Assembly (NCBI RefSeq): GCF_022808595.1
Contig: NZ_JAKUCN010000005.1
Coordinates: 62,001 to 126,000, forward strand
From: Microvirga solisilvae
GTDB taxonomy: Bacteria; Pseudomonadota; Alphaproteobacteria; Rhizobiales; Beijerinckiaceae
DNA length: 64,000 bases
Reading direction: 5' to 3'
Part shown: in pieces, positions 1 through 64,000 of the stretch
How positions within the stretch are numbered: the stretch's first letter is position 1
How the letters are laid out: every line of letters begins with the position of its first letter
Translations under genes and position numbers: made by a program
Notes under the pieces: model-generated
Database searches by the model: none
What the model saw: only the letters and a program-made list of their open reading frames with translations
Told to the model about the DNA's origin: nothing

Positions 1-1
1 G

Positions 2-193
2 CTCGAGAAGGCGGTTGCCGTCAACACGGCGAAATACGCCATCGGCGAAGTGCCGCGCCCGCCCTACTGGACGGGCTTCCGCATCGCGCCCGTCTCCATC
101 GAGCTCTGGCAGGACAAGCCTTTCCGCCTGCATGACCGTGTCGTCTTCACCCGCGAGGGCGACGGCTGGATGAAGACGCGGCTTTATCCGTGA
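2..193 (+). CDS. pdxH: Pyridoxamine 5'-phosphate oxidase, C-terminal part (5' end outside window)
   Basis: Only the last 63 codons and the stop are in the window. They match the conserved tail of pyridoxine/pyridoxamine 5'-phosphate oxidase, the cytoplasmic FMN enzyme that makes pyridoxal 5'-phosphate: an [12 protein letters not shown] segment, then IELWQ and FRLHDR, which contribute to the substrate and FMN pocket in this family, and a DGW-x-x-xRL end. The frame is open from base 2 to the TGA at 191-193. The gene therefore starts before the window. No terminator hairpin is obvious before the next gene. Confidence 0.85.
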
Positions 194-226
194 GACAAGT
201 TCTCGATCAGGTTAGGTGGAACGAAT

Positions 227-607
227 TTGATAGCGGATAATATCTTTCTAAGATGGTTGCTCCGATCCATCATCATCGGACCAATCTTCCTGTTTATCCT
301 GGGCGCTGCACTTCTCGTCTTCGGCAATGGCGATCCCTCTTACTACCGTCGCGATGGGATGAGGACGATCAATTGCTATGGCTCAACCCCGGGTAATACG
401 GTATCGGAGCCGATTAAAGTTGAATTCCAGGAGCGTGGTCGTACGGCAATATTGCAGTTCGGCCAGGACACGTTCCGATTACTGTTTCTATCCGACCGGT
501 TCTTTGAAGATGTCTACGGTAATGGCACCGTCGGGCTTCGTCTTGATCCTGAGGTTTATCTGACAGGCTTGAGAAACGGCGGCATCGGACCATGCGATCT
601 TGAATGA
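227..607 (+). CDS. Hypothetical protein with one N-terminal membrane segment
   Basis: I do not recognise this 126-residue protein. It begins at a TTG preceded by AGGTGGA (214-220), a reasonable ribosome site. Residues about 10-32 are a strongly hydrophobic stretch (ending FILGAALLVFG), so the protein is probably anchored in the inner membrane with the remainder in the periplasm. The rest is polar with two cysteines, one near residue 50 and one four residues from the end, that could form a disulfide. The DNA is visibly richer in A/T than its neighbours, which hints at separate ancestry. It lies between pdxH and an SDR gene, in the same direction as both. Confidence 0.55.
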   Translation: MIADNIFLRWLLRSIIIGPIFLFILGAALLVFGNGDPSYYRRDGMRTINCYGSTPGNTVSEPIKVEFQERGRTAILQFGQDTFRLLFLSDRFFEDVYGNGTVGLRLDPEVYLTGLRNGGIGPCDLE

Positions 608-632
608 CGCAGCCCTCTAAGAGATTTGTAAA

Positions 633-1388
633 ATGTCCTCTTCGTCCAACACCTCCCGCCGCATCATGCTGCTCACCGGCGCTAGCCGCGGGATCGGGCA
701 TGCCACGGTGAAGCGCTTCTCCGCCGCCGGCTGGCGCGTGATCACCTGCTCGCGCCATGGCTTCCCGGAAAATTGCCCGTGGGAGATGGGACCGGAGGAT
801 CATCTGCAGGTCGATCTCGCCAATGCAGAGGACACCGTCCGCGCCATCGCCGAGGTGAAGGAGCGGCTTGCCGCGGAGGGCGGCTGCCTGCATGCGCTCG
901 TCAACAATGCGGGCATCTCGCCAAAGGGCCCCGGCGGCTCGCGGTTGGATGCCATCCATACGTCGCATGACGATTGGCTGCGAGTGTTTCAGGTGAACTT
1001 CTTCGCCTCGATCATGCTTGCTCGCGGCCTGCAGGACGAACTCACCCGCGCCAAGGGCTCGGTGGTGAACGTCACCTCCATTGCAGGCTCGCGCGTGCAT
1101 CCCTTCGCGGGCGCGGCCTATGCCACCTCGAAGGCGGCGCTCGCCGCGCTCACCCGCGAGATGGCCGCCGATTTCGGGCCGCTCGGCGTTCGCGTGAACG
1201 CCATCTCCCCCGGCGAGATCGACACCTCGATCCTCTCGCCCGGCACGGAGAAGATCGTCGAGCAACTCCCCATGCGCCGTCTCGGCACCCCGGACGAAGT
1301 GGCCAAGGCCATCTACTTCCTCTGCACCGATGCGAGCTCCTACGTGACCGGCGCGGAGCTGCACATCAACGGCGGGCAGCACGTTTAA
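633..1388 (+). CDS. SDR family NAD(P)-dependent oxidoreductase
   Basis: A 251-residue classical short-chain dehydrogenase/reductase, the usual length for the family. The Rossmann glycine motif TGASRGIG is at about residues 15-22. NNAG, which stabilises the central sheet, is near 91. The catalytic Ser sits in NVTSIAG, and Tyr and Lys in YATSKAA. The C-terminal NAISPGEI and a GAELHINGG end are also typical of the 3-oxoacyl-ACP reductase-like branch. The substrate cannot be read from sequence. It follows the orphan gene at 227-607 by 25 bases and is convergent with a citrate synthase-like gene, with a palindromic repeat between them. Confidence 0.88.
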   Translation: MSSSSNTSRRIMLLTGASRGIGHATVKRFSAAGWRVITCSRHGFPENCPWEMGPEDHLQVDLANAEDTVRAIAEVKERLAAEGGCLHALVNNAGISPKGPGGSRLDAIHTSHDDWLRVFQVNFFASIMLARGLQDELTRAKGSVVNVTSIAGSRVHPFAGAAYATSKAALAALTREMAADFGPLGVRVNAISPGEIDTSILSPGTEKIVEQLPMRRLGTPDEVAKAIYFLCTDASSYVTGAELHINGGQHV

Positions 1389-1396
1389 GGATTGGC

Positions 1397-1494
1397 GTCA
1401 TCCCGGGGCTGCGGAGCAGAACCCGGGACTGTGAGCAGAATAGAACGCCATTCTCGTCAAGCGATCCCGGATCGGCTACGCCGTCCGGGATGAC
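1397..1494 (+). repeat. Family A paired-palindrome intergenic repeat, copy 1
   Basis: A 98-bp element bounded by GTCATCCCGG and CCGGGATGAC. Each half can fold into its own hairpin and the halves are joined by a linker containing GCCATTCTCGTCA. It lies between convergent genes. Other copies are at 31630, 48611 (half), 53019 and 55534, the last two in the opposite orientation. Confidence 0.85.
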
Positions 1495-1506
1495 CACCTT
1501 AATTCT

Positions 1507-2574
1507 TCAAGCAGCCTGCTTGGGCCACGGCCCCACATAGCGCGATTGCGGGCGGATGATGCGGCCTGCATTTTCCTGCTCGCGGGCGTGAGCCACCCAG
1601 CCTGCCGTGCGTCCTGCCGCAAAGAGCGGGGTGAAGCCCTCGCGCGGAACGCCGAGGGAATCGAGCAGGATCGCCGTGTAGAACTCCACATTCGTGTCGA
1701 GGCGGCGGCCAGGCTTGCGGCGCTGGAGCACGTTCAGAGCCGTCTGCTCCACAGCCTCCGCGAAAGCAATGCGGTTGTCGCCGCCCTTCAGCCGTGCAGC
1801 GGCGGTCTTCAATACATCGGCGCGCGGATCGCGCACGCGGTAGATGCGGTGGCCGAAGCCCATGAGGCGCTCGCCGCGCGCCATGGCGTCGTCGAGCCAG
1901 GCATCCGCGTTCGCCACAGTGCCGATGGCATCGAGCATATCGAGCACCGGACCGGGAGCGCCGCCATGGAGAGGCCCCTTCAATGCGCAGAGGCCCGCGA
2001 CGACAGCGGATAGCAGACCGGCTCCGGTGGAGGCCACCACGCGGGCGGTGAAGGTGGAGGCGTTGAGGCCGTGGTCGATCACCGTCACGAGATAGGTATC
2101 GAGCCCCTTCGCCCGGCTTTCATCGACCGGCGCGCCCTTGATCATGCGCAGCAGGTCGGCGGCATGGCCGAGAGACGCATCGGGTGCCACCGGGGCCAAG
2201 CCCTTCGCGCCCCGGATCGCCATGGCGGCAGCGACCCCAGAGCCGCCGATGGCGAGAGAGGCCGGGTCCTTGTCGGAATCCGGCAGCGCCGAGAGCAGGA
2301 GGCGCATGCCCTCCACCGGCGTAAGGCCGGCGAGCCTCTTGGCGAGCGGCGAGAGATAGCGGAACGCCCTCTCCCGCGCCTCGCCGAAAAGCGCACGCGG
2401 ATCGCTGCCCACCGAGACGAGCCCCTCCCACAGCATCGCGGTCGTCTCCTCAAAGGAGACGCGGCCTGCCAGCTCTTCAAGGTCGTGGCCCCGGATGATG
2501 AGGCGGCCCGCCTCGCCATCCACGTGGCTCAAAGTGGTTTCGGCGGCAATGACGTCATCAAGTCCGATGCTCAT
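1507..2574 (-). CDS. Citrate synthase/2-methylcitrate synthase family protein
   Basis: A 355-residue citrate synthase-fold enzyme, shorter than the 430-residue TCA-cycle type. Such enzymes condense acetyl-CoA (or propionyl-CoA) with oxaloacetate. The two catalytic histidine segments are present, KGPLHGGAP and GFGHRIYRVRDPR. The usual NVDFY segment reads NVEFY, so the catalytic Asp position is Glu, as in some CitA-type members. The CoA-binding C-terminus GRTAGWVAHAREQ is intact. The ATG is preceded by AAGGAG. It is transcribed away from an HTH-citrate synthase paralogue 74 bases off, so the two probably share control. Whether it is citrate or methylcitrate synthase cannot be told; no prp genes are nearby. 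Confidence 0.82.
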   Translation of the reverse strand: MSIGLDDVIAAETTLSHVDGEAGRLIIRGHDLEELAGRVSFEETTAMLWEGLVSVGSDPRALFGEARERAFRYLSPLAKRLAGLTPVEGMRLLLSALPDSDKDPASLAIGGSGVAAAMAIRGAKGLAPVAPDASLGHAADLLRMIKGAPVDESRAKGLDTYLVTVIDHGLNASTFTARVVASTGAGLLSAVVAGLCALKGPLHGGAPGPVLDMLDAIGTVANADAWLDDAMARGERLMGFGHRIYRVRDPRADVLKTAAARLKGGDNRIAFAEAVEQTALNVLQRRKPGRRLDTNVEFYTAILLDSLGVPREGFTPLFAAGRTAGWVAHAREQENAGRIIRPQSRYVGPWPKQAA

Positions 2575-2632
2575 GGGAGAACTCCTTTTATGAAAAGAGC
2601 TTTGGACGCCCTTGCGGAAGGGTCAATCTTGA

Positions 2633-2660
2633 ATCAACATATCAACATATGAGCGTTGAT
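2633..2660. promoter_or_regulatory. Candidate operator: tandem ATCAACAT repeat with inverted GTTGAT
   Basis: Two perfect back-to-back copies of ATCAACAT (2633-2640 and 2641-2648) abut the ATG at 2649, and the inverse GTTGAT follows at 2655-2660. The arrangement lies in the short region between two divergent citrate synthase-fold genes, one of which carries an N-terminal HTH, so it could be an autoregulatory site. Function is inferred only. Confidence 0.45.
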
Positions 2661-3758
2661 CTGACTTCCGCAGAAGAAGCCTCCAGCCGTCTCGGCATCA
2701 GCCGGGCAAGCCTCTATGCCTATGTCAGCCGGGGCCTGATCCGCTCCTTCTCCTCGCCCCACGATCCCCGCCAGCGCCTTTATGCCCTCGACGATGTTGA
2801 GGCCCTGATCGAGAAAAAAGCTCGCTTTCGCCGCCCGGCCGCCGCTGCCGCGACGGCGCTCGATTGGGGCCTGCCGGTGCTGGAAACGAGCATCACGCAA
2901 ATCAAGGACGGGCATCTCTATTATCGCGGGCACGATGCCGTTGCCTGGGCAGAGGAAGCCACCCTCGAGGAAACGGCACTCCTGCTCATCGGCGGGCTGG
3001 ACCGCCATGTCTTCCACCTGCCCTCCCGGCTGCCTCACCCCCTGCCCGGCGCTCCGGGCGACCTCCATGGCTTTGTCACCAATGCGGTCCGCCTGCTCTC
3101 CGAGCCTCGCCCGAAGGAGCTGAGGGCCGCCGAAGTGGCCTCGATCCTGCGCCTCATGGCGACTGCAGGAAGCGGAACGGATCCAGGCACGACGCCCCTG
3201 CACCGGCATCTGGCCGAGACTTGGAATGCTCCCCAGGCGACTGACGCCATCCGGCGCTCGCTGGTGCTCTGCGCGGATCATGAGCTGAGCTCCTCCGCCT
3301 TCGCCGTACGCGTAACGGCTTCCACTGGGGCTCTGCTCCGCAATACGGTGATCGCGGGTCTGGCAGCGCTCAGCGGGCCCTATCACGGCGGCGTCACGGA
3401 GCGGGTGCGGACCTTTCTGGAGGAGCCCGGCAAGAGCGCAGCACCCAGCTTCCAGCACAAGCTCTATCCGGACGGCGACCCGCGCGCGGCCGCGATCCTC
3501 GAGAATGTGCCGCTGCTCTCCTCCGACGCCACCACCCTGCAGGCGCTGGAGAACGCCACGGGCGGCAAGCCCAGTATCGACACCGCCCTCGTAATGCTGG
3601 AACGCGCCTATGGACTCCCGCGCGGCGCGGCCTTTACGCTCTTCGCGGTCGGGCGCAGCGCCGGATGGCTGGCCCATGCCATTGAGCAGCGCAGCCAGGC
3701 CCAACTCATCCGTCCCCGCGCCCGCTATGTGGTGGGAGAGGAACCCACATCGTCATGA
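2649..3758 (+). CDS. HTH-citrate synthase fusion protein
   Basis: A 369-residue protein in two parts. Residues about 7-57 form a MerR/excisionase-like winged HTH (SAEEASSRLGISRASLYAYV, then an RLYALDDVEAL wing). The rest is a compact citrate synthase domain retaining both histidine segments (SGPYHGGV; FQHKLYPDGDPR), an Asp in SIDTALVML where the catalytic Asp is expected, and the CoA-site GRSAGWLAHAIEQ. Such fusions are known and are usually called citrate synthase family proteins. The catalytic set looks intact, so it may be an enzyme, an acyl-CoA-sensing regulator, or both. It overlaps the next gene by ATGA, suggesting coupled translation, and is divergent from a citrate synthase paralogue. 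Confidence 0.82.
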   Translation: MSVDLTSAEEASSRLGISRASLYAYVSRGLIRSFSSPHDPRQRLYALDDVEALIEKKARFRRPAAAAATALDWGLPVLETSITQIKDGHLYYRGHDAVAWAEEATLEETALLLIGGLDRHVFHLPSRLPHPLPGAPGDLHGFVTNAVRLLSEPRPKELRAAEVASILRLMATAGSGTDPGTTPLHRHLAETWNAPQATDAIRRSLVLCADHELSSSAFAVRVTASTGALLRNTVIAGLAALSGPYHGGVTERVRTFLEEPGKSAAPSFQHKLYPDGDPRAAAILENVPLLSSDATTLQALENATGGKPSIDTALVMLERAYGLPRGAAFTLFAVGRSAGWLAHAIEQRSQAQLIRPRARYVVGEEPTSS

Positions 3759-4204
3759 CCGATGACCGCTTCTATCCCTCTCGCCCCGTTCTCGCCGCCT
3801 CGGTGGCGGTGATCCGTGACGGGCTCATCCTGCTCGCAGCGCGCGGCAAACCGCCGAGCGAAGGCCTCTACTCGCTGCCCGGCGGCATGGTCGAGATCGG
3901 TGAGACACTCGGGGAGACGGCCTTGCGGGAACTGCGCGAGGAGGTGGGCGTCGAGGCCGAGATCATCAGCCTGATCGCTCCCGTCGAGTTCATTGAAAGA
4001 GACGAGAGAGGCCATATAAAGCATCATGTCGTCATCGCCGCCCATGCAGCCCGCTGGGTCTCGGGCGAACCCCAGACAGGACCGGAAGCAAAGGACATCC
4101 GTTGGGTCACGGAACGGGACATCGCCGATCTGCCCCTGACAGCAGGGCTCACCGGAATTCTCCAGCAGGCCTTCAGGCTTGCCCGCGAGGAATTGCGCCC
4201 ATGA
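3755..4204 (+). CDS. Nudix hydrolase
   Basis: A 149-residue protein with a complete Nudix box G-x5-E-x7-REUxEExGU, seen as GGMVEIGE...RELREEVGV at about residues 43-66; its glutamates bind the metal that drives hydrolysis of nucleoside diphosphate-X substrates. RFYPSRPVLAASVAVI at the N-terminus resembles the ADP-ribose/NADH pyrophosphatase-like branch, but the substrate is not decidable. It starts inside the stop of the HTH-citrate synthase gene (ATGA) and ends inside the start of the following gene, so the three form a tightly coupled operon. Confidence 0.88.
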   Translation: MTDDRFYPSRPVLAASVAVIRDGLILLAARGKPPSEGLYSLPGGMVEIGETLGETALRELREEVGVEAEIISLIAPVEFIERDERGHIKHHVVIAAHAARWVSGEPQTGPEAKDIRWVTERDIADLPLTAGLTGILQQAFRLAREELRP

Positions 4205-4779
4205 AGCGCGCCCTCGTGCTGTTCACTGCTCTCGCCCTGCTCCCGGCTTCCGTGCAGCCTGCGAGCGCGCAGGGCTTCTTCGAGCGCCTGTTCGGCCCGC
4301 CGCGCAATCCGAATGCGCCGCAACAGCCCTATCCGCAGCAGCCTCAATACCGGCCGCAGCCCCAGTATCGCCCGCAGCCTCAACCGCAGCAGCGGCGTCC
4401 GCAGCAATCCGCGCCCCAGCAGGCCCCCAGCCAACCCCAGCAGCAGGCGGAGCCCGCGCCCGTGGTCGAGCCGCCGCCGGCTCCCTATGAGAAGGAATTG
4501 CTGCGGCTTGCCGAAATCATGGGGGCACTCGCCATGCTGCGTCCGCTCTGCACCGCTCCCGATTCCAAGGAATGGGCCCGCCGCATGCAGATCCTGCTCG
4601 ACACGGAGGGATCGACACCCGGCCGCAAGGAGCGCCTGGCCGGAGCCTATAACAAGGGCTACCAGGCCTATGCTCTCACCTACCGGGTCTGCACCCCGTC
4701 GGCGCAGGAAGCGTCCACCCGCTTCGTCCGCGAGGGCGAACAGCTCGCCCGCAGCATCACCGGGCGCTACGGCGGCTGA
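4201..4779 (+). CDS. TIGR02301-like secreted protein
   Basis: A 192-residue exported protein starting at the ATG overlapping the preceding stop (ATGA). Residues 1-24 form a signal peptide ending PASAQ. Residues about 38-85 are a low-complexity Pro/Gln/Tyr/Arg linker with YRPQPQ repeats. The C-terminal half (about 95-192) carries the conserved EIMGALAMLRPLC...W...M pattern I associate with the alphaproteobacterial family TIGR02301, with two cysteines probably disulfide-bonded. No biochemical role is known to me. A periplasmic or envelope location is inferred from the signal peptide and linker. Confidence 0.7.
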   Translation: MKRALVLFTALALLPASVQPASAQGFFERLFGPPRNPNAPQQPYPQQPQYRPQPQYRPQPQPQQRRPQQSAPQQAPSQPQQQAEPAPVVEPPPAPYEKELLRLAEIMGALAMLRPLCTAPDSKEWARRMQILLDTEGSTPGRKERLAGAYNKGYQAYALTYRVCTPSAQEASTRFVREGEQLARSITGRYGG

Positions 4780-4808
4780 AGGTTTTCTTCTTTCTTTTGA
4801 TCTCCAGA

Positions 4809-4914
4809 CCTCATCCTGAGGAGGATTGCATGAGCAATCCGTCTCGAAGGAGGTTCTAGAGAGCGCTGGATCCTCCTTCGAGACGCAGCCTCAAGGCTGC
4901 TCCTCAGGATGAGG
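4809..4914 (+). repeat. Family B paired-palindrome repeat, copy 1
   Basis: About 106 bp bounded by CCTCATCCTGAGGA and TCCTCAGGATGAGG, with an internal TCTCGAAGGAGG / CCTCCTTCGAGAC pair, so it can fold into a long stem with side arms. It fills much of the 300-bp space between 4779 and 5080. A second copy is at 27427-27524. I see nothing else in this gap apart from the start region of the next gene. Confidence 0.8.
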
Positions 4915-5079
4915 ACAGCGGCAAGTCCATGCCCGGCAAAGGGTTTTATCCACATTTTTCGATTGCCACCCTCTCGCGTTAACCTCTTTGCAAGGTGATG
5001 CTGGTGGTGGGACGGCGCGATGTCTTAGAGTCGAATCAACCGAACCCGCGCGCCGACCCCTAGAAAGGGGCCTGGATCT

Positions 5080-5343
5080 ATGAACGACAACGACGTCCCC
5101 CTCACCGAGCTGCCCGAACTCAGCGCCATCAAGCAGGCTGCTCTGAGCTATGTGACCGAGGCTTTCGCCGAGGCCGAGCTCGACGGGCTCGATGCCGATT
5201 GCATGGCGCAGGCAGCACTCTTCGCAGCCTTCACCGAACTTGTCGCCACTTACGGCGAGGAGGCGGTGGCGGAATATGCCGCGACATTCGCAGACAAGAT
5301 CCGCAGCGGCGCATTTTCGATGATGGCCACGCTCAAGCATTGA
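5080..5343 (+). CDS. Small hypothetical protein
   Basis: An 87-residue acidic, helix-rich cytoplasmic protein (a long AEAELDGLDADCMAQAALFAAF-like helical stretch, no signal peptide or membrane segment). I do not recognise it. The ATG follows an AGAAAGGGGCC segment giving a plausible ribosome site. Codon use resembles neighbouring core genes, and the previous gene is about 300 bases upstream with a repeat between, so it probably has its own promoter. Confidence 0.6.
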   Translation: MNDNDVPLTELPELSAIKQAALSYVTEAFAEAELDGLDADCMAQAALFAAFTELVATYGEEAVAEYAATFADKIRSGAFSMMATLKH

Positions 5344-5402
5344 AGAGACGCTCAGGAGATGCAGACCTGAGCAACTGACTGTAGGCTCAAGGTCTTATTC
5401 TT

Positions 5403-5891
5403 ATGAGTAGCTTTCTTTCCATCGACATGGCTGCAATCGCAGTTGCAGACGCGATGTTGCCTATGGTCGAGCAAATGCGCGGCCTGCAACGCGACGACTC
5501 TCTCAGCAAATATTATCGCTACAGCCTGAAATGGATGGTTCGCGGGCTTGAGAACTTCGTCATGCCTCATGCGTCCGTGAATGCCATGAAGAAAGCAGAA
5601 GAATTAGACATTGGCGACATCCGCCGCTTTCGATGGAGCGATCAGACCAGCAAAATGATGGATCCCAAACGAGAGATCTTTCACTGGGAGCATGTTGTGC
5701 AGGTCAGCGATATCGTGAATGCAATCACGCAACTGCACGATCCACACCGCGAAGCAATCGCGTATGAATTGAAGAAGGCGAAGATCGCCTGGATCCTGAA
5801 ATCAGAAAATAAAAAGCTGATCCATAAAGTCCGCCCTATCGATGCCTACGAACGCGCAGGCATCGACCTCCTTCCCCCTCTTGAATTTTAG
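5403..5891 (+). CDS. Hypothetical protein, A/T-richer than neighbours
   Basis: A 162-residue soluble, Lys/Met/Asp-rich protein, predicted mostly helical, with no motif I recognise. Its base composition is clearly more A/T-rich than the genes on either side and it uses codons such as AAA, GAA and ATT freely, suggesting recent acquisition. It ends by overlapping the 3' end of dihydroorotase on the other strand by four bases (5888-5891). No partner gene or mobile element is adjacent. Confidence 0.55.
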   Translation: MSSFLSIDMAAIAVADAMLPMVEQMRGLQRDDSLSKYYRYSLKWMVRGLENFVMPHASVNAMKKAEELDIGDIRRFRWSDQTSKMMDPKREIFHWEHVVQVSDIVNAITQLHDPHREAIAYELKKAKIAWILKSENKKLIHKVRPIDAYERAGIDLLPPLEF

Positions 5892-7219
5892 CGCGCCGTC
5901 TCCTCAAACCTTACCACCTCGCCTTGCGACGGCGTCTCTAGCCCGCCGTCCCACATCACCACATTGCCGCGAACGATGGTGCCGATGGGCCAGCCGGTGA
6001 CCTTCTTGCCGTCATAGGGCGTCCATTGTGATTTCGACGCGATCCAGTCGTTGGTGATCGTCTCGGTACGCTTGAGATCGACGATGGTGAAATCCGCATC
6101 GTAGCCCACGGCGATGCGCCCTTTACGCGCGATGCCGAAGAGGCGCTTGGGGCCTGCGCTCGTCATGTCGACGAAGCGCTCCAGGGTGAGCCTGCTTGCA
6201 TTCACATGATCGAGCATGATCGGGACAAGCGTCTGCACGCCGGTCATGCCGGAGGGCGTGTTGGGATAGGTCTTGTTCTTTTCCTCGCGCGTATGCGGCG
6301 CGTGGTCGGAGCCGAGAATGTCGGCGATGCCTTCATCCAAGCCCTGCCAGATCGCGGCGCGGTGATGCTCGTCGCGCACGGGCGGGTTCATCTGGATATA
6401 GGTGCCGAGACGCTCGTAATCCTCGGGGCCCGCCAGCGTCAGATGATGCGGCGTGACTTCGACGGATACGAGATCCTTGCAGCCTTTCAGGAACTCCATC
6501 TCCTCCGCCGTGGTGACGTGGAGCACGTGGATACGCGCGCCGGTTTCCCGCGAGATACGCACGAGGCGCTGCGTGCAGGCGAGCGCCACTTCCGCCGAGC
6601 GCCACACAGGATGCGAGCGCGGATCGTTCTCGACGCGCAGGTCCTTGCGTGCGCGCAGCATGGCTTCGTCTTCCGAATGGAAGGCTGCGCGGCGGCGCGT
6701 GTTGCGCAGGATGTTGGCGATGCCCTCATCGTCCTCGACGAGCAGTGAGCCGGTGGATGAACCCATGAACACCTTGATGCCCGCAGCCCCCGGCAGACGT
6801 TCCAGCTCCGCGACATGCTTCGCGTTCTCATGCGTGCCGCCGACCCAGAAGGCGAAGTCGCAATGCATGCGGTGGTGGCCACGTCGCACCTTGTCGGCAA
6901 GCGTCTCCGGCGTGGTGGTCTGCGGGTCGGTGTTCGGCATCTCGAAGACCGCCGTGACACCGCCCATCACCGCCGCGCGGGAACCGGATTCCAGATCCTC
7001 CTTGTGATCGAGGCCGGGCTCGCGGAAATGCACCTGGGTATCGATGACGCCGGGAAGAATGTGCAGGCCATGGCAATCGATCTCCCGTCCGGCAGAAGCC
7101 TGCGAGAGATCGCCGATGGCGGCAATGGCGCCGCTCCGAATGCCGACATCGCGCTCGACACGACCGTCATGGTTCACGACGATGCCGCCTTTGAGGATCA
7201 GGTCGAAGGTTTGGGGCAT
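5888..7219 (-). CDS. pyrC: Dihydroorotase (class I)
   Basis: A 443-residue amidohydrolase that cyclises carbamoyl-aspartate to dihydroorotate in pyrimidine synthesis. The HxR metal and substrate motif is in VHFREPG, the bridging carbamylated Lys in GIKVFMGSSTGS, metal histidines in FHSED and HVLHVTT, and the catalytic Asp in GSDHAPHTREEK. Length and TPSGMTGVQT fit class I dihydroorotase. I chose the ATG at 7219 over one 13 codons upstream because AAGGGA lies about a dozen bases before it and the extra residues do not look family-like. Related allantoinases and hydantoinases are the alternatives. It is divergent from the YgfZ-like gene. Confidence 0.8.
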   Translation of the reverse strand: MPQTFDLILKGGIVVNHDGRVERDVGIRSGAIAAIGDLSQASAGREIDCHGLHILPGVIDTQVHFREPGLDHKEDLESGSRAAVMGGVTAVFEMPNTDPQTTTPETLADKVRRGHHRMHCDFAFWVGGTHENAKHVAELERLPGAAGIKVFMGSSTGSLLVEDDEGIANILRNTRRRAAFHSEDEAMLRARKDLRVENDPRSHPVWRSAEVALACTQRLVRISRETGARIHVLHVTTAEEMEFLKGCKDLVSVEVTPHHLTLAGPEDYERLGTYIQMNPPVRDEHHRAAIWQGLDEGIADILGSDHAPHTREEKNKTYPNTPSGMTGVQTLVPIMLDHVNASRLTLERFVDMTSAGPKRLFGIARKGRIAVGYDADFTIVDLKRTETITNDWIASKSQWTPYDGKKVTGWPIGTIVRGNVVMWDGGLETPSQGEVVRFEETAR

Positions 7220-7295
7220 GGCGATCTTAATCCCTTGAGGCTCGAGCGAAGGGGGCATATGTCACGCTCTGGGTTTGGAACAGCTGGAGCGGGAC

Positions 7296-8189
7296 ATGCC
7301 GTCAGTCCATTTAGCCGACAGGGGCGTGGTAAGGGTTTCGGGCGAGGACGCCAAGAGTTTTCTCGATGGGCTCGTCACCTGCGACCTGGACCGTGTGTCA
7401 GCACACAATGCGCGCCTTGGGGCCCTGCTCTCGCCCCAGGGCAAGGTCCTGTTCGATTTCATCGTCTTCCAGGCCCCTGACGAGATTGGCGGCGGCTATT
7501 ATCTCGATACTTTCAGGGTCTTCGCATCCGACCTCGCCAAGCGGCTCGCCTTCTACAAGCTGCGGGCCAAGGTCGTGGTCGAGGACATGTCCGAAGCCAT
7601 GGCCGTGGTGGCAGGTTGGGAGGCTCCCAAGCCCGACGACGAGGTCGGTCTCGTGACGCAGGACCCTCGCCTCCCCGCGCTCGGCTGGCGTGCCATCGTC
7701 GCGGCGCAGGATGCGGCGGAATTCGCAACGTCCCCGGCGGAAGCTTACCACGCCCACCGCATCCGCCTCGGCATCCCGGAAGCCGGGCGCGACTTTCTGC
7801 TCGGCGATGCCTTTCCCCACGAAGCGCTCATGGACCAACTGCATGGGGTCGATTTCGACAAGGGCTGCTATGTGGGCCAAGAGGTTGTCTCGCGCATGCA
7901 GCATCGCGGCACCGCGCGCACGCGCCTTGTGCTGGCGCTCTATGAAGGCGGCTTTGCCGCGGATGTCGGCGTCGATGTCACGGCGGGCGAGAAGACCCTC
8001 GGCAAGACCGGCAGCGGCGCAGACGGCTATGGCCTCATCATGATCCGCCTCGACCGCGCCGCCGATGCGCTCGCCGCAGGCCAGCCCATCTTGGCTGGAG
8101 GTATCCCCGTCAAATTGGAAAAGCCTGCATGGGTGAACTTTTATTACCCAGGGGAAAGTGATATTCAATCTACGACTGCGCCGAGTTGA
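7296..8189 (+). CDS. ygfZ: YgfZ/GcvT-domain folate-binding protein
   Basis: A 297-residue member of the YgfZ/CAF17 family, tetrahydrofolate-binding proteins related to GcvT that help maintain iron-sulfur enzymes. The signature K-G-C-Y-x-G-Q-E appears as DKGCYVGQEVVSRMQHRG at about residue 189, with the usual N-terminal VRVSGEDAKSFLDGLVTCD. The ATG at 7296 is preceded by GGAGCGGG, which I preferred to an in-frame TTG 21 bases upstream. It is divergent from dihydroorotase with 76 bases between, so promoters for both must lie there. Confidence 0.86.
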   Translation: MPSVHLADRGVVRVSGEDAKSFLDGLVTCDLDRVSAHNARLGALLSPQGKVLFDFIVFQAPDEIGGGYYLDTFRVFASDLAKRLAFYKLRAKVVVEDMSEAMAVVAGWEAPKPDDEVGLVTQDPRLPALGWRAIVAAQDAAEFATSPAEAYHAHRIRLGIPEAGRDFLLGDAFPHEALMDQLHGVDFDKGCYVGQEVVSRMQHRGTARTRLVLALYEGGFAADVGVDVTAGEKTLGKTGSGADGYGLIMIRLDRAADALAAGQPILAGGIPVKLEKPAWVNFYYPGESDIQSTTAPS

Positions 8190-8295
8190 ACCTTTATTGC
8201 AAAGGAACTGGAACGATTACGTCTGCGTTAGCCGCGAACGGGCCTCCTACGTGCCGTAAGACATGCGCGAGGAGTAAGTCTCCAAGGGTTTCTCG

Positions 8296-10245
8296 ATGAT
8301 TGCTGTTGAAGCGTACGCGGCGGCGCAGGACAAGGAACGTTTTCAGCTCCTCGTCGATGCCGTCACGGACTACGCCATCTACATGCTCGATCCGAACGGC
8401 ATCATCGCCAGCTGGAATTCCGGAGCACAGCGCTTCAAGGGCTATACCGAAAGCGAAATTCTCGGAGAGCATTTCTCCCGTTTCTATACCGATGAGGACC
8501 GCGCCACGGGCCTGCCCCAGCGCGCGCTCGCCACCGCCGCGAGTGAAGGCAAGTTCGAGGCCGAGGGCTGGCGCGTGCGCAAGGACGGCACGCGCTTCTG
8601 GGCGCATGTCATCATCGATCCGATCCTCGACCGCGAGGGCAACGTCCTCGGTTTTGCGAAGATCACGCGCGATCTGACTGAACGGCGAAAGGCGGAAGAA
8701 GCCTTACGCGAAAGCGAGCGACACTTTCGGCTGCTGGTGCAAGGTGTCACCGACTACGCCATCTATATGCTCGACACGCAAGGCCATGTGTCGAGCTGGA
8801 ATGCCGGCGCGCAGCGTATCAAGGGCTACACCGAAGGCGAAATCAGGGGACAGCACTTCTCGCGCTTCTACACGGACGAAGACCGCGCCACCGGGTTGCC
8901 TCGGCACGCCCTCGAGACCGCACGGCGCGAGGGCCGGTTCGAAGCGGAAGGCTGGCGCGTGCGCAAGGACGGCACGCGCTTCTGGGCCTGCATCGTCATC
9001 GATCCGATCTACGACGACACAAAGACCCATATCGGCTATGCCAAGATCACGCGTGACATCACCGAGCGCCGCGATGCCCAGGAGGCTTTGGCGCAGACAC
9101 AGGCTGCGTTGTTCCAGGCGCAGAAGATGGAAACCGTGGGCCAGCTCACGGGCGGCCTCGCGCATGACTTCAACAACCTCTTGATGATCATCGTCAACAA
9201 CCTGGATTTCCTGACGCGCACCGTGCATGGCGTCCGCGAGCGCCGCCTGATCGAGAGCGCGCATCGTGCCGCCGAGCGCGGTGCACAGCTGACACAACAG
9301 CTGCTCGCCTTTTCGCGCCGTCAGCCGCTGCAGCCTGCGCTGCACAATCCGAGCACGCTGATCTCAGGCTTCGAGACAGTCCTGCAGCGCGCCTGCGGCG
9401 AGACTGTGAAGTTTGGTCTCGCCCTGCCCTCGCGCGTAAGCGCGATCAATGTGGATGGTGCACAATTCGAGGCTGCGCTCCTCAATCTCGTGGTCAATGC
9501 GCGTGACGCCATGCCGAACGGAGGCGATCTAAAGATTGCCGTAAGCGAAACCGAGCTGGGCGAAGATCGCGCCGAGATCTGGGGCCTCGTCCCAGGGCCC
9601 TACGTCGTCGTCACCGTCCAGGATACGGGCACGGGCATGACACCGGAGGTGGCCTCGCGGGTCTTCGAGCCCTTCTTCACGACGAAGGAAATCGGCAAAG
9701 GCACGGGTCTCGGCTTGAGCCAAGTCTATGGGTTCATCACCCAGTCCGGCGGACACATCAAGGTGAACAGCACGCTTGGTCAGGGCACGACGATCACCAT
9801 GCTTTTGCCTGCCCATAGCGGCACCGAGCCTGCGGTCGAGGAGCCCGAATCCCAGACCCTCCGTCCCGCCCGGAATAGCGCGGGCACGGTGCTGATCGTC
9901 GAGGACGAACCCGCTGTTCTGGAGGTCGCGAAAGAGATCTTCGACAGCCTGGGCTATGACGCGCTGACGGCACCCGATGCACCTCATGCCATCGAGGTGC
10001 TCGCAGGCGGCTCACCTGTCGATGTGCTGTTCAGCGACGTCGTCATGCCCAATGGAATGAACGGGTTCGAACTCTCCCGTAGGGCCCGCGAGATGCGCCC
10101 CAACATCAAGGTCCTGCTCGCCTCCGGCTATCCCATGTCGGCCTTGCCGCCGGAGGGGTTCGACCAGGACATCTCCTTCATCAGCAAGCCCTATCGCTGG
10201 ACGGAGCTGGCCGACAAGCTGCGCAACCTGCGCACCGGAAGCTAG
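8296..10245 (+). CDS. Hybrid sensor histidine kinase with duplicated PAS domains
   Basis: A 649-residue cytoplasmic signalling protein with no membrane segment. Order: PAS 1 (about 15-135), PAS 2 (about 146-268), a short coiled linker, HisKA with phospho-acceptor His290 in GGLAHDFNN, an HATPase with N box (NLVVNARDAMPNGG), DTGTGM and GKGTGLGLS boxes, and a C-terminal receiver with the LIVEDE acidic pair and phosphorylatable Asp581 in LFSDVVMP. The two PAS domains are nearly identical over long stretches (for example FSRFYTDEDRATGLP in both), implying recent duplication. The light-sensing LOV cysteine motif is absent, so the ligand is unknown. No response regulator or output gene is adjacent. 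Confidence 0.93.
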   Translation: MIAVEAYAAAQDKERFQLLVDAVTDYAIYMLDPNGIIASWNSGAQRFKGYTESEILGEHFSRFYTDEDRATGLPQRALATAASEGKFEAEGWRVRKDGTRFWAHVIIDPILDREGNVLGFAKITRDLTERRKAEEALRESERHFRLLVQGVTDYAIYMLDTQGHVSSWNAGAQRIKGYTEGEIRGQHFSRFYTDEDRATGLPRHALETARREGRFEAEGWRVRKDGTRFWACIVIDPIYDDTKTHIGYAKITRDITERRDAQEALAQTQAALFQAQKMETVGQLTGGLAHDFNNLLMIIVNNLDFLTRTVHGVRERRLIESAHRAAERGAQLTQQLLAFSRRQPLQPALHNPSTLISGFETVLQRACGETVKFGLALPSRVSAINVDGAQFEAALLNLVVNARDAMPNGGDLKIAVSETELGEDRAEIWGLVPGPYVVVTVQDTGTGMTPEVASRVFEPFFTTKEIGKGTGLGLSQVYGFITQSGGHIKVNSTLGQGTTITMLLPAHSGTEPAVEEPESQTLRPARNSAGTVLIVEDEPAVLEVAKEIFDSLGYDALTAPDAPHAIEVLAGGSPVDVLFSDVVMPNGMNGFELSRRAREMRPNIKVLLASGYPMSALPPEGFDQDISFISKPYRWTELADKLRNLRTGS

Positions 10246-10318
10246 AAAAGCCACCGCCTCCCGTGATCCGACGGATCGGATCTTTCCGTTTTCGCTCAAG
10301 CCCGCTACACCTTGGCCC

Positions 10319-10927
10319 ATGACCGACGGACTGATCCTTCACCCTGACAACAAGCACCGCTGCTGGTGGCCCGGCACGGACCCTTTCTATGTCGCCTATC
10401 ACGACACCGAATGGGGCGTGCCCGAATTCGACGACCGCGCCCTGTTCGAGAAGCTCATTCTCGATGGCTTCCAGGCGGGATTGTCCTGGATCACCATCCT
10501 GCGCAAGCGCGAGAATTTCAGGACAGCCTTCGCAGGTTTCGAGCCGGAGAAGATCGTGCGCTTCGACCAGAAGAAGGTCGAGGCGCTGATGCTCGACACC
10601 GGCATCGTGCGCAACCGCGCCAAGATCGAGGCGACGATTGCAGGCGCGCGCGCATGGCTTGCCATTCAGGAGCGCGGCGGCTTCTCGCACTTCCTCTGGA
10701 ATTTCATCGATGGCCGCCCGATCCAGAACAATCTGAAAAGCCGTTCGCAGGTGCAGGCGGAAACGGATGTGTCGAAGCGCATCTCGAAAGCTCTGCGCGC
10801 GGAAGGCTTCAACTTCGTCGGCCCCACCATCGTCTATGCCTTCATGCAGGCGGTGGGCATGGCGAACGATCATCTCGTCGGCTGCTACCGCCATGCGGAA
10901 TGCGCAGCGCTCGCCGAGAAACTCTAA
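10319..10927 (+). CDS. tag: DNA-3-methyladenine glycosylase I
   Basis: A 202-residue enzyme excising 3-methyladenine from alkylated DNA. It carries the Tag hallmarks CWW near the N-terminus, YHDTEWGVP, FEKLILDGFQAGLSWITILRKRE and the late GPTIVYAFMQAVGMANDH...CYRH. The zinc-binding Cys and His residues of the family (early Cys, HDTEWG His, C-terminal Cys and His) are all visible. It ends in a TAATG overlap with the HD-domain gene, so the two are co-translated. ogt, mutY and a UDG elsewhere in the window are other base-repair enzymes. Confidence 0.93.
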   Translation: MTDGLILHPDNKHRCWWPGTDPFYVAYHDTEWGVPEFDDRALFEKLILDGFQAGLSWITILRKRENFRTAFAGFEPEKIVRFDQKKVEALMLDTGIVRNRAKIEATIAGARAWLAIQERGGFSHFLWNFIDGRPIQNNLKSRSQVQAETDVSKRISKALRAEGFNFVGPTIVYAFMQAVGMANDHLVGCYRHAECAALAEKL

Positions 10928-11517
10928 TGGCGAAGGAACCGCGCGTCTGGCAGCGGATGCTTTCGGGCCGCCGCCTCAACCTGCTCGATCCATCGCCCCT
11001 CGATGTGGAGCTCGACGACATCGCGCATGGTCTCGCGCGCGTCGCGCGCTGGAACGGGCAGACGATCGGCGATCACATCTTCTCGGTGGCGCAGCATTCC
11101 CTGCTCGTGGAATCTATCGCCGATCATCTCGACCCCGGAATGCCACGTGCCACGCGTCTTGCCGTGCTGCTGCACGATGCGCCTGAATACGTGATCGGCG
11201 ATATCATATCGCCGTTTAAAGCAGTGATCGGCGATGCCTATAAGGCTATCGAAGCGGGTTTGCTCGGCGCGATCCATCTTCATTTCGGATTGCCCGCCGC
11301 GCCCAGCGCCGCGTTGAAGCGTTTCATCAAGCAGGCTGACCGTCAGGCCGCGTTCCTCGAAGCCACGCACCTTGCAGGTTTCAGTCGCGAGGAGGCAATT
11401 AAGTTCTTCGGGCGACCGGAGCCTCTGCCGCGCGGCGTGCAGGCATGGCTGAAGCCGCTGCCTGTATCAGAGGCCGAAGATCGTTTCCGCGAGCGCGCTC
11501 TCGCCGTCATCTCGTAA
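10927..11517 (+). CDS. HD-domain hydrolase (YfbR-like 5'-nucleotidase family)
   Basis: A 196-residue HD-superfamily phosphohydrolase. The metal-binding set is visible: His in GDHIFSVAQHSLLV, the HD doublet in LAVLLHDAPEYVIGDI, and an Asp in KQADRQAAFLEA. This resembles YfbR-type deoxynucleoside 5'-monophosphatases, but the exact substrate is inferred. The start is the ATG overlapping the tag stop by one base. A longer open frame upstream is only the shadow of tag. Pairing with a repair glycosylase suggests a housekeeping nucleotide-pool role at most. Confidence 0.8.
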   Translation: MAKEPRVWQRMLSGRRLNLLDPSPLDVELDDIAHGLARVARWNGQTIGDHIFSVAQHSLLVESIADHLDPGMPRATRLAVLLHDAPEYVIGDIISPFKAVIGDAYKAIEAGLLGAIHLHFGLPAAPSAALKRFIKQADRQAAFLEATHLAGFSREEAIKFFGRPEPLPRGVQAWLKPLPVSEAEDRFRERALAVIS

Positions 11518-11531
11518 GACGGGATGGCGCG

Positions 11532-12065
11532 ATGCCGACACTCCATGTCTGTCCTCTCTCCTGTCTCGATGAAACACTCGCCGCTATCGGTCCAAGCCAT
11601 CTGGTGAGCCTCATGAGCATGGGCGCGGAGGTGGAGCGTCCCGCTTCGATTGTGCCTCACAATCATCTCTCCATCAGTGTGAACGACATCGTGGAGCCGA
11701 GGGAAGGCTATGTGCTGGCTGCACCTGAACACATGCAGCAATTGCTCGCCTTCATACGGGCCTGGGACAGAAAGGCCCCCCTGCTCTTTCATTGCTGGGC
11801 CGGTATCAGCCGTTCGACGGCAGCGGCCTATATCGCGGCCTGTACTCTCGCGCCCGAGCGCGACGAGGCGGAGCTTGCCCGTGCGCTCAGAAGCGCTGCG
11901 CCATCCGCTACGCCCAATGCACGCTTCGTGGCGCTTGCCGACGATCTCCTGAACAGGCAAGGCCGCATGGTCGCGGCCATCCGCGCCATCGGTCGGGGCG
12001 CGGAGGCTATGGAGGGCACGCCCTTCATGTTACAGCTTAACAGGGGTTCGTGCGATTCCACCTGA
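11532..12065 (+). CDS. Tyrosine phosphatase family protein
   Basis: A 177-residue cysteine-dependent phosphatase. The P-loop H-C-x5-R-S/T is seen as HCWAGISRST, with nucleophile Cys88 and Arg94. An upstream Asp in NDIVEPREG is a candidate general acid. The fold is of the dual-specificity/plant-type PTP kind. The ATG at 11532 gives the natural N-terminus (MPTLHVCPL); earlier in-frame codons overlap the HD gene. The ribosome site is weak (GGGATGG), consistent with read-through translation from the gene 14 bases upstream. The physiological substrate is unknown. Confidence 0.8.
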   Translation: MPTLHVCPLSCLDETLAAIGPSHLVSLMSMGAEVERPASIVPHNHLSISVNDIVEPREGYVLAAPEHMQQLLAFIRAWDRKAPLLFHCWAGISRSTAAAYIAACTLAPERDEAELARALRSAAPSATPNARFVALADDLLNRQGRMVAAIRAIGRGAEAMEGTPFMLQLNRGSCDST

Positions 12066-12101
12066 TGAAGGCGGCCCCGATCAACTTCTGAGGGCTCCTT
12101 C

Positions 12102-14804
12102 GTGGAAGACGTGTTGTTTGCTTTTGCCATCCTCCTGGCGATCTTGATCGGGATTGGCAGTCCTATCATCGCGATCGTCGGCATCGTCTTCGCGGCGCGA
12201 ACCAGGCGCGAACTTCAGCGCATCCAGCTTCGACTCGATCGCCTTGAGACGCAGACTCGCCCCGCGCAGGAGCCCGGCGCTGCCCAACAGACTGCTCCTG
12301 CGCCCGCTCCGGAAGCAGAGCTCGAGAAACCTCTCGAAGCAGCTCCGCCCACGGAAGTACCCGAAGCGCCCAAGCCGACATCCGTCCCGCCGGTTCCGGC
12401 AGTGGCGCCCCAGCCCATTCCTCCCCGTCAGGGCCTCGAAGAAAAGCTCGGCACCCGTTGGACTGTGTGGGTCGGCGGCGTGTCGCTGGCGCTCGGCGGC
12501 ATCTTCCTCGTCCGCTATTCCATCGAACAGAACCTGCTTACGCCGCAAACCCGCATTGCCCTCGGCATTCTCTTCGCGCTTGCTCTCATCGGCGTGGGCG
12601 AGTGGATGCGTCGCCGCGAACGCAGCATCGACCTGCCCGGCATTCCCAGCGCCCATGTTCCCAGCATCCTCACGGCTGCGGGCACCTGCACGGCCTTCGC
12701 TTCGGCTTATGCCGCCTACGCGCTCTACGGCCTGATCGGCCCCGGCACGGCCTTCGTGCTGCTTGGGCTCATCGCCGTTCTTGCGATGGTCGCCTCGACG
12801 CTGCATGGACCGATGCTTGCCGCACTCGGTCTTCTCGGCGCCATGGGCAGCCCGCTCCTTGTTTCATCCGACAGGCCGCAGCCCTGGGCGCTCGTGATCT
12901 ATCTCGCTTTCGTGGTTCTCCCCGCCTACGGCGTCGCGCGGCTTCGCCTGTGGCGCTGGCTCGCGCTTTCAGGCGCGGTGGGCGTATTGCTGTGGACGGT
13001 GCCGATCTTCTCCATCAGCTCGCACGAGGTGATGCCGGCCATGGTGCATCTGGTGCTCCAGGCAGGCTTTGCGGCCTTCTTCCTCGGCCTCGATCCCTAT
13101 GGCTCCATCCCCGATGAAGAGGCGCAGATCGATTGGGGCGCAAGCGCGGTCTTCTTCGCCTTCGCCTTTGCAGGCATCGTCATCGCGAGCACCATCGGCG
13201 CGGGAGACGCACGCGCCGTTTTCGTGGCTGCTCTCGCTCTGGTGCTGCTGGCCACAGGTTTTCGCGCCGCCAGCGTGTCGATGGCTTCCGCCAGTGCAGC
13301 GATGCTCGCCTTCGGCGCCCTGCTTGTCTGGCCTCTCGCCAACGAGTTGAGGGGCGATCCGGAAAACTTCCTTTTCCAGAGCGGCGATGCTTTCACCGCG
13401 CGCCCTTACGCACTCAACACCTATCTCGCTCTGGCGGGCATTCTCACCCCCGTTATCGCCGCTGCATCGCTGTTGCGGCTGGCACGCTCGCAAGGTTTGC
13501 GCCTGCCCGTTGCGGCTTGGTACGCAGCCGCCGCAAGCGCCGGGCCTCTTCTCATCCTGATCGCCGCCTATTGGCGCGTGACGGAGTTCGAGCGCAGCCT
13601 GTCCTTCGCAGTTGTGGCAGGAATCATCGCGCTTGCTTTCGTGCTCGCCTCGCAATGGCTGATGCGTCGGGACCTTGAGACGAATGCCGCCATCCGCCTC
13701 GCGCTCGGCGCCACCGCATCGGCGGCGCTCGGCGCGGTGGCTTTGGGCCTTACCTTCGCCCTCGAGAAGGGCATGCTAACGGTGGCCTTCGCGCTGGCAG
13801 CGTTGGGCACCGCCTGGGTGGCGGAACGCATCGCCATTCCGGCCCTGCGCTACGCGGTGGGAGCCATCGGAGTGATCGTGCTGGGCCGCCTGATTTGGGA
13901 GCCCACGATCGTCGGCGGCGATCCGGGGCCCGTGATCTTCAATTGGCTGCTCTGGGGCTATGGCGTTCCCGCCGTTTCGTTCTGGCTGGCCAGCCGCCTG
14001 ATGGAGCGCTCGGGACGCGACCGAATCGTTCAGCTCACCGAGGGCCTCTCCATCGTCTTCGCGGCTCTTCTGGTGTTCTTCGAGATTCGCCATGCGGTGC
14101 ATGGGGGCGATCCGCTGGCCGACAAATTCACCCTTGTGGAGAACGGCCTCATTGCGACAGAAAGCCTCGCCTTCGCGATCCTGCTCACGAGGCTCGATAT
14201 CCGCAGGGCCGACCCGATCTATCGCTGGGGAGCACTGGCTTTCCGGGTCATCTCGTTCTTCTACTGCTTCTTCGGGCTTTTCCTCGGTGGAAATCCGTTG
14301 ATTTCCAAACAGCAGGCTTTAGGCGGCGTGATCCTCAACAGCCTGCTCTTGGCCTATCTCCTGCCTTCGATCCTGGCGGGTGTGCTGGCTTATGTGGAGA
14401 GGAACTCTCGCCCTTACTACTATGCCCTCTCCTCGGCGGTCTTAAGCCTCCTCCTGCAATGGGCCTATGTAGCCCTGGAGATCCGGCGGATTTTCCACGG
14501 GCCGGTCCTGAGCCTTCGCCTCGGCTTCACCCAGGGCGAACAATGGAGCTATTCCGTGGCGCTTCTTGTCATCGGCATGGTCCTGCTCGGCTTTGGCATT
14601 CTCCGGGACAACCGCTTTGCGCGCATCGCCTCGGCGGTCTATCTTGTGCTGGCCGTTCTGAAGGTGTTCATCATCGACCTGTCCAATCTGGAAGGCGTGA
14701 TGCGGGCCCTGTCATTTATTGGCCTCGGGCTTGTTCTCATCGGCATCGGCCTCGTTTATCAGAGGTTCCTCGTCCGGCGCCCGGGCAATGCCGTCCTTCC
14801 TTAA
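12102..14804 (+). CDS. DUF2339 multi-pass membrane protein
   Basis: A 900-residue integral membrane protein starting at GTG. After one N-terminal membrane helix (about 5-32) comes a short coiled segment (RRELQRIQLRLDRLE), then a Pro/Ala/Glu-rich linker to about residue 115, a conserved LEEKLGTRWTVWVGGVSLALGG entry, and more than twenty hydrophobic helices to the end. This layout is that of DUF2339, a family of unknown function common in Proteobacteria. No catalytic motif is evident. It ends 39 bases before xseB, with no clear terminator between. Confidence 0.85.
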   Translation: MEDVLFAFAILLAILIGIGSPIIAIVGIVFAARTRRELQRIQLRLDRLETQTRPAQEPGAAQQTAPAPAPEAELEKPLEAAPPTEVPEAPKPTSVPPVPAVAPQPIPPRQGLEEKLGTRWTVWVGGVSLALGGIFLVRYSIEQNLLTPQTRIALGILFALALIGVGEWMRRRERSIDLPGIPSAHVPSILTAAGTCTAFASAYAAYALYGLIGPGTAFVLLGLIAVLAMVASTLHGPMLAALGLLGAMGSPLLVSSDRPQPWALVIYLAFVVLPAYGVARLRLWRWLALSGAVGVLLWTVPIFSISSHEVMPAMVHLVLQAGFAAFFLGLDPYGSIPDEEAQIDWGASAVFFAFAFAGIVIASTIGAGDARAVFVAALALVLLATGFRAASVSMASASAAMLAFGALLVWPLANELRGDPENFLFQSGDAFTARPYALNTYLALAGILTPVIAAASLLRLARSQGLRLPVAAWYAAAASAGPLLILIAAYWRVTEFERSLSFAVVAGIIALAFVLASQWLMRRDLETNAAIRLALGATASAALGAVALGLTFALEKGMLTVAFALAALGTAWVAERIAIPALRYAVGAIGVIVLGRLIWEPTIVGGDPGPVIFNWLLWGYGVPAVSFWLASRLMERSGRDRIVQLTEGLSIVFAALLVFFEIRHAVHGGDPLADKFTLVENGLIATESLAFAILLTRLDIRRADPIYRWGALAFRVISFFYCFFGLFLGGNPLISKQQALGGVILNSLLLAYLLPSILAGVLAYVERNSRPYYYALSSAVLSLLLQWAYVALEIRRIFHGPVLSLRLGFTQGEQWSYSVALLVIGMVLLGFGILRDNRFARIASAVYLVLAVLKVFIIDLSNLEGVMRALSFIGLGLVLIGIGLVYQRFLVRRPGNAVLP

Positions 14805-14843
14805 AAAGGGCGGAGAAATAACGATTTTTGAGCGGATAGCTGC

Positions 14844-15092
14844 ATGACCGACACCACTTCCATCAAGACCCTCCCCTTCGAGAAGGCCCTGGCCGAGCTG
14901 GAGGAGATCGTGCGGCGGCTTGAGCGCGGCGATGTGCCCCTCGAGGATTCGATCGCCATCTACGAGCGCGGCGAGGCCTTGAAGAAGCATTGCGAGCATC
15001 TCCTGAAGAAGGCCGAGGCCCGGATCGAGAAGATCACCATCGGCCCGGACGGGGCGGCCTCCGGCACGGCCCCGCTGGACGTTGCGGAATAA
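14844..15092 (+). CDS. xseB: Exodeoxyribonuclease VII small subunit
   Basis: An 82-residue protein whose core [55 protein letters not shown] is the two-helix coiled-coil of XseB, which binds the large subunit XseA and processes single-stranded DNA into oligonucleotides. Length and the [11 protein letters not shown] motif are diagnostic. xseA is not in the window. Placement just before dxs is the common order in Hyphomicrobiales. Confidence 0.93.
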
Positions 15093-15113
15093 GGCGGAGC
15101 TTCGGGCTCAAAA

Positions 15114-15138
15114 GGGCTGGTTCCGGTTTGACCAGCCC
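15114..15138 (+). terminator. Inverted repeat between xseB and dxs
   Basis: GGGCTGGT (15114-15121) pairs with ACCAGCCC (15131-15138) around a 9-base loop. There is no T-run, so it is a weak terminator candidate or an attenuating leader hairpin for dxs. Confidence 0.35.
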
Positions 15139-15198
15139 CTCCGCACTCCCTATGTCCAGATGTGGCCGGCCTTCGGCGAACCTTAGGTGAGAACAACC

Positions 15199-17106
15199 TT
15201 GTCCACCCCTATTCTCGACACCATCCAGACCCCGGACGATCTCCGGCAGCTTTCCGAGAGCCAGCTCAAGCAGGTGGCGGACGAGCTGCGCACGGAGACC
15301 ATCAGCGCCGTCTCCGTCACGGGCGGACACCTGGGCGCGGGCCTCGGCGTGGTCGAGCTAACGGTGGCGCTCCATTACGTGTTCGACACCCCCCGGGACC
15401 GGCTGATCTGGGACGTGGGTCATCAGGCCTATCCCCACAAGATCCTCACTGGCCGCCGCGACCGCATCCGGACGCTTCGCCAAGCGGGTGGCCTATCGGG
15501 CTTCACCAAGCGCTTAGAGAGCGAATACGACCCCTTCGGCGCCGCGCACACCTCGACCTCGATCTCGGCGGGCCTCGGCATGGCCGTGGCGCGGGATCTC
15601 GAAGGCAAGCAGAACAACGTCATCGCCGTGATCGGCGACGGCGCCATGTCGGCGGGCATGGCCTATGAGGCCATGAACAACGCGGGCGCCATGCATTCGC
15701 GCCTCATCGTCATCCTCAACGACAACGACATGTCGATCGCCCCGCCCACGGGCGCCATGTCGTCCTATCTCGCGCGGCTTGTTTCCGGTGGCACCTATCG
15801 CGGCATCCGCGAGACCGCCAAGCAGCTCGCGAAAAAGCTTCCCAAATTCTTCTACGAGAAGGCGCAGCGCGCCGAGGAATTCGCCCGCGGTTTCTGGACC
15901 GGCGGCACCATGTTCGAGGAGCTCGGCTTCTACTATGTCGGCCCCATCGACGGTCACAACCTCGATCATCTTCTGCCGATCCTGAAGAACGTGCGCGATT
16001 CCGAGACGGGACCGATCCTCGTTCACGTCGTCACGCAGAAGGGCAAGGGCTACGCGCCTGCGGAGGCTGCCGCCGACAAGTATCACGGCGTCGTCACCTT
16101 CGACGTTGTGACGGGCGCGCAGGCCAAGCCGAAAGCAAATGCGCCGTCCTACACCAAGGTGTTCGGCGAAAGCCTCATCAAGGAAGCGCAAGCCGACGAC
16201 AAGATCGTCGCCATCACGGCGGCGATGCCCTCCGGCACGGGCGTCGATCTTTTCGAAAAAGCATTCCCTGCACGCACCTTCGACGTGGGCATTGCCGAGC
16301 AGCATGCAGTGACATTCGCCGCCGGCATGGCGACGGAAGGCTACAAACCGTTCTGCGCGATCTATTCCACCTTCCTGCAGCGCGCCTACGATCAGGTGAT
16401 CCACGACGTGTCGATCCAGAACCTGCCGGTGCGCTTCGCCATCGACCGCGCGGGCCTCGTCGGTGCGGACGGGCCCACTCATGCAGGCTCCTTCGACATC
16501 GCCTATCTCGGCTGCCTGCCGAACATGGTTGTGATGGCGGCCGCCGACGAAGCGGAACTGGTGCACATGGTCGCCACCGCCGCTGCCTATGACGATGGCC
16601 CCATCGCCTTCCGCTATCCGCGCGGCGAAGGCGTCGGCGTCGACATGCCCGAGAAAGGTATTCCGCTTGCCATCGGCAAGGGCCGCATCGTCAAGCAAGG
16701 CAGCCGCATCGCCATTCTGTCCCTTGGCACGCGCCTCGGCGAAGCATTGAAGGCGGCGGAAGAACTCGAAGCGCGCGGGCTTTCCACCACTGTGGCCGAT
16801 GCCCGCTTCGCAAAGCCCCTCGACGAGGAGATGATCCTCAAGCTCGCCCGCGAGCACGAGGTTCTCGTCACCGTGGAAGAAGGCTCCATGGGCGGCTTCG
16901 GCTCCTTCGTGCTGCAGCTTCTCTCCGACAAGGGCGCGCTCGATCGCGGCACACTGAAAGTGCGTTCCCTAGTGCTGCCTGATACCTATCAGGATCACGA
17001 CAAGCCCGAGCGCATGTATGCCGATGCCGGCCTCGATGCTCCGGGCATCGTGAAGAAGGTGTTCGAGGCCCTCGGTCAGGAAGAGACCCGCAAGGCGCGG
17101 GCCTGA
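15199..17106 (+). CDS. dxs: 1-deoxy-D-xylulose-5-phosphate synthase
   Basis: A 635-residue thiamine-diphosphate enzyme condensing pyruvate and glyceraldehyde 3-phosphate, the first step of the MEP isoprenoid route. The early catalytic His lies in [17 protein letters not shown], the ThDP/Mg motif is [18 protein letters not shown]...NDNDMS, and the Glu that activates thiamine is in [16 protein letters not shown] favour the TTG at 15199 because AGGTGA precedes it by about eight bases; a GTG at 15187 in the same frame is the alternative. tlyA follows after six bases. ispE and ispB, later steps of isoprenoid synthesis, are elsewhere in the window. Confidence 0.95.
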
Positions 17107-17112
17107 CTTCGT

Positions 17113-17841
17113 ATGACCCGTAAACGTGCTGACGTCGTTCTCGTCGAGCGCGGCTTCTTTACGAGCCGTGCCCGGGCGCAGGAAGCCATTGCCGCCGGCC
17201 TCGTGACCGTGAACGGCGCCGCTCTGCGTAAGGCCTCCGAGACCGTTCCGGACGATGCCGTCATCACCGCCGAACAGCCGCATCCTTACGTCTCGCGTGG
17301 CGGCGTGAAGCTCGCAGCCGCCCTTGATATCTTCGCCATCGACCCGAAGGGCTGCATCTGCCTCGACATTGGCGCTTCCACCGGCGGCTTTACCGAAGTG
17401 CTGCTGATGCGCGATGCAAGCCATGTCTATGCGGTGGATGTGGGCCATTCGCAGCTTCATCCGAAAGTGGCGAATGATCCGCGCGTGATAAATCTCGAAG
17501 GCATTGATGCGCGCGTGCTCAATACCGCGCTCGTGCCCGAACCCGCCGATCTTCTCGTGTCGGATGTGAGCTTCATCTCGTTAAAGCTCGTTCTTCCCGC
17601 CGCCGTCGCGCTTCTTAACCCGCAGGCGAAGCTCGCGGTTCTCGTGAAGCCGCAATTCGAGGCTGGGCGCGACAACGTGAAGAAGGGCATCGTCCGTGAC
17701 CCGGAGGTGCATCGCGCCGTGTGCGACAATATCAGAGCCTTCGTCACATCTCTTGGATTTACTGTCGATGGCATCGTGCCCTCGCCTATCGAAGGCGGGG
17801 ACGGCAATCGCGAATTTTTGTTGGGAGCCCACCGTGGCTGA
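17113..17841 (+). CDS. tlyA: TlyA family rRNA 2'-O-methyltransferase
   Basis: A 242-residue protein with an N-terminal S4 RNA-binding domain (ADVVLVERGFFTSRARAQEAIAAGLVTVNG) followed by an FtsJ-like SAM methyltransferase domain (LDIGASTGGFTEVLL; VSDVSFISLKLVLP; LVKPQFEAGR). The family methylates cytidine 2'-OH in 16S/23S rRNA and is also annotated as hemolysin A; rRNA modification is the better-supported role. It overlaps the next gene by eight bases. The order dxs-tlyA-RNA methyltransferase is conserved in related bacteria. Confidence 0.9.
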   Translation: MTRKRADVVLVERGFFTSRARAQEAIAAGLVTVNGAALRKASETVPDDAVITAEQPHPYVSRGGVKLAAALDIFAIDPKGCICLDIGASTGGFTEVLLMRDASHVYAVDVGHSQLHPKVANDPRVINLEGIDARVLNTALVPEPADLLVSDVSFISLKLVLPAAVALLNPQAKLAVLVKPQFEAGRDNVKKGIVRDPEVHRAVCDNIRAFVTSLGFTVDGIVPSPIEGGDGNREFLLGAHRG

Positions 17842-19087
17842 GCAGGTAACGATCAAGCGCCTCGGCGCGAAAGCAGACGGCATCGCGGAGGCCACATCAG
17901 GACCTGTCTTCGTGCCGAAGGTGCTGCCGGGTGAAAAAGTCACCATCGAGCGCGAAGGATCGCGTGCCGATCTCATCAGTGTCGATGAGGCCTCGCCCGA
18001 GCGCGAGATCCCGTTCTGCCCCTATTTCGACGAATGCGGCGGCTGCGCGACGCAGCACATGAAGCATGGCTTCTATCAGAACTGGAAGCAGGAGACGCTC
18101 GCCCACACGCTTCGCCAGGCCCGCATCGAAGCGCCGCTCGAGACGATCATTGATGCTCATGGCGAAGGCCGCCGCCGCGTGACGCTGCATGTGCGCTTTC
18201 CCGACCGGGCCATGCATGTGGGCTTTATGGCCGCGCGCAGCCACCAGATCGTCGAGATCGGGTTCTGCCCCATCGCGGAAGCTCCGCTGAAGGATCAAGC
18301 GCCCGGCATCGCCCGCGCCATAGGCGAGCATCTGAAAAGCGCGCGCAAGCCGCTCGATATCCAAATTACGAATACCCAGACCGGTTTCGACGTGGATGTG
18401 CGCGGGCATGGGCCGCTGAAGGATGCGGATCGTCTCAGTCTCATCGGCCTTGCGGAAAAGCTCGACCTCTCGCGCCTTTCAATCCACGGCGACGTGATCG
18501 TGGAGCGCCGCCCGCCAGCAATCATTATGGGGCGCGCCTCTGTCGTGCCGCCGCCCGGTTCATTCCTGCAGGCAACGCGCTTGGGCGAGGAAACGCTTGC
18601 GCGCTTCGTGACTGAGGCCTGCGAGCGCTCGAAGCGCGTGGCCGATCTCTTCTCGGGCTCAGGCCCCTTCGCCCTGCGACTTGCCGAAAAGTCGGACGTT
18701 CATGCGGTCGAATACGATAAGGGTTCGACCATGGCCCTCGACAAGGCATTCCGCGCCACGCCAAACCTTCGCCGCATTACGACGGAGGCTCGCGATCTCT
18801 TCCGCCGTCCGCTGCTCACGCCCGAACTCAATGCGTTCGATGCTGTGGTTCTCGACCCGCCGCGCGCAGGCGCGGAGGCTCAGGCCAAGCAGCTTGCCGT
18901 GTCGAAAGTGCCGCTTGTGGTCAGCGTCTCCTGCGACGCAGCCACCTTCGCGCGCGATGCCGCCATTCTCATGCAAAGCGGTTATCGCCTGGAGCGTGTG
19001 ATCCCAGTCGATCAATTCAAGCACTCGCCGCATCTCGAAGTCGTCGGCATCTTGCGACGCGACGTAGTGAAGAAGCGGCGGCTCTAG
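17834..19087 (+). CDS. RumA/TrmA-type RNA (uracil-5-)methyltransferase
   Basis: A 417-residue class I SAM RNA methyltransferase. An N-terminal TRAM-like region is followed by an iron-sulfur cysteine cluster (FCPYFDECGGCATQH, giving C-x6-C-x2-C), an LFSGSGPFALRLA SAM motif, a LDPPRAGAE motif and the catalytic cysteine in SVSCDAATFARD. The target is probably m5U in 23S rRNA, but TrmA and RlmC/D paralogues cannot be separated here. GTG at 17834 is chosen because GGGAG lies seven bases upstream inside tlyA. It converges with the YedK gene, overlapping by four bases. Confidence 0.87.
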   Translation: MAEQVTIKRLGAKADGIAEATSGPVFVPKVLPGEKVTIEREGSRADLISVDEASPEREIPFCPYFDECGGCATQHMKHGFYQNWKQETLAHTLRQARIEAPLETIIDAHGEGRRRVTLHVRFPDRAMHVGFMAARSHQIVEIGFCPIAEAPLKDQAPGIARAIGEHLKSARKPLDIQITNTQTGFDVDVRGHGPLKDADRLSLIGLAEKLDLSRLSIHGDVIVERRPPAIIMGRASVVPPPGSFLQATRLGEETLARFVTEACERSKRVADLFSGSGPFALRLAEKSDVHAVEYDKGSTMALDKAFRATPNLRRITTEARDLFRRPLLTPELNAFDAVVLDPPRAGAEAQAKQLAVSKVPLVVSVSCDAATFARDAAILMQSGYRLERVIPVDQFKHSPHLEVVGILRRDVVKKRRL

Positions 19088-19833
19088 AACAAGCTCCCCT
19101 GCTCGTCCTCGTCGCTGGAGAGTGGCTTCTTCGCCTTTGGCTTGTTCTGCTTCACCGGCGCGGGTTCAGAATGCGCGAGCGGCTCCATCAAACCCGCATC
19201 GTCGTTCTCGACCTTGTTGACACGGCTTGAAACCGGCAGAACCTCCAGCCACTCATCCGGGCATGGCCTCACGAGGTTCATGACATTCGCCCGCTCGTCG
19301 CGCACATCGAGCCAGGCTGCGATGCTCTCTTCCGACAGGATCACCGGCATGCGGTCATGCACGGCGGACATGGTGCCGTTGGCATCCGTCGTCACGATGG
19401 CGGCAGTGTCGATCTCACTTCCGTCGGGACTGGAATAGGTTTCCCACAAACCTGCCATCGGCAGCGGCTTGCGGTTGCGCGGGCGGATGAGGAACGGCGT
19501 CTTCTCGCGCCCTTCCCGGCGCCATTCGTAGAAGCCGTCGGCGAGGAAGATGCAGCGCCTGCGTTTCACTGCAGCCTTGAAGGTTGGCTTCGTCTCCAGC
19601 GTCTCGCCGCGCGCATTGATGACGAGCGGGAAATCCTTCGGGTCTTTCACCCAGGACGGCAGGAAGCCCCAGCGCACCAGCATGAAATGGCGCTCGCCGC
19701 GATCCTCCAGCACGATGGGCACGGGCTGGGTGGGAGCCACGTTGTAGCGCGGCGGAAAGTTCGGCTGCTCAGGATAACCGTAGAACTCCCGGAAGATTTC
19801 GGGAGCAAGGGAAATGGCAAAGCGCCCGCACAT
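19084..19833 (-). CDS. yedK: SOS response-associated peptidase (YedK/HMCES)
   Basis: A 249-residue SRAP-domain protein that crosslinks to abasic sites in single-stranded DNA. Catalytic Cys2 follows the initiator Met (MCGRFAI), the Asn lies in PRYNVAPTQ, the Glu in DGFYEWRR and the His in AVHDRMPVIL. After the domain is a Lys/Pro-rich C-terminal tail of about 40 residues. AGGAGG stands just before the ATG and overlaps the corA stop region, so it is probably co-transcribed with corA. No LexA-type GTTC-N7-GTTC box is visible upstream of it here. Confidence 0.92.
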   Translation of the reverse strand: MCGRFAISLAPEIFREFYGYPEQPNFPPRYNVAPTQPVPIVLEDRGERHFMLVRWGFLPSWVKDPKDFPLVINARGETLETKPTFKAAVKRRRCIFLADGFYEWRREGREKTPFLIRPRNRKPLPMAGLWETYSSPDGSEIDTAAIVTTDANGTMSAVHDRMPVILSEESIAAWLDVRDERANVMNLVRPCPDEWLEVLPVSSRVNKVENDDAGLMEPLAHSEPAPVKQNKPKAKKPLSSDEDEQGSLF

Positions 19834-19842
19834 GGACGCCTC

Positions 19843-20838
19843 CTAGAGCCAGCGCTTCCAGCGGAAAAACAGATAAGGCAGCACGGCCGCCAGCACCATG
19901 AGCGTGATGGCCCAGGGGTAGCCGAATTCCCAATCCAGTTCCGGCATGAGCTTGAAGTTCATGCCGTAGAGCGACGACACGAGGGTCGGCGGCAGGAAAA
20001 TCACGGACATCACCGAGAAGATCTTGATGACGTCATTCTGCTCGATGGTGACGAGGCCGAGCGTGGCATCGAGCAGGAACTGGATCTTGTTGGAAAGGAA
20101 GGTCGCGTGCTCCTCGATGGATTGCACGTCGCGCAGGGCCGTGCGCCATTCCGCCTGATAACCGCGCGATTTCTGCGGGCGCGGCATGCTGGCGGAGAGA
20201 AACAGCAGCAGGCGCTCGACCGACACCATGCTCTCCCGCACGTTCGAGATGATGTCGCCCTTTCGACCGATGGATTTCAGCGCCGCGCGGAAGGAGGCCG
20301 TGCGGCGCGTGCCCTTCTTCTCATTTTCGAAGATCGATTGTGACAGGCGATCGATGCGGTGCCCCACGGTGCCGAGGATTTCGGCGGCGCGGTCGATGAT
20401 CGTTTCGATCAAGCCATCGAGAATCGCCTCCGGCTGATGGCGGCAGCCACCCGGCTTTCCGGCGCGGGTCATGAACATGCTGAACGAGCGCGGCTCGCCG
20501 TAGCGCACGGTCACCAGCGCCCGCTCCGTCAGAATGAAGGACACGTCGATGAGCTTCGGATTCTCGGTATCGGAGCTGCACAGCACGCGCGCCGTCATGT
20601 AGCGGGCATTGTTCTCGTGATAGAGAATCTCGGACGGCTCGATGTCGGCCATCTCCTCCCGCGTCGGAATCTCAATATTGAGATGGCGTTCGACGAGGCG
20701 ATCCTCCTCGCGGGTCGGCTCGATCAGATCGACCCAGAGAGCATCCTCCGGAATCGGTTCTTCCGGTGGCAGCACATAGCGATCAAGGGATTCCCCTGCG
20801 GGAGTCATTGCCTGTGCCGGCCTGTGGATCACGATCAT
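19843..20838 (-). CDS. corA: CorA family magnesium/divalent cation transporter
   Basis: A 331-residue protein: a long cytosolic alpha/beta domain, then two C-terminal membrane helices. The family-defining YGMNF (GMN) selectivity loop sits between the helices, followed by the second helix and a basic FFRWKRWL end. This is the pentameric CorA Mg2+ channel architecture; Co2+ or Zn2+ transport by relatives cannot be excluded. The ATG is preceded by GGAGACGGG. yedK follows after nine bases. Confidence 0.9.
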   Translation of the reverse strand: MIVIHRPAQAMTPAGESLDRYVLPPEEPIPEDALWVDLIEPTREEDRLVERHLNIEIPTREEMADIEPSEILYHENNARYMTARVLCSSDTENPKLIDVSFILTERALVTVRYGEPRSFSMFMTRAGKPGGCRHQPEAILDGLIETIIDRAAEILGTVGHRIDRLSQSIFENEKKGTRRTASFRAALKSIGRKGDIISNVRESMVSVERLLLFLSASMPRPQKSRGYQAEWRTALRDVQSIEEHATFLSNKIQFLLDATLGLVTIEQNDVIKIFSVMSVIFLPPTLVSSLYGMNFKLMPELDWEFGYPWAITLMVLAAVLPYLFFRWKRWL

Positions 20839-20877
20839 ACCCGTCTCCGCCTTGTCGGGTGAGTTGTAACCTCACCT

Positions 20878-21729
<852 letters not shown>

Positions 21730-21733
21730 GATA

Positions 21734-23512
21734 TCAGCTCGCCAGTGCCAGAGTTGCGTCCTGCAGGAAGCCCGCGCCGCCAAGCACCGTGTCTTCCAAT
21801 CCTTTCGCGCCAACCGCGATGTTCTCCGCAAAGAAGCGGCAGAGCGCGATGCGGCCTGCATGAGCAGGATCCTTGTCGCCACCCGCCATCAACGCATTCG
21901 CCGCAAGCGCAGCCTCTGCGAGAGCAGCACCGCCCTGCGCGAGACCGAAGAGACGCAGATAAGGCGTAGCACCTGCCAGCGCGTCACCCTGTGCATTGGA
22001 GGAGATGGCCTTGAGCATGTAGCTCGTGGCACGGTCCAGGCTCTCGATGGCGTCGCGCAGGCGCGAGGCGGTGGCGCCGAAGGCAGGTGTGCCTTCCTTC
22101 AGAAGACGCGTGACGACGGCGCGCATGGAGGCGATCTGCGCATGCACCGTCTCGCCACCGGAGAGCGGCAGCTTGCGCGTGACGAGATCGATGGCCTGAA
22201 TGCCGTTTGTGCCTTCATAAATCGGCGCAATGCGCGCATCGCGATAATGCTGCGCCGCGCCTGTCTCCTCGATAAAGCCCATGCCGCCATGGATCTGCAC
22301 GCCCAGCGATGCCACCTCCATGCCGATATCGGTGGAGAAGGCTTTCGCCACGGGCGTGAGAAGCGATGCGCGCTCATGCGCTTTCTTGGCGCGTGTCGGA
22401 TCCTGCTCCAGATGCGCGCGGTCGATGGCTTCCGCCGTCATGTAGCAGATGGCGCGGGCAGCGGCCGTCATCGCCTTCATGGTGAGAAGATTGCGCTGAA
22501 TGTCGGGATGCACGACGATGGGGCTCATACCTTCCGCAGAGCCAATCGCGCGACCTTGCTTGCGTTCATTCGCATAAGCCAATGCCTGCTGATAGGCGCG
22601 CTCCGCAATCGCCACGCCCTGCAGGCCTACCGCGAGGCGCGCATTGTTCATCATCGTGAACATGCAGTTGAGGCCACGGTTTTCTTCGCCGATAAGCCAG
22701 CCGATGGCGCCACCCTTGTCGCCAAAGATCATGGTGCAGGTGGGCGAGGCATGGATACCGAGCTTGTGCTCCAGGCTGTGGCAGCGCACGTCGTTGCGCG
22801 TGCCGTCCGGCAGAAATTTCGGCACGAGGAAGAGCGAGATTCCGCGCGTGCCCTGAGGCGCATCGGGCAAACGCGCCAACACGAGATGGATGATGTTGTC
22901 GGTGAGATCGTGCTCGCCGTAGGTGATGAAGATCTTCTGCCCGGTGATCCTGTAGGTGCCGTCGCCCACCGGCTCGGCGCGCGAGCGCAAAGCGGCGAGG
23001 TCGGAACCCGCCTGCGGCTCGGTGAGATTCATCGTCGCCGTCCACTCGCCGGAGACAAGCTTTTCGAGATAGCGGCTCTTCAGCTCATCGGAAGCATGCG
23101 ACTCCAGCGCCTCGATGGCGCCGTGCGTGAGCACCGGGCCGATGCCGAAAGCCATGGAGGCGGAATTCCACATTTCCACGCAGGCCGAGTTCAGCAGTGT
23201 GGGCAGACCCTGGCCGCCATATTCGACAGGGCCGGGAAGCGCGTTCCATCCCGCTTCCGTCCAGCCCTTATAGGCATCTTTCCAGCCGGGTGCGGTGGTG
23301 ACTACGCCGTCCTTCACGCTCGCCCCGACCTTGTCACCCTCGCGGTTCAAGGGCGCGATCACATCGTTCGCGAAGCGCCCGGCCTCATCGAGAATGGCTT
23401 GAGCGAGATCGGCGGAGAGATCGCCATAGAGCCCATCATCGACGGCACGGTCGAACCCCGCCACGTGGCGCATGGTGAAGACGATGTCCGACACGGGAGC
23501 GCGATAGCTCAT
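21734..23512 (-). CDS. Acyl-CoA dehydrogenase (DmdC-like, long form)
   Basis: A 592-residue flavoprotein, longer than classical 380-residue acyl-CoA dehydrogenases because of a C-terminal extension. It has the FAD-binding MNLTEPQAGSDL segment, ITGQKIFITYGEHD and the later GAQHYRDARIAPIYEGTNGIQAIDLV, which holds the catalytic Glu of this subgroup. Length and N-terminus (MSYRAPVSDI) match proteins annotated as 3-methylmercaptopropionyl-CoA dehydrogenase DmdC or general acyl-CoA dehydrogenase; the substrate is uncertain. Electrons would go via ETF to ETF-QO, whose gene lies at 48.6 kb. ATG at 23512 has AGAGGA upstream. Confidence 0.87.
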   Translation of the reverse strand: MSYRAPVSDIVFTMRHVAGFDRAVDDGLYGDLSADLAQAILDEAGRFANDVIAPLNREGDKVGASVKDGVVTTAPGWKDAYKGWTEAGWNALPGPVEYGGQGLPTLLNSACVEMWNSASMAFGIGPVLTHGAIEALESHASDELKSRYLEKLVSGEWTATMNLTEPQAGSDLAALRSRAEPVGDGTYRITGQKIFITYGEHDLTDNIIHLVLARLPDAPQGTRGISLFLVPKFLPDGTRNDVRCHSLEHKLGIHASPTCTMIFGDKGGAIGWLIGEENRGLNCMFTMMNNARLAVGLQGVAIAERAYQQALAYANERKQGRAIGSAEGMSPIVVHPDIQRNLLTMKAMTAAARAICYMTAEAIDRAHLEQDPTRAKKAHERASLLTPVAKAFSTDIGMEVASLGVQIHGGMGFIEETGAAQHYRDARIAPIYEGTNGIQAIDLVTRKLPLSGGETVHAQIASMRAVVTRLLKEGTPAFGATASRLRDAIESLDRATSYMLKAISSNAQGDALAGATPYLRLFGLAQGGAALAEAALAANALMAGGDKDPAHAGRIALCRFFAENIAVGAKGLEDTVLGGAGFLQDATLALAS

Positions 23513-23629
23513 GGCATTTCCTCTCACAGCTTTGGCTTTTGGATATTGACGCGTTCCCCCGCGCGGTTAAACCCGCCCAAGGTATCATCTCGCATATGGG
23601 ATAGTTTAGACGTGAACGATCGCGGGTCA

Positions 23630-24604
23630 ATGGGACGAACGGCGCGTCTGGTGGCAGACGAGGCCGGTCTGGCTGAAGCTGCAACAATCCTGCAGCGCGG
23701 TGGCCTCGTGGCCTTCCCGACCGAAACCGTCTACGGCCTGGGGGCGGATGCGACCAATGCGGAAGCAGTCGCGGGCATCTATGCCGCCAAGGAACGCCCG
23801 AGCTTCAACCCGCTGATCTCGCATCTGGAAAGCTTTGAAGCCGCGAAGGTGCAGGGCATCTTCGACGAGACCGCCCAAAAACTCGCCGAGACCTTCTGGC
23901 CCGGCCCCCTCACCCTCGTGGTGCCGGTCGCCCCCACCTGCACGATCTCAGATCTCGCCCGCGCGGGTCTCGACAGCGTGGGCCTGCGGGTGCCGGCCCA
24001 TCCCCTCGCCCATGCGCTGCTGAAAGCAACCGGCCGTCCTGTTGCCGCGCCTTCCGCCAACCGCTCCGGCCGGGTGAGCCCCACCGACGCGGATCATGTG
24101 CTCGGCGATCTCGACGGGCGTATCGATGCAGTGGTCGATGGCGGCGCGTCGGATGTAGGTGTCGAATCCACCATCGTCGCGTGCCTCGGCGGCACCCCTC
24201 GCCTGCTGCGCCCCGGCGGCGTGCCGCGCGAGGCCATTGAGGCGCTGATCGGGCAGAAACTCGAGAGCGGTTCGGAAGGTGGAGAAAAGAGCCCGCTCGC
24301 GCCGGGCATGCTCGCCTCACACTATGCGCCGCGCGCCCAGGTGCGTTTGAATGCGGCCGATATCATGCCGGGCGAGGCCGCAATGCTGTTCGGCCCTAAA
24401 ATGCTGCCTGGCAGCGAACAGGCAAAGGCTCAGTTGAACCTCAGCAAAAACGGCGACCTCAAGGAGGCCGCCGCTCATCTGTTTTCGTATCTGAGGCAGC
24501 TCGATGCCTCGGGCGCTCACACCATCGCGGTCGCGCCGATTCCGGAGATGGGTCTGGGCGAAGCCATCAACGACCGCCTCCGGCGCGCTGCCGCGGAGCG
24601 GTGA
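23630..24604 (+). CDS. tsaC: L-threonylcarbamoyladenylate synthase (Sua5 type)
   Basis: A 324-residue enzyme making threonylcarbamoyl-AMP for t6A37 of ANN-decoding tRNAs. The YrdC domain shows GGLVAFPTETVYGLGADA, KERPSFNPLI, FWPGPLTLV and APSANRSGRVSPT. The C-terminal Sua5 domain begins after a SPLAPGMLASHYAPRA linker, so it is the two-domain Sua5 form. The start is uncertain: ATG at 23630 or GTG at 23612 in the same frame. The very long open frame upstream is the antisense shadow of the acyl-CoA dehydrogenase. It is convergent with wrbA. Confidence 0.9.
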   Translation: MGRTARLVADEAGLAEAATILQRGGLVAFPTETVYGLGADATNAEAVAGIYAAKERPSFNPLISHLESFEAAKVQGIFDETAQKLAETFWPGPLTLVVPVAPTCTISDLARAGLDSVGLRVPAHPLAHALLKATGRPVAAPSANRSGRVSPTDADHVLGDLDGRIDAVVDGGASDVGVESTIVACLGGTPRLLRPGGVPREAIEALIGQKLESGSEGGEKSPLAPGMLASHYAPRAQVRLNAADIMPGEAAMLFGPKMLPGSEQAKAQLNLSKNGDLKEAAAHLFSYLRQLDASGAHTIAVAPIPEMGLGEAINDRLRRAAAER

Positions 24605-24625
24605 CCCGCTCCGCTTAAAAGCAGC

Positions 24626-25228
24626 TTACTTGCCCGCGAGCTTCGCGGCGATCTGCGCCACATGCTTGCCCTGGAAGCGGGCGCCGTCGAGATCGATCTC
24701 GCTCGGCTGGCGCGAGCCGTCGCCGGCGGCGATGGTGGACGCGCCATAGGGCGAGCCGCCACGGATCTGGTCGACGCCCATCTGGCCCTGGAAGGAGTAA
24801 GGCAGTCCGACGACCACCATGCCGTGGTGCAGGAGCACGGGCAGCGTGGTGAGGATCGTGGCTTCCTGGCCGCCGTGCTGAGTGGCGGTGGAGGTGAAGA
24901 CCGAACCCACCTTGCCGATGAGCTTGCCTTGGGCCCACAGGCCGCCGGTCTGGTCGAGGAAGTTCTTCATCTGGGCCGTCATGGTGCCATAGCGGGTCGG
25001 CGTGCCGAAGATGATGGCGTCGTATTCCGGCAGCTCCTCGACCGTGGCGATGGGAGCTTTCTGGTCGGTCTTGTAATGAGCGGCCTTGGCGATCTCGTCG
25101 GGCACCAGCTCCGGCACGCGCTTCACGACCACCTCGGCGCCGGCCTCGCGCGCGCCCTCGGCGGCTGCATAAGCCATCTGCTCGATATGTCCCCAGGACG
25201 AGTAATACAGCACAAGAACCTTGGCCAT
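24626..25228 (-). CDS. wrbA: NAD(P)H:quinone oxidoreductase WrbA
   Basis: A 200-residue flavodoxin-fold FMN protein that reduces quinones by two electrons. FMN-phosphate binding is seen in [15 protein letters not shown], and the WrbA signature regions [25 protein letters not shown] and [16 protein letters not shown] follow, with GSPYGAST near the C-terminus. GGAG precedes the ATG at 25228. It is divergent from a LysR regulator across about 185 bases containing two inverted repeats, so that regulator may control it. Confidence 0.93.
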
Positions 25229-25313
25229 GTGTATCTCCAATACCAATGAATGAGAGCAAACAGGCGGGATTCCAGGCTAGGCTTGGGTCCTGGCCATGGC
25301 TTGGCCGCTCTGC

Positions 25314-25330
25314 AACTGTGTGACGCAGTT
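25314..25330. promoter_or_regulatory. Inverted repeat AACTG-N7-CAGTT in wrbA/lysR intergenic region
   Basis: A perfect 5-bp inverted repeat with 7-bp spacing in the region between divergent wrbA and a LysR-type gene. It has the size and symmetry of a LysR recognition site. Inference from position and symmetry only. Confidence 0.35.
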
Positions 25331-25381
25331 AGGATAAGCTTTCCTGCTTGCAAAACCAGTGCTAGACATGCAGGGGTTCCA

Positions 25382-25395
25382 TTGCACCGATGCAA
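25382..25395. promoter_or_regulatory. Palindrome TTGCA-CCGA-TGCAA upstream of LysR gene
   Basis: A perfect 5+4+5 palindrome 18 bases before the chosen LysR start, fitting the T-N11-A type of LysR autoregulatory operator. It contains the alternative ATG at 25390, which is one reason to prefer the later start. Confidence 0.4.
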
Positions 25396-25413
25396 GAGAC
25401 ATGGCCTAGACAC

Positions 25414-26379
25414 ATGGCGAAGCAACAACAGCTCGACTGGGACGATTTCAAGCTCGTGAAGATCATCGCCGAGGCCAGCGGCCTCGCGGGTGCGGCCGAA
25501 CGTCTGGGCGTCAACCACTCCACGGTCTTCCGCCGTCTCGGCCAGATGGAGGAGAACCTCGGCGTCAAGATCTTCGAGCGGCACCGCACCGGCTATGTGC
25601 TCACGCCCGCAGGCGAGGAGATGTCGGCGCTTGCCGAGCAGATGGAAGAGAACGTCACCTCGTTCACCCGTAAGCTCGCGGGCCAGGCGGTGGCGCCTGC
25701 CGGTGAATTGCGGGTGACGACGAACGACACACTCCTCGTCCACCTGCTCACGCATCTTTTCTCGCGCTTCGTGAAGAGCAATCCCGAAATGCGCCTCGAC
25801 GTGGTGCTCGCCAACCAGGCGCTGAACCTCTCGAAGCGCGATGCGGACGTAGCGATCCGCGCCACCGACGATCCGCCGGAAACGCTCGTCGGACGCCGCG
25901 TCGCCACCATCGCCTGGGCGATATACGGACGCTTGGAAGACTTCCCCGACCAGCATGAGCCGGTCGATTTCAATTCACCCGAACTCTACAACCGCCATTG
26001 GGTGGCACTCGGCGATAACCTCGCTGCTCTGAAAGCCGCCCGCTTCGTGCGCGACCGCGTGGCGCCAGAGAACATCGTCTACAAGGTCAACACGGTGCTC
26101 GGCCTCGCGGAAGCCGTGGAGGCCGGTCTCGGCATCGGCCCCCTGCCCTGTTTCATCGCGGATGCGAGCCCCAACCTCGTGCGGCTGTCGGACGTGAACC
26201 CGGATTTCTCCGCCGGCCTGTGGCTTCTCACCCATCCGGACCTGCGCCAATCGGCGCGCGTGCGCGCCTTCATGGATTTCATGGCCGCAGAGATCGCCAA
26301 GCAGCGCCGCTGGATCGAAGGCAACGGCAAGAAGCCTGCCGATCAGGCTATGGCGACGACGACACGCCCCTTGATCTGA
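25414..26379 (+). CDS. LysR family transcriptional regulator
   Basis: A 321-residue regulator. The N-terminal winged HTH (about 8-66) reads [49 protein letters not shown], the standard LysR layout, followed by a linker helix and a two-lobed effector domain. I start at 25414 ([13 protein letters not shown]); an ATG eight codons earlier falls inside a palindrome. It is divergent from wrbA and its 3' end overlaps the AcuI-like gene on the other strand by 37 bases. The effector is unknown. A similar regulator (same WDD entry) is at 59669. Confidence 0.88.
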
Positions 26380-27329
26380 CCCTCGACGATCTTGCGTCCC
26401 GCCTCCATCACCTCGGCGAGAGGAATGGTGGAGGTCATGGCCGCAAGCTTCCCGTGGTCGAGTTCGTGCGCCAGCCTGTTCCAAGCCTCGATGCGCAGCG
26501 CTTTGGGCGCCATCACCGAATCGACACCGAGCAGCGCCACGTTGCGCAGGATGAAGGGTGCAACGGTCGAGGGCAGATCCATGCCCGCCGCCAAACCGCA
26601 GGCCGCGATTGCACCGCCGTATTTCGTCATGGCGATCACGTTGGCGAGCGGTACTGAGCCCACCGTATCGACGCCTGCCGCCCAGCGCTCCTTGCCGAGC
26701 GGACGAACCGCGCCCGTGAGTTCGCTGCGGTCGAGAATTTCCGCAGCGCCGAGACCTTTGAGATAATCCGCCTCTTCGGGTCGCCCCGTTGAGGCGATCA
26801 CATGCCAGCCGGCCCGCGCGAGCAACGTCACGGCGACGGAACCGACGCCGCCGACAGCGCCCGTGACGACGGCAGGGCCGCGCTCGGGCGTGAGCCCGTG
26901 CTTTTCGAGCGCCATCAGGCAGAGCATCGCGGTGTAGCCCGCCGTACCGATGGCCATAGCCTGATGCGGGCTCAACCCCGACGGCAGCGGGATCAGCCAA
27001 TCGCCCTTCACGCGCACCTTCTCGGCATAGGCGCCGAGATGCGTCTCGCCCAGGCCCCAGCCATTGAGGATCACCGCATCGCCGGGCTTGAACTCGGAAT
27101 GAGAGGACGTCTCGACAACACCGACGAGATCGACGCCGGGGATCATCGGAAAGCGCCGCACCACAGGCGCTTTGCCGGTCAGCGCAAGACCATCCTTGTA
27201 GTTCAACGTCGAGTGCGACACGCGCACCGTGACGTCGCCGTCCATGAGATCGGTCTCGTCGAAGTCGCGAAACTCGACGTTCTGTCCTGCATCGCTCTTG
27301 TCGATGACGAGCGCTTTGAATGATGCCAT
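26343..27329 (-). CDS. acuI: Acrylyl-CoA reductase AcuI/YhdH family oxidoreductase
   Basis: A 328-residue medium-chain dehydrogenase/reductase without the catalytic zinc set. [33 protein letters not shown] is the AcuI/YhdH entry, and [21 protein letters not shown] is the NADPH-binding motif, followed by [11 protein letters not shown]. AcuI reduces toxic acryloyl-CoA to propionyl-CoA, but general quinone reductases of this family look similar. GGAGG lies nine bases before the ATG at 27329; an ATG two codons upstream is too close to it. Its 3' end overlaps the LysR gene. Confidence 0.8.
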
Positions 27330-27426
27330 GTGCATGATCCTCCCTCATGCCGATTGTTGGCGCGGGGAAGGATCAGGGCAAGGTCGAGAGGCTTATCCCT
27401 TCGGACGAGGCAATCTCTATCTCAGC

Positions 27427-27524
27427 CCTCATCCTGAGGAGGCGCGGAGCGCCGTCTCGAAGGAGGATCCAGTGCAGACTGGAGACGCCTCACCCTTCGA
27501 GACGCTACGCTCCTCAGGGTGAGG
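27427..27524 (-). repeat. Family B paired-palindrome repeat, copy 2
   Basis: A 98-bp element with the same ends (CCTCATCCTGAGG; CTCAGGGTGAGG) and inner TCTCGAAGGAGGATCCAG / CCTTCGAGACG arms as the copy at 4809. It lies between the MFS stop region and the AcuI-like start, both on the minus strand. Confidence 0.8.
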
Positions 27525-27548
27525 CTTATAGTGATGTTCCTACGACCC

Positions 27549-28787
27549 TTATTCCGCAGGCTGCAGCGCGGGGCCGCGCTCCACCGGGCGCTCCTTGATC
27601 GGCAGGTTGATGAGCGCCGAGGCGATGCCGAGCGCGACCGAGAACCACCAGACCAGCGAGTAATTGCCGTAGATCTCGTACAGCACGCCGCCGAGCCACA
27701 CGCCGAGGAAGCCGCCGACCTGATGCGAGAAGAAGGCGAAGCCGTAGAGCATGGCCATGTAGCGCGTGCCGAACATCAGCATCACGAGCGATGATGTGGG
27801 CGGCACGGTGGAGAGCCACAGCAGGCCGATGGAGATGCCGAAGGCAATCGACGTGACGGGCGAAGCCGGCAGCAGGATGAAGGCTGCAATCGCGATCGAG
27901 CGGCCGAAATAGATCCAGGCCAGCAGCCAGCGCTTCGACATGCGCGTGGAGAGCCAGCCGGAGCCGAGCGAGCCGAAGGCGTTGGCCAGACCGATCACGG
28001 CAAGCGTCCAGCCGCCGACGGCAGCCGAGAGGCCTGCATCCTTCAAGTAAGCCGGAAGATGCGCGGTGATGAAGGCGAGCTGGAAGCCGCAGGTGAAGAA
28101 GCCCAGCACCAGCAGCACATAGGAGCGATGCTGGAACGCTTCCGTCAGCGCCTGCTTGATGGATTGGTTCGGCACATTGGCCGCGCTGGCGGCCCCGCCT
28201 GCATTGGGACGCGTCGCAAGCGCCAGCGCGAGCGGCATGACGATAAGCACGGAGCCCGCGAAGATCACGAGCGCCTGATGCCAGCCGAAGGAATCGATGA
28301 GCGCGTTTCCGATAGGCGGGAAGAGGAACTGGCCGAAGGAGCCTGCCGCTGTGCCCGCACCGAAGGCCATGGGACGCCACTTCTCCGGCAACAGCTTGCC
28401 GAAGGCGCCGAGCACAAGGTTGAACGAGCAGCCGGAGAGGCCGAAGCCGATCAGCACGCCCGCGCCGAGATGGAGGATGCCAGGCGTCGATGCATTGGCC
28501 ATCACCACGAGGCCGATGGCATAGAGCAGCGCACCGGCGCACAGCACCTTGAAGGCTCCGAACCGATCCGCCACCGCGCCCGCGAAGGGCTGGCCGAGAC
28601 CCCAGAGCAAGTTCTGGAAGGCAATGGCCAAGCTGAACGTATCACGCCCCCAGCCGAATTCCGTGGTCATCGGGATCTGGAACAGGCCCACCGAGGCGCG
28701 AGGCCCGAAGGTGATCAGCGCGATCAGGCAGCCCGCCAGAACGATGAGCTGCGGCGAGACGCGGGCTTGGGTGGAGGGTGCGGACAT
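27549..28787 (-). CDS. MFS transporter
   Basis: A 412-residue major facilitator with about twelve membrane helices in two halves. The first intracellular loop carries the family motif region GAVADRFGAFKV, and the middle loop (about 185-205) is hydrophilic. FGPRASVGLFQIPMTTEFGWGRDTFSLA resembles the oxalate/formate antiporter-like and monocarboxylate branch. The substrate cannot be told. The start at 28787 (MSAPSTQ) has GAGG about eight bases upstream. No enzyme genes flank it on the same operon. Confidence 0.85.
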   Translation of the reverse strand: MSAPSTQARVSPQLIVLAGCLIALITFGPRASVGLFQIPMTTEFGWGRDTFSLAIAFQNLLWGLGQPFAGAVADRFGAFKVLCAGALLYAIGLVVMANASTPGILHLGAGVLIGFGLSGCSFNLVLGAFGKLLPEKWRPMAFGAGTAAGSFGQFLFPPIGNALIDSFGWHQALVIFAGSVLIVMPLALALATRPNAGGAASAANVPNQSIKQALTEAFQHRSYVLLVLGFFTCGFQLAFITAHLPAYLKDAGLSAAVGGWTLAVIGLANAFGSLGSGWLSTRMSKRWLLAWIYFGRSIAIAAFILLPASPVTSIAFGISIGLLWLSTVPPTSSLVMLMFGTRYMAMLYGFAFFSHQVGGFLGVWLGGVLYEIYGNYSLVWWFSVALGIASALINLPIKERPVERGPALQPAE

Positions 28788-28893
28788 GAGTGCGGCCTCA
28801 GACGGCAAATCGGAGGGCGGATACTAACGGAAGTTCCGCATCCGCAATATTGAAAGTTTCTTGGCTTTGGTATGAGGGGTTGTGATGGGTCGC

Positions 28894-28912
28894 GGGCCTC
28901 CCCGGCCCGCGC
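28894..28912 (-). terminator. GC-rich hairpin after the SleB-like gene
   Basis: GCGGGCC (28894-28900) and GGCCCGC (28906-28912) form a strong short stem directly beyond the stop of the minus-strand cell wall hydrolase gene. No T-run follows, so it may act with Rho or as an mRNA end stabiliser. Confidence 0.4.
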
Positions 28913-28918
28913 TTCCGA

Positions 28919-30160
28919 TCAGGTCTGGCCGGGCTTGAGCTTGTAGAAGATATGGCGGCCGATCACGTCCATCTTCTTCAGGCGACGCGCCCAATAGGGG
29001 CGGACGTAATTGGCGTGATAGTGCGTCGCGCCACCCACCTCGGCGAGATAGGTCTTGCCCTCGAGCACGGCGCTCGCCACGCGCTTGGCGCGTTCCCAGG
29101 ACACGGTGTCGTTCGTGCGCAGGGCCTTGCCTTCGCAGGCGAAGGTGAACTGGCAGGCGAGATGGCGGTGGCGGTTCTGATAAACCACACCGCAGATGGA
29201 GGACGGATAGAGCCCGCTCTTCACGCGGTTGAGCACCACCTGCGCCACGGCGGCCTGCCCTTCTTCCGGCTCGCTGCGCGCCTCGAAATAGACAGCCTCC
29301 GCCAGGCAGCGCTGTTCCTTGCTCATGTTGTCGGGATCAATCAGGTCAGCATAGCGTGGCGCTTCGCCATCCGTATTCGGCAGGAGGCTCGTGCCATGGT
29401 CGCCCTTGTCGAGGCGCGGCGATTGCAGCGAGACGGGCGCGGCGGCGATCTCGATGGGTGTAGCTTCCATCGGAGCGGGCGTCGTGGAGGAGAGCGCGGT
29501 GGCGCGCTTTACGATGGGGGTCGTCAGGCTTGCCGCGGCGCCGGTGGAACCGGCAGCGGCGGCAGTGGGCGACTGCACCGACACGGCCTGCCGCGTGGTG
29601 GTGAATTCAGGCATCTCCGACGGCTCGAAACTCTGCTCCGTCTCGAAGGCTTCAAGCTGGCCCTCCATGAGAACGGTGGGCGGCAGAAGGCGCTCGTCCT
29701 GGCCGAAGAGAAGGCGCGCGCCCGAGGCCCGCGCAAGATCCGGACGCAGCTGCTTGGCGCGCAGGGAAAGCGTGACATGAGGCGCAACAAGGGGATCGCC
29801 CTTGCCCGAGCGGTCGACCTCCGAATAGATGTCGCCCGCCCCTGCCTTACGATCAGCCTTGGGCGGCACGGCATTGGCCATGTCGTCGGGCAGGTCGTAG
29901 CGCGGCAGGAAGCGCAGGACGTCGCGGTCGAGATCGAGACGGCCGCCTGCGATGGACATGCCGATAGGGGGAACAAGATCGGTCTGGGTCAGGCGCGCGA
30001 CGGGGCTCGGCGCGGCGAAGCTCATACCGGCCTGCGGATCGTTGCTGGCGGAGGCGGTAAACGAGATCAGCAGGCCGGTCGCCAGCGCCCAGGGCGCCGT
30101 TGTGGCGCAGATCCATCTCACCTGAGAGCGACGATTCCGAAGACGCACGCGAACACCCAC
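28919..30160 (-). CDS. Cell wall hydrolase, SleB (Hydrolase_2) family
   Basis: A 413-residue envelope protein. A basic N-terminus and hydrophobic stretch (about 20-40) look like a signal peptide or anchor. Residues about 45-275 are a variable, probably disordered Pro/Ala/Thr region. The C-terminal domain (about 285-405) has the Hydrolase_2 pattern: RCLAEAVYFEARSEPEEGQAAVAQVVLNRV with a catalytic-type Glu, SICGVVYQ, CQFTFACEG and ATHYHANYV. SleB relatives are lytic transglycosylases for peptidoglycan. The start is a GTG with no strong ribosome site, so the exact N-terminus is uncertain. Confidence 0.83.
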   Translation of the reverse strand: MGVRVRLRNRRSQVRWICATTAPWALATGLLISFTASASNDPQAGMSFAAPSPVARLTQTDLVPPIGMSIAGGRLDLDRDVLRFLPRYDLPDDMANAVPPKADRKAGAGDIYSEVDRSGKGDPLVAPHVTLSLRAKQLRPDLARASGARLLFGQDERLLPPTVLMEGQLEAFETEQSFEPSEMPEFTTTRQAVSVQSPTAAAAGSTGAAASLTTPIVKRATALSSTTPAPMEATPIEIAAAPVSLQSPRLDKGDHGTSLLPNTDGEAPRYADLIDPDNMSKEQRCLAEAVYFEARSEPEEGQAAVAQVVLNRVKSGLYPSSICGVVYQNRHRHLACQFTFACEGKALRTNDTVSWERAKRVASAVLEGKTYLAEVGGATHYHANYVRPYWARRLKKMDVIGRHIFYKLKPGQT

Positions 30161-30252
30161 TCAACCAGAGCAGCCTCGAACAAAAGGCCGCCGTTCCTTA
30201 TGGTTATCGGGGGTTAAGGTTGATGGCTGGTTAAGACGAAGCCTTTTATCCG

Positions 30253-31086
30253 TCAGACGCCTGCGGCAGCCTGACGCTTCTCGGCCATGCGCCTCAAGGC
30301 GTCCGCCGTCTCCGCATCGGCGGGGAAGAAGGCCTCAATGGCGAGTTCCGAGAGTGTCACATCGACGGGCGTGCCGAAGACCGTCGTCGTGCTGAAGAAA
30401 GTGAGCACGCCCTCCTCCATCGTCAGCTGCAGCGGCACGACGAGGTCGGCATGATGCGGCTTGGAATGGAGCGTGCGCCGCGCGGCATCCGGAATCGGAT
30501 AGGCACGCAGTTCCTCGATGAGCGCGGAGAGAACCGCATCGCCCGTGACATTCACCTGATGATGCAGGCGCGCGATGAGGTGATCGCGCCATTCGGAGAA
30601 GTTCGCGATGCGTCGCGCCAGACCTGCGGGATGAACGCTCAATCGCAGCACGTTCACGGGCGGCTTGAGCAAAGCCTGATCGACGCCCTGCATCAGCGCC
30701 AGCAGCGCCTCGTTGGCGGCGACCAGCGACCAATGCCTGTCGACGGCAAGAGCAGGATAAGGCTCATGGCCTTTGAGCACGAGGTCGATGGCCTCGCGCA
30801 TGCTGCGCAAGGACGGATCGTCGAGGGAGCGTTCGGAATAAACCGGTGCGAACCCGGCCGAGGCCAGCATCACGTTGCGCTCGCGAAGCGGCATGTCGAG
30901 CTTCTCCGAGAGAAGCTGCACCATGTCCCGGCTCGGCTGCGAGCGGCCCGTTTCAAGAAAGCTCAGATGCCGCGTGGAAATCTCGGCCTCGAGGGCGAGA
31001 TCCATCTGGCTCATGCGACGGCGCTGGCGCCATTCGCGCAAGTAATCGCCGAAATGCACGGGGCTTGGGGTCTTCATCGGTTTCAT
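30253..31086 (-). CDS. XRE family regulator with MmyB-like ligand domain
   Basis: A 277-residue regulator. An N-terminal HTH (about 10-68) reads FGDYLREWRQRRRMSQMDLALEAEISTRHLSFLETGRSQPSRDMV. A C-terminal domain of the MmyB-like type follows (YPALAVDRHWSLVAANEALLALM; LRLSVHPAGLARRIANFSEW). These domains are PAS-like and thought to bind small, possibly fatty, ligands. I start at the ATG at 31086; an ATG three codons later is also possible. It is divergent from a small membrane protein gene at 31211, its likeliest target. Confidence 0.85.
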   Translation of the reverse strand: MKPMKTPSPVHFGDYLREWRQRRRMSQMDLALEAEISTRHLSFLETGRSQPSRDMVQLLSEKLDMPLRERNVMLASAGFAPVYSERSLDDPSLRSMREAIDLVLKGHEPYPALAVDRHWSLVAANEALLALMQGVDQALLKPPVNVLRLSVHPAGLARRIANFSEWRDHLIARLHHQVNVTGDAVLSALIEELRAYPIPDAARRTLHSKPHHADLVVPLQLTMEEGVLTFFSTTTVFGTPVDVTLSELAIEAFFPADAETADALRRMAEKRQAAAGV

Positions 31087-31210
31087 GGGCCGGGACCATA
31101 GCGCGAGCCAGGCTCTTATTCCATGACCTCGGAGGTAATCGACGGCCTTCCCTCGTTGCGTGATCCTCCAAGCCGTTCGGGATGCCCGACAGCCTTGAAA
31201 GGAGCCTGCC

Positions 31211-31612
31211 ATGACAACGATCCACCCCTCCCCGCTTCTTCGCCAAGCCCTGCTGGCCGACGCCACCACGAGCGGCGCTTTCGGCCTGTTGATGCTGCTT
31301 GCAGCCGATCCCTTGAGCCGCCTGCTCGGATTGCCGGAAGGTTTGCTGCGCGGCGCAGGCCTGGTGCTTTTGCCCTACGTCGCCCTGCTCGCCTGGCTCA
31401 GCCTGCGCGGCGAGATGCCCAAGGCGCTGATCTGGGGCGTCATCATCGGCAACATCGCCTGGACCGCAGACAGCCTGCTGCTGCTCGTCAGCGGATGGGT
31501 CTCGCCCACCACGGCAGGCTATGCCTTCGTGATCATGCAGGCGCTCGTGGTGCTGATGTATGCGGAGCTTCAGATCATGGGGCTGCGCCGGTCGAATGCG
31601 GCGATGGTATGA
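31211..31612 (+). CDS. Small four-helix integral membrane protein
   Basis: A 133-residue protein with about four membrane helices (for example LLRGAGLVLLPYVALLAWL and ALIWGVIIGNIAWTADSLLLLV). I recognise no family with certainty. GAAAGGAGCC gives a strong ribosome site before the ATG. It is divergent from the XRE/MmyB-type regulator with about 124 bases between and is followed by a family A repeat, so it is probably a single-gene transcript controlled by that regulator. Confidence 0.7.
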   Translation: MTTIHPSPLLRQALLADATTSGAFGLLMLLAADPLSRLLGLPEGLLRGAGLVLLPYVALLAWLSLRGEMPKALIWGVIIGNIAWTADSLLLLVSGWVSPTTAGYAFVIMQALVVLMYAELQIMGLRRSNAAMV

Positions 31613-31629
31613 GGTTCTGATCGACACAC

Positions 31630-31727
31630 GTCATCCCGGGGCTGCGCAGCAGAACCCGGGATCGTTGGCAGCATAAGGCGCCATTCTCGTCACGCGATCC
31701 CGGCTCGGCTACGCCGTCCGGGATGAC
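31630..31727 (+). repeat. Family A paired-palindrome intergenic repeat, copy 2
   Basis: A 98-bp copy in the same orientation as the one at 1397, including the CAGAACCCGGG arm and the GCCATTCTCGTCA linker. Like copy 1 it lies between convergent genes. Confidence 0.85.
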
Positions 31728-31746
31728 GTTTGGGAGAGCCTAGCTC

Positions 31747-32109
31747 TTACCGATCCCGCCCGTTGAAGGGCACGGTCTTCAACTCAGACAATTCCACCCC
31801 TTCCAGGCAACGCACGTTGATCGCAGCCATCGGCGGCTTGTCTGGCTGCTGGCCCGGCGGCTGACCTTCGCCGAAGGTGGCCGTCCCGCAATGGGCGCAG
31901 AAGCGATGGCGGATCGTATGCGTGTTGAAGGTGTAGGTGGAGAGGTTCTCCTCGCCGCTCACCTTCAGCGCCTCACGCGGAGCGAAAGCGAGCAGATAAC
32001 CCTTCTTGCGGCAGATCGAGCAGTTGCACTCGATCACCTGCGAGAGATCGGCTTCCACTTCGAACGTCACCTTGCCGCAATGGCACGAGCCTTTGTGCAG
32101 AGCCATCAT
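31747..32109 (-). CDS. GFA (glutathione-dependent formaldehyde-activating) family protein
   Basis: A 120-residue zinc-binding CENP-V/GFA-fold protein. The metal cysteines appear as GSCHCGKVTFE, ECNCSICRKKGYL and RFCAHCGTATF. Despite the family name, most members are not shown to act on formaldehyde, so the reaction is left open. AAGGGGAC precedes the ATG. It lies seven bases after a small membrane protein gene and downstream of ppdK, all on the minus strand, so the three are probably co-transcribed. Confidence 0.87.
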   Translation of the reverse strand: MMALHKGSCHCGKVTFEVEADLSQVIECNCSICRKKGYLLAFAPREALKVSGEENLSTYTFNTHTIRHRFCAHCGTATFGEGQPPGQQPDKPPMAAINVRCLEGVELSELKTVPFNGRDR

Positions 32110-32116
32110 TGTCCCC

Positions 32117-32380
32117 TTATAGCGCTGTCATCAGCGTCACGATGATGCCCGCGCCGATCACAGCGACGAAGCGGTCGCCCATGGTGAGCGGCTCGGTCCG
32201 GCCCTGAGCCGCCAATTGCCCGATGACAAGATCGATCACGAGAGACACGGCGAAGGGCCACGCGGCAGGCGGGACAGCCAATTGCTGCCATTCGGGCTTG
32301 GCCCGCACGAGGAAGCCAATGACGACACCGGCAACCAGCACCGCGCTGATATAGAGAAGTTTCACACGCGACAAAGTCAT
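32117..32380 (-). CDS. Small membrane protein downstream of ppdK
   Basis: An 87-residue protein with two hydrophobic segments (about 8-25 and 68-86) flanking a soluble loop. Not recognised. Its ATG overlaps the ppdK stop by one base (TAATG on the minus strand), indicating translational coupling to ppdK, and the GFA gene follows seven bases after it. Confidence 0.65.
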   Translation of the reverse strand: MTLSRVKLLYISAVLVAGVVIGFLVRAKPEWQQLAVPPAAWPFAVSLVIDLVIGQLAAQGRTEPLTMGDRFVAVIGAGIIVTLMTAL

Positions 32381-35058
32381 TACGCCTGGCTCGCTGCCTT
32401 GTTGCCCAACGCCGCCTGCGCCGCCGCGAGACGCGCGATCGGCACGCGATACGGCGAGCAGGACACGTAGTCGAGTCCAACCGACTGGCAGAAATGGATC
32501 GAAGCCGGATCACCGCCATGCTCGCCGCAGATGCCGAGCTTGATGTCCGAACGCGTCTTCTTACCGCGCTCGGCCGCGAGCTTCACCAATTCGCCCACGC
32601 CCTCCTGGTCGATGGTGACGAACGGATCCGCAGGCAGCAGGCCTTTCTGCGTATACGGGCCGAGGAACGAAGCCGCGTCGTCGCGCGAGATGCCGAGCGT
32701 CGTCTGCGTGAGGTCGTTGGTGCCGAAGGAGAAGAACTCCGCCGATTCCGCGATTTCGCCGGCACGAAGAGCCGCGCGCGGCAGTTCGATCATCGTGCCG
32801 ACCTGATAATCGACCTTTACGCCGCTTTCCTTGGATACCGCATCCGCCATGGCGACGATGCGGTCCTTCACGAGATCGAGTTCCGCCTTGGTCATCACGA
32901 GCGGGACCATCACCTCCGGCACGACAGGCTTGCCAGTGCTGCGGCCCGCTTCCACCGCTGCCTCGAAGATGGCGCGCGCCTGCATTTCGGCGATTTCAGG
33001 ATAAGCCACGGCGAGACGGCAGCCGCGGAAGCCGAGCATCGGGTTGAACTCGTGCAGTTCAGCCGCACGGCGCTTCAACTTGTCGACGGAGGCGTTCATG
33101 GCCTTCGCCACATCCGCCATCTCTTCTTCCGAATGCGGCAGGAACTCGTGCAGCGGGGGATCGAGCAGGCGGATCGTGACGGGAAGCCCGCTCATGATCG
33201 TGAACAGCTCGACGAAGTCCTTGCGCTGCATCGGCAGCAGCTTCGCAAGCGCTGCGCGACGTCCGGCCTCGTCATCGGAAAGGATCATCTCGCGCACCGC
33301 GATGATGCGGTCGCCCTCGAAGAACATGTGCTCCGTGCGGCAAAGGCCGATGCCCTCCGCGCCGAAAGTGCGCGCGGTCTTCGCATCGAGCGGTGTTTCC
33401 GCATTGGCGCGCACCTTCATGCGGCGTACCTTGTCGGCCCAACCCATGAGCGTTGCGAACTCGCCGGAGAGCTCCGGCTCCAGCATCTTCACCTGGCCGA
33501 GCAGCACCTGGCCGTTCGAGCCGTCGATGGTAAGCACGTCGCCCTTCTTCAGCACCTGGCCTGCGACAGTCATGGTCTGCGCGGCGTAATCGACGCGGAT
33601 CGAGCCAGCACCCGACACGCAGGGCTTGCCCATGCCACGCGCCACCACGGCGGCGTGCGAGGTCATGCCACCGCGCGTGGTCAGAATGCCTTCAGCCGCA
33701 TGCATGCCGTGAATGTCTTCCGGCGATGTTTCGACGCGCACGAGAATGACCTTGCGGCCTGCCTTCTTCGCAGCTTCCGCATCGTCCGAATTGAACACGA
33801 TCTCTCCGCTCGCCGCGCCCGGCGATGCGGGCAGGCCCGATGCGATGATCTTGCGCTCGGCCTTCGGATCGATGGTCGGGTGCAAAAGCTGATCGAGAGC
33901 CGCGGGCTCGACGCGGGTGATCGCCTCTTCCTGCGTGATCAGGCCCTCGGATGCCAGCTCAACCGCGATGCGGAGCGCAGCCTTCGCGGTGCGCTTGCCG
34001 TTGCGGGTCTGAAGCATCCAGAGCTTGCCCTTCTCCACCGTGAATTCCATGTCCTGCATGTCACGGTAGTGCTTCTCGAGAATGCCGTAGATGCGCACCA
34101 GCTCGGCATAAGCCTGCGGCATCGCGTTTTCCATGGACGGCTTATCGGAGCCGGATGCGATGCGGGCTGCTTCCGTGATGTCCTGCGGCGTGCGGATGCC
34201 CGCCACCACGTCTTCGCCCTGTGCGTTGATGAGGAATTCGCCGTAAAGCAGCTTCTCGCCTGTCGAGGGATTGCGGGTGAAGGCGACGCCGGTGGCGGAA
34301 GTCTCGCCCATATTGCCGAACACCATGGCCTGAACGTTCACCGCCGTGCCCCAGCTCGCGGGGATGGAATGCAGCTCGCGATACTTGATCGCGCGGCTGT
34401 TCATCCACGATCCGAACACGGCGCCGATGGCGCCCCATAGCTGCTCCTGCGGATCCTGCGGGAACGGCTTGCCGAGTTCCTTCTGCACGAGATCCTTGTA
34501 GCGCGGCAGAATGGCCTTCCAGTCCTGCGCCGTCATATCCGTGTCGAGGGTATAGCCTTTACGGTCCTTGTACTCGTCGAGCACTTCCTCGAAATGATGG
34601 TGGCCGATATCGAGCACCACGTTGGAATACATGGTGATGAAGCGGCGATAGGAATCATAGGCAAAGCGCTCGTCGCCAGCGCCCTTGGCCAGCGCCTCGA
34701 CGGTCACGTCGTTGAGGCCGAGATTGAGCACCGTGTCCATCATGCCGGGCATCGACGCGCGCGCGCCGGAGCGGACGGAAACGAGAAGCGGATTAGCGGC
34801 ATCGCCGAAGGTGCGGCCCGTGAGCTTGCCCACGAACTGAAGAGCATTCTCGACCTGGGCTTTCAACTCCTGCGGATAGGCGCGGCCATGGTCGTAGTAA
34901 TAGGTGCAGACTTCCGTGGTGATGGTGAAGCCCGGGGGAACCGGCAGTCCCAGATTGGACATCTCGGCGAGGTTGGCGCCCTTGCCGCCGAGCAGGTTCT
35001 TCATCCCCGCCTGGCCCTCGGCCTTACCGTCTCCGAAGGTGTAAACCCACTGCGTCAT
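32380..35058 (-). CDS. ppdK: Pyruvate, phosphate dikinase
   Basis: An 892-residue enzyme interconverting pyruvate, ATP and phosphate with PEP, AMP and pyrophosphate. It has an N-terminal ATP-grasp domain (KNLLGGKGANLAEMSNLGLPVPPGFTITTE), a central swivelling domain with the phosphorylated His in TRGGMTSHAAVVARGMGKPCV, and a C-terminal PEP/pyruvate barrel with EGIGLCRTEHMF, GTNDLTQTTLG and the catalytic Cys in LGICGEHGGDP. Length matches the bacterial dimer form. AAGGGG precedes the ATG at 35058. It may provide gluconeogenic PEP. The opposite strand holds a long spurious open frame. Confidence 0.96.
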   Translation of the reverse strand: MTQWVYTFGDGKAEGQAGMKNLLGGKGANLAEMSNLGLPVPPGFTITTEVCTYYYDHGRAYPQELKAQVENALQFVGKLTGRTFGDAANPLLVSVRSGARASMPGMMDTVLNLGLNDVTVEALAKGAGDERFAYDSYRRFITMYSNVVLDIGHHHFEEVLDEYKDRKGYTLDTDMTAQDWKAILPRYKDLVQKELGKPFPQDPQEQLWGAIGAVFGSWMNSRAIKYRELHSIPASWGTAVNVQAMVFGNMGETSATGVAFTRNPSTGEKLLYGEFLINAQGEDVVAGIRTPQDITEAARIASGSDKPSMENAMPQAYAELVRIYGILEKHYRDMQDMEFTVEKGKLWMLQTRNGKRTAKAALRIAVELASEGLITQEEAITRVEPAALDQLLHPTIDPKAERKIIASGLPASPGAASGEIVFNSDDAEAAKKAGRKVILVRVETSPEDIHGMHAAEGILTTRGGMTSHAAVVARGMGKPCVSGAGSIRVDYAAQTMTVAGQVLKKGDVLTIDGSNGQVLLGQVKMLEPELSGEFATLMGWADKVRRMKVRANAETPLDAKTARTFGAEGIGLCRTEHMFFEGDRIIAVREMILSDDEAGRRAALAKLLPMQRKDFVELFTIMSGLPVTIRLLDPPLHEFLPHSEEEMADVAKAMNASVDKLKRRAAELHEFNPMLGFRGCRLAVAYPEIAEMQARAIFEAAVEAGRSTGKPVVPEVMVPLVMTKAELDLVKDRIVAMADAVSKESGVKVDYQVGTMIELPRAALRAGEIAESAEFFSFGTNDLTQTTLGISRDDAASFLGPYTQKGLLPADPFVTIDQEGVGELVKLAAERGKKTRSDIKLGICGEHGGDPASIHFCQSVGLDYVSCSPYRVPIARLAAAQAALGNKAASQA

Positions 35059-35212
35059 CGCTAGACCCCTTGGCTCGTGAACGTCCTGCTGCAGGCAGGT
35101 GTTGGCTTGAAGCATGTAGAGCCCAAACGCAAGCTGAACAGCCAAGGTTCCTTCGTTACAAAACGGCCCAAAAGACTAGTCAATTCGGAGGGGGTAGCCC
35201 TGGCAGATCGCC

Positions 35213-35527
35213 TTAGCGGCGGGTCAGCAGCCAGGCAAAGAAAGCCGCGCCGATGACGATGAAGGCGCCGGCGGGATAGGCATAGCCCCACCAGCCTTGC
35301 AGCAGGAAACCGAATTGCAGGCCGTGGACGGCAAAGAGCAAGGCAAAGAACGAAGCCCAGAGCACCGGGAAGCCGATGAAGATGATGCCAAGCTCCTTCC
35401 CGCTATGCGCGCCCGAACCGAACACGCCGTATTGGCCGAGGATTTCGGCGCCGTTCCAGGCAGCCGATCCGCTGATCGCGGCATAGATGAGCGTAACGGC
35501 GAGAAGCCCGAGAAGATCGACGGTCAT
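35213..35527 (-). CDS. Small three-helix membrane protein
   Basis: A 104-residue hydrophobic protein with about three membrane segments (LLGLLAVTLIYAAISGSA; GIIFIGFPVLWASFFALLFAVHGL; AGAFIVIGAAFFAWLL) and a basic end. Not recognised. It starts 11 bases after the stop of a similar-sized membrane protein gene, so the two are probably expressed together, perhaps as partners. The frame upstream of the ATG at 35527 overlaps that gene and is not used. Confidence 0.6.
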   Translation of the reverse strand: MTVDLLGLLAVTLIYAAISGSAAWNGAEILGQYGVFGSGAHSGKELGIIFIGFPVLWASFFALLFAVHGLQFGFLLQGWWGYAYPAGAFIVIGAAFFAWLLTRR

Positions 35528-35538
35528 GCGGCTGGTTT

Positions 35539-35859
35539 TCAGAGAACGAAGAACACGAAGTAGACGGCAAAAACCGCGAGGAAGATCACAGGTGCGATCA
35601 GGTAGATCCAGCGTGTCTCGAATACGGGAAGCAGCGTGCCCTTTCGCGTCGCCAGCAGCAACGCAAAGGTGATGAACCAGAACAGCGGATGGTAGACGAG
35701 AACGGCCTCCAACCCCCGCGTGAAGCCGCAATCGACAGCAGGTCCCGAGCATGTATCGATGAGGCGCGGAGCCCAATCGGCAGCGACCCAGGACGCCGCG
35801 CCCGAGACGATGGCATAAAACAAAACGATGCCGGCCGTTCTGAAAAGAGCGCCCAGCAT
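35539..35859 (-). CDS. Small membrane protein with paired cysteines
   Basis: A 106-residue protein with about three membrane segments and a short loop containing two cysteines (DTCSGPAVDCGF), likely disulfide-bonded on the periplasmic side. Not recognised. The ATG at 35859 has AAGGA upstream at normal spacing; a TTG three codons earlier is too close to it. It lies between an L,D-transpeptidase gene and another small membrane protein gene on the same strand. Confidence 0.6.
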   Translation of the reverse strand: MLGALFRTAGIVLFYAIVSGAASWVAADWAPRLIDTCSGPAVDCGFTRGLEAVLVYHPLFWFITFALLLATRKGTLLPVFETRWIYLIAPVIFLAVFAVYFVFFVL

Positions 35860-35883
35860 CGTTCTCAATCCTTCACGGTGAAC

Positions 35884-36531
35884 TTAGACGCGATAACGCC
35901 CGTTGCGCTTCACGTAGACCGTGGTGCCGACGGGAACGCGCTCGTAGAGATCGACCACGTCTTCGTTGAGCATGCGCACGCAGCCGGAAGAGAGCTGCTC
36001 GCCGATGCTCCAGGGCTCGTTGGTGCCGTGGATGCGGAAGAGAATGTCCGCGCCGTTTTGGTAGAGATAGAGCGCGCGCGCGCCGAGCGGATTGTCGAGA
36101 CCGGCCTCGCGGTGCTCCGGCAGATCTGGGTTGATGCCCTTCATGGTCTTGGTGGGGCGCCAGGACGGCCACACGCCCTTGCGGCCGACGGATGCCACAC
36201 CCTTCCAGGAGAAGCCCTGCTTGCCGACGCCGACGCCGTAGCGGATCGCCTTCTTGTCGGGCTGCACGAGATAGAGCATGCGGTCGTCGATATCGACCAC
36301 GATGGAGCCGGGCTTTTCAGGACCCTCGTAATTCACCGTCTGACGGGCGTATTTCGCGTCCATGCGGCTTCGATCGACGAGCGGAACATCGAACGGCTTG
36401 TCGGGCATGGAGCCGATATACCAAGCGGCATCCTCGGTGGCCGCGGCCTCGATGGGCGCGGGCTGCTGGGCGGTTTGGCAAGCGGTGAGAGAGGCGCAAA
36501 GAGCTGCGCCGAGAAGCAGGCGACGGATCAT
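35884..36531 (-). CDS. L,D-transpeptidase lipoprotein (YkuD domain)
   Basis: A 215-residue envelope enzyme that makes 3-3 peptidoglycan crosslinks or attaches proteins to peptidoglycan. A lipobox LTAC puts the lipidated Cys at residue 18. The YkuD domain runs from about 76 (GSIVVDIDDRMLYLV) to the end, with catalytic His168 in RIHGTNEP and Cys184 in SSGCVRM, followed by a short YVKRNGRYRV tail. Length is typical of rhizobial single-domain L,D-transpeptidases. Two small membrane protein genes follow. Confidence 0.92.
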   Translation of the reverse strand: MIRRLLLGAALCASLTACQTAQQPAPIEAAATEDAAWYIGSMPDKPFDVPLVDRSRMDAKYARQTVNYEGPEKPGSIVVDIDDRMLYLVQPDKKAIRYGVGVGKQGFSWKGVASVGRKGVWPSWRPTKTMKGINPDLPEHREAGLDNPLGARALYLYQNGADILFRIHGTNEPWSIGEQLSSGCVRMLNEDVVDLYERVPVGTTVYVKRNGRYRV

Positions 36532-36571
36532 GGAGAATCTACCGAAAAAGGTGTTGCCGACTACCTAGAGC

Positions 36572-36601
36572 CACGAGGGGCCTTTGGCTGTGCCCCTCGT
36601 G
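36572..36601 (-). terminator. Strong hairpin downstream of glyS
   Basis: CACGAGGGGC (36572-36581) pairs perfectly with GCCCCTCGTG (36592-36601) around ten bases, between the glyS stop and the L,D-transpeptidase start. No T-run follows on the minus strand, so it is a likely but atypical terminator. Confidence 0.5.
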
Positions 36602-36627
36602 CAACACCTTAATGGGAATTAACTCTA

Positions 36628-38877
36628 TTACCCTTCGATCCGGGAGAAATCGGCCACCGTACGGGTCGCCTCGCGGATGCTGTTGAGGAGCCGCAGGCGG
36701 TTCTCGCGGAGAACCGGATCCTCCGCATTGACCGTGACCTTGTCGAAAAACGCGTCCACGGGCTGCCGCAGACGGGACAAAGCCCGCATCGCGCCCTCGA
36801 AATCTTCCGCTTCGACGGCCTTTTGCGCTTCTTCCTTAGCGCCGTTGAGAACGACCGCGAGGGCCTTCTCCTCGATCTGCCCCTGGGCATTCACGATTTC
36901 GAGATCGGGCGCCTCGTTATAGGCGCGCCCGTCCTTCTTCTCCTCGATGCGCAGGATATTGGCAGCGCGGCGATAGCCCGCGAGCAGGTTCGCCCCGTCC
37001 TCCGTATCGAGGAAGCGGCCGAGCGCTTCAACGCGGCGGACGATCATGAGCAGGTCATCCTGGCCTTCAAGCGCGAACACGGCATCGATGAGATCGTGAC
37101 GCGCGCCCTGATCGCGGAGGTAGACTTTCAGGCGGTCGGCGAAGAAGGAGAGGAGATCAACCCCAAGGTCCCTATTACCGAAGAATTCTCTCGCATCCTC
37201 AAGCTCGATCGCCTTCGTTCCGCCGCCAAACTTTATGGCAGCTTCCTCCAGCTCTTCACTGCGCATCTTCTCAGCGATAGTCTCGATGTCCTCCAGCTCA
37301 CTTAGGCGAGAGCGGAGATAGCTGACATACTGATGCATCGCGCTTGCATAGAACGCTGGCTCAGAAATCTTCAGGCGCAAATTGTTATCAATCACCAACC
37401 TGATCACACCCAACGCCGCACGGCGCAGTGCGTAAGGGTCCTTCGATCCCGTCGGCTTCTCATCAATCGCCCAGAAGCCCACGAGCGTGTCGATCTTATC
37501 GGCGAGCGCCACGGCGACCGAGACAGGATCGGTCGGCACGCGGTCGGAGGGACCGAGCGGCTTGTAGTGTTCTTCGATGGCGGCGGCGACTGACGGGTTC
37601 TCACCCTGCAACGTCGCGTAGTAACGCCCCATGAGGCCCTGCAGCTCGGGGAACTCTCCGACCATTTCGGTGACGAGATCGGCCTTGGCGAGACGTGCCG
37701 CGCGCTCAGCAAGAGCAGCATCTGCACCGACGATGGGTGCCAACTCTTTTGCGAGCGCCGCGATACGTTCCACGCGTTCGTATTGCGTGCCGAGCTTCTC
37801 GTGGAAGACGATGTTCTTCAGCTTCTCGAGACGCTCTTCCAGCTTCACCTTCTGGTCCGTCTCCCAGAAGAACTTGGCGTCGGAGAGGCGCGCGCGCACC
37901 ACGCGCTCATTGCCGCTGACAATCGTCTTGCCGCCATCGCTCGCGATGAGGTTCGAGGTGAGCAGGAACTTGTTGGCGAGACCGCCCGTCTTCGGATCGC
38001 GCAGTACGAAGCATTTCTGGTTCGCGCGGATGGTGGTGCGGATCACTTCCGGCGGAATGTCTAGGAAGGCTTCGTCGAAGGAGCCCATGAGCACCACGGG
38101 CCATTCCACGAGGCCGGCGACTTCTTCGAGCAGACCTTCATCCTCGACGAGTTCGAGGCCTTGCGCGAAGGCTAGGTCCTTCGCGTCGTGCAGGATCATG
38201 TCCTTGCGGCGATCCGCATCGAGCACGACTTTCGCGCGCTCCAGAGCAGGCGCATAATCATCAAAACGCTTCACGCGGATTTCGCCCGGCGCGAGGAAGC
38301 GGTGGCCATAGGTGACATCGCTGGACGCGATGCCGTCGACATCGAAGCGCACGATTTCCGGATCTTCGGTCTCAGGGCCGAAGGTGCAGAGGATCGATTG
38401 CAGCGGACGCACCCAGCGCAAGGAACCGGCTTCCGCGGAAGCAGCACCCCAGCGCATGGATTTCGGCCACGGGAATGCCTTGATGATCTGCGGCAGGATC
38501 TCGGCGAGCACATCCGTCGTCGCGCGGCCCGGCTTCTCGATAAGGGCGACATAGAACTCGCCCTTCTTCGGATCGCTTTCGATCTTCGCCTGATCGAGCG
38601 AGGTGAGGCCTGCGCCTTTCAGGAAGCCCTGGATCGCCGCATCGGGCGAGCCCACGCGCGGACCTTTGCGCTCCTCACGCACGTCCTGGCCCTTCACGGG
38701 CAAGCCCATGATGGTGAGCGCGAGACGGCGCGGCGTGGCGAAAGCCTGCGCGCCCTCATAAAGGAAGCCGCGCTCCACCAGCGCATCGGTGACAAGCTTC
38801 TTCAAATCCTCCGCCGCACGGCGCTGCATGCGGGCGGGAATTTCTTCGGAAAAGAGTTCAAGGAGAAGATCGGGCAT
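36628..38877 (-). CDS. glyS: Glycine--tRNA ligase beta subunit
   Basis: A 749-residue subunit of the tetrameric alpha2beta2 glycyl-tRNA synthetase; it recognises tRNA-Gly. The N-terminal [21 protein letters not shown] is diagnostic, as is the internal [36 protein letters not shown], with an HD-like and anticodon-binding helical C-terminus. It is a little longer than the E. coli protein (689). The ATG at 38877 has no clear ribosome site; it follows glyQ by 47 bases and is probably co-transcribed with it. Confidence 0.95.
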
Positions 38878-38924
38878 GGGAGTATGAAATCTGAGTGTTG
38901 AGGGAACGGGTGAGTGCGTGGCTT

Positions 38925-39866
38925 TTAAGCAGCCATGCCCCCGCCCTCGGTCTTCAGCCATGCCGCGCCGCAGGCTTTCGCCAGTTCGCGAACGCGCAGG
39001 ATGTAGCTCTGACGCTCGGTGACGGAGATCACGCCGCGCGAGTCGAGCAGGTTGAACATGTGGCTGGCCTTGATGCACTGGTCATAGGCCGGCAGCGCCA
39101 TGAGGTGACGGCTGTCATTGGAGCCCTCTTTCGGCTCGCCCGCTTCGAGATATTTGCGGCACGCGGCTTCCGCGTCGCGGAAATGGCGGAACAGCATTTC
39201 CGTGTCGGCATGTTCGAAATTGTGGCGCGAATATTCCTGCTCGGCCTGCTGGAACACCTGCGCATAGGTGACCTTCCGGTCACCTTCGAGGCCGTTGAAG
39301 TTGAGATCGTAGATCGACTCCACCCCCTGCAGATACATGGCGAGACGCTCAAGTCCGTAGGTCAACTCGCCCGCGACCGGCGAGCACTCGAAACCCGCCA
39401 CCTGCTGGAAGTAGGTGAACTGCGACACTTCCATGCCGTCGCACCAGCATTCCCAGCCGAGCCCCCAGGCGCCCAGCGTCGGGCTTTCCCAATCGTCCTC
39501 GACGAAGCGGATGTCATGCACGCCGGTGTCGATGCCGATGGCCTTCAGCGAGCCGAGATAGAGTTCCTGCAGGTTCGGCGGGTTCGGCTTCAGGATCACC
39601 TGGAACTGGTAATAGTGCTGAAGGCGGTTCGGGTTCTCGCCGTAGCGCCCGTCCTTCGGACGGCGGGATGGCTGCACATAGGCCGCGCGCCAGGGCTTGG
39701 GGCCGAGCGCCCGCAGCGTCGTCGCCGGGTGGAAGGTGCCCGCGCCCATTTCCATGTCGTAGGGCTGCAGGATGACGCAGCCCTGCTCCGCCCAATAGCG
39801 CTGGAGCGTGAGAATCAGGCCCTGGAAAGAGCGCGCAGGGTTCATGTGCGCGGGTTCGCTCGTCAT
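38925..39866 (-). CDS. glyQ: Glycine--tRNA ligase alpha subunit
   Basis: A 313-residue class II synthetase subunit carrying the glycine-activating site. Motifs include [73 protein letters not shown] and [25 protein letters not shown] at 39866 is used; an ATG seven codons later is also possible. glyQ-glyS order is the standard bacterial arrangement, and an S49 peptidase gene upstream is a common neighbour in Hyphomicrobiales. Confidence 0.96.
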
Positions 39867-39942
39867 GAATGGCGTCCGGTCTTGATGAAAATGTCAGCCG
39901 AACCCTTGGGATGACGGGCTGTCTAAGTCAAGCGCGGGGTGC

Positions 39943-40836
39943 TTACAGCCCCAGCCGCGCCCAGGCCGCCTTCTCCTCCAGCGCCCCCACCACCTCGGCG
40001 GGGTCGATGAGGCCGCCCCCGGTCACGGCGCGGCGGCCGATGAGGCGGGCGATCAGCGGCGGACGGGCGGGCTCGATCATGCGGAACTGCACGTCCTCGC
40101 CGAAGCGCTGGCGAATGATGGAACGGACATCGCCAAGGCCGTCGATGAGGCCGAGATCCAGGGCCTCAGCCCCCACCCAGAAGGTGCCGGAGAAGAGATC
40201 CTCATAGGAATCGTTGAGCTTTTCCCCCCGGCGGGTCTTCACCAGATCCACGAAGACCTCGTGAATCCTGCGCTGTAGGCTCTTCAGGCGTGCCACGTCC
40301 TCCGGGTTTTCCGGCCGGAACGGGTCGAGCATCGCCTTGTTCTCGCCTGCCGTGTGGACACGCCGCTCCACACCGATCCGGTTAATCAGCTCCTGGAACC
40401 CGAAACTCGCCGACACCACGCCGATGGAACCGACAATGGAGGCCGGATCGGCATAAATCTCGTCCGCCGCGCACGCGATCATGTAGCCGCCCGAGGCCGC
40501 CGCATCTTCCACGAAGGCGAGGACCGGGATCTTCTTCTCCTCCGAGAGCGCGCGGATGCGCTTGAAGATCAGGTGCGACTGGGCCGCCGACCCGCCGGGC
40601 GAATTGACGACGATGGCCACCGCCTTGGCGCCGGGCACGGAGAAGGCCCGATCCAGCATGGACGCCACGTTCGACATGGCGAGGCCAGAGCGGAACGGCG
40701 TGACGGCCCCGATGGCGCCTGCCAGCCGCATCACAGGCACGATGGGTTTCCGATACGTGCGGTAACGGCTGGGGAGGAGGAACTGAAGGCGGGCCGGAAG
40801 GAGGGAGAGGAGAGATGTCTGAGCCATGGCCTTCAT
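39943..40836 (-). CDS. S49 family serine peptidase (SppA-like)
   Basis: A 297-residue, single-domain member of the SppA/SohB clan, which cleaves residual signal peptides or membrane proteins. The region AIVVNSPGGSAAQSHLIFKRI binds substrate, the nucleophile Ser is in EDAAASGGYMIACAADEIYAD, and the Lys general base is expected in the RVHTAGENKAMLDPF stretch. There is no clear N-terminal membrane helix, unlike SohB. It is upstream of glyQ on the same strand, with about 77 bases between. The first of two close ATGs is used. Confidence 0.87.
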   Translation of the reverse strand: MKAMAQTSLLSLLPARLQFLLPSRYRTYRKPIVPVMRLAGAIGAVTPFRSGLAMSNVASMLDRAFSVPGAKAVAIVVNSPGGSAAQSHLIFKRIRALSEEKKIPVLAFVEDAAASGGYMIACAADEIYADPASIVGSIGVVSASFGFQELINRIGVERRVHTAGENKAMLDPFRPENPEDVARLKSLQRRIHEVFVDLVKTRRGEKLNDSYEDLFSGTFWVGAEALDLGLIDGLGDVRSIIRQRFGEDVQFRMIEPARPPLIARLIGRRAVTGGGLIDPAEVVGALEEKAAWARLGL

Positions 40837-41004
40837 GTAGTGCGGGCGGCCAGGGTTCCCAAGGCAACGGCTCCCAAGATGAACATACCGTTAGGGAAAG
40901 TTTCGGCCTTCGTTCAGTTAAGCCCGTTTAAAGATTCAGCATGGACAACATCCAGCCATGCCCCGCCTCAAGCCCTCTATGAGCGGGTACAAGGAGAAAA
41001 TGAC

Positions 41005-41325
41005 ATGCGTAAGCTGCTGATCGGTCTTCTCGGTTTCGCCACCCTTGGCCTGGGCGCCCTGTCGTCCGCGCCTGCCGAGGCCCAGCCCTATTACGGTTAC
41101 CGCCGTCCGGCCGTCGAATACCATGCCGGCCCCGTCGTCGTACGCCATGAATACGGTCGTCCGCATCGTTATGACCGCCGCTATTACCGCCCTGCCCCGG
41201 TCTACCGCCCGGTCCGCACGGTCCGCCGCTGCTGGACCGAGCCGCGCCGGGTCTGGACCAACTACGGCTGGGTCCGCCGTCCGGTCGAGGTCTGCCGCAC
41301 TGTCCGCAGGCCTGCACGCTGGTAA
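41005..41325 (+). CDS. Small secreted Tyr/Arg-rich protein
   Basis: A 106-residue exported protein. AAGGAG lies eight bases before the ATG. Residues 1-26 are a signal peptide ending APAEA. The mature part is dominated by Tyr, Arg, Pro and Val with YRP/YRR repeats and two cysteines (RRCWTEPRRVW; VEVCRTV) probably disulfide-bonded. Such short arginine/tyrosine-rich periplasmic proteins are common in Hyphomicrobiales, with no firm function known to me. A terminator follows directly, so it is a single-gene transcript. Confidence 0.72.
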   Translation: MRKLLIGLLGFATLGLGALSSAPAEAQPYYGYRRPAVEYHAGPVVVRHEYGRPHRYDRRYYRPAPVYRPVRTVRRCWTEPRRVWTNYGWVRRPVEVCRTVRRPARW

Positions 41326-41334
41326 CAAGAGCAA

Positions 41335-41356
41335 GGGCGCCTCTGGCGCCCTTTTT
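41335..41356 (+). terminator. Rho-independent terminator
   Basis: GGGCGCC (41335-41341), a TCT loop, GGCGCCC (41345-41351), then five T residues: a classic intrinsic terminator for the small secreted protein gene, ending where the convergent methyltransferase stop begins. Confidence 0.9.
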
Positions 41357-42096
41357 CATAGGAGATCGGCCTCTCCGAGATGCAGCGCCTCGGCCTGAGG
41401 CGTGAAGCGCCCATCCGGACCGTTGAGGATGAGCGGCGGCAAGATGCTCAAAGGAGCCCGGCTGCCCTTGATGCCCGAAATCAGGACGCGGATGGCCGGC
41501 TTGTCGGCACTGGGGTGCACGGAACGCAGGCCGATGCCTCCCAACCGGCCATCGAGCCCCGCAAGGCATTCGGCCACTTTATCGGCCCGGTGAATCAGCA
41601 CGAATTGCCCCTTGGGCCTGAGCAGGTTCACGCAGGCCTTCAACCAAGCCTCCAGCCCGCCCGACGGCAGGGCATGGGCAGCCGCCTTCCCCTGATCAGG
41701 CGAGATTCGCGCCTGTCCTTCTTCCAGAAAGGGAGGATTCGTTAGAACCACGTCGACGCTCTCCGGGCGCAGGCCCGCCTCATGGCGGGAGGCCTTGTCC
41801 AGGAGGTCGGCCACGAAAATATCGGCCTCGATCTCGTTCTCCCGGCAGTTCAGGCGGCAGAGTTCGGCTAGACCGGGATCGCGCTCCACGAAACCCAAGT
41901 TCACGCCCGCGACCCTTGCTGCCACCATGAGCCCCACCGCGCCGGTGGCTGCGCCGATGTCGAGCACTTTGTCGCCGGGCTTCACTGGCGCGGCAGCCGC
42001 GAGCAGCACCGCATCCGTACCGGCGCGATGCCCCTTGGCGGGCTGGACGAGGGAGACACGCCCGCCGAGCAGACAATCTTTCGTGATCTCATTCAT
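41356..42096 (-). CDS. TrmN6/YfiC-like tRNA1(Val) adenine-N6-methyltransferase family
   Basis: A 246-residue SAM methyltransferase. CLLGGRVSLVQPAKGHRAGTDAVLLAAA is the YfiC entry, VLDIGAATGAVGLMVA the SAM site, and VVLTNPPFLEEG the NPPF motif of N6-adenine methylases. The ATG at 42096 begins inside the end of the DUF2007 gene (overlap 42089-42096), so the two are translationally coupled. The RNA target is inferred from E. coli YfiC (A37 of tRNA-Val); other small-molecule or protein targets are possible. Confidence 0.85.
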   Translation of the reverse strand: MNEITKDCLLGGRVSLVQPAKGHRAGTDAVLLAAAAPVKPGDKVLDIGAATGAVGLMVAARVAGVNLGFVERDPGLAELCRLNCRENEIEADIFVADLLDKASRHEAGLRPESVDVVLTNPPFLEEGQARISPDQGKAAAHALPSGGLEAWLKACVNLLRPKGQFVLIHRADKVAECLAGLDGRLGGIGLRSVHPSADKPAIRVLISGIKGSRAPLSILPPLILNGPDGRFTPQAEALHLGEADLL

Positions 42097-42313
42097 GACG
42101 CAACTCGGCCTCGAGGCCCGCATCCCGGATGAGCTGACGGGCTTCCTGCACATCGTCGTCGGGCACCAGAATGCGCCTGGGAAAGGCTCCGATCATGCCC
42201 TCGATGGCGCTGACATGGGCGTCCGCCACCAGAACGTGGATATTGGCGTCCTCCAATAAGGATTGTAGGAAGCCGACCAGAACGAGATCGTTGGTGCGGA
42301 CGATTTCGACCAT
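42089..42313 (-). CDS. DUF2007 family protein
   Basis: A 74-residue protein matching DUF2007: MVEIVRTNDLVLVGFLQSLLEDANIHVLVADAHVSAIEGMIGAFPRRILVPDDDVQEARQLI, a ferredoxin-like GlnB-type fold sometimes labelled putative signal-transducing protein. Its end overlaps the methyltransferase start by eight bases. It is divergent from ispB, with about 113 bases between the two starts. Confidence 0.85.
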   Translation of the reverse strand: MVEIVRTNDLVLVGFLQSLLEDANIHVLVADAHVSAIEGMIGAFPRRILVPDDDVQEARQLIRDAGLEAELRHE

Positions 42314-42426
42314 CGGCTGACAACCTTCCTTAGCGGCAAGCGTTTGCATTGCAGCATGGAAAATGCCATGCCACGGTAATCAATATTCCTACCGGCCATG
42401 ACAGCCGGCAACCCGGGTTTCAACAC

Positions 42427-43446
42427 GTGGGCGTCGTCGTTCCCTTCGAAGAGAAGCATCCCGAGAAGAATGCGAGCATCGAGAAGCTCGTCTCCCTTGT
42501 GGCCGGCGATATGCAGCGGGTCAATGCGATGATCCTGTCGCGCACGGGATCCGAGGTGACGATGATTCCCGAGGTGGCGAACCACCTCATCTCCTCAGGC
42601 GGGAAGCGCCTGCGCCCCATGCTGACGCTGGCCACCGCCGGTCTCTCCGAATATGAGGGCGACGGGCACGTGAAGCTCGCGGCCGCCGTCGAATTCATGC
42701 ACACGGCCACCCTCCTCCACGACGACGTGGTGGACGAGAGCGACATGCGCCGGGGCAAGATCGCCGCCCGCATCAAGTGGGGCAACGAGGCAAGCGTGCT
42801 CGTGGGCGATTTCCTGCTCGGCCAGGCCTTCCGCATGATGGTGGAAGTGGGCTCGATGCGTGCCCTCGACATTCTTTCCGCCGCCGCGACCATCATCGCC
42901 GAGGGCGAGGTGATGCAGCTCGCCGCCGCCAAGAATACCGAGACTACGGAAGACGAATATCTCGCGGTCATTCGCGGCAAGACGGCGGAACTCTTCGCCG
43001 CCGCCTGCGAGGTCGGCCCCGTCATCGCCAACCGCCCGAAGGCCGAGCAGACCGCCTGCCGCTCCTACGGCATGAATCTCGGCATCGCCTTCCAGCTCAT
43101 CGACGACGCGCTCGATTACGGCGGCAAGGCCGCGACGCTGGGCAAGAACGTGGGCGACGATTTCCGCGAAGGAAAGATCACGCTGCCCGTGGTTCTCTCC
43201 TTCCGCCGCGGCACGGACGAGGAGCGCGCCTTCTGGAAGCGCGTGCTCGAACAGGGCGACATCCAGGACGGCGATCTCGAACAGGCGATCGCCATCATGC
43301 GCCGCCACAAGGCGCTGGAGGATACTGTCGAGCGTGCGCGCCATTACGGATCCATGGCCCGCGATGCGCTCGCCCTCTTCCCGTCGAGCCCGATGAAGCA
43401 GGCCCTGCTGGAGACGGTCGATTTCTGCATCGCCCGTGCGTACTGA
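42427..43446 (+). CDS. ispB: Octaprenyl/polyprenyl diphosphate synthase
   Basis: A 339-residue trans-prenyltransferase that builds the ubiquinone side chain from isopentenyl diphosphate. The first aspartate-rich motif is LLHDDVVDESDMRRG (about 89-103) and the second is FQLIDDALDYGG; GGKRLRPMLTLA binds the pyrophosphate. GTG at 42427 (VGVVVPFEEKHP) matches relatives better than an ATG 26 codons upstream. Chain length is not decidable. Its product feeds the quinone pool used by ETF-QO at 48.6 kb, and dxs and ispE in this window supply its substrates. Confidence 0.92.
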   Translation: MGVVVPFEEKHPEKNASIEKLVSLVAGDMQRVNAMILSRTGSEVTMIPEVANHLISSGGKRLRPMLTLATAGLSEYEGDGHVKLAAAVEFMHTATLLHDDVVDESDMRRGKIAARIKWGNEASVLVGDFLLGQAFRMMVEVGSMRALDILSAAATIIAEGEVMQLAAAKNTETTEDEYLAVIRGKTAELFAAACEVGPVIANRPKAEQTACRSYGMNLGIAFQLIDDALDYGGKAATLGKNVGDDFREGKITLPVVLSFRRGTDEERAFWKRVLEQGDIQDGDLEQAIAIMRRHKALEDTVERARHYGSMARDALALFPSSPMKQALLETVDFCIARAY

Positions 43447-43482
43447 GCATAGCTGCACTGTTCTTTTTACAGAACACTTCGG

Positions 43483-43508
43483 TTGACATAAAATCCGGCC
43501 CGTATAAA
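43483..43508 (+). promoter_or_regulatory. Candidate promoter for the metQ leader
   Basis: TTGACA (43483-43488) and TATAAA (43503-43508) stand about 40 bases before the SAM-II aptamer. The 14-base spacing is shorter than the usual 16-18, so the call is tentative. A TGAGGCG/CGCCTCA hairpin lies between this site and the aptamer. Confidence 0.45.
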
Positions 43509-43546
43509 AAGGTCCCTGTCCTGAGGCGCTCAACACCGCCTCAAGG

Positions 43547-43597
43547 CCGCGGTGATTTGAGACGAGCAGCTTGCCCCGCGTGATCAAAGGCTAAAGC
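43547..43597 (+). ncRNA. SAM-II riboswitch aptamer
   Basis: The SAM-II pattern is complete. P1 forms from CGCGG (43548-43552) and CCGCG (43576-43580). The 5' strand is followed by the conserved TGATTTG loop start, and the 3' strand by TGATCAAAGG and GCTAAAGC, the loop that forms the pseudoknot. SAM-II binds S-adenosylmethionine and shuts down methionine genes, mainly in Alphaproteobacteria. The next full-size gene is the methionine-transport-type metQ, which fits. The aptamer is unusually far (about 200 bases) from that gene's start. Confidence 0.9.
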
Positions 43598-43598
43598 G

Positions 43599-43632
43599 CC
43601 ACGAGCGGCCTCCGCCTCGTGGTTCACGAGGA
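43599..43632 (+). promoter_or_regulatory. Putative SAM-II expression platform: alternative hairpins
   Basis: CCACGAG (43599-43605) can pair with CTCGTGG (43616-43622). The same middle strand, CCTCGTG (43615-43621), can instead pair with CACGAGG (43625-43631), which contains the GAGGA ribosome site of the 27-codon ORF at 43643. The two hairpins exclude each other and the first strand begins directly after the aptamer, so SAM binding could decide which forms. The pairings are visible; the switching is inferred. Confidence 0.6.
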
Positions 43633-43642
43633 ACGACGGGCT

Positions 43643-43726
43643 ATGACGCGAACGACTTTCACAATGGCATTCATGCAGAGCCGAGAGCCCTTGCTGGCTG
43701 AAGGCTGTCGTCGCTTCCACGCCTGA
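43643..43726 (+). CDS. 27-codon leader ORF downstream of SAM-II
   Basis: ATG at 43643 to TGA at 43724-43726 encodes 27 residues starting MTRTTFTMAFMQ, with three methionines in the first eleven. GAGGA (43628-43632) stands ten bases before the ATG and is part of the alternative hairpin described for 43599-43632. It could be a leader peptide controlling metQ or simply a chance frame. No homologue is known to me. The position directly under the riboswitch platform is the reason to list it. Confidence 0.4.
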   Translation: MTRTTFTMAFMQSREPLLAEGCRRFHA

Positions 43727-43754
43727 CCTTTCTCTCTCCTAACCAGAACCACAT

Positions 43755-43780
43755 GTCCGGCTTCAAGTTGAAGCCTGGAC
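43755..43780 (+). promoter_or_regulatory. Hairpin in metQ 5' untranslated region
   Basis: GTCCGGCTTCAA and TTGAAGCCTGGAC form an almost perfect stem around a single base, ending about 25 bases before the metQ ATG and its AAGG ribosome site. It could hold the metQ start open or take part in riboswitch control. Confidence 0.5.
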
Positions 43781-43804
43781 GCACTTTGCCCGAAAGGTAC
43801 TCCC

Positions 43805-44608
43805 ATGTCCGTTTTCACCCGTCGCACCATCCTGTCCGCGACCATCGCGATCGCCGCCCTCACTGCGGCGCTGCCTGCTGCCGCTCAGCAGAAGAGCATC
43901 AAGGTCGGCGTCATGTCCGGCGCCGAGGAAGAAGTGGCGCAGGTCGTCAAGAAGGTCGCCGCCACCAAGGGCCTCGACGTTCAGCTCGTGCCCTTCTCCG
44001 ATTATGCCCTCGTGAACGAGGCGCTGGAGCGTAAGGACCTCGACGCGAACGCCTTCCAGCACAAGCCCTATCTCGATGCGCAGATCGCTGCGCGCGGCTA
44101 CAAGATCACTCCCGTCGGCTTCACCTTCGTGCAGCCGATCGGTCTCTACTCGAAGAAGGTGAAGGCCGTTGCCGACCTGCCCAAGGGCGCGAAGGTCGGC
44201 ATCCCGAATGATCCGAGCAATGGCGGCCGCGCGCTCAACCTGCTTGCCGCTCAGGGCATCATCAAGCTGAAGGATGGCAAGGGCCTGTCGCCGAGCCTGC
44301 TCGACATCGCCGAGAACCCGAAGAACGTGCAGTTCTCCGAGCTCGATGCAGCCCAGCTGCCGCGCGCCCTGCCCGATCTGGATGCTGCCGTGATCAACAC
44401 CGACCACGCGATCAACGGCGGTCTCGACATCCGCAGGGACACGATCGCGGTGGAGAAGCGCGAGGGCAATCCTTACGCGAACTTCGTCGCTGCTCGTCAG
44501 GGCGACGACCGCGCGGAGATCAAGACCTTCGTGCAATCCTACCAGTCTCCTGAAGTCGCGAAGTTCCTCGACGAGCGCTTCAAGGGCGCGATCATCCCGG
44601 CCTGGTAA
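43805..44608 (+). CDS. metQ: MetQ/NlpA family ABC transporter substrate-binding protein
   Basis: A 267-residue periplasmic binding protein for D/L-methionine uptake. Residues 1-28 are a signal peptide with an RRT start and AAAQ end; there is no lipobox cysteine, unlike E. coli MetQ. The mature protein begins KSIKVGVMSGAEEEVAQVV and has the NlpA hallmarks VPFSDYALVNEAL, DANAFQHKPYLDA, GYKITPVGFTFVQPIGLYSKKVK and IPNDPSNGGRALNLL. No metN or metI is adjacent, so the permease must be elsewhere. Control by the upstream SAM-II riboswitch supports a methionine role. A strong terminator follows. Confidence 0.93.
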   Translation: MSVFTRRTILSATIAIAALTAALPAAAQQKSIKVGVMSGAEEEVAQVVKKVAATKGLDVQLVPFSDYALVNEALERKDLDANAFQHKPYLDAQIAARGYKITPVGFTFVQPIGLYSKKVKAVADLPKGAKVGIPNDPSNGGRALNLLAAQGIIKLKDGKGLSPSLLDIAENPKNVQFSELDAAQLPRALPDLDAAVINTDHAINGGLDIRRDTIAVEKREGNPYANFVAARQGDDRAEIKTFVQSYQSPEVAKFLDERFKGAIIPAW

Positions 44609-44630
44609 GAACCAAGACCCGCTGAAAGCA

Positions 44631-44669
44631 AAAGCCGGATCATCTCAAGATGGTCCGGCTTTTTTTATT
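44631..44669 (+). terminator. Rho-independent terminator after metQ
   Basis: AAAGCCGGA (44631-44639) pairs with TCCGGCTTT (44654-44662), with an inner CATCT/AGATG stem, followed by a run of T residues. Confidence 0.95.
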
Positions 44670-44688
44670 TCATCCAACTTGCCGACGC

Positions 44689-45582
44689 TTATGCGGCAGC
44701 GGGAGTTTCGAGTTTCCTCAACAGGCGCGCTGCTCTCACGCGCAATTGCAGATCGGCATCGCTCGACGTGATGGATTCACCCTCAGGTGGAGGCTCTAGG
44801 CCATCGGCCATCTCGATGAGCTTGCTGCGCAGGGCAGGATCGTCGAAGCCGAGTTTCTCAGCAGCGAACACAGCGTCGTAGCGCACCCAAGGGTGAGAAT
44901 CCGCAAAGCCCTTGTCGAGAAACGCGCGCACATCGAGCAGCGGATTTTCGCGCAGTCCCATGAAGCGTATGGCCGTGAAAGCGACACGCCGCACATGGAA
45001 GCTTTCCTCGTTGTCCGCGCATTGCTCGATCAGCCCCACTGCGAAACCGAGCCTCTGCTGGGCGATCCGCGATGCGAGCTGGAAAATGCGCACCGGCATC
45101 ACGATGGAGGATGATGCGATCTCGTCGATCTCTTCCAGGATGGCCAGCGTGTCGTCTGGAACAGAAGATGCTCCCAGCATCGGCTTGAGGATCGCGGCCA
45201 GGCTGAAGAAAGCAGCCGTCAGGAGGAGCACGATGGCTTCATGCATCCCGAACGGCGTGAACGTGGCGCGTCCCGTCACGATGGCCGCAAGGCCGAACAT
45301 CAGCAGATAGAAAATCGCGACGACGACAATCTGTGTGGCGACGGTGAGGAGCACCTGACGCACGGCTTTCCCAACGCTCTCCGTGGACAGGGCATAGGCC
45401 CATAGTTCTCGTCGCTCGATGATGGAGGCAGCGGCAAAAATCAGGCCGCCGAGGGGGATGACCCAGAAAGACAGATGACGAGCGCCCGCATAGGCGATGC
45501 AGATGAGCCCTGCCAATCCGAGCAGCTTGGGCAAATGCTCGCGCCAGCCGCCCGCGACCTTCAGCGTGTCGTCCGAATCCAA
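44689..45582 (-). CDS. Membrane protein with HEAT-like C-terminal domain
   Basis: A 297-residue protein I cannot name. Residues about 20-140 hold four hydrophobic helices (LLGLAGLICIAYAG; FWVIPLGGLIFAAASII; a long ILLTV-to-MFGLAAI segment; AIVLLLTAAFFSLAAIL). The C-terminal half is soluble and helical with repeated ADNEESFHVRRVAFTAIRF and DSHPWVRYDAVFAAEKLG units, which resemble HEAT or PBS-lyase repeats. I start it at the TTG (45582) because GGAGG lies eight bases before it; the in-frame GTG five codons earlier has no ribosome site. It is convergent with metQ. Confidence 0.6.
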   Translation of the reverse strand: MDSDDTLKVAGGWREHLPKLLGLAGLICIAYAGARHLSFWVIPLGGLIFAAASIIERRELWAYALSTESVGKAVRQVLLTVATQIVVVAIFYLLMFGLAAIVTGRATFTPFGMHEAIVLLLTAAFFSLAAILKPMLGASSVPDDTLAILEEIDEIASSSIVMPVRIFQLASRIAQQRLGFAVGLIEQCADNEESFHVRRVAFTAIRFMGLRENPLLDVRAFLDKGFADSHPWVRYDAVFAAEKLGFDDPALRSKLIEMADGLEPPPEGESITSSDADLQLRVRAARLLRKLETPAAA

Positions 45583-45668
45583 AGTCGTCCCTCCCACCGG
45601 AGTGGCGAAACATAATTTTATATCGAAAAAGACTCAATGGCCCCGCAAAGACTTTCGCGGTCAGCCAT

Positions 45669-46541
45669 TTACTCCAGCTCTGTCGCCTCGACCCACCAGT
45701 CCGGCTGATCGGCGTGAATGGCCCGAGCGGCCTCCGCCGCGCTACGGGGATCGTCGTAGAGCCCGAACACCGTCGCGCCAGAACCCGACATGCGCGCGAG
45801 ACGGCAACCTTCGGTTTTAGCCACGCATGCGAGTGCGTCACCGATGAGCGGCTGCACCTGACGTGCAGGCGTCTCAAGATCGTTTCGCGCGGATCGCAGA
45901 TGGTGCAGCAGCGCCTTGAACGAAGCCGTGCTCGCAATGGGATGCGCCACACCCCCCAATGCCTGTCCCGGCTGCAAGCCGAGCGCCTTGAACACCGCAG
46001 GTGTTTCAACCGGCACGCGCGGGTTCACCAACACGGCGAAGAGCGGAGGCATCGGCAGCGCAGGCCCGAGTTCATCGCCAATTCCGCGCATCATGCGCGC
46101 ACGCGGATCAAGGCAGACGGGAACATCCGCGCCCGTGAGGCGCGCGGCCTCCTGCAATGCGGGATGCGAAAGAGGCAGGTCGTTCAACTGTGCCAGCAAC
46201 CGCAGAGCAGCCGCCCCGTCGGACGAGCCGCCGCCGATCCCGGCAGCAACCGGAAGCCGTTTGACCAGATGGAAGGCACCGACCTTCAGGCCATCGACGC
46301 GCTCGGCAAGAAGCCGCGCCGCTTTCAGAACGAGATTGTCCGCGTCGTTTCCCGCAAGCGGCGCTGTCGGACCGCTGACATGCAATGAGAGCTGGGAGTC
46401 AGGCACGAGTTGAAGATCGTCGCCGATGCGAGCGAAGGCCACGAGGCTTTCGAGCGCATGATAACCATCCGCCCGCCGCCCCAGCACATGGAGCGTGAGA
46501 TTGATCTTGGCGGGTGCGCGGGTGGCGAGAGGCTGCGACAT
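45669..46541 (-). CDS. ispE: 4-diphosphocytidyl-2-C-methyl-D-erythritol kinase
   Basis: A 290-residue GHMP kinase phosphorylating CDP-ME in the MEP isoprenoid pathway. The N-terminal [26 protein letters not shown] is diagnostic, [18 protein letters not shown] is the ATP loop, and [12 protein letters not shown] the C-terminal glycine motif. Length is normal for IspE. It lies downstream of a TPR protein gene, a common order in Hyphomicrobiales, but a terminator separates them here. dxs is 29 kb away in the same window. Confidence 0.94.
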
Positions 46542-46590
46542 GCCTCTTCCATGCCCGAGAGCGGCATTGATGGGAAGAGTTCAGGCCGGA

Positions 46591-46622
46591 AAAGAAAATG
46601 GCCGGGGAGCACCCGGCCATTT
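46591..46622 (-). terminator. Rho-independent terminator between TPR gene and ispE
   Basis: AAATGGCCGGG and CCCGGCCATTT form an 11-bp stem around GAGCA. On the minus strand it follows the TPR gene stop and runs into a TTTTCTTTTC tail, so it ends the TPR transcript. Confidence 0.88.
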
Positions 46623-46640
46623 CAGAAGAGCAATCAATCC

Positions 46641-48443
46641 TCAGCCGCCGCTTTGCGCGGCCGGTGTGGGAGCTGGAGCAGGTGTGCTCTCGGCAGCCGT
46701 CGGGTTCTTTTCAACCTCGTCGAGGCCGTGGTCGATCTTGCGTAGGATCTTCACGAGATCCTCGTGCTCGGGGTTCGAGTTCTTGGCGTGATCCCACTGG
46801 AACTTGGCCTCGACCTTGCGGCCCACTTTCCAATAGGCATCGCCGAGATGGTCGTTGATCGTCGGATCGCCGGCCTTCAGCTCCACGGCCTTTTCGAGTT
46901 CGCGCACGGCGTCCTCGTAGCGGCCGAGGCGGTAATAGGCCCAACCGAGGGAGTCGATGATCATGCCGTCACGGGGCGCGAGCTCCACGGCCTTGGTCAG
47001 CATTTTGAAGGCTTCGTCGATATTCTCGTTCCGGTCGACCCAGGAATAGGCGAGATAATTCATCACCTGCGCCTTGCCGGCCGGCAGGGTATCGGGCACC
47101 AGCTCGAGCGACTTCTTCAGATCGGCCTGGGCCTTGTCCCATTGCTTGGCGCGCTCATAGGACGTGCCGCGATAGAAGAAGAGGATCCAGTGCCCGCGCT
47201 GGGGCGTGCCCACCAGCTCGATGGCCTTGGCGTAGCTCTCGGCGGCCTCCGCGAACTTCTTGCGCGAGCGCTGCACATTGCCGAGCGCCATGACGACTTC
47301 CACATCGTCCGGGCGCTCCTTCATGAGCTTGTCGAGATGCGTCATGGCGTCATCGCCGCGACCCATCTGCTCATAGTTCTGGCCGATGGCGATATCGGCG
47401 CTGGTGCGCACGGCCGCGTCTTTCGGCACGCGGTCGAAGATTGCGTTGGCCTGATCGTACTGTTTCAGGCGCTCGTAGACATCGCCGAGGGTCACCAGGG
47501 CCAGCGGATGGTCCTGCTTCAGATCGAGGCCGAGCTGGAGATAGATGATCGCCGTCAGCTCGTCGCCTTGCGTATTGCCCACCACGCCGAGGCCGTAGAG
47601 CAGCTCGGCTGCGCCGTCCTGCGCGTTCGTGACGAGAGGCATGAGCGGCTTGCCCTCGTCCAGCGCCTTCATGGCGGCCTTGACGATGGGATGGCGCGGA
47701 GCGAGCTCGTCGAACGCCTTGTAGACTGCGAGCGCCTCGGCCTTCTTGCCGCGCTTGGCCAGGAAGCGGCCATAGGCGTCCACCACCTGGAGGGTGTTCT
47801 TCTCGCCCTCATAGGCTGCCTTGAAACGCTTCTCGGCTTCCTCGGCATTGCCGATCACGTCGGCGATGAGGGCGGCGTGATATTCGCGGAATTGCTTGAA
47901 GGGATCGTTGCCCGGCGTGCCGCGCAGCTTGTCCACCGTGGTCAGGGCCTGCTTGCCCTCCTTCGCGCCGGCATAGGCCCAGGCGGTCAGAAGCGTCGCC
48001 GTCAGGTCCGCCTGACGGGCGCGAGCCGCCTTTCCGAGGCGCGAGCGTGCATCCGTGTATTTCTGCGCCTTGATGGAGCGGACAGCCAGGGCGAACTGGG
48101 CCAGGTTGTTGGACGAATCACGCGCGGAGAGCCGCTCGGCCGCCCGGTAGGCCTCCTGCATGGAGCCGCTGGCGAGGAAAGCCACGAAACCCCGCTCCAG
48201 AAGCTCCTGGTTGCTCGGATCCTCGGCAATCGCCTCGCGGAAGAACAGGGCAGCGGCTTCCGTATCGCGGGCGGAACCGGCCACATAGGCCGAGAGGAAG
48301 TTCCCCTCCAGGCTCAGCGCGGGCCGCAGAACCTCGTTCGGCTCCGTATTGGCCGCCAGGGCCGGCGCGGCCACGAGGCCAGCCGCCATCAGAGCAAGAA
48401 CAGGCAAACCCTTACGGGACAAAGGTAATTTGAATGTGGGCAC
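46641..48443 (-). CDS. Exported tetratricopeptide repeat protein
   Basis: A 600-residue protein of tandem TPR helices, probably a periplasmic scaffold. Residues about 1-30 are a signal peptide (LPVLALMAAGLVAAPALAA). At least ten repeats follow; recognisable ones include GDVYERLKQYDQANAIFDRVP, ALGNVQRSRKKFAEAAESYAKAIEL and SLGWAYYRLGRYEDAVRELEKAVEL. The tail is Pro/Ala-rich. GTG at 48443 is chosen because TTGGAG sits about seven bases upstream; an in-frame TTG within that site is the alternative. Its place next to ispE is conserved in relatives; the function is not known. Confidence 0.82.
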   Translation of the reverse strand: MPTFKLPLSRKGLPVLALMAAGLVAAPALAANTEPNEVLRPALSLEGNFLSAYVAGSARDTEAAALFFREAIAEDPSNQELLERGFVAFLASGSMQEAYRAAERLSARDSSNNLAQFALAVRSIKAQKYTDARSRLGKAARARQADLTATLLTAWAYAGAKEGKQALTTVDKLRGTPGNDPFKQFREYHAALIADVIGNAEEAEKRFKAAYEGEKNTLQVVDAYGRFLAKRGKKAEALAVYKAFDELAPRHPIVKAAMKALDEGKPLMPLVTNAQDGAAELLYGLGVVGNTQGDELTAIIYLQLGLDLKQDHPLALVTLGDVYERLKQYDQANAIFDRVPKDAAVRTSADIAIGQNYEQMGRGDDAMTHLDKLMKERPDDVEVVMALGNVQRSRKKFAEAAESYAKAIELVGTPQRGHWILFFYRGTSYERAKQWDKAQADLKKSLELVPDTLPAGKAQVMNYLAYSWVDRNENIDEAFKMLTKAVELAPRDGMIIDSLGWAYYRLGRYEDAVRELEKAVELKAGDPTINDHLGDAYWKVGRKVEAKFQWDHAKNSNPEHEDLVKILRKIDHGLDEVEKNPTAAESTPAPAPTPAAQSGG

Positions 48444-48610
48444 GAAGTGCGGCTCCAATCATCGCGACATCTCAAGGTAGGGTACAGAAGGAGATGTGCG
48501 CCAAATCAGGCCGGAGAATGGCGTTTCCCTGTAGCGGTCGCAAGGGGAAGATTGACGCTGGCGACGTAAAAGCCTCGTGAGGCTGAATAAATCGGCACAA
48601 TGCCCAAGCG

Positions 48611-48644
48611 GTCATCCCGGATCGGCTTAACCGTCCGGGATGAC
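48611..48644 (-). repeat. Family A repeat, solo half element
   Basis: A 34-bp palindrome (GTCATCCCGGATCGGC ... CCGTCCGGGATGAC) equal to one arm of the 98-100 bp elements. It lies between two minus-strand genes just after the ETF-QO stop, where it could serve as a terminator-like hairpin. Confidence 0.75.
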
Positions 48645-48653
48645 CGCTTCGTC

Positions 48654-50318
<1,665 letters not shown>

Positions 50319-50340
50319 GAGCGCTCTCTCCTGTACGCGA

Positions 50341-50390
50341 CTTGAGGACCAGATAGTTTACATATGAACAATCTAGTGCGGTTCTCAAGA
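50341..50390. promoter_or_regulatory. Long-loop inverted repeat in ETF-QO/ogt intergenic region
   Basis: CTTGAGGACC (50341-50350) and GGTTCTCAAG (near 50381-50390) match inversely at nine of ten positions, flanking an A/T-rich stretch with TTTACATATG. They sit in the 235-bp divergent promoter region of ETF-QO and ogt. The function is unknown. Confidence 0.3.
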
Positions 50391-50553
50391 GCAGACTAGT
50401 TTGGAATTGTCCTAGCTTTATTGATCTCAACCGGAAAGTTCCCTTTCAGCATAAGGTTATGCCGAAAGCCGATCATGACCATCGTTTCAACGGCAAACAG
50501 GCCAAGGCTATCCTAAAGTTGTCCCTCTCCTTCAGGAGGCTTAGAATAGGCTC

Positions 50554-51120
50554 ATGCAGGATCACCCCTCCGACCGCGAAGCGTTCTATACGCTTTTCGA
50601 CACGCCTATCGGCATCTGCGGCCTTGCGTGGAACGAGCGCGGGGTCGTTGGCGTGCAATTGCCGGAGGATGATGCTTCCAGGACACGGAGCCGCCTTGCA
50701 CAACGCTTTCCGGGACTTTCGGAAGCCCCTCCTCCGGCAGAAATTCAGGCGATCATCGCGGATATCCTCGCCCTGCTGAACGGCGAGGCGCGCGATCTGT
50801 CCCATGTTCCGCTCGACATGGAAGGCGTGCCGGAGCTTCACCGCCAAGTCTATGAGGTCGCTTCAAGCATCCCGCCCGGGCGGCTTCTGACCTATGGAGA
50901 AATCGGCTCCCGGATTGGTGTCGACAATGCCCGGCTGATCGGTCAGGCGCTTGGAAAGAACCCGTTTCCCATTATCGTTCCCTGCCACCGGGTCGTTGCG
51001 GCAGGCGGCAAGCTCGGCGGGTTCTCGGCCAATGGCGGCGGCGATACGAAGCGCCGGCTGCTCGCCATCGAAGACGCCCGGCGCGACGACAGTCCGACGC
51101 TCTTCGACCTGATTTCCTGA
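50554..51120 (+). CDS. ogt: Methylated-DNA--protein-cysteine methyltransferase
   Basis: A 188-residue suicide repair protein that takes alkyl groups from O6-alkylguanine. The acceptor Cys144 lies in PFPIIVPCHRVVAAGGKLGGFSANGG; the DNA-binding helix region is PPGRLLTYGEIGSRIGV...IGQALGKNP. The start MQDHPSDREAFYTLFDTPIGICGLAW carries about eight residues before the family's usual start, almost identical to the start of the next gene's product. There is no N-terminal Ada regulatory domain. Confidence 0.93.
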   Translation: MQDHPSDREAFYTLFDTPIGICGLAWNERGVVGVQLPEDDASRTRSRLAQRFPGLSEAPPPAEIQAIIADILALLNGEARDLSHVPLDMEGVPELHRQVYEVASSIPPGRLLTYGEIGSRIGVDNARLIGQALGKNPFPIIVPCHRVVAAGGKLGGFSANGGGDTKRRLLAIEDARRDDSPTLFDLIS

Positions 51121-51212
51121 GCGAAGGGCCAGGGTCAGCAAAGTTGATGATTCCTCAGGGCTTAGTGCGGTCCTGAGTTGTTCATCGGCCCCGGAATGCT
51201 TACATACGATCC

Positions 51213-52055
51213 ATGCAGGATCTCCCTTCCGACCGCGATGCTTTGAAGGCGCTCCTCGACTTCCATGTCGAGGCGGGGGTCGATCTTGCCCTGGACGAGA
51301 CCCCGCATAACCGTTTCGCGGAACCCAAGCCCGAACCGGCCCGATCCGCAAGCCCTGCCCCGCAGGGCCAGCCCTCACGCTCTGCCTCCTCTCCTGCCGC
51401 GCCTGCCCCGTCGCGCGCTTTGCCGAAGGCTGCCGCCAGCGCGCCGGACGAGGTTGCGCTCATGGCCCGCGAGCAGGCGCGCCACGCGCAATCCCTCGAA
51501 GAGCTTGAGACGATCCTTGCCGGTTTCGAGGGCTGCGCCCTGAAATTCTCGGCCAAGAATCTCGCTTTTGCCGACGGCAACCCGGAAGGCCGGGTGATGC
51601 TGGTGGGCGAGGCCCCCGGCGCTGACGAGGACCGGATCGGCAAGCCCTTCATGGGCCGCTCCGGCCAGCTTCTGGACCGGATGCTCGCCACCATCGGCCT
51701 CGACCGGACCCAGGTTTACGTGGCCAACATCGTGCCTTGGCGCCCACCAGGCAATCGCACGCCGACGCCGCAGGAAATCGCGATCTGCAAGCCGTTCATC
51801 GCGCGCCAGATCGAGTTGGCCAATCCGGATTTCCTGCTTCTTCTCGGCGGACCCGCCGCCCAGAACCTGCTCGGCCTGAAGGACGGCATCCTGCGCACGC
51901 GCGGGCGCTGGCTCACCTATAAGACCGAGGATGGGCGCGAGATTCGCGCGTTGCCGACCCTGCATCCGGCCTATCTGCTGCGCCAGCCCCTGCAGAAACG
52001 CCTCGGCTGGCGTGACTTCATGGCGTTACGCCGGGCGCTCGACGCCAAGGAATAA
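51213..52055 (+). CDS. Uracil-DNA glycosylase, family 4-like, lacking most cluster cysteines
   Basis: A 280-residue DNA repair glycosylase. An N-terminal region of about 85 residues is Pro/Ala/Ser-rich and probably disordered. The catalytic domain has the motif A-type VMLVGEAPGADEDRIGKPFMGRSGQLLD, YVANIVPWRPPGNRTPTPQEIAIC and motif B-type LPTLHPAYLLRQP. Family 4 enzymes bind [4Fe-4S] through four cysteines; here the first pair reads GCALK (second Cys lost) and the VVKC position reads VPW, so only two remain. It probably lacks the cluster. Substrate range is uncertain. It follows ogt in the same direction. Confidence 0.85.
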   Translation: MQDLPSDRDALKALLDFHVEAGVDLALDETPHNRFAEPKPEPARSASPAPQGQPSRSASSPAAPAPSRALPKAAASAPDEVALMAREQARHAQSLEELETILAGFEGCALKFSAKNLAFADGNPEGRVMLVGEAPGADEDRIGKPFMGRSGQLLDRMLATIGLDRTQVYVANIVPWRPPGNRTPTPQEIAICKPFIARQIELANPDFLLLLGGPAAQNLLGLKDGILRTRGRWLTYKTEDGREIRALPTLHPAYLLRQPLQKRLGWRDFMALRRALDAKE

Positions 52056-52141
52056 GCCTTCTCTTCCGGCCTTCGGAACTCGTCCGTATACTTACGCCTT
52101 AAGCTGATGCAGCCGATCGCGCTGCTGCTCGTAGGTGAATC

Positions 52142-53002
52142 ATGCGCTGGGATGACTTTCGAACCTCCTCCAATGTGGAAGACCGCCGTGGCATGGGCAT
52201 GGCTGGCGGCGGAGGCCTGGGCATCGGGGCCATCGTGATCCTCGGCCTTGTCGGCTGGGCGCTCGGCATCGATCCGCGCATCCTCATCGGCGGCGCGGAG
52301 ATGATCACGGGCGGCGGATCGGGCTATCAGCAGCAGGGCCAGACCGGAACCCCGCAGGACGAGATGGGCCGCTTCGCGGCCGCGATCCTCGGCAACACGG
52401 AAGACGTGTGGAAGACGGTGCTGCCGCAGCAGGCCAACCGCGAATACCGCGAGCCGAAGCTCGTGCTGTTCTCCGGCGCGACGCGTTCTGGCTGCGGCGG
52501 CGCGCAATCGGCTATGGGTCCATTCTATTGCCCGCTCGACCAGACCGTTTACATCGACCTCTCCTTCTTCCAGGAAATGCAGCAGCGCTTCCGCGCAGGC
52601 GGCGACTTCGCCTATGCCTATGTGCTCGCGCACGAGGTCGGCCACCATGTGGAGAACGTGCTCGGCATCCTGCCGCGCGTGCAGCAGCGCCAGCAGGAGG
52701 TGAGCCGCTCGGAAGCAAACCAGCTTTCCGTGCGCGTCGAGCTGATGGCGGATTGCCTGGCGGGCGTATGGGCGCATCATTCCAATCAGCGTTGGAAATC
52801 GCTCGAACAGGGCGACATCGAGGAAGCGATCCGCGCGGCGGAAGCCATCGGCGACGACCGCTTGCAGAAACAGGCCCAAGGCCGCGTGGTGCCTGACAGC
52901 TTCACGCACGGCTCGTCAGAGCAGCGCATGCGCTGGTTGACGACCGGCTTGAAGAGCGGTTCGGTGCAGGCCTGCGATACGTTCAGGGCGAGCAGGCTTT
53001 AA
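52142..53002 (+). CDS. Neutral zinc metallopeptidase (YpfJ family)
   Basis: A 286-residue membrane-anchored metalloprotease-like protein. MRWDDFRTSSNVEDRRG is the family start, followed by Gly-rich sequence and one membrane helix (about 26-43). The zinc motif is HEVGHH with His164, Glu165 and His168; the later SVRVELMADCLAGVW supplies the third-ligand region. CGGAQSAMGPFYCPLDQTVYID is also characteristic. The family (YpfJ, PF04228) has no established substrate. It is followed by a family A repeat. Confidence 0.9.
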   Translation: MRWDDFRTSSNVEDRRGMGMAGGGGLGIGAIVILGLVGWALGIDPRILIGGAEMITGGGSGYQQQGQTGTPQDEMGRFAAAILGNTEDVWKTVLPQQANREYREPKLVLFSGATRSGCGGAQSAMGPFYCPLDQTVYIDLSFFQEMQQRFRAGGDFAYAYVLAHEVGHHVENVLGILPRVQQRQQEVSRSEANQLSVRVELMADCLAGVWAHHSNQRWKSLEQGDIEEAIRAAEAIGDDRLQKQAQGRVVPDSFTHGSSEQRMRWLTTGLKSGSVQACDTFRASRL

Positions 53003-53018
53003 GAGTATATACAAAGAC

Positions 53019-53118
53019 GTCATCCCGGACGGCGAAGCCGATCCGGGATCGCATGACAAGAATGGCGTCTTTTCCTGAAGATGATCCCGGATCTGCGCTG
53101 CGCTTCGTCCGGGATGAC
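53019..53118 (-). repeat. Family A paired-palindrome repeat, copy 4 (inverted)
   Basis: A 100-bp element with the same ends but in the opposite orientation to copies 1 and 2: the GGACGGCGAAGCCGATCC arm comes first and the linker reads GACAAGAATGGCGTC. It lies between two plus-strand genes. Confidence 0.85.
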
Positions 53119-53177
53119 GCCTGTGGTCGAATGAATAGCTCTACGCTACAACCACATCGATCACGCGAGAAACTCTC

Positions 53178-53732
53178 ATGCCCGGCATCGACGAAACGCT
53201 CACCTTCATCCCCCTTTCCATCGCGGTGCTCACCGTATCCGACACGCGCTCCCTCGATGATGACAAGTCAGGTGCGACACTCACTGATCGCATCGCGAAG
53301 GCAGGCCATTCGCTCGAAGAGCGCGCCATCGTGGCGGACGACATCGATGCGATCCGCGCGAAGGTGAAAGGCTGGATTGATAATCCCGCCATCGACGTGA
53401 TCATCACCACGGGCGGCACAGGTTTTACGGGGCGAGATGTAACGCCAGAAGCCATCGAGCCTTTGTTCGAGAAGCGCATGGACGGCTTCTCCGCCATCTT
53501 CCACCGCATCTCCTACGAGAAGATCGGCACATCCACGATCCAGTCGCGCGCAACGGCAGGTGTTGCGAGTGCCACCTTCATCTTCGTGCTGCCGGGCTCG
53601 CCCGGCGCATGCAAGGATGCGTGGGACGGCATTCTCGCGACACAGCTCGATTACCGGTACCGCCCCTGCAATTTCGTCGAGATCATGCCGCGTTTGGATG
53701 AGCACCTGAAGCGCGGAAAGTTGCAGAGCTGA
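53178..53732 (+). CDS. moaB: Molybdenum cofactor biosynthesis protein B
   Basis: A 184-residue MoaB/MogA-fold protein, which adenylylates or otherwise activates molybdopterin before metal insertion. The molybdopterin-binding pattern is clear: LTVSDTRSLDDDKSGATLTDRI, the TTGGTGFTGRDVTPEAI motif and LPGSPGACKDAWDGIL. Length and the C-terminal YRYRPCNFVEIMPRL fit the MoaB branch seen in Alphaproteobacteria. No other moa or mob genes are nearby. It ends two bases from the convergent glycosyltransferase stop. Confidence 0.92.
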   Translation: MPGIDETLTFIPLSIAVLTVSDTRSLDDDKSGATLTDRIAKAGHSLEERAIVADDIDAIRAKVKGWIDNPAIDVIITTGGTGFTGRDVTPEAIEPLFEKRMDGFSAIFHRISYEKIGTSTIQSRATAGVASATFIFVLPGSPGACKDAWDGILATQLDYRYRPCNFVEIMPRLDEHLKRGKLQS

Positions 53733-53733
53733 A

Positions 53734-54225
53734 TTAACCGAACACCGGATCGCGCTCGATCCGCGCCGAGAGGCGCACGGGCGTGCGGGCTTTCACTTCG
53801 TTGAGCAACACGCGGCGATGCACAAGATCGCCCGCATGAATTCTTGAGCGCAGGAAGACACGGCGCATAAGGCCCGACATGCCAGCGCCATGACGGCGGA
53901 AGCGGGCGAGGCCCTGCTCGGGCTGGGCCAAACCCACGAACCGGTCGAGAACCCGGATCCAGCCTTCCTGCGGGATGTCGCCGTCATCAAGGCAAAGCAG
54001 CCATTCGCGCCGGGCTACTTCGACCCCATCCCTCCAGGAAACGTTCTCCGCCACGACAAGGCTCGCGCCCGCCGCATCGGCAACCTTCGCCAGAACCTCG
54101 TCCTGCTCGCGCGCCAGAATGACGGCATCGCCCACGAGCCCCGCCGCAACGGCGGGCACGAGGGCGCTCAATGTGGCGGCCAGGGCCTCGGGCCCATGGG
54201 TGACGCGGACAAGGACGGTGATCAT
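53734..54225 (-). CDS. Glycosyltransferase family 2-like protein
   Basis: A 163-residue protein with a truncated GT-A-like fold: MITVLVRVTHGPEALAATLSALVPAVAAGLVGDAVIL, a SLVVAENVSW region and WLLCLDDGDIPQEGWI, where DDGD stands at the position of the metal-binding DxD. It is shorter than ordinary family 2 enzymes (about 230 or more). It may be a specialised alphaproteobacterial form; activity is uncertain. The ATG at 54225 follows AAGGAC. It is divergent from the SOS-controlled radical SAM gene, with LexA boxes about 70 bases upstream of its start that might also affect it. Confidence 0.7.
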   Translation of the reverse strand: MITVLVRVTHGPEALAATLSALVPAVAAGLVGDAVILAREQDEVLAKVADAAGASLVVAENVSWRDGVEVARREWLLCLDDGDIPQEGWIRVLDRFVGLAQPEQGLARFRRHGAGMSGLMRRVFLRSRIHAGDLVHRRVLLNEVKARTPVRLSARIERDPVFG

Positions 54226-54290
54226 GTCCTTATCTATAGCCCCTCCGAATAAACCCTCGCCAGCAAGATATTCATCGGCGCCTCTTGATT

Positions 54291-54323
54291 TTGTTCTCAT
54301 TATGTTCTGTTCTTATTATGTTC
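54291..54323 (+). promoter_or_regulatory. Two tandem LexA (SOS) boxes overlapping a promoter
   Basis: GTTC-TCATTAT-GTTC (54293-54307) and GTTC-TTATTAT-GTTC (54309-54323) are two exact matches to the alphaproteobacterial LexA operator GTTC-N7-GTTC, sixteen bases apart. A sigma-70-type promoter, TTGTTC (54291-54296), 17 bases, TATTAT (54314-54319), is interleaved with them. LexA would block it directly. The predicted transcript starts just upstream of the ATG at 54352. Confidence 0.88.
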
Positions 54324-54351
54324 TTTGTCCGCAGATTCGTCCGAGGCCGCC

Positions 54352-55524
54352 ATGTCCATCCGTTTCAAGGATCAGCCTGCCCCCACGAGGCCCGTACAGC
54401 GCTCGCCCATCGAGGCTGCAGAGGCTGCGCGGCGGCGCATGGACGATCCGGCCTATCGGGTGGAGGTGGACCGAAGGCGCGGCCGGGGTGCCGTCTCCAA
54501 TCCGACCGGGCGCTATGAGCCGGGACCCCGCGAGAGCTTCGACGACGGGTGGAATATTGAGGAGGAGCTTCCTTCCCTCCCCACCGAGGTGATCATCGAG
54601 AAGCCGCGCACGATCATCACCAAAAACGACTCGCCCGACATTCTCTTCGAGAAATCGATCAACCCTTATCGCGGCTGCGAGCATGGCTGCTCCTATTGCT
54701 TCGCGCGGCCGACGCACGCCTATCAGGGTCTCTCCTCGGGTCTCGATTTCGAAACCAAGATCTTTGCAAAGCCCAATGCCGCCGAACTTTTGGAAAAGGA
54801 GCTGCGCGCGCCGAGCTATCAGCCCACCACCATCGCGCTTGGCGCCAACACCGATCCTTATCAGCCGGTGGAGCGGAAATTCCGCATCACGCGCTCCATT
54901 CTCGAAGTGCTCAACCGCGCCAATCATCCCGTCGGCATTGTGACGAAATCGGCGCTGGTCACTCGCGACATCGATATTCTTAGCCAGCTGGCCGACAAGC
55001 ATCTGGTCAAGGTCGCGCTCTCGATCACGACACTCGATCCGACGCTCGCGCGCAGGATGGAGCCGCGCGCCGCCGCGCCCGCCAAGCGCCTGGAGACCGT
55101 GCGCAAGCTCTCGGAGGCCGGCATTCCGGTGAGCGTGCTGGTCGCCCCCATCATCCCGGCCATCAACGATCACGAGATCGAGGAGATTCTCAAAGTCTCG
55201 CAGCAGGCCGGCGCGCAGGAGGCGGGCTACGTGCTGCTGCGCCTTCCGCACGATCTGAAGGATCTGATGCGCGACTGGCTGGTGGAGCATTACCCCGACA
55301 AGCTCAAGCACGTGTTCTCGCTGCTGCAGGAAGCGCGCGGCGGTAAGGATTACGATGCCGATTGGAGCACGCGCCAATCGGGCGTCGGCCCCTATGCCTG
55401 GATGATCGGCCGCCGCTTCGAAACCGCCTGCGAGCGGCTGGGCATGAACAAGCGCAACCTCTCCCTGCGCAAGGACCTGTTCCAGGCGCCGGCCAAGGAG
55501 ACGGGGCAGCTGAGTCTGTTTTAA
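54352..55524 (+). CDS. PA0069/Rv2578c-type radical SAM protein, SOS-controlled
   Basis: A 390-residue radical SAM protein. The [4Fe-4S]-binding CxxxCxxC is CEHGCSYC at Cys109, Cys113 and Cys116, preceded by FEKSINPYRGCEHG and followed by YCFARPTHAYQGLSSGLDFETKI, the pattern of the PA0069/Rv2578c family, distantly related to spore photoproduct lyase. The reaction is unproven; a DNA lesion role is suggested here by two LexA boxes at its promoter. I use ATG at 54352, not the upstream TTG at 54325, because that codon lies at the promoter's start point. Confidence 0.88.
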   Translation: MSIRFKDQPAPTRPVQRSPIEAAEAARRRMDDPAYRVEVDRRRGRGAVSNPTGRYEPGPRESFDDGWNIEEELPSLPTEVIIEKPRTIITKNDSPDILFEKSINPYRGCEHGCSYCFARPTHAYQGLSSGLDFETKIFAKPNAAELLEKELRAPSYQPTTIALGANTDPYQPVERKFRITRSILEVLNRANHPVGIVTKSALVTRDIDILSQLADKHLVKVALSITTLDPTLARRMEPRAAAPAKRLETVRKLSEAGIPVSVLVAPIIPAINDHEIEEILKVSQQAGAQEAGYVLLRLPHDLKDLMRDWLVEHYPDKLKHVFSLLQEARGGKDYDADWSTRQSGVGPYAWMIGRRFETACERLGMNKRNLSLRKDLFQAPAKETGQLSLF

Positions 55525-55533
55525 TCGGAGAGC

Positions 55534-55633
55534 GTCATCCCGGACGCCGAAGGCGAGCCGGGATCGTTTGACGAGACTGGCGCCTTATCTTGAATCCGAT
55601 CCCGGATCTCCGCTTCGCTTTGTCCGGGATGAC
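55534..55633 (-). repeat. Family A paired-palindrome repeat, copy 5 (inverted)
   Basis: A 100-bp copy oriented like the one at 53019, with a GACGAGACTGGCGCC linker and CGCTTCGCTTTGTCCGGGATGAC end. It lies between two plus-strand genes. Confidence 0.85.
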
Positions 55634-55684
55634 GGGGGGTAGAGGGGGATGATAGAAGCGGCGCGTACCGCTTTGATCCCGCCC

Positions 55685-56326
55685 ATGACCGCATCGATTC
55701 GCTCAACGAAAAAACCCGGCCTTGGCCTCGACCGCGAGCTTTCAGCCCGCGCGCAGGGCTATACCTGCATCGTCGGCCTCGACGAGGTCGGGCGTGGTCC
55801 CCTTGCAGGTCCGGTCGTGTCGGCGGCGGTCGTGCTCGATCTCGGCAACGCGCCTCAGGGCTTAGCGGATTCGAAGACGCTTTCCGCCCAGAAGCGTGAA
55901 ACGCTGTTTGCGGAAATCCTGGCGACGGCGAAGGTCGGCATCGCCTCCGTGTCCCATGCGGAGATCGATACCATCAATATCCGACAGGCGTCCTTGCTTG
56001 CCATGTGCCGCGCCATGGCCGCCCTTCCCTGCACGCCCGACATGGCCTTCGTGGACGGTAACGACCCGCCGCGCCTGCCCTGCGCCACGGAAGCCGTCAT
56101 CAAGGGTGATTCGAGCATCGCTTCCATCGCCGCCGCTTCCATCGTCGCGAAAGTGGTGCGTGATCGCATGATGGCCCGCCTCGGCGAGGCCTATCCGGCT
56201 TATGGATTCGCGAGCAATGCGGGCTACAGCACGAAAACGCATCTTTCAGTGCTCGCAAGCGACGGTCCTTGCCCGTTTCATCGGCTGAGTTTTGCGCCGT
56301 TGAAGCAAGGGTTACTGGACCTGTAA
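55685..56326 (+). CDS. rnhB: Ribonuclease HII
   Basis: A 213-residue RNase HII, which nicks at ribonucleotides in DNA. The catalytic set is visible: DE in IVGLDEVGRGPLAGPVVSAAVVL, Asp in AFVDGNDPP, and Asp in IAAASIVAKVVRDRMMARL. Also DSKTLSAQKRE and YGFASNAGYSTKTHLSVL. The start is uncertain: ATG at 55685 is used, but an in-frame ATG at 55649, right after a family A repeat and with AGAGGGGG immediately before it, is possible. It precedes ccrM. Confidence 0.92.
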   Translation: MTASIRSTKKPGLGLDRELSARAQGYTCIVGLDEVGRGPLAGPVVSAAVVLDLGNAPQGLADSKTLSAQKRETLFAEILATAKVGIASVSHAEIDTINIRQASLLAMCRAMAALPCTPDMAFVDGNDPPRLPCATEAVIKGDSSIASIAAASIVAKVVRDRMMARLGEAYPAYGFASNAGYSTKTHLSVLASDGPCPFHRLSFAPLKQGLLDL

Positions 56327-56371
56327 CCAAACCTAACGCGCGTTAACCCAAAAAGCTCAATCTTTTCAATA

Positions 56372-56390
56372 AGTCGGCAAGTTTTGCCGA
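56372..56390. terminator. Perfect inverted repeat between rnhB and ccrM
   Basis: GTCGGCAA (56372-56379) and TTGCCGAC (56383-56390) form an 8-bp stem with a 3-base loop in the A/T-rich region between the genes. No T-run follows directly, so it could be a terminator for rnhB or an operator in the ccrM promoter region. Confidence 0.4.
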
Positions 56391-56479
56391 CCCAAAATAA
56401 CACGCATTTTTTCTCCGTCATAAACGCGTTCTTTACCCTAACGGACGATGATCCTGAGTGTCAGTTGCGTAACCGGTGA

Positions 56480-57682
<1,203 letters not shown>

Positions 57683-57709
57683 TTGGACTGACATCACAAG
57701 CAAAAGAAA

Positions 57710-57736
57710 ATACCCAGCCTACGCTGGGTATTTTTA
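57710..57736 (+). terminator. Rho-independent terminator after ccrM
   Basis: ATACCCAGC (57710-57718) pairs with GCTGGGTAT (57723-57731), followed by a T-run. The complementary strand has A-rich sequence before it, so it may also serve the convergent gene. Confidence 0.93.
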
Positions 57737-57749
57737 TTTGAGATCCTGG

Positions 57750-58412
57750 TTAGAACTGCGTCCAGTCACCCTTGAGCAATGAGGGCGATAGGGGCCGCTG
57801 ATTGCCCATCCCAGGCTGGAATAGTCCAACGACGGATAGATCCTGAATTGCCCCCTCGAACCCTCCACCGGGGAGGGAGTAGCCCCATGGGCGGCGAGAG
57901 TGAACGCGCATCAGGGAGCCGATCGTTTCAGCAATCAGGCTCGCGGCTTCCCGTGCTGTTGCTTCCTGAAGCTCGGCATGGTCGGCAGCAACCGCCAGTA
58001 TGTACAGCGGGTTGAAATCCGATGAAGAATAGTGAGCCTTGTTGACGATGGAGCAATAAAGATCCGGCGCCTTCTGATCCTTGACCATGTCATTCCATGA
58101 GGGAGCCCATATTTCTGCATCAAGAAACTTGACCGATGTTTCTCCTCCAACATGGCCAGACATGGAATGCGTCCACTTCTGATGCCCTTTGTCGTTCCAT
58201 CCGATCCGGCCAAAAGACATGGGGCGAGCTGCTGACGATCCCGGAGGAAAGTAAGTTTGCGTCGAGCGGACGGCAGCCTTGCTGCCCGTAGCCGCTAAAA
58301 GGGGATCGAGGATCGCGGCGATCTCGCGCCAACGGGCCTCGATCCAAGGGGGTTCAAGATTCGGATCCCCGAATAGAGCATACACATTGTACTGGCGTTC
58401 ACAGAGCAGCAT
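57750..58412 (-). CDS. Hypothetical protein, A/T-richer, immunity-like size
   Basis: A 220-residue soluble protein of unknown family. It has several Trp and aromatic-rich segments (EPPWIEARWREI, SMSGHVGGETSVKFLDAEIWAPSW) and a mixed alpha/beta look, with no signal peptide, membrane helix or catalytic motif I recognise. Base composition is richer in A/T than its neighbours, suggesting transfer. The ATG at 58412 is used; a TTG two codons earlier is possible. Small orphans of this look are sometimes immunity proteins, but no toxin gene is present. Confidence 0.55.
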   Translation of the reverse strand: MLLCERQYNVYALFGDPNLEPPWIEARWREIAAILDPLLAATGSKAAVRSTQTYFPPGSSAARPMSFGRIGWNDKGHQKWTHSMSGHVGGETSVKFLDAEIWAPSWNDMVKDQKAPDLYCSIVNKAHYSSSDFNPLYILAVAADHAELQEATAREAASLIAETIGSLMRVHSRRPWGYSLPGGGFEGAIQDLSVVGLFQPGMGNQRPLSPSLLKGDWTQF

Positions 58413-58457
58413 GGTCAATTCGAGGAGCCATATTTCAACAAGGGCAGTTCGTTGATC

Positions 58458-59330
58458 TTAGGACAACGACAGCCATTGCAGCAATTCCGCATCGAAGAGA
58501 TCGCTCTCTTCCAATTGCGGCGTGTGCCCGCTCTTCTCCAACACGCGCACTGTCAGATCGCGGAAGCTGCTGCGATACACATCCCATGTCGCATAAGGCG
58601 CAACGAGGTAATCGTAGCGGCCGAGCGCGAGGAAGACTGGGGTGTCGAGCTTGTCCAACCCTTGCCTGATATCGATATCGCGGAACGTCTCGCCCCAGAG
58701 GTGATCGAACACGGGCATGTTCACCTCGACGCCCTGCCAGAGAGGCGCGGCATCATAAGCATGGTCGTACCAGCTCTTCGCACCGAGACGGATGCAGAAG
58801 GTGACGAAGCGCTTCTCGGGCGCTGCCTCGATCTCACCCGGCAACAACGCGAGATCGCTCGCGAGCCTCGCCTTGCGCTCGGGACAGACGGATTCGTTCC
58901 AGTAACGCTCCGAGGCTTCATGGTGCGCAGCGCTGTGGCTCGGGCCTGTAGCGATCATCACCACATGCGAGACATGGCTCGAGTAGCGCTTGGCATATTC
59001 GAGCGCCATGTAGCCATGGCCGGAATGGCCGATGACGATCACCTTCTCATGCCCGAAATGGCGTCGGACGAGATCGATATCGTCGAGCACTGCATCGAGG
59101 CTGTAATCGGCGGGCTTCAGTTCCTCGGAGGCTTTCGCGAAGCCGCGATGATCCACGAAGATCAGCTGCAGGGATTGCCTCAGGCGATCCGAGAAAACCC
59201 GTGGGTAATAGACCGCGCTGCCGATGACGATGGCAGGCGCGCCCTGCCCCTCGACGGAATAGGCCAGCTCGAAATGGCCGGAGCGAATGGTGCCGCGCGT
59301 GGCGGTTTCAGGTGTCTTGAATTGAGACAT
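58458..59330 (-). CDS. Alpha/beta hydrolase
   Basis: A 290-residue alpha/beta hydrolase. The nucleophile elbow is VIVIGHSGHGYMALEYAKRY (G-x-S-x-G, about residue 103), the oxyanion region FVDHRGFAKAS, the Asp is probably in LALGRYDYLVAP and the His in EKSGHTPQLEES near the C-terminus. The substrate is unknown. It is divergent from a LysR regulator across a 338-bp region, so it is the likely target of that regulator. Confidence 0.87.
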   Translation of the reverse strand: MSQFKTPETATRGTIRSGHFELAYSVEGQGAPAIVIGSAVYYPRVFSDRLRQSLQLIFVDHRGFAKASEELKPADYSLDAVLDDIDLVRRHFGHEKVIVIGHSGHGYMALEYAKRYSSHVSHVVMIATGPSHSAAHHEASERYWNESVCPERKARLASDLALLPGEIEAAPEKRFVTFCIRLGAKSWYDHAYDAAPLWQGVEVNMPVFDHLWGETFRDIDIRQGLDKLDTPVFLALGRYDYLVAPYATWDVYRSSFRDLTVRVLEKSGHTPQLEESDLFDAELLQWLSLS

Positions 59331-59668
59331 GATGTTTCTTTCAAACGTGCGTCATGATCCAGCCGAAGCCGATGCTTCGGCCACGAAGACGTGACGGGGC
59401 AGCCCCGACAAAGGGGTTCCGTGTCACAGGTATCGTGTCGGATAGCGTCGCTAACGAATGAGAGGCATCTGTTCCGTCCTTCGCGTGAGGAACTGCTTGT
59501 GCCTCAGCTCTTAAGCCTTGTGAAGCCCCTCGACCCCTTCAAGGTTGTAGAATGCTCTCAAGCGAATGGAGGGCTGCGCCGGATCCGGCTTGAAGCGATG
59601 GTGGATTGATCCAAGCACCCGGAACATCCCCCTATGCCGAACCCGGTCAGACGTTTTAGCATCCTCTC
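59331..59668. other. 338-bp intergenic region between divergent hydrolase and LysR genes
   Basis: No convincing gene or RNA is seen. A short open frame at 59391-59609 lacks a ribosome site and coding character. The region must contain the promoters of both flanking genes and probably LysR binding sites, but no clear palindrome stands out. Confidence 0.5.
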
Positions 59669-60565
59669 ATGGCTCACGCTCCTCACGCCCCCTTCACCCT
59701 TGCCTTCACAGAACCGTCCTGGGACGACCTGCGGATCCTCCTGGCCGTGGTGGCTCATGGATCAATGAACGGCGCGGCGAAGGCCCTAGGCCAAAGCCAG
59801 CCGACCATTGCCCGGCGCATCAAGACGCTGGAGGAAACCCTCGGGCTCGATCTGTTTCAGCGCGGCCCCAACAATCTCGAACTGACGGAAGCCGGGCAGG
59901 CCCTCGTCGACGCGGCCTCTCCGATGGGAGACGCCGCGAGCGTCGTGTCGCGCACGGCTGCTGCCTATCGCCCCGATCCAGATGCACCCGTGCGGATCAC
60001 GGCCACCTCTTCGGTCGCCATGTTCCTGTCGCTGCACTCGGGCGAGTTGCACAAGGCGGCGGAGCCGGTGGAGATTTCCTACATTCCCACCCGCAAGAGG
60101 CTCGATCTCGCCTCGGGCGAGGCCGACATTGCACTTCGTATGCGAACCCTGCCTGAAGGCACGGACGATCTCGTGGCGCGCAAGATCGGGCAGATCGCGT
60201 TTGCCATCTACGCCACGACGGAGAATCCTGACGCCGTCATCGCTCCGCCGGAAGATCCGACGTTGTCGCGCCAAGCCGCTTATGTTGCTGAGTTCGCGCA
60301 AGGCCGCACCATCGCCGCGCGCATCGGCGACATGCCGATCCGCTATCAGGCGGCGAAGTCGGGTCTGGGCGCAGCTTTCCTGCCCTGCTGGCTCGGCGAT
60401 ACCGATCCCGACCTCAAGCAGATCGTGAAGCCCGAAGGCGATCTGATCGAAGACGTGTTCCTCGTCATGCATCGCCGCAGCCGCAACCGCCCGAACGTGA
60501 CGCGCGTGGCGAATGCGCTGGCTGCCTTGTTCAAGCGCAGTCAGAAGGCGCTGATCGGCGGTTGA
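59669..60565 (+). CDS. LysR family transcriptional regulator
   Basis: A 298-residue LysR regulator. The N-terminal HTH (about 17-75) reads WDDLRILLAVVAHGSMNGAAKALGQSQPTIARRIKTLEETLGLDLFQRG, followed by the effector domain with RITATSSVAMFLSLHSGEL and a ligand-pocket loop ARIGDMPIRYQAAKSGLGAAFLPCWLGD. It is divergent from the alpha/beta hydrolase, which it probably controls, and ends five bases from the convergent cdsA-like gene. It resembles the regulator at 25414 in its WDD entry. Confidence 0.88.
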   Translation: MAHAPHAPFTLAFTEPSWDDLRILLAVVAHGSMNGAAKALGQSQPTIARRIKTLEETLGLDLFQRGPNNLELTEAGQALVDAASPMGDAASVVSRTAAAYRPDPDAPVRITATSSVAMFLSLHSGELHKAAEPVEISYIPTRKRLDLASGEADIALRMRTLPEGTDDLVARKIGQIAFAIYATTENPDAVIAPPEDPTLSRQAAYVAEFAQGRTIAARIGDMPIRYQAAKSGLGAAFLPCWLGDTDPDLKQIVKPEGDLIEDVFLVMHRRSRNRPNVTRVANALAALFKRSQKALIGG

Positions 60566-60569
60566 GCGC

Positions 60570-61514
60570 CTATACGGTGTAGAAAAAGCGCGTCAGGTGG
60601 AAGAACAGGGGCGCGGCGAAGCTCACCGAATCCATGCGGTCGAGAACGCCGCCGTGGCCCTGCACCATCGTGCCCCAATCCTTCGCACCCATGGAGCGCT
60701 TGACGGCGGAGAGCGACAATCCGCCGAGGAAGCCCGCGATCACGATCAGGCCCGCCATCGCTGCTGCTGCGAGCGGCGAGAACGGCGTGATCCAGAACAG
60801 GGCGGCACCGAGCGCCATCGCTGACAGACCACCGCCGACAAGTCCCTCGACGGTCTTTGACGGAGAAATGACGGGCGCGAGCTTCGTCTTTCCCATCAGC
60901 TTGCCGAACACGTACTGCATCACGTCGCTGAACTGCACGACGGCGGTGAGGAAGAACAGCAGCAGAAAGCCCTGGCCTTCATAGCCGGGGATCTGGAGCA
61001 GGATCAGCGCTGGCGCATGGCTGATGCAATAGACCGTGAGCATCACCGCCCATTGAATGCGGCTGACGCGCAGCAGGAAGTTCACCGGATCGCCCTGCAA
61101 CGACGACAGGCTCGGCAGAAGGAGGAAGCCGTAGACCGGGATCAGGATCGCGAAAAGGCCGTACCAATCGCTCCAGACAAGCCAGTATTGCAGCGGCAAC
61201 AGCACATAGAACGCAAGCACCAGCGGCGCATGATCCGCGCGCTGGGTCGGCGTGAGCGAGATGAATTCGCGCAAGGTATAGAAGGATGTGAGCGCGAACA
61301 GCAGCACCGTCGCGGTGAAGCCCAGCGCATAGCAGGCCGCGAAGATCGCGATCATCCCCCACCACGCCTTGATGCGCGCATTGAGGTTCTCGACCGTCGC
61401 AACACCGCTTTCCGATTTTGTCTTGCGCGCAAGCCACGTGCCGATGGCGGAGGCCAGCGCCAAGATCGCGACGACGATCCCGAACAGGATCAGGGATTTC
61501 TGGAGAAGCGTCAT
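60570..61514 (-). CDS. Phosphatidate cytidylyltransferase (CdsA family)
   Basis: A 314-residue integral membrane enzyme with about eight helices, making CDP-diacylglycerol from phosphatidate and CTP. The signature is split over the C-terminal third: ISPSKTVEGLVGG, then GAKDWGTMVQGHGGVLDRMDSVSFAAPLF. Length is somewhat above E. coli CdsA (285). It is the last gene of a three-gene operon, overlapping the acyltransferase by ATGA. Because a chromosomal cdsA normally sits with ribosome-recycling and MEP genes, this is probably a second, dedicated copy. Confidence 0.88.
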   Translation of the reverse strand: MTLLQKSLILFGIVVAILALASAIGTWLARKTKSESGVATVENLNARIKAWWGMIAIFAACYALGFTATVLLFALTSFYTLREFISLTPTQRADHAPLVLAFYVLLPLQYWLVWSDWYGLFAILIPVYGFLLLPSLSSLQGDPVNFLLRVSRIQWAVMLTVYCISHAPALILLQIPGYEGQGFLLLFFLTAVVQFSDVMQYVFGKLMGKTKLAPVISPSKTVEGLVGGGLSAMALGAALFWITPFSPLAAAAMAGLIVIAGFLGGLSLSAVKRSMGAKDWGTMVQGHGGVLDRMDSVSFAAPLFFHLTRFFYTV

Positions 61515-62134
61515 GACGTCAGGGCCTCGAGAGCGGGCGGCGCGAGCGCTGAGACGGCGGCCTGCGCGCGCAGAAGGAAGGCTTCCTTCTCCTCGTTCTC
61601 GACATACGCGAGAGCAGGACCGAAATGCGCGGAGCAGATGATGGGAAGCGGCAGGATTGCGCCTTTCGGCATCGCCCGCGCGGGATTGTCGAGATAAACC
61701 GGGATGAGCTCCGCGTTCGGAAACTCTTTGGCCAATCGATAAAGCCCGCTTTTGAAAGGTCCAGGCAGCCTGTTGGCGCTGCGCGTGCCTTCCGGAAACA
61801 GGATCAGCGAATGGCCTTCAGTGAGCGTCTTGCGCAGGGGCTCCAGCGCCTCGCCGGGCGCGGAGGATCCTGAGCGGTCGATCAGCACGGCGTTGAGGCC
61901 CTTTTGCGCGATGAGGCGCTTGAGAGCGCCCTGCCCCCAATAATCCGCGGCAGCGGCCGGATGCGTGGTCGCGCGCAGTTCTTTCGGCAAGGCGGACCAC
62001 AACAGCAGCGTATCGAGATGACTGCCGTGATTGGCGAAATAAATGCGCTGTTTCTCGACAGGTTCAGAGCCTGTCCAGCGCGAATGCGCGCCGACGAGAA
62101 AACGCGTGAGGCCGATGAGAACGAGATCGATCAT
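61511..62134 (-). CDS. Lysophospholipid acyltransferase family protein
   Basis: A 207-residue PlsC-like acyltransferase. The catalytic H-x4-D is NHGSHLD (about 36-42), and the glycerol-phosphate-binding motif is LFPEGTRSANRLPGPFKSGLYRLA. A later VYLDNPARAMPKG stretch matches the family's third block. It is shorter than E. coli PlsC and lacks a long N-terminal membrane region, so its acceptor could be lysophosphatidate or another lysolipid. It overlaps both neighbours by four bases. Confidence 0.87.
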   Translation of the reverse strand: MIDLVLIGLTRFLVGAHSRWTGSEPVEKQRIYFANHGSHLDTLLLWSALPKELRATTHPAAAADYWGQGALKRLIAQKGLNAVLIDRSGSSAPGEALEPLRKTLTEGHSLILFPEGTRSANRLPGPFKSGLYRLAKEFPNAELIPVYLDNPARAMPKGAILPLPIICSAHFGPALAYVENEEKEAFLLRAQAAVSALAPPALEALTS

Positions 62135-62793
62135 GGCTTATCGGCTCCGATGCGATCCGCAACGGCTTTCAGGCGCGCGACGCAGGTCGCAATTGATCCG
62201 ATCAGCATGATCCACGCAGTGATGAGAAGCACATAGCGTTCACCCCAGACGAACGCTTCGATGAGGGCGAGAACGCAAGCACCCGTCAGCAGCGCCATGC
62301 GATGCTGCTTCGCCATCGGCCCGCGAAAATCCTGGGCTTGTCCCAGCGCTCCGCCGAACACGCGAATATAGGCCGTCAATGCCGCCGCGAGCGCGCCGGC
62401 CCAACCGAGCCATGAAGAACCGGCGGCATAGCCCAAAGCCACGATCAGCAGCGTGTCGGCAATACGATCTGGAACCTCGTTGTAGAGCGCGCCGACCGGC
62501 GAGCCGCGTCCGCCTTCCACCGCCACCATGCCGTCGAGCAGATTGCACAGGAGGCGCAGCTGAATGCCGAGAATGGCAACCACGTAAAGCAGCGGATAGG
62601 CAGGCGCATAGACGAGAGCAGCGGCGCCAAAAGCAGCGAACGCGATGCTCGCCACCGAGATCTGGTTGGGCGTGACGGAGGTCTTCAGCAGAGCCTGCGT
62701 GAGCTTTTGCGCGAAGCCGCTGTTGCGCGCCGCAATCGGCCGCCGCGCATCGGGCTTTGCGCCGCCCGTGAATTCATCCGGTTGCATGGACAT
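62131..62793 (-). CDS. CDP-alcohol phosphatidyltransferase family protein with atypical motif
   Basis: A 220-residue membrane protein with about five or six helices. The family motif D-G-x2-A-R-x8-G-x3-D-x3-D appears as DGMVAVEGGRGSPVGALYNEVPD, so the Arg is Val and the third-position Asp is Asn. The first and last Asp are kept. It would join CDP-diacylglycerol (or a similar CDP-lipid) to an unknown alcohol. First gene of a coupled operon with an acyltransferase and a CdsA-type enzyme, an arrangement reminiscent of E. coli ynbAB. Activity is uncertain given the substitutions. Confidence 0.8.
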   Translation of the reverse strand: MSMQPDEFTGGAKPDARRPIAARNSGFAQKLTQALLKTSVTPNQISVASIAFAAFGAAALVYAPAYPLLYVVAILGIQLRLLCNLLDGMVAVEGGRGSPVGALYNEVPDRIADTLLIVALGYAAGSSWLGWAGALAAALTAYIRVFGGALGQAQDFRGPMAKQHRMALLTGACVLALIEAFVWGERYVLLITAWIMLIGSIATCVARLKAVADRIGADKP

Positions 62794-62879
62794 CGAGATT
62801 CTCGGCGACGTAAGATGCGAAACTGAGTTACGCCTCTTACCACCTTGGCCTTTGAACCGTCAAAAGCAAACCAGGATCA

Positions 62880-64000
62880 TTATCCTGATGAGTTGCCGGC
62901 CTTGGCCCGTTTGGCTGCGGGCTTCACGCTGCCTCCCGGCAGATCGCCGAGCGCATGAACGAGCACCTTCTTCATGGCGCCAGGCAGCGCCTCCTCATGC
63001 AGTTGAAGGCGTGGCGTCCAGCGCATGTCGAACGGTGCTGGCGTGCCCTTGGGCACCTTCGCGAAGAGCACCGTCAGTTCCAGCGGGAAATGGGTGAAGA
63101 CGTGGCGCACAGTGCCGGGCAGGCGCTGCCAGCGCGCCTCGATGGGCGCGTCGAGCACGGCGCGGGAGGGTTCGTAAGCAGGCTGCCATTCGCTCGTCGG
63201 CGGCTCGGCCATGCCGCCGAGGAGGCCCGTCGGCGGACGGGTGCGCAGGAGGATCGTGTCGTCCGCGCGCAGAACCACGAAAGCCGCGCCCTTGCGCAAC
63301 TGCCCGGTCTCTTTCTTCTGCTTCTTCGGAAAGGTCTCCTGCAAACCCGCAGCGCGTGCTTGGCACGGCTTCATCCAGGGGCAGAGCGCACAGGCCGGGC
63401 GCTTGGGCGTGCAGATGGTGGCGCCGAGATCCATCACGGCCTGTGCGAAATCGCCGGGCCGGTCTTCCGGCACGAGCTCTTCCGTCAAAGCGCGGATCAG
63501 CGGCTTCGCCTTGGGCAGCGGCTCCTCGACCATGTAGAGGCGCGACATGACCCGCTCCACATTGCCGTCCACCGCAGCAGCCTTCTGATTGAACGCGATG
63601 GCCGCGACCGCTGCCGCCGTATAGGCGCCGATGCCGGGAAGCTGGAGCAACTCGGCCTCCGTCGAGGGAAACTGGCCGCCATGCTTTTCCACAACCGCCT
63701 TGGCGCAGGCATGGAGATTGCGGGCGCGGGAATAATAGCCGAGCCCAGCCCAGGCCTGCATGACCGAATCCGTCGGAGCGTCGGCCAGCGCCTCGACCGT
63801 CGGGAAGCGCTCGAGGAAATTCAGGTAGAAGGGTTTGACCGCCACCACCGTCGTCTGCTGCAGCATGATCTCGGAAAGCCAGACGCGATAAGGGTTTGCG
63901 ACCTCGCCGGGCTTGGCGCGCCACGGCAACTCGCGCCGGTGACGATCGTACCAGGCAAGCAGGTCCTGCGGGTCGGGCTTGGTTGCGCTCGGGGCGGGCG
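62880..64000 (-). CDS. mutY: A/G-specific adenine glycosylase (5' end outside window)
   Basis: The open frame continues to the window edge without a start, so the N-terminus is missing; 373 codons are visible. MutY removes adenine opposite 8-oxoguanine. Seen are the entry ELPWR near the edge, the catalytic Glu in SEIMLQQT, the helix-hairpin-helix LPGIGAYTAAAVAAIAF with catalytic Asp in AVDGNVERVMSRL, the [4Fe-4S] set CTPKRPACALCPWMKPC (C-x6-C-x2-C-x5-C), and a C-terminal Nudix-like domain that senses 8-oxoG. The end is basic. Confidence 0.93.
   Translation of the reverse strand, partial: PAPSATKPDPQDLLAWYDRHRRELPWRAKPGEVANPYRVWLSEIMLQQTTVVAVKPFYLNFLERFPTVEALADAPTDSVMQAWAGLGYYSRARNLHACAKAVVEKHGGQFPSTEAELLQLPGIGAYTAAAVAAIAFNQKAAAVDGNVERVMSRLYMVEEPLPKAKPLIRALTEELVPEDRPGDFAQAVMDLGATICTPKRPACALCPWMKPCQARAAGLQETFPKKQKKETGQLRKGAAFVVLRADDTILLRTRPPTGLLGGMAEPPTSEWQPAYEPSRAVLDAPIEARWQRLPGTVRHVFTHFPLELTVLFAKVPKGTPAPFDMRWTPRLQLHEEALPGAMKKVLVHALGDLPGGSVKPAAKRAKAGNSSG

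Follow-up and report, generated by a model that had tools for sequence, protein, structure and literature searches.

The leader upstream of an orphan metQ gene in the window (the whole 64,000-nucleotide stretch of Microvirga solisilvae DNA under analysis; all features below lie on its forward strand) carries a variant SAM-II-type aptamer followed by a short reading frame with a cysteine codon near its stop. We favour, with some reserve, the reading that these parts form a two-input sulfur switch, in which the aptamer would act together with a cysteine-sensing leader peptide. Sequence-based support for this reading comprises the family resemblance of the aptamer, covariation of its pseudoknot P2, a further hairpin (P3), the conserved frame, its enrichment in cysteine and a context of sulfur genes. 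The first-pass annotation had described a SAM-II aptamer ahead of a stand-alone metQ with about 200 bases of further leader; the SAM-II-type aptamer before an orphan metQ was borne out, while the leader peptide lying within those 200 bases had been overlooked. Should this reading hold, the two end products of sulfur assimilation would be sensed by a single RNA leader, SAM via the aptamer and cysteine via the ribosome, ahead of genes for methionine, sulfate, taurine and sulfonate uptake.

Inspection of the sequence recovered the SAM-II elements that had been named at 43547-43597, namely, the P1 strands CGCGG (43548-43552) and CCGCG (43576-43580), the TGATTTG loop start (43553-43559), and the TGATCAAAGG (43581-43590) and GCTAAAGC (43590-43597) strands. 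The variant aptamer as a whole was placed at 43547-43599 by a permissive Rfam search, alignment, covariation and joining-strand comparison, and includes P2b (43573-43575 with 43589-43591) and P2a (43566, 43567, 43569 and 43570 with 43596-43599). By the standards of the family, calling this a complete SAM-II pattern went too far, as SAM_alpha (RF00521), matched at 43539-43614 in the permissive search of 43400-43850, scored 20.2 bits where the cutoff is 36; the E-value was 0.025 over the 451-base stretch searched and 0.049 over the genome, a 3.70 Mb assembly. The first-pass annotation had itself proposed a covariance score below the family cutoff as evidence against a SAM-II riboswitch, and on score alone the result counts against it. 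No other Rfam family appeared in the leader at E<=1 in the permissive search, and a search of the whole window at gathering thresholds gave 0 hits. The window and seven further loci (five variants and two copies of a second type) likewise gave 0 hits at the curated cutoff, every variant locus scanned (the window and five others) thus being missed. A plain fold of 43547-43660, made with a program that makes no pseudoknots, was not more stable than shuffles (z +0.75).

Comparison with related copies was more informative than the score. P1, the pseudoknot and the downstream P3 hairpin were all visible in an alignment of 37 of 44 distinct copies, from which near-identical Microvirga copies had been omitted. 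P3 (CCACGAG/CTCGTGG, 43599-43622) had 99.5% of its cells paired in these 37 copies, pair 55-82 being C-G in 29 and U-A in 8, and has C43599 in common with P2a. Some of the copies show concerted changes in the two pairs that involve this nucleotide (P2a G-C 29, A-U 4 and G-U 3; P3 C-G 29 and U-A 8). On 94 distinct variant aptamers from 26 genera, four of the five P1 pairs were invariant, and the outer pair was C-G in 90, G-C in 3 and unpaired in 1. The pseudoknot, which the first-pass annotation had not described, was compared with 500 shuffles of the same 94 aptamers; the base pairs of the search model were P1 and P3 alone, so that P2 pairs were absent from it. P2 covaried, which supports the aptamer as real. 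The third P2b pair, 29-43, formed in 75 of 94 aptamers (shuffled mean 50, maximum 63), as G-C in 60, C-G in 11 and a single A-U, U-A, G-U and U-G. Pairs 24-50 (93/94, shuffled maximum 92), 23-51 (88/94, maximum 87) and 21-52 (83/92, maximum 81) also exceeded their shuffles, and pair 20-53 (84/91) equalled its shuffled maximum of 84, all in a set of related loci, whose counts are therefore interdependent and whose common ancestry the shuffles leave out of account. Individual P2a pairs occurred as either C-G or U-A, or as either G-C or A-U, with the less common version confined to one or two genera each (one genus each for the U-A forms of 24-50 and 21-52). In register, P2b and P2a were 92% and 94% paired, against 4-48% when slid. 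Pairs 18-54, 17-55 and 16-56 did no better than shuffles over the 94 aptamers; an extended P2 (17-55 and 16-56) that had looked convincing by eye in some Microvirga was dropped, since it formed in 19/75 and 26/73 of the wider set, about as often as in shuffles. A chance origin of the element is ruled out by the congeners and the shuffles, given the metQ-linked copies in the former and the covarying P2.

A leader frame behind the aptamer recurred far beyond the window. The frame in the window (43643-43726, 27 codons, MTRTTFTMAFMQSREPLLAEGCRRFHA) is preceded by a putative Shine-Dalgarno region, CACGAGGA (43625-43632), which is complementary to the 3' strand of P3, and has a single cysteine (TGT, 43706-43708), five codons before the last one, ahead of a TGA stop (43724-43726). 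Under a rule that accepted frames of 5-45 codons behind the aptamer with a Shine-Dalgarno site, 93 of 112 distinct variant loci had such a frame and 19 had none; leaders shuffled with dinucleotides kept (100 rounds) gave a mean of 6.35 frames and a maximum of 12, with at most 8 containing cysteine. All 93 frames, which came from 21 of the 26 genera, contained cysteine, and 58 of them at least two. Cysteine made up 10.2% of the residues and 19.5% of the last ten, and the final cysteine lay a median of three codons before the stop; ends such as CCRR, CRR, MCCGCCCC and CCCCCC occurred. Its codons were TGT 140 times and TGC 82 times in the leader frames, compared with 24 and 90 in 76 downstream frames. 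A separate set of 28 loci from other orders, which had not been used in forming the idea, yielded 18 frames, 15 with cysteine and 3 without (10 loci had no frame), while 200 shuffles gave at most 4 frames with cysteine. Furthermore, when the window leader was aligned with 18 relatives (19 Microvirga metQ leaders in total), every gap inside the frame was a multiple of three in all 18. Judging from these features, the short frame is very probably translated, and it is likely that the peptide senses cysteine. A scan of three leader peptides against small-protein families matched nothing for that of the window and that of locus L191; the cysteine run of L241 gave one match, under the cutoff of its family, and was set down to composition.

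The Shine-Dalgarno site behind the aptamer could instead be a distant standby site for metQ, with the short frame incidental. The SAM-II leader of Sinorhizobium meliloti metA offers a precedent for aptamer action at a distance: according to the available text of Scheuer 2022 (PMC9373788), this gene needs the Shine-Dalgarno site behind the aptamer while its translation starts 74 nt downstream of that site, at AUG2, and AUG1, which is in frame with metA and followed by a terminator, is unused in context. The two leaders are alike in having a Shine-Dalgarno site behind the aptamer and a coding start far downstream, but that text describes no cysteine leader for metA, the terms 'uORF' and 'sORF' occurring in it 0 times. 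Neither frame-preserving gaps in 18 of 18 relatives nor cysteine in all 93 detected frames, across 21 genera, would be expected of an incidental frame, and we consider the standby site unlikely.

With the two-input switch as the preferred reading, the next question is what the aptamer binds. The UUU, UUGC and GCUAAA strands were kept in at least 71 of 78 variants at each position, and these strands reportedly contact SAM in the published SAM-II crystal structure. The joining strand was 8-9 nt long in 75 of the 78 variants (3 were not parsed) versus 11-12 nt in all 11 classical copies (L259-L269). Visual inspection of the alignment had separated these copies and L256 from the variants, and they were excluded from the variant counts; higher-scoring classical copies, such as L007-L026, stand outside the classical counts. 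The 11 counted copies differed from the variants in other respects as well, with a terminator by our own scan in 8 of 11 against a terminator-like site in 8 of 112 variant loci, a MetY-type gene in 11 of 11, and a leader frame in 1 of 11. An aptamer that has changed its ligand, for example to a SAM degradation product or a different sulfur metabolite, with the peptide working as in the two-input switch, would suit the shorter joining strand, the different P2a and the score under the RF00521 cutoff, but the near-invariance of the three strands across 78 variants speaks against it, and we give this possibility little credence. Kinship of the aptamer with the SAM-II family is very likely. The covariation of P2, the near-invariant strands and the shorter joining strand are the reasons why, judged by its sequence, the element is a SAM-II-type variant and is not filed under RF00521 as curated. 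It is one of a recurrent subgroup of SAM-II type whose members score under the curated Rfam cutoff. A further subtype (L232, L234, L240, L241, L243, L252 and L258) mostly has GATTTC or GATTTT and an altered 3' part, with little or no P3 in L252 and L258, and could be a separate aptamer lineage.

In the window leader, a probable promoter would lie at 43483-43510 (TTGACA at 43483-43488 and a TATAAA-like -10 element near 43503-43510), and all 19 of the Microvirga metQ leaders compared have TTGAC upstream; a promoter consensus scan favoured another site, 43466-43494. Just before P1, a 5' hairpin (TGAGGCG/CGCCTCA, 43522-43543) is seen in the sequence, and inverted repeats of similar shape and different sequence occur in several congeners. 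Between the frame stop and the metQ Shine-Dalgarno site (43726-43798), the leader stretch had a fold z of -2.71 and contains hairpin P4 (43755-43780), whose six pairs were each kept in 16-17 of 19 rows with a small covariation term; ACCTTTC (43726-43732) can pair there with the metQ Shine-Dalgarno sequence GAAAGGT (43792-43798). The gene itself (43805-44608) encodes a MetQ/NlpA-family binding protein of 267 aa (Pfam NlpA lipoprotein), whose eleven nearest relatives in the named collection were all from Microvirga (85-91% identity, the next being at 70%), and a terminator scan placed an intrinsic terminator behind it at 44630-44663. We call this metQ orphan because a second MetQ, farther away on its contig, is the one accompanied by MetN- and MetI-like frames, partners that were named from resemblance alone; genome-wide aptamer searches found no aptamer near this second MetQ.

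The first-pass annotation had remarked on the unusual length of the leader, and rightly so, with metQ starting at 43805, about 205 nt behind the aptamer, and having its own Shine-Dalgarno site. This distance weighs against an ordinary SAM-II riboswitch that controls translation of metQ across an untranslated spacer. SAM_alpha is indeed the closest Rfam family, but the evidence for a leader peptide also runs counter to such a spacer, and an intrinsic terminator was sought by scan in the leader and not found; we regard an ordinary riboswitch as very unlikely. That the peptide is itself the product, a small cysteine-containing protein rather than a regulator, is the least credible reading of all, for although its Shine-Dalgarno site, start and stop recur, its length ranges from 6 to 39 residues and its sequence drifts with no codon-position bias in the 19 Microvirga metQ leaders (substitutions of 0.42, 0.49 and 0.41 by codon position), a drift that would fit a leader whose encoded product is of no consequence.

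In the two-input switch that we propose, high SAM would fold the aptamer variant into P1 and pseudoknot P2, and the state of the aptamer would control translation of the 27-codon peptide from a Shine-Dalgarno site directly downstream of the aptamer and P3. Cysteine near the peptide stop would make this translation report charged tRNA-Cys as well. Low SAM would thus be needed for the peptide to start and low cysteine for the ribosome to stall, and the stalled ribosome would favour metQ expression, probably via Rho or the structure of the leader RNA. In this scheme we infer that SAM binds the aptamer, that ribosomes translate the frame and stall at cysteine, that control runs in this direction, and that the peptide acts on metQ.

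Individual steps were examined by modelling. The 3' strand of P3 in the window has CACGAGG, which holds the Shine-Dalgarno site, as an alternative pairing partner, and sequestration of the leader Shine-Dalgarno site by this strand is, on the modelled accessibilities, a plausible OFF switch there. For the Microvirga metQ class (n 17), access to the leader Shine-Dalgarno site was 0.37 with P3 formed, 0.24 with the strand free and 0.39 with the strand shuffled. The 77 other loci had no P3-strand effect (0.35 to 0.36, shuffled 0.32), nor did the 94 loci together (0.353, 0.336 and 0.336 for P3 formed, strand free and shuffled), and sequestration was rejected as a general device, the effect being limited to the Microvirga metQ class. 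For the Shine-Dalgarno site of metQ, strong masking by ACCTTTC was predicted in the window; as a general step it was rejected too, access being alike across the modelled ribosome states in 19 leaders (means 0.33-0.44). The stretch behind the leader stop was C-rich and G-poor, with 36% of 94 loci over threshold versus 6.6% of 3160 control windows, a composition that would suit Rho and that we take as a hint only.

Genes behind the variant aptamers pointed to sulfur metabolism in about half of the loci. At least one labelled sulfur gene lay within 1.3 kb in 58 of 112 variant loci, with overlapping counts of MetQ in 23, MetN in 21, sulfate binding proteins in 6, sulfonate and taurine binding proteins in 4 and 4, MetY-like enzymes in 3, MsuE in 3 and MsnO8 in 2; for these labels, one member per cluster was named and the rest followed by sequence clustering. 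The other 54 loci had no labelled sulfur gene in 1.3 kb, and 53 of them carried an uncharacterised small protein instead (E<=0.01). This protein of about 60-90 residues, encoded behind the leader peptide, occurred in 78 of 112 variant loci (L048, L178-L206, L210-L258 and others) and in 0 of 11 classical ones, with the conserved pattern Y-x-I-E ... AGI ... F-H-A ... LEG ... F ... AAERAAR. The members scanned matched no Pfam or NCBIfam family at cutoff. An AlphaFold model (pLDDT 92.8) had three strands and two helices and found no PDB match at E<=0.001. At L243, a frame in the first few hundred bases behind the variant aptamer, which also follows a Cys-rich leader peptide, fits a family 2A encapsulin cargo cysteine desulfurase, and on this resemblance a link between sulfur-storage compartments and the switch is possible.

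We also surveyed how widely the aptamer occurs. The search model matched 115 of 397 genomes of the order, in 37 of 142 genera, at E<=0.001, the weakest of the aligned matches being classical SAM-II; of 134 matches listed for the order, 90 were used. Across the Alphaproteobacteria, 56 of 385 genomes matched at E<=1e-7, and of the 64 matches listed outside the order, the 28 available as loci, which were the best-scoring ones, were used. In a sample of 398 genomes from the phylum, all 15 matching genomes fell within the same class. With SAM_alpha at E<=0.1, 58 of 61 genomes (that of the window included) gave a match, as did 3 of 14 control genomes, and congeners carried 1-5 copies each, nearly all under the Rfam cutoff. 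From this congener search, 60 loci were fetched, of which 42 matched the motif pattern and the other 18 were unused; among the copies fetched, a metQ-linked one in the same arrangement was present in 21 of 36 congeners. The chances are evenly balanced that these loci make up a sulfur-starvation regulon across the Alphaproteobacteria, in which the composite leader would open its genes only when SAM and cysteine are both short and the commonest product would be the uncharacterised small protein.

Among known systems, the closest is SAM-II (RF00521; Corbino 2005, PMC1273637), which, as described in the portion of that paper compared, has the same P1 and P2 pseudoknot, the UUU, UUGC and GCUAAA strands, and an association with methionine and sulfur genes in alpha-proteobacteria. 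Besides its lower score and shorter joining strand, the variant differs in its short, interrupted P2a, its extra P3, its Cys leader peptide, the rarity of a terminator, and its transport and sulfur-scavenging targets. The part of the Leyn 2014 text compared has metY as the core target of SAM_alpha, with metA, metX, metC, hom and metW as further targets, and does not name metQ. The two-input switch, if true, would explain the control of transport genes outside these published targets and define an RNA subgroup that escaped Rfam at its curated cutoff in every variant locus scanned. Another SAM-II variant is SAM-II long loops (RF01726; Weinberg 2010, PMC2864571), but the section consulted lists it for Bacteroidetes and marine samples, and the joining strand here is shorter than the classical one; Rfam searches found no RF01726 match in the window or the seven further loci. 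The Cys-run peptides of Mycobacterium cys operons (Seliverstov 2005, PMC1262725) provide a precedent for cysteine leader peptides, in Actinobacteria: in the part of the paper compared, they share a short frame with cysteine near the stop before sulfur genes and lack a conserved terminator hairpin, and Rho is weakly suggested for them, but no riboswitch is mentioned. Tandem leaders such as Pelagibacter SAM-II/SAM-V (PMC11508383 and PMC9481103, as far as their available text goes) also place two sensors in one leader; both of those are RNA aptamers, whereas in the present leader a translating ribosome would take the second role. The available text of a Caulobacter architecture paper (PMC4117421) holds nothing on this leader type, and among the open-licence papers searched no description of an aptamer combined with a Cys leader peptide was found.

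Other SAM-II-like copies were also observed. The genome of the window has a second one at G000:C22:17066-17143 (L001 1501-1578), which scored 34.2 bits, just under the Rfam cutoff, and sits 44 nt before an SsuA-family binding protein, leaving little room for a leader peptide; copies resembling it recur in the genus. At L120 1012-1138 (Rhodospirillaceae), a SAM-II-like copy of the second type is followed by a hairpin and a T run and precedes MetN-, MetI- and MetQ-like frames, the partners being named by resemblance.
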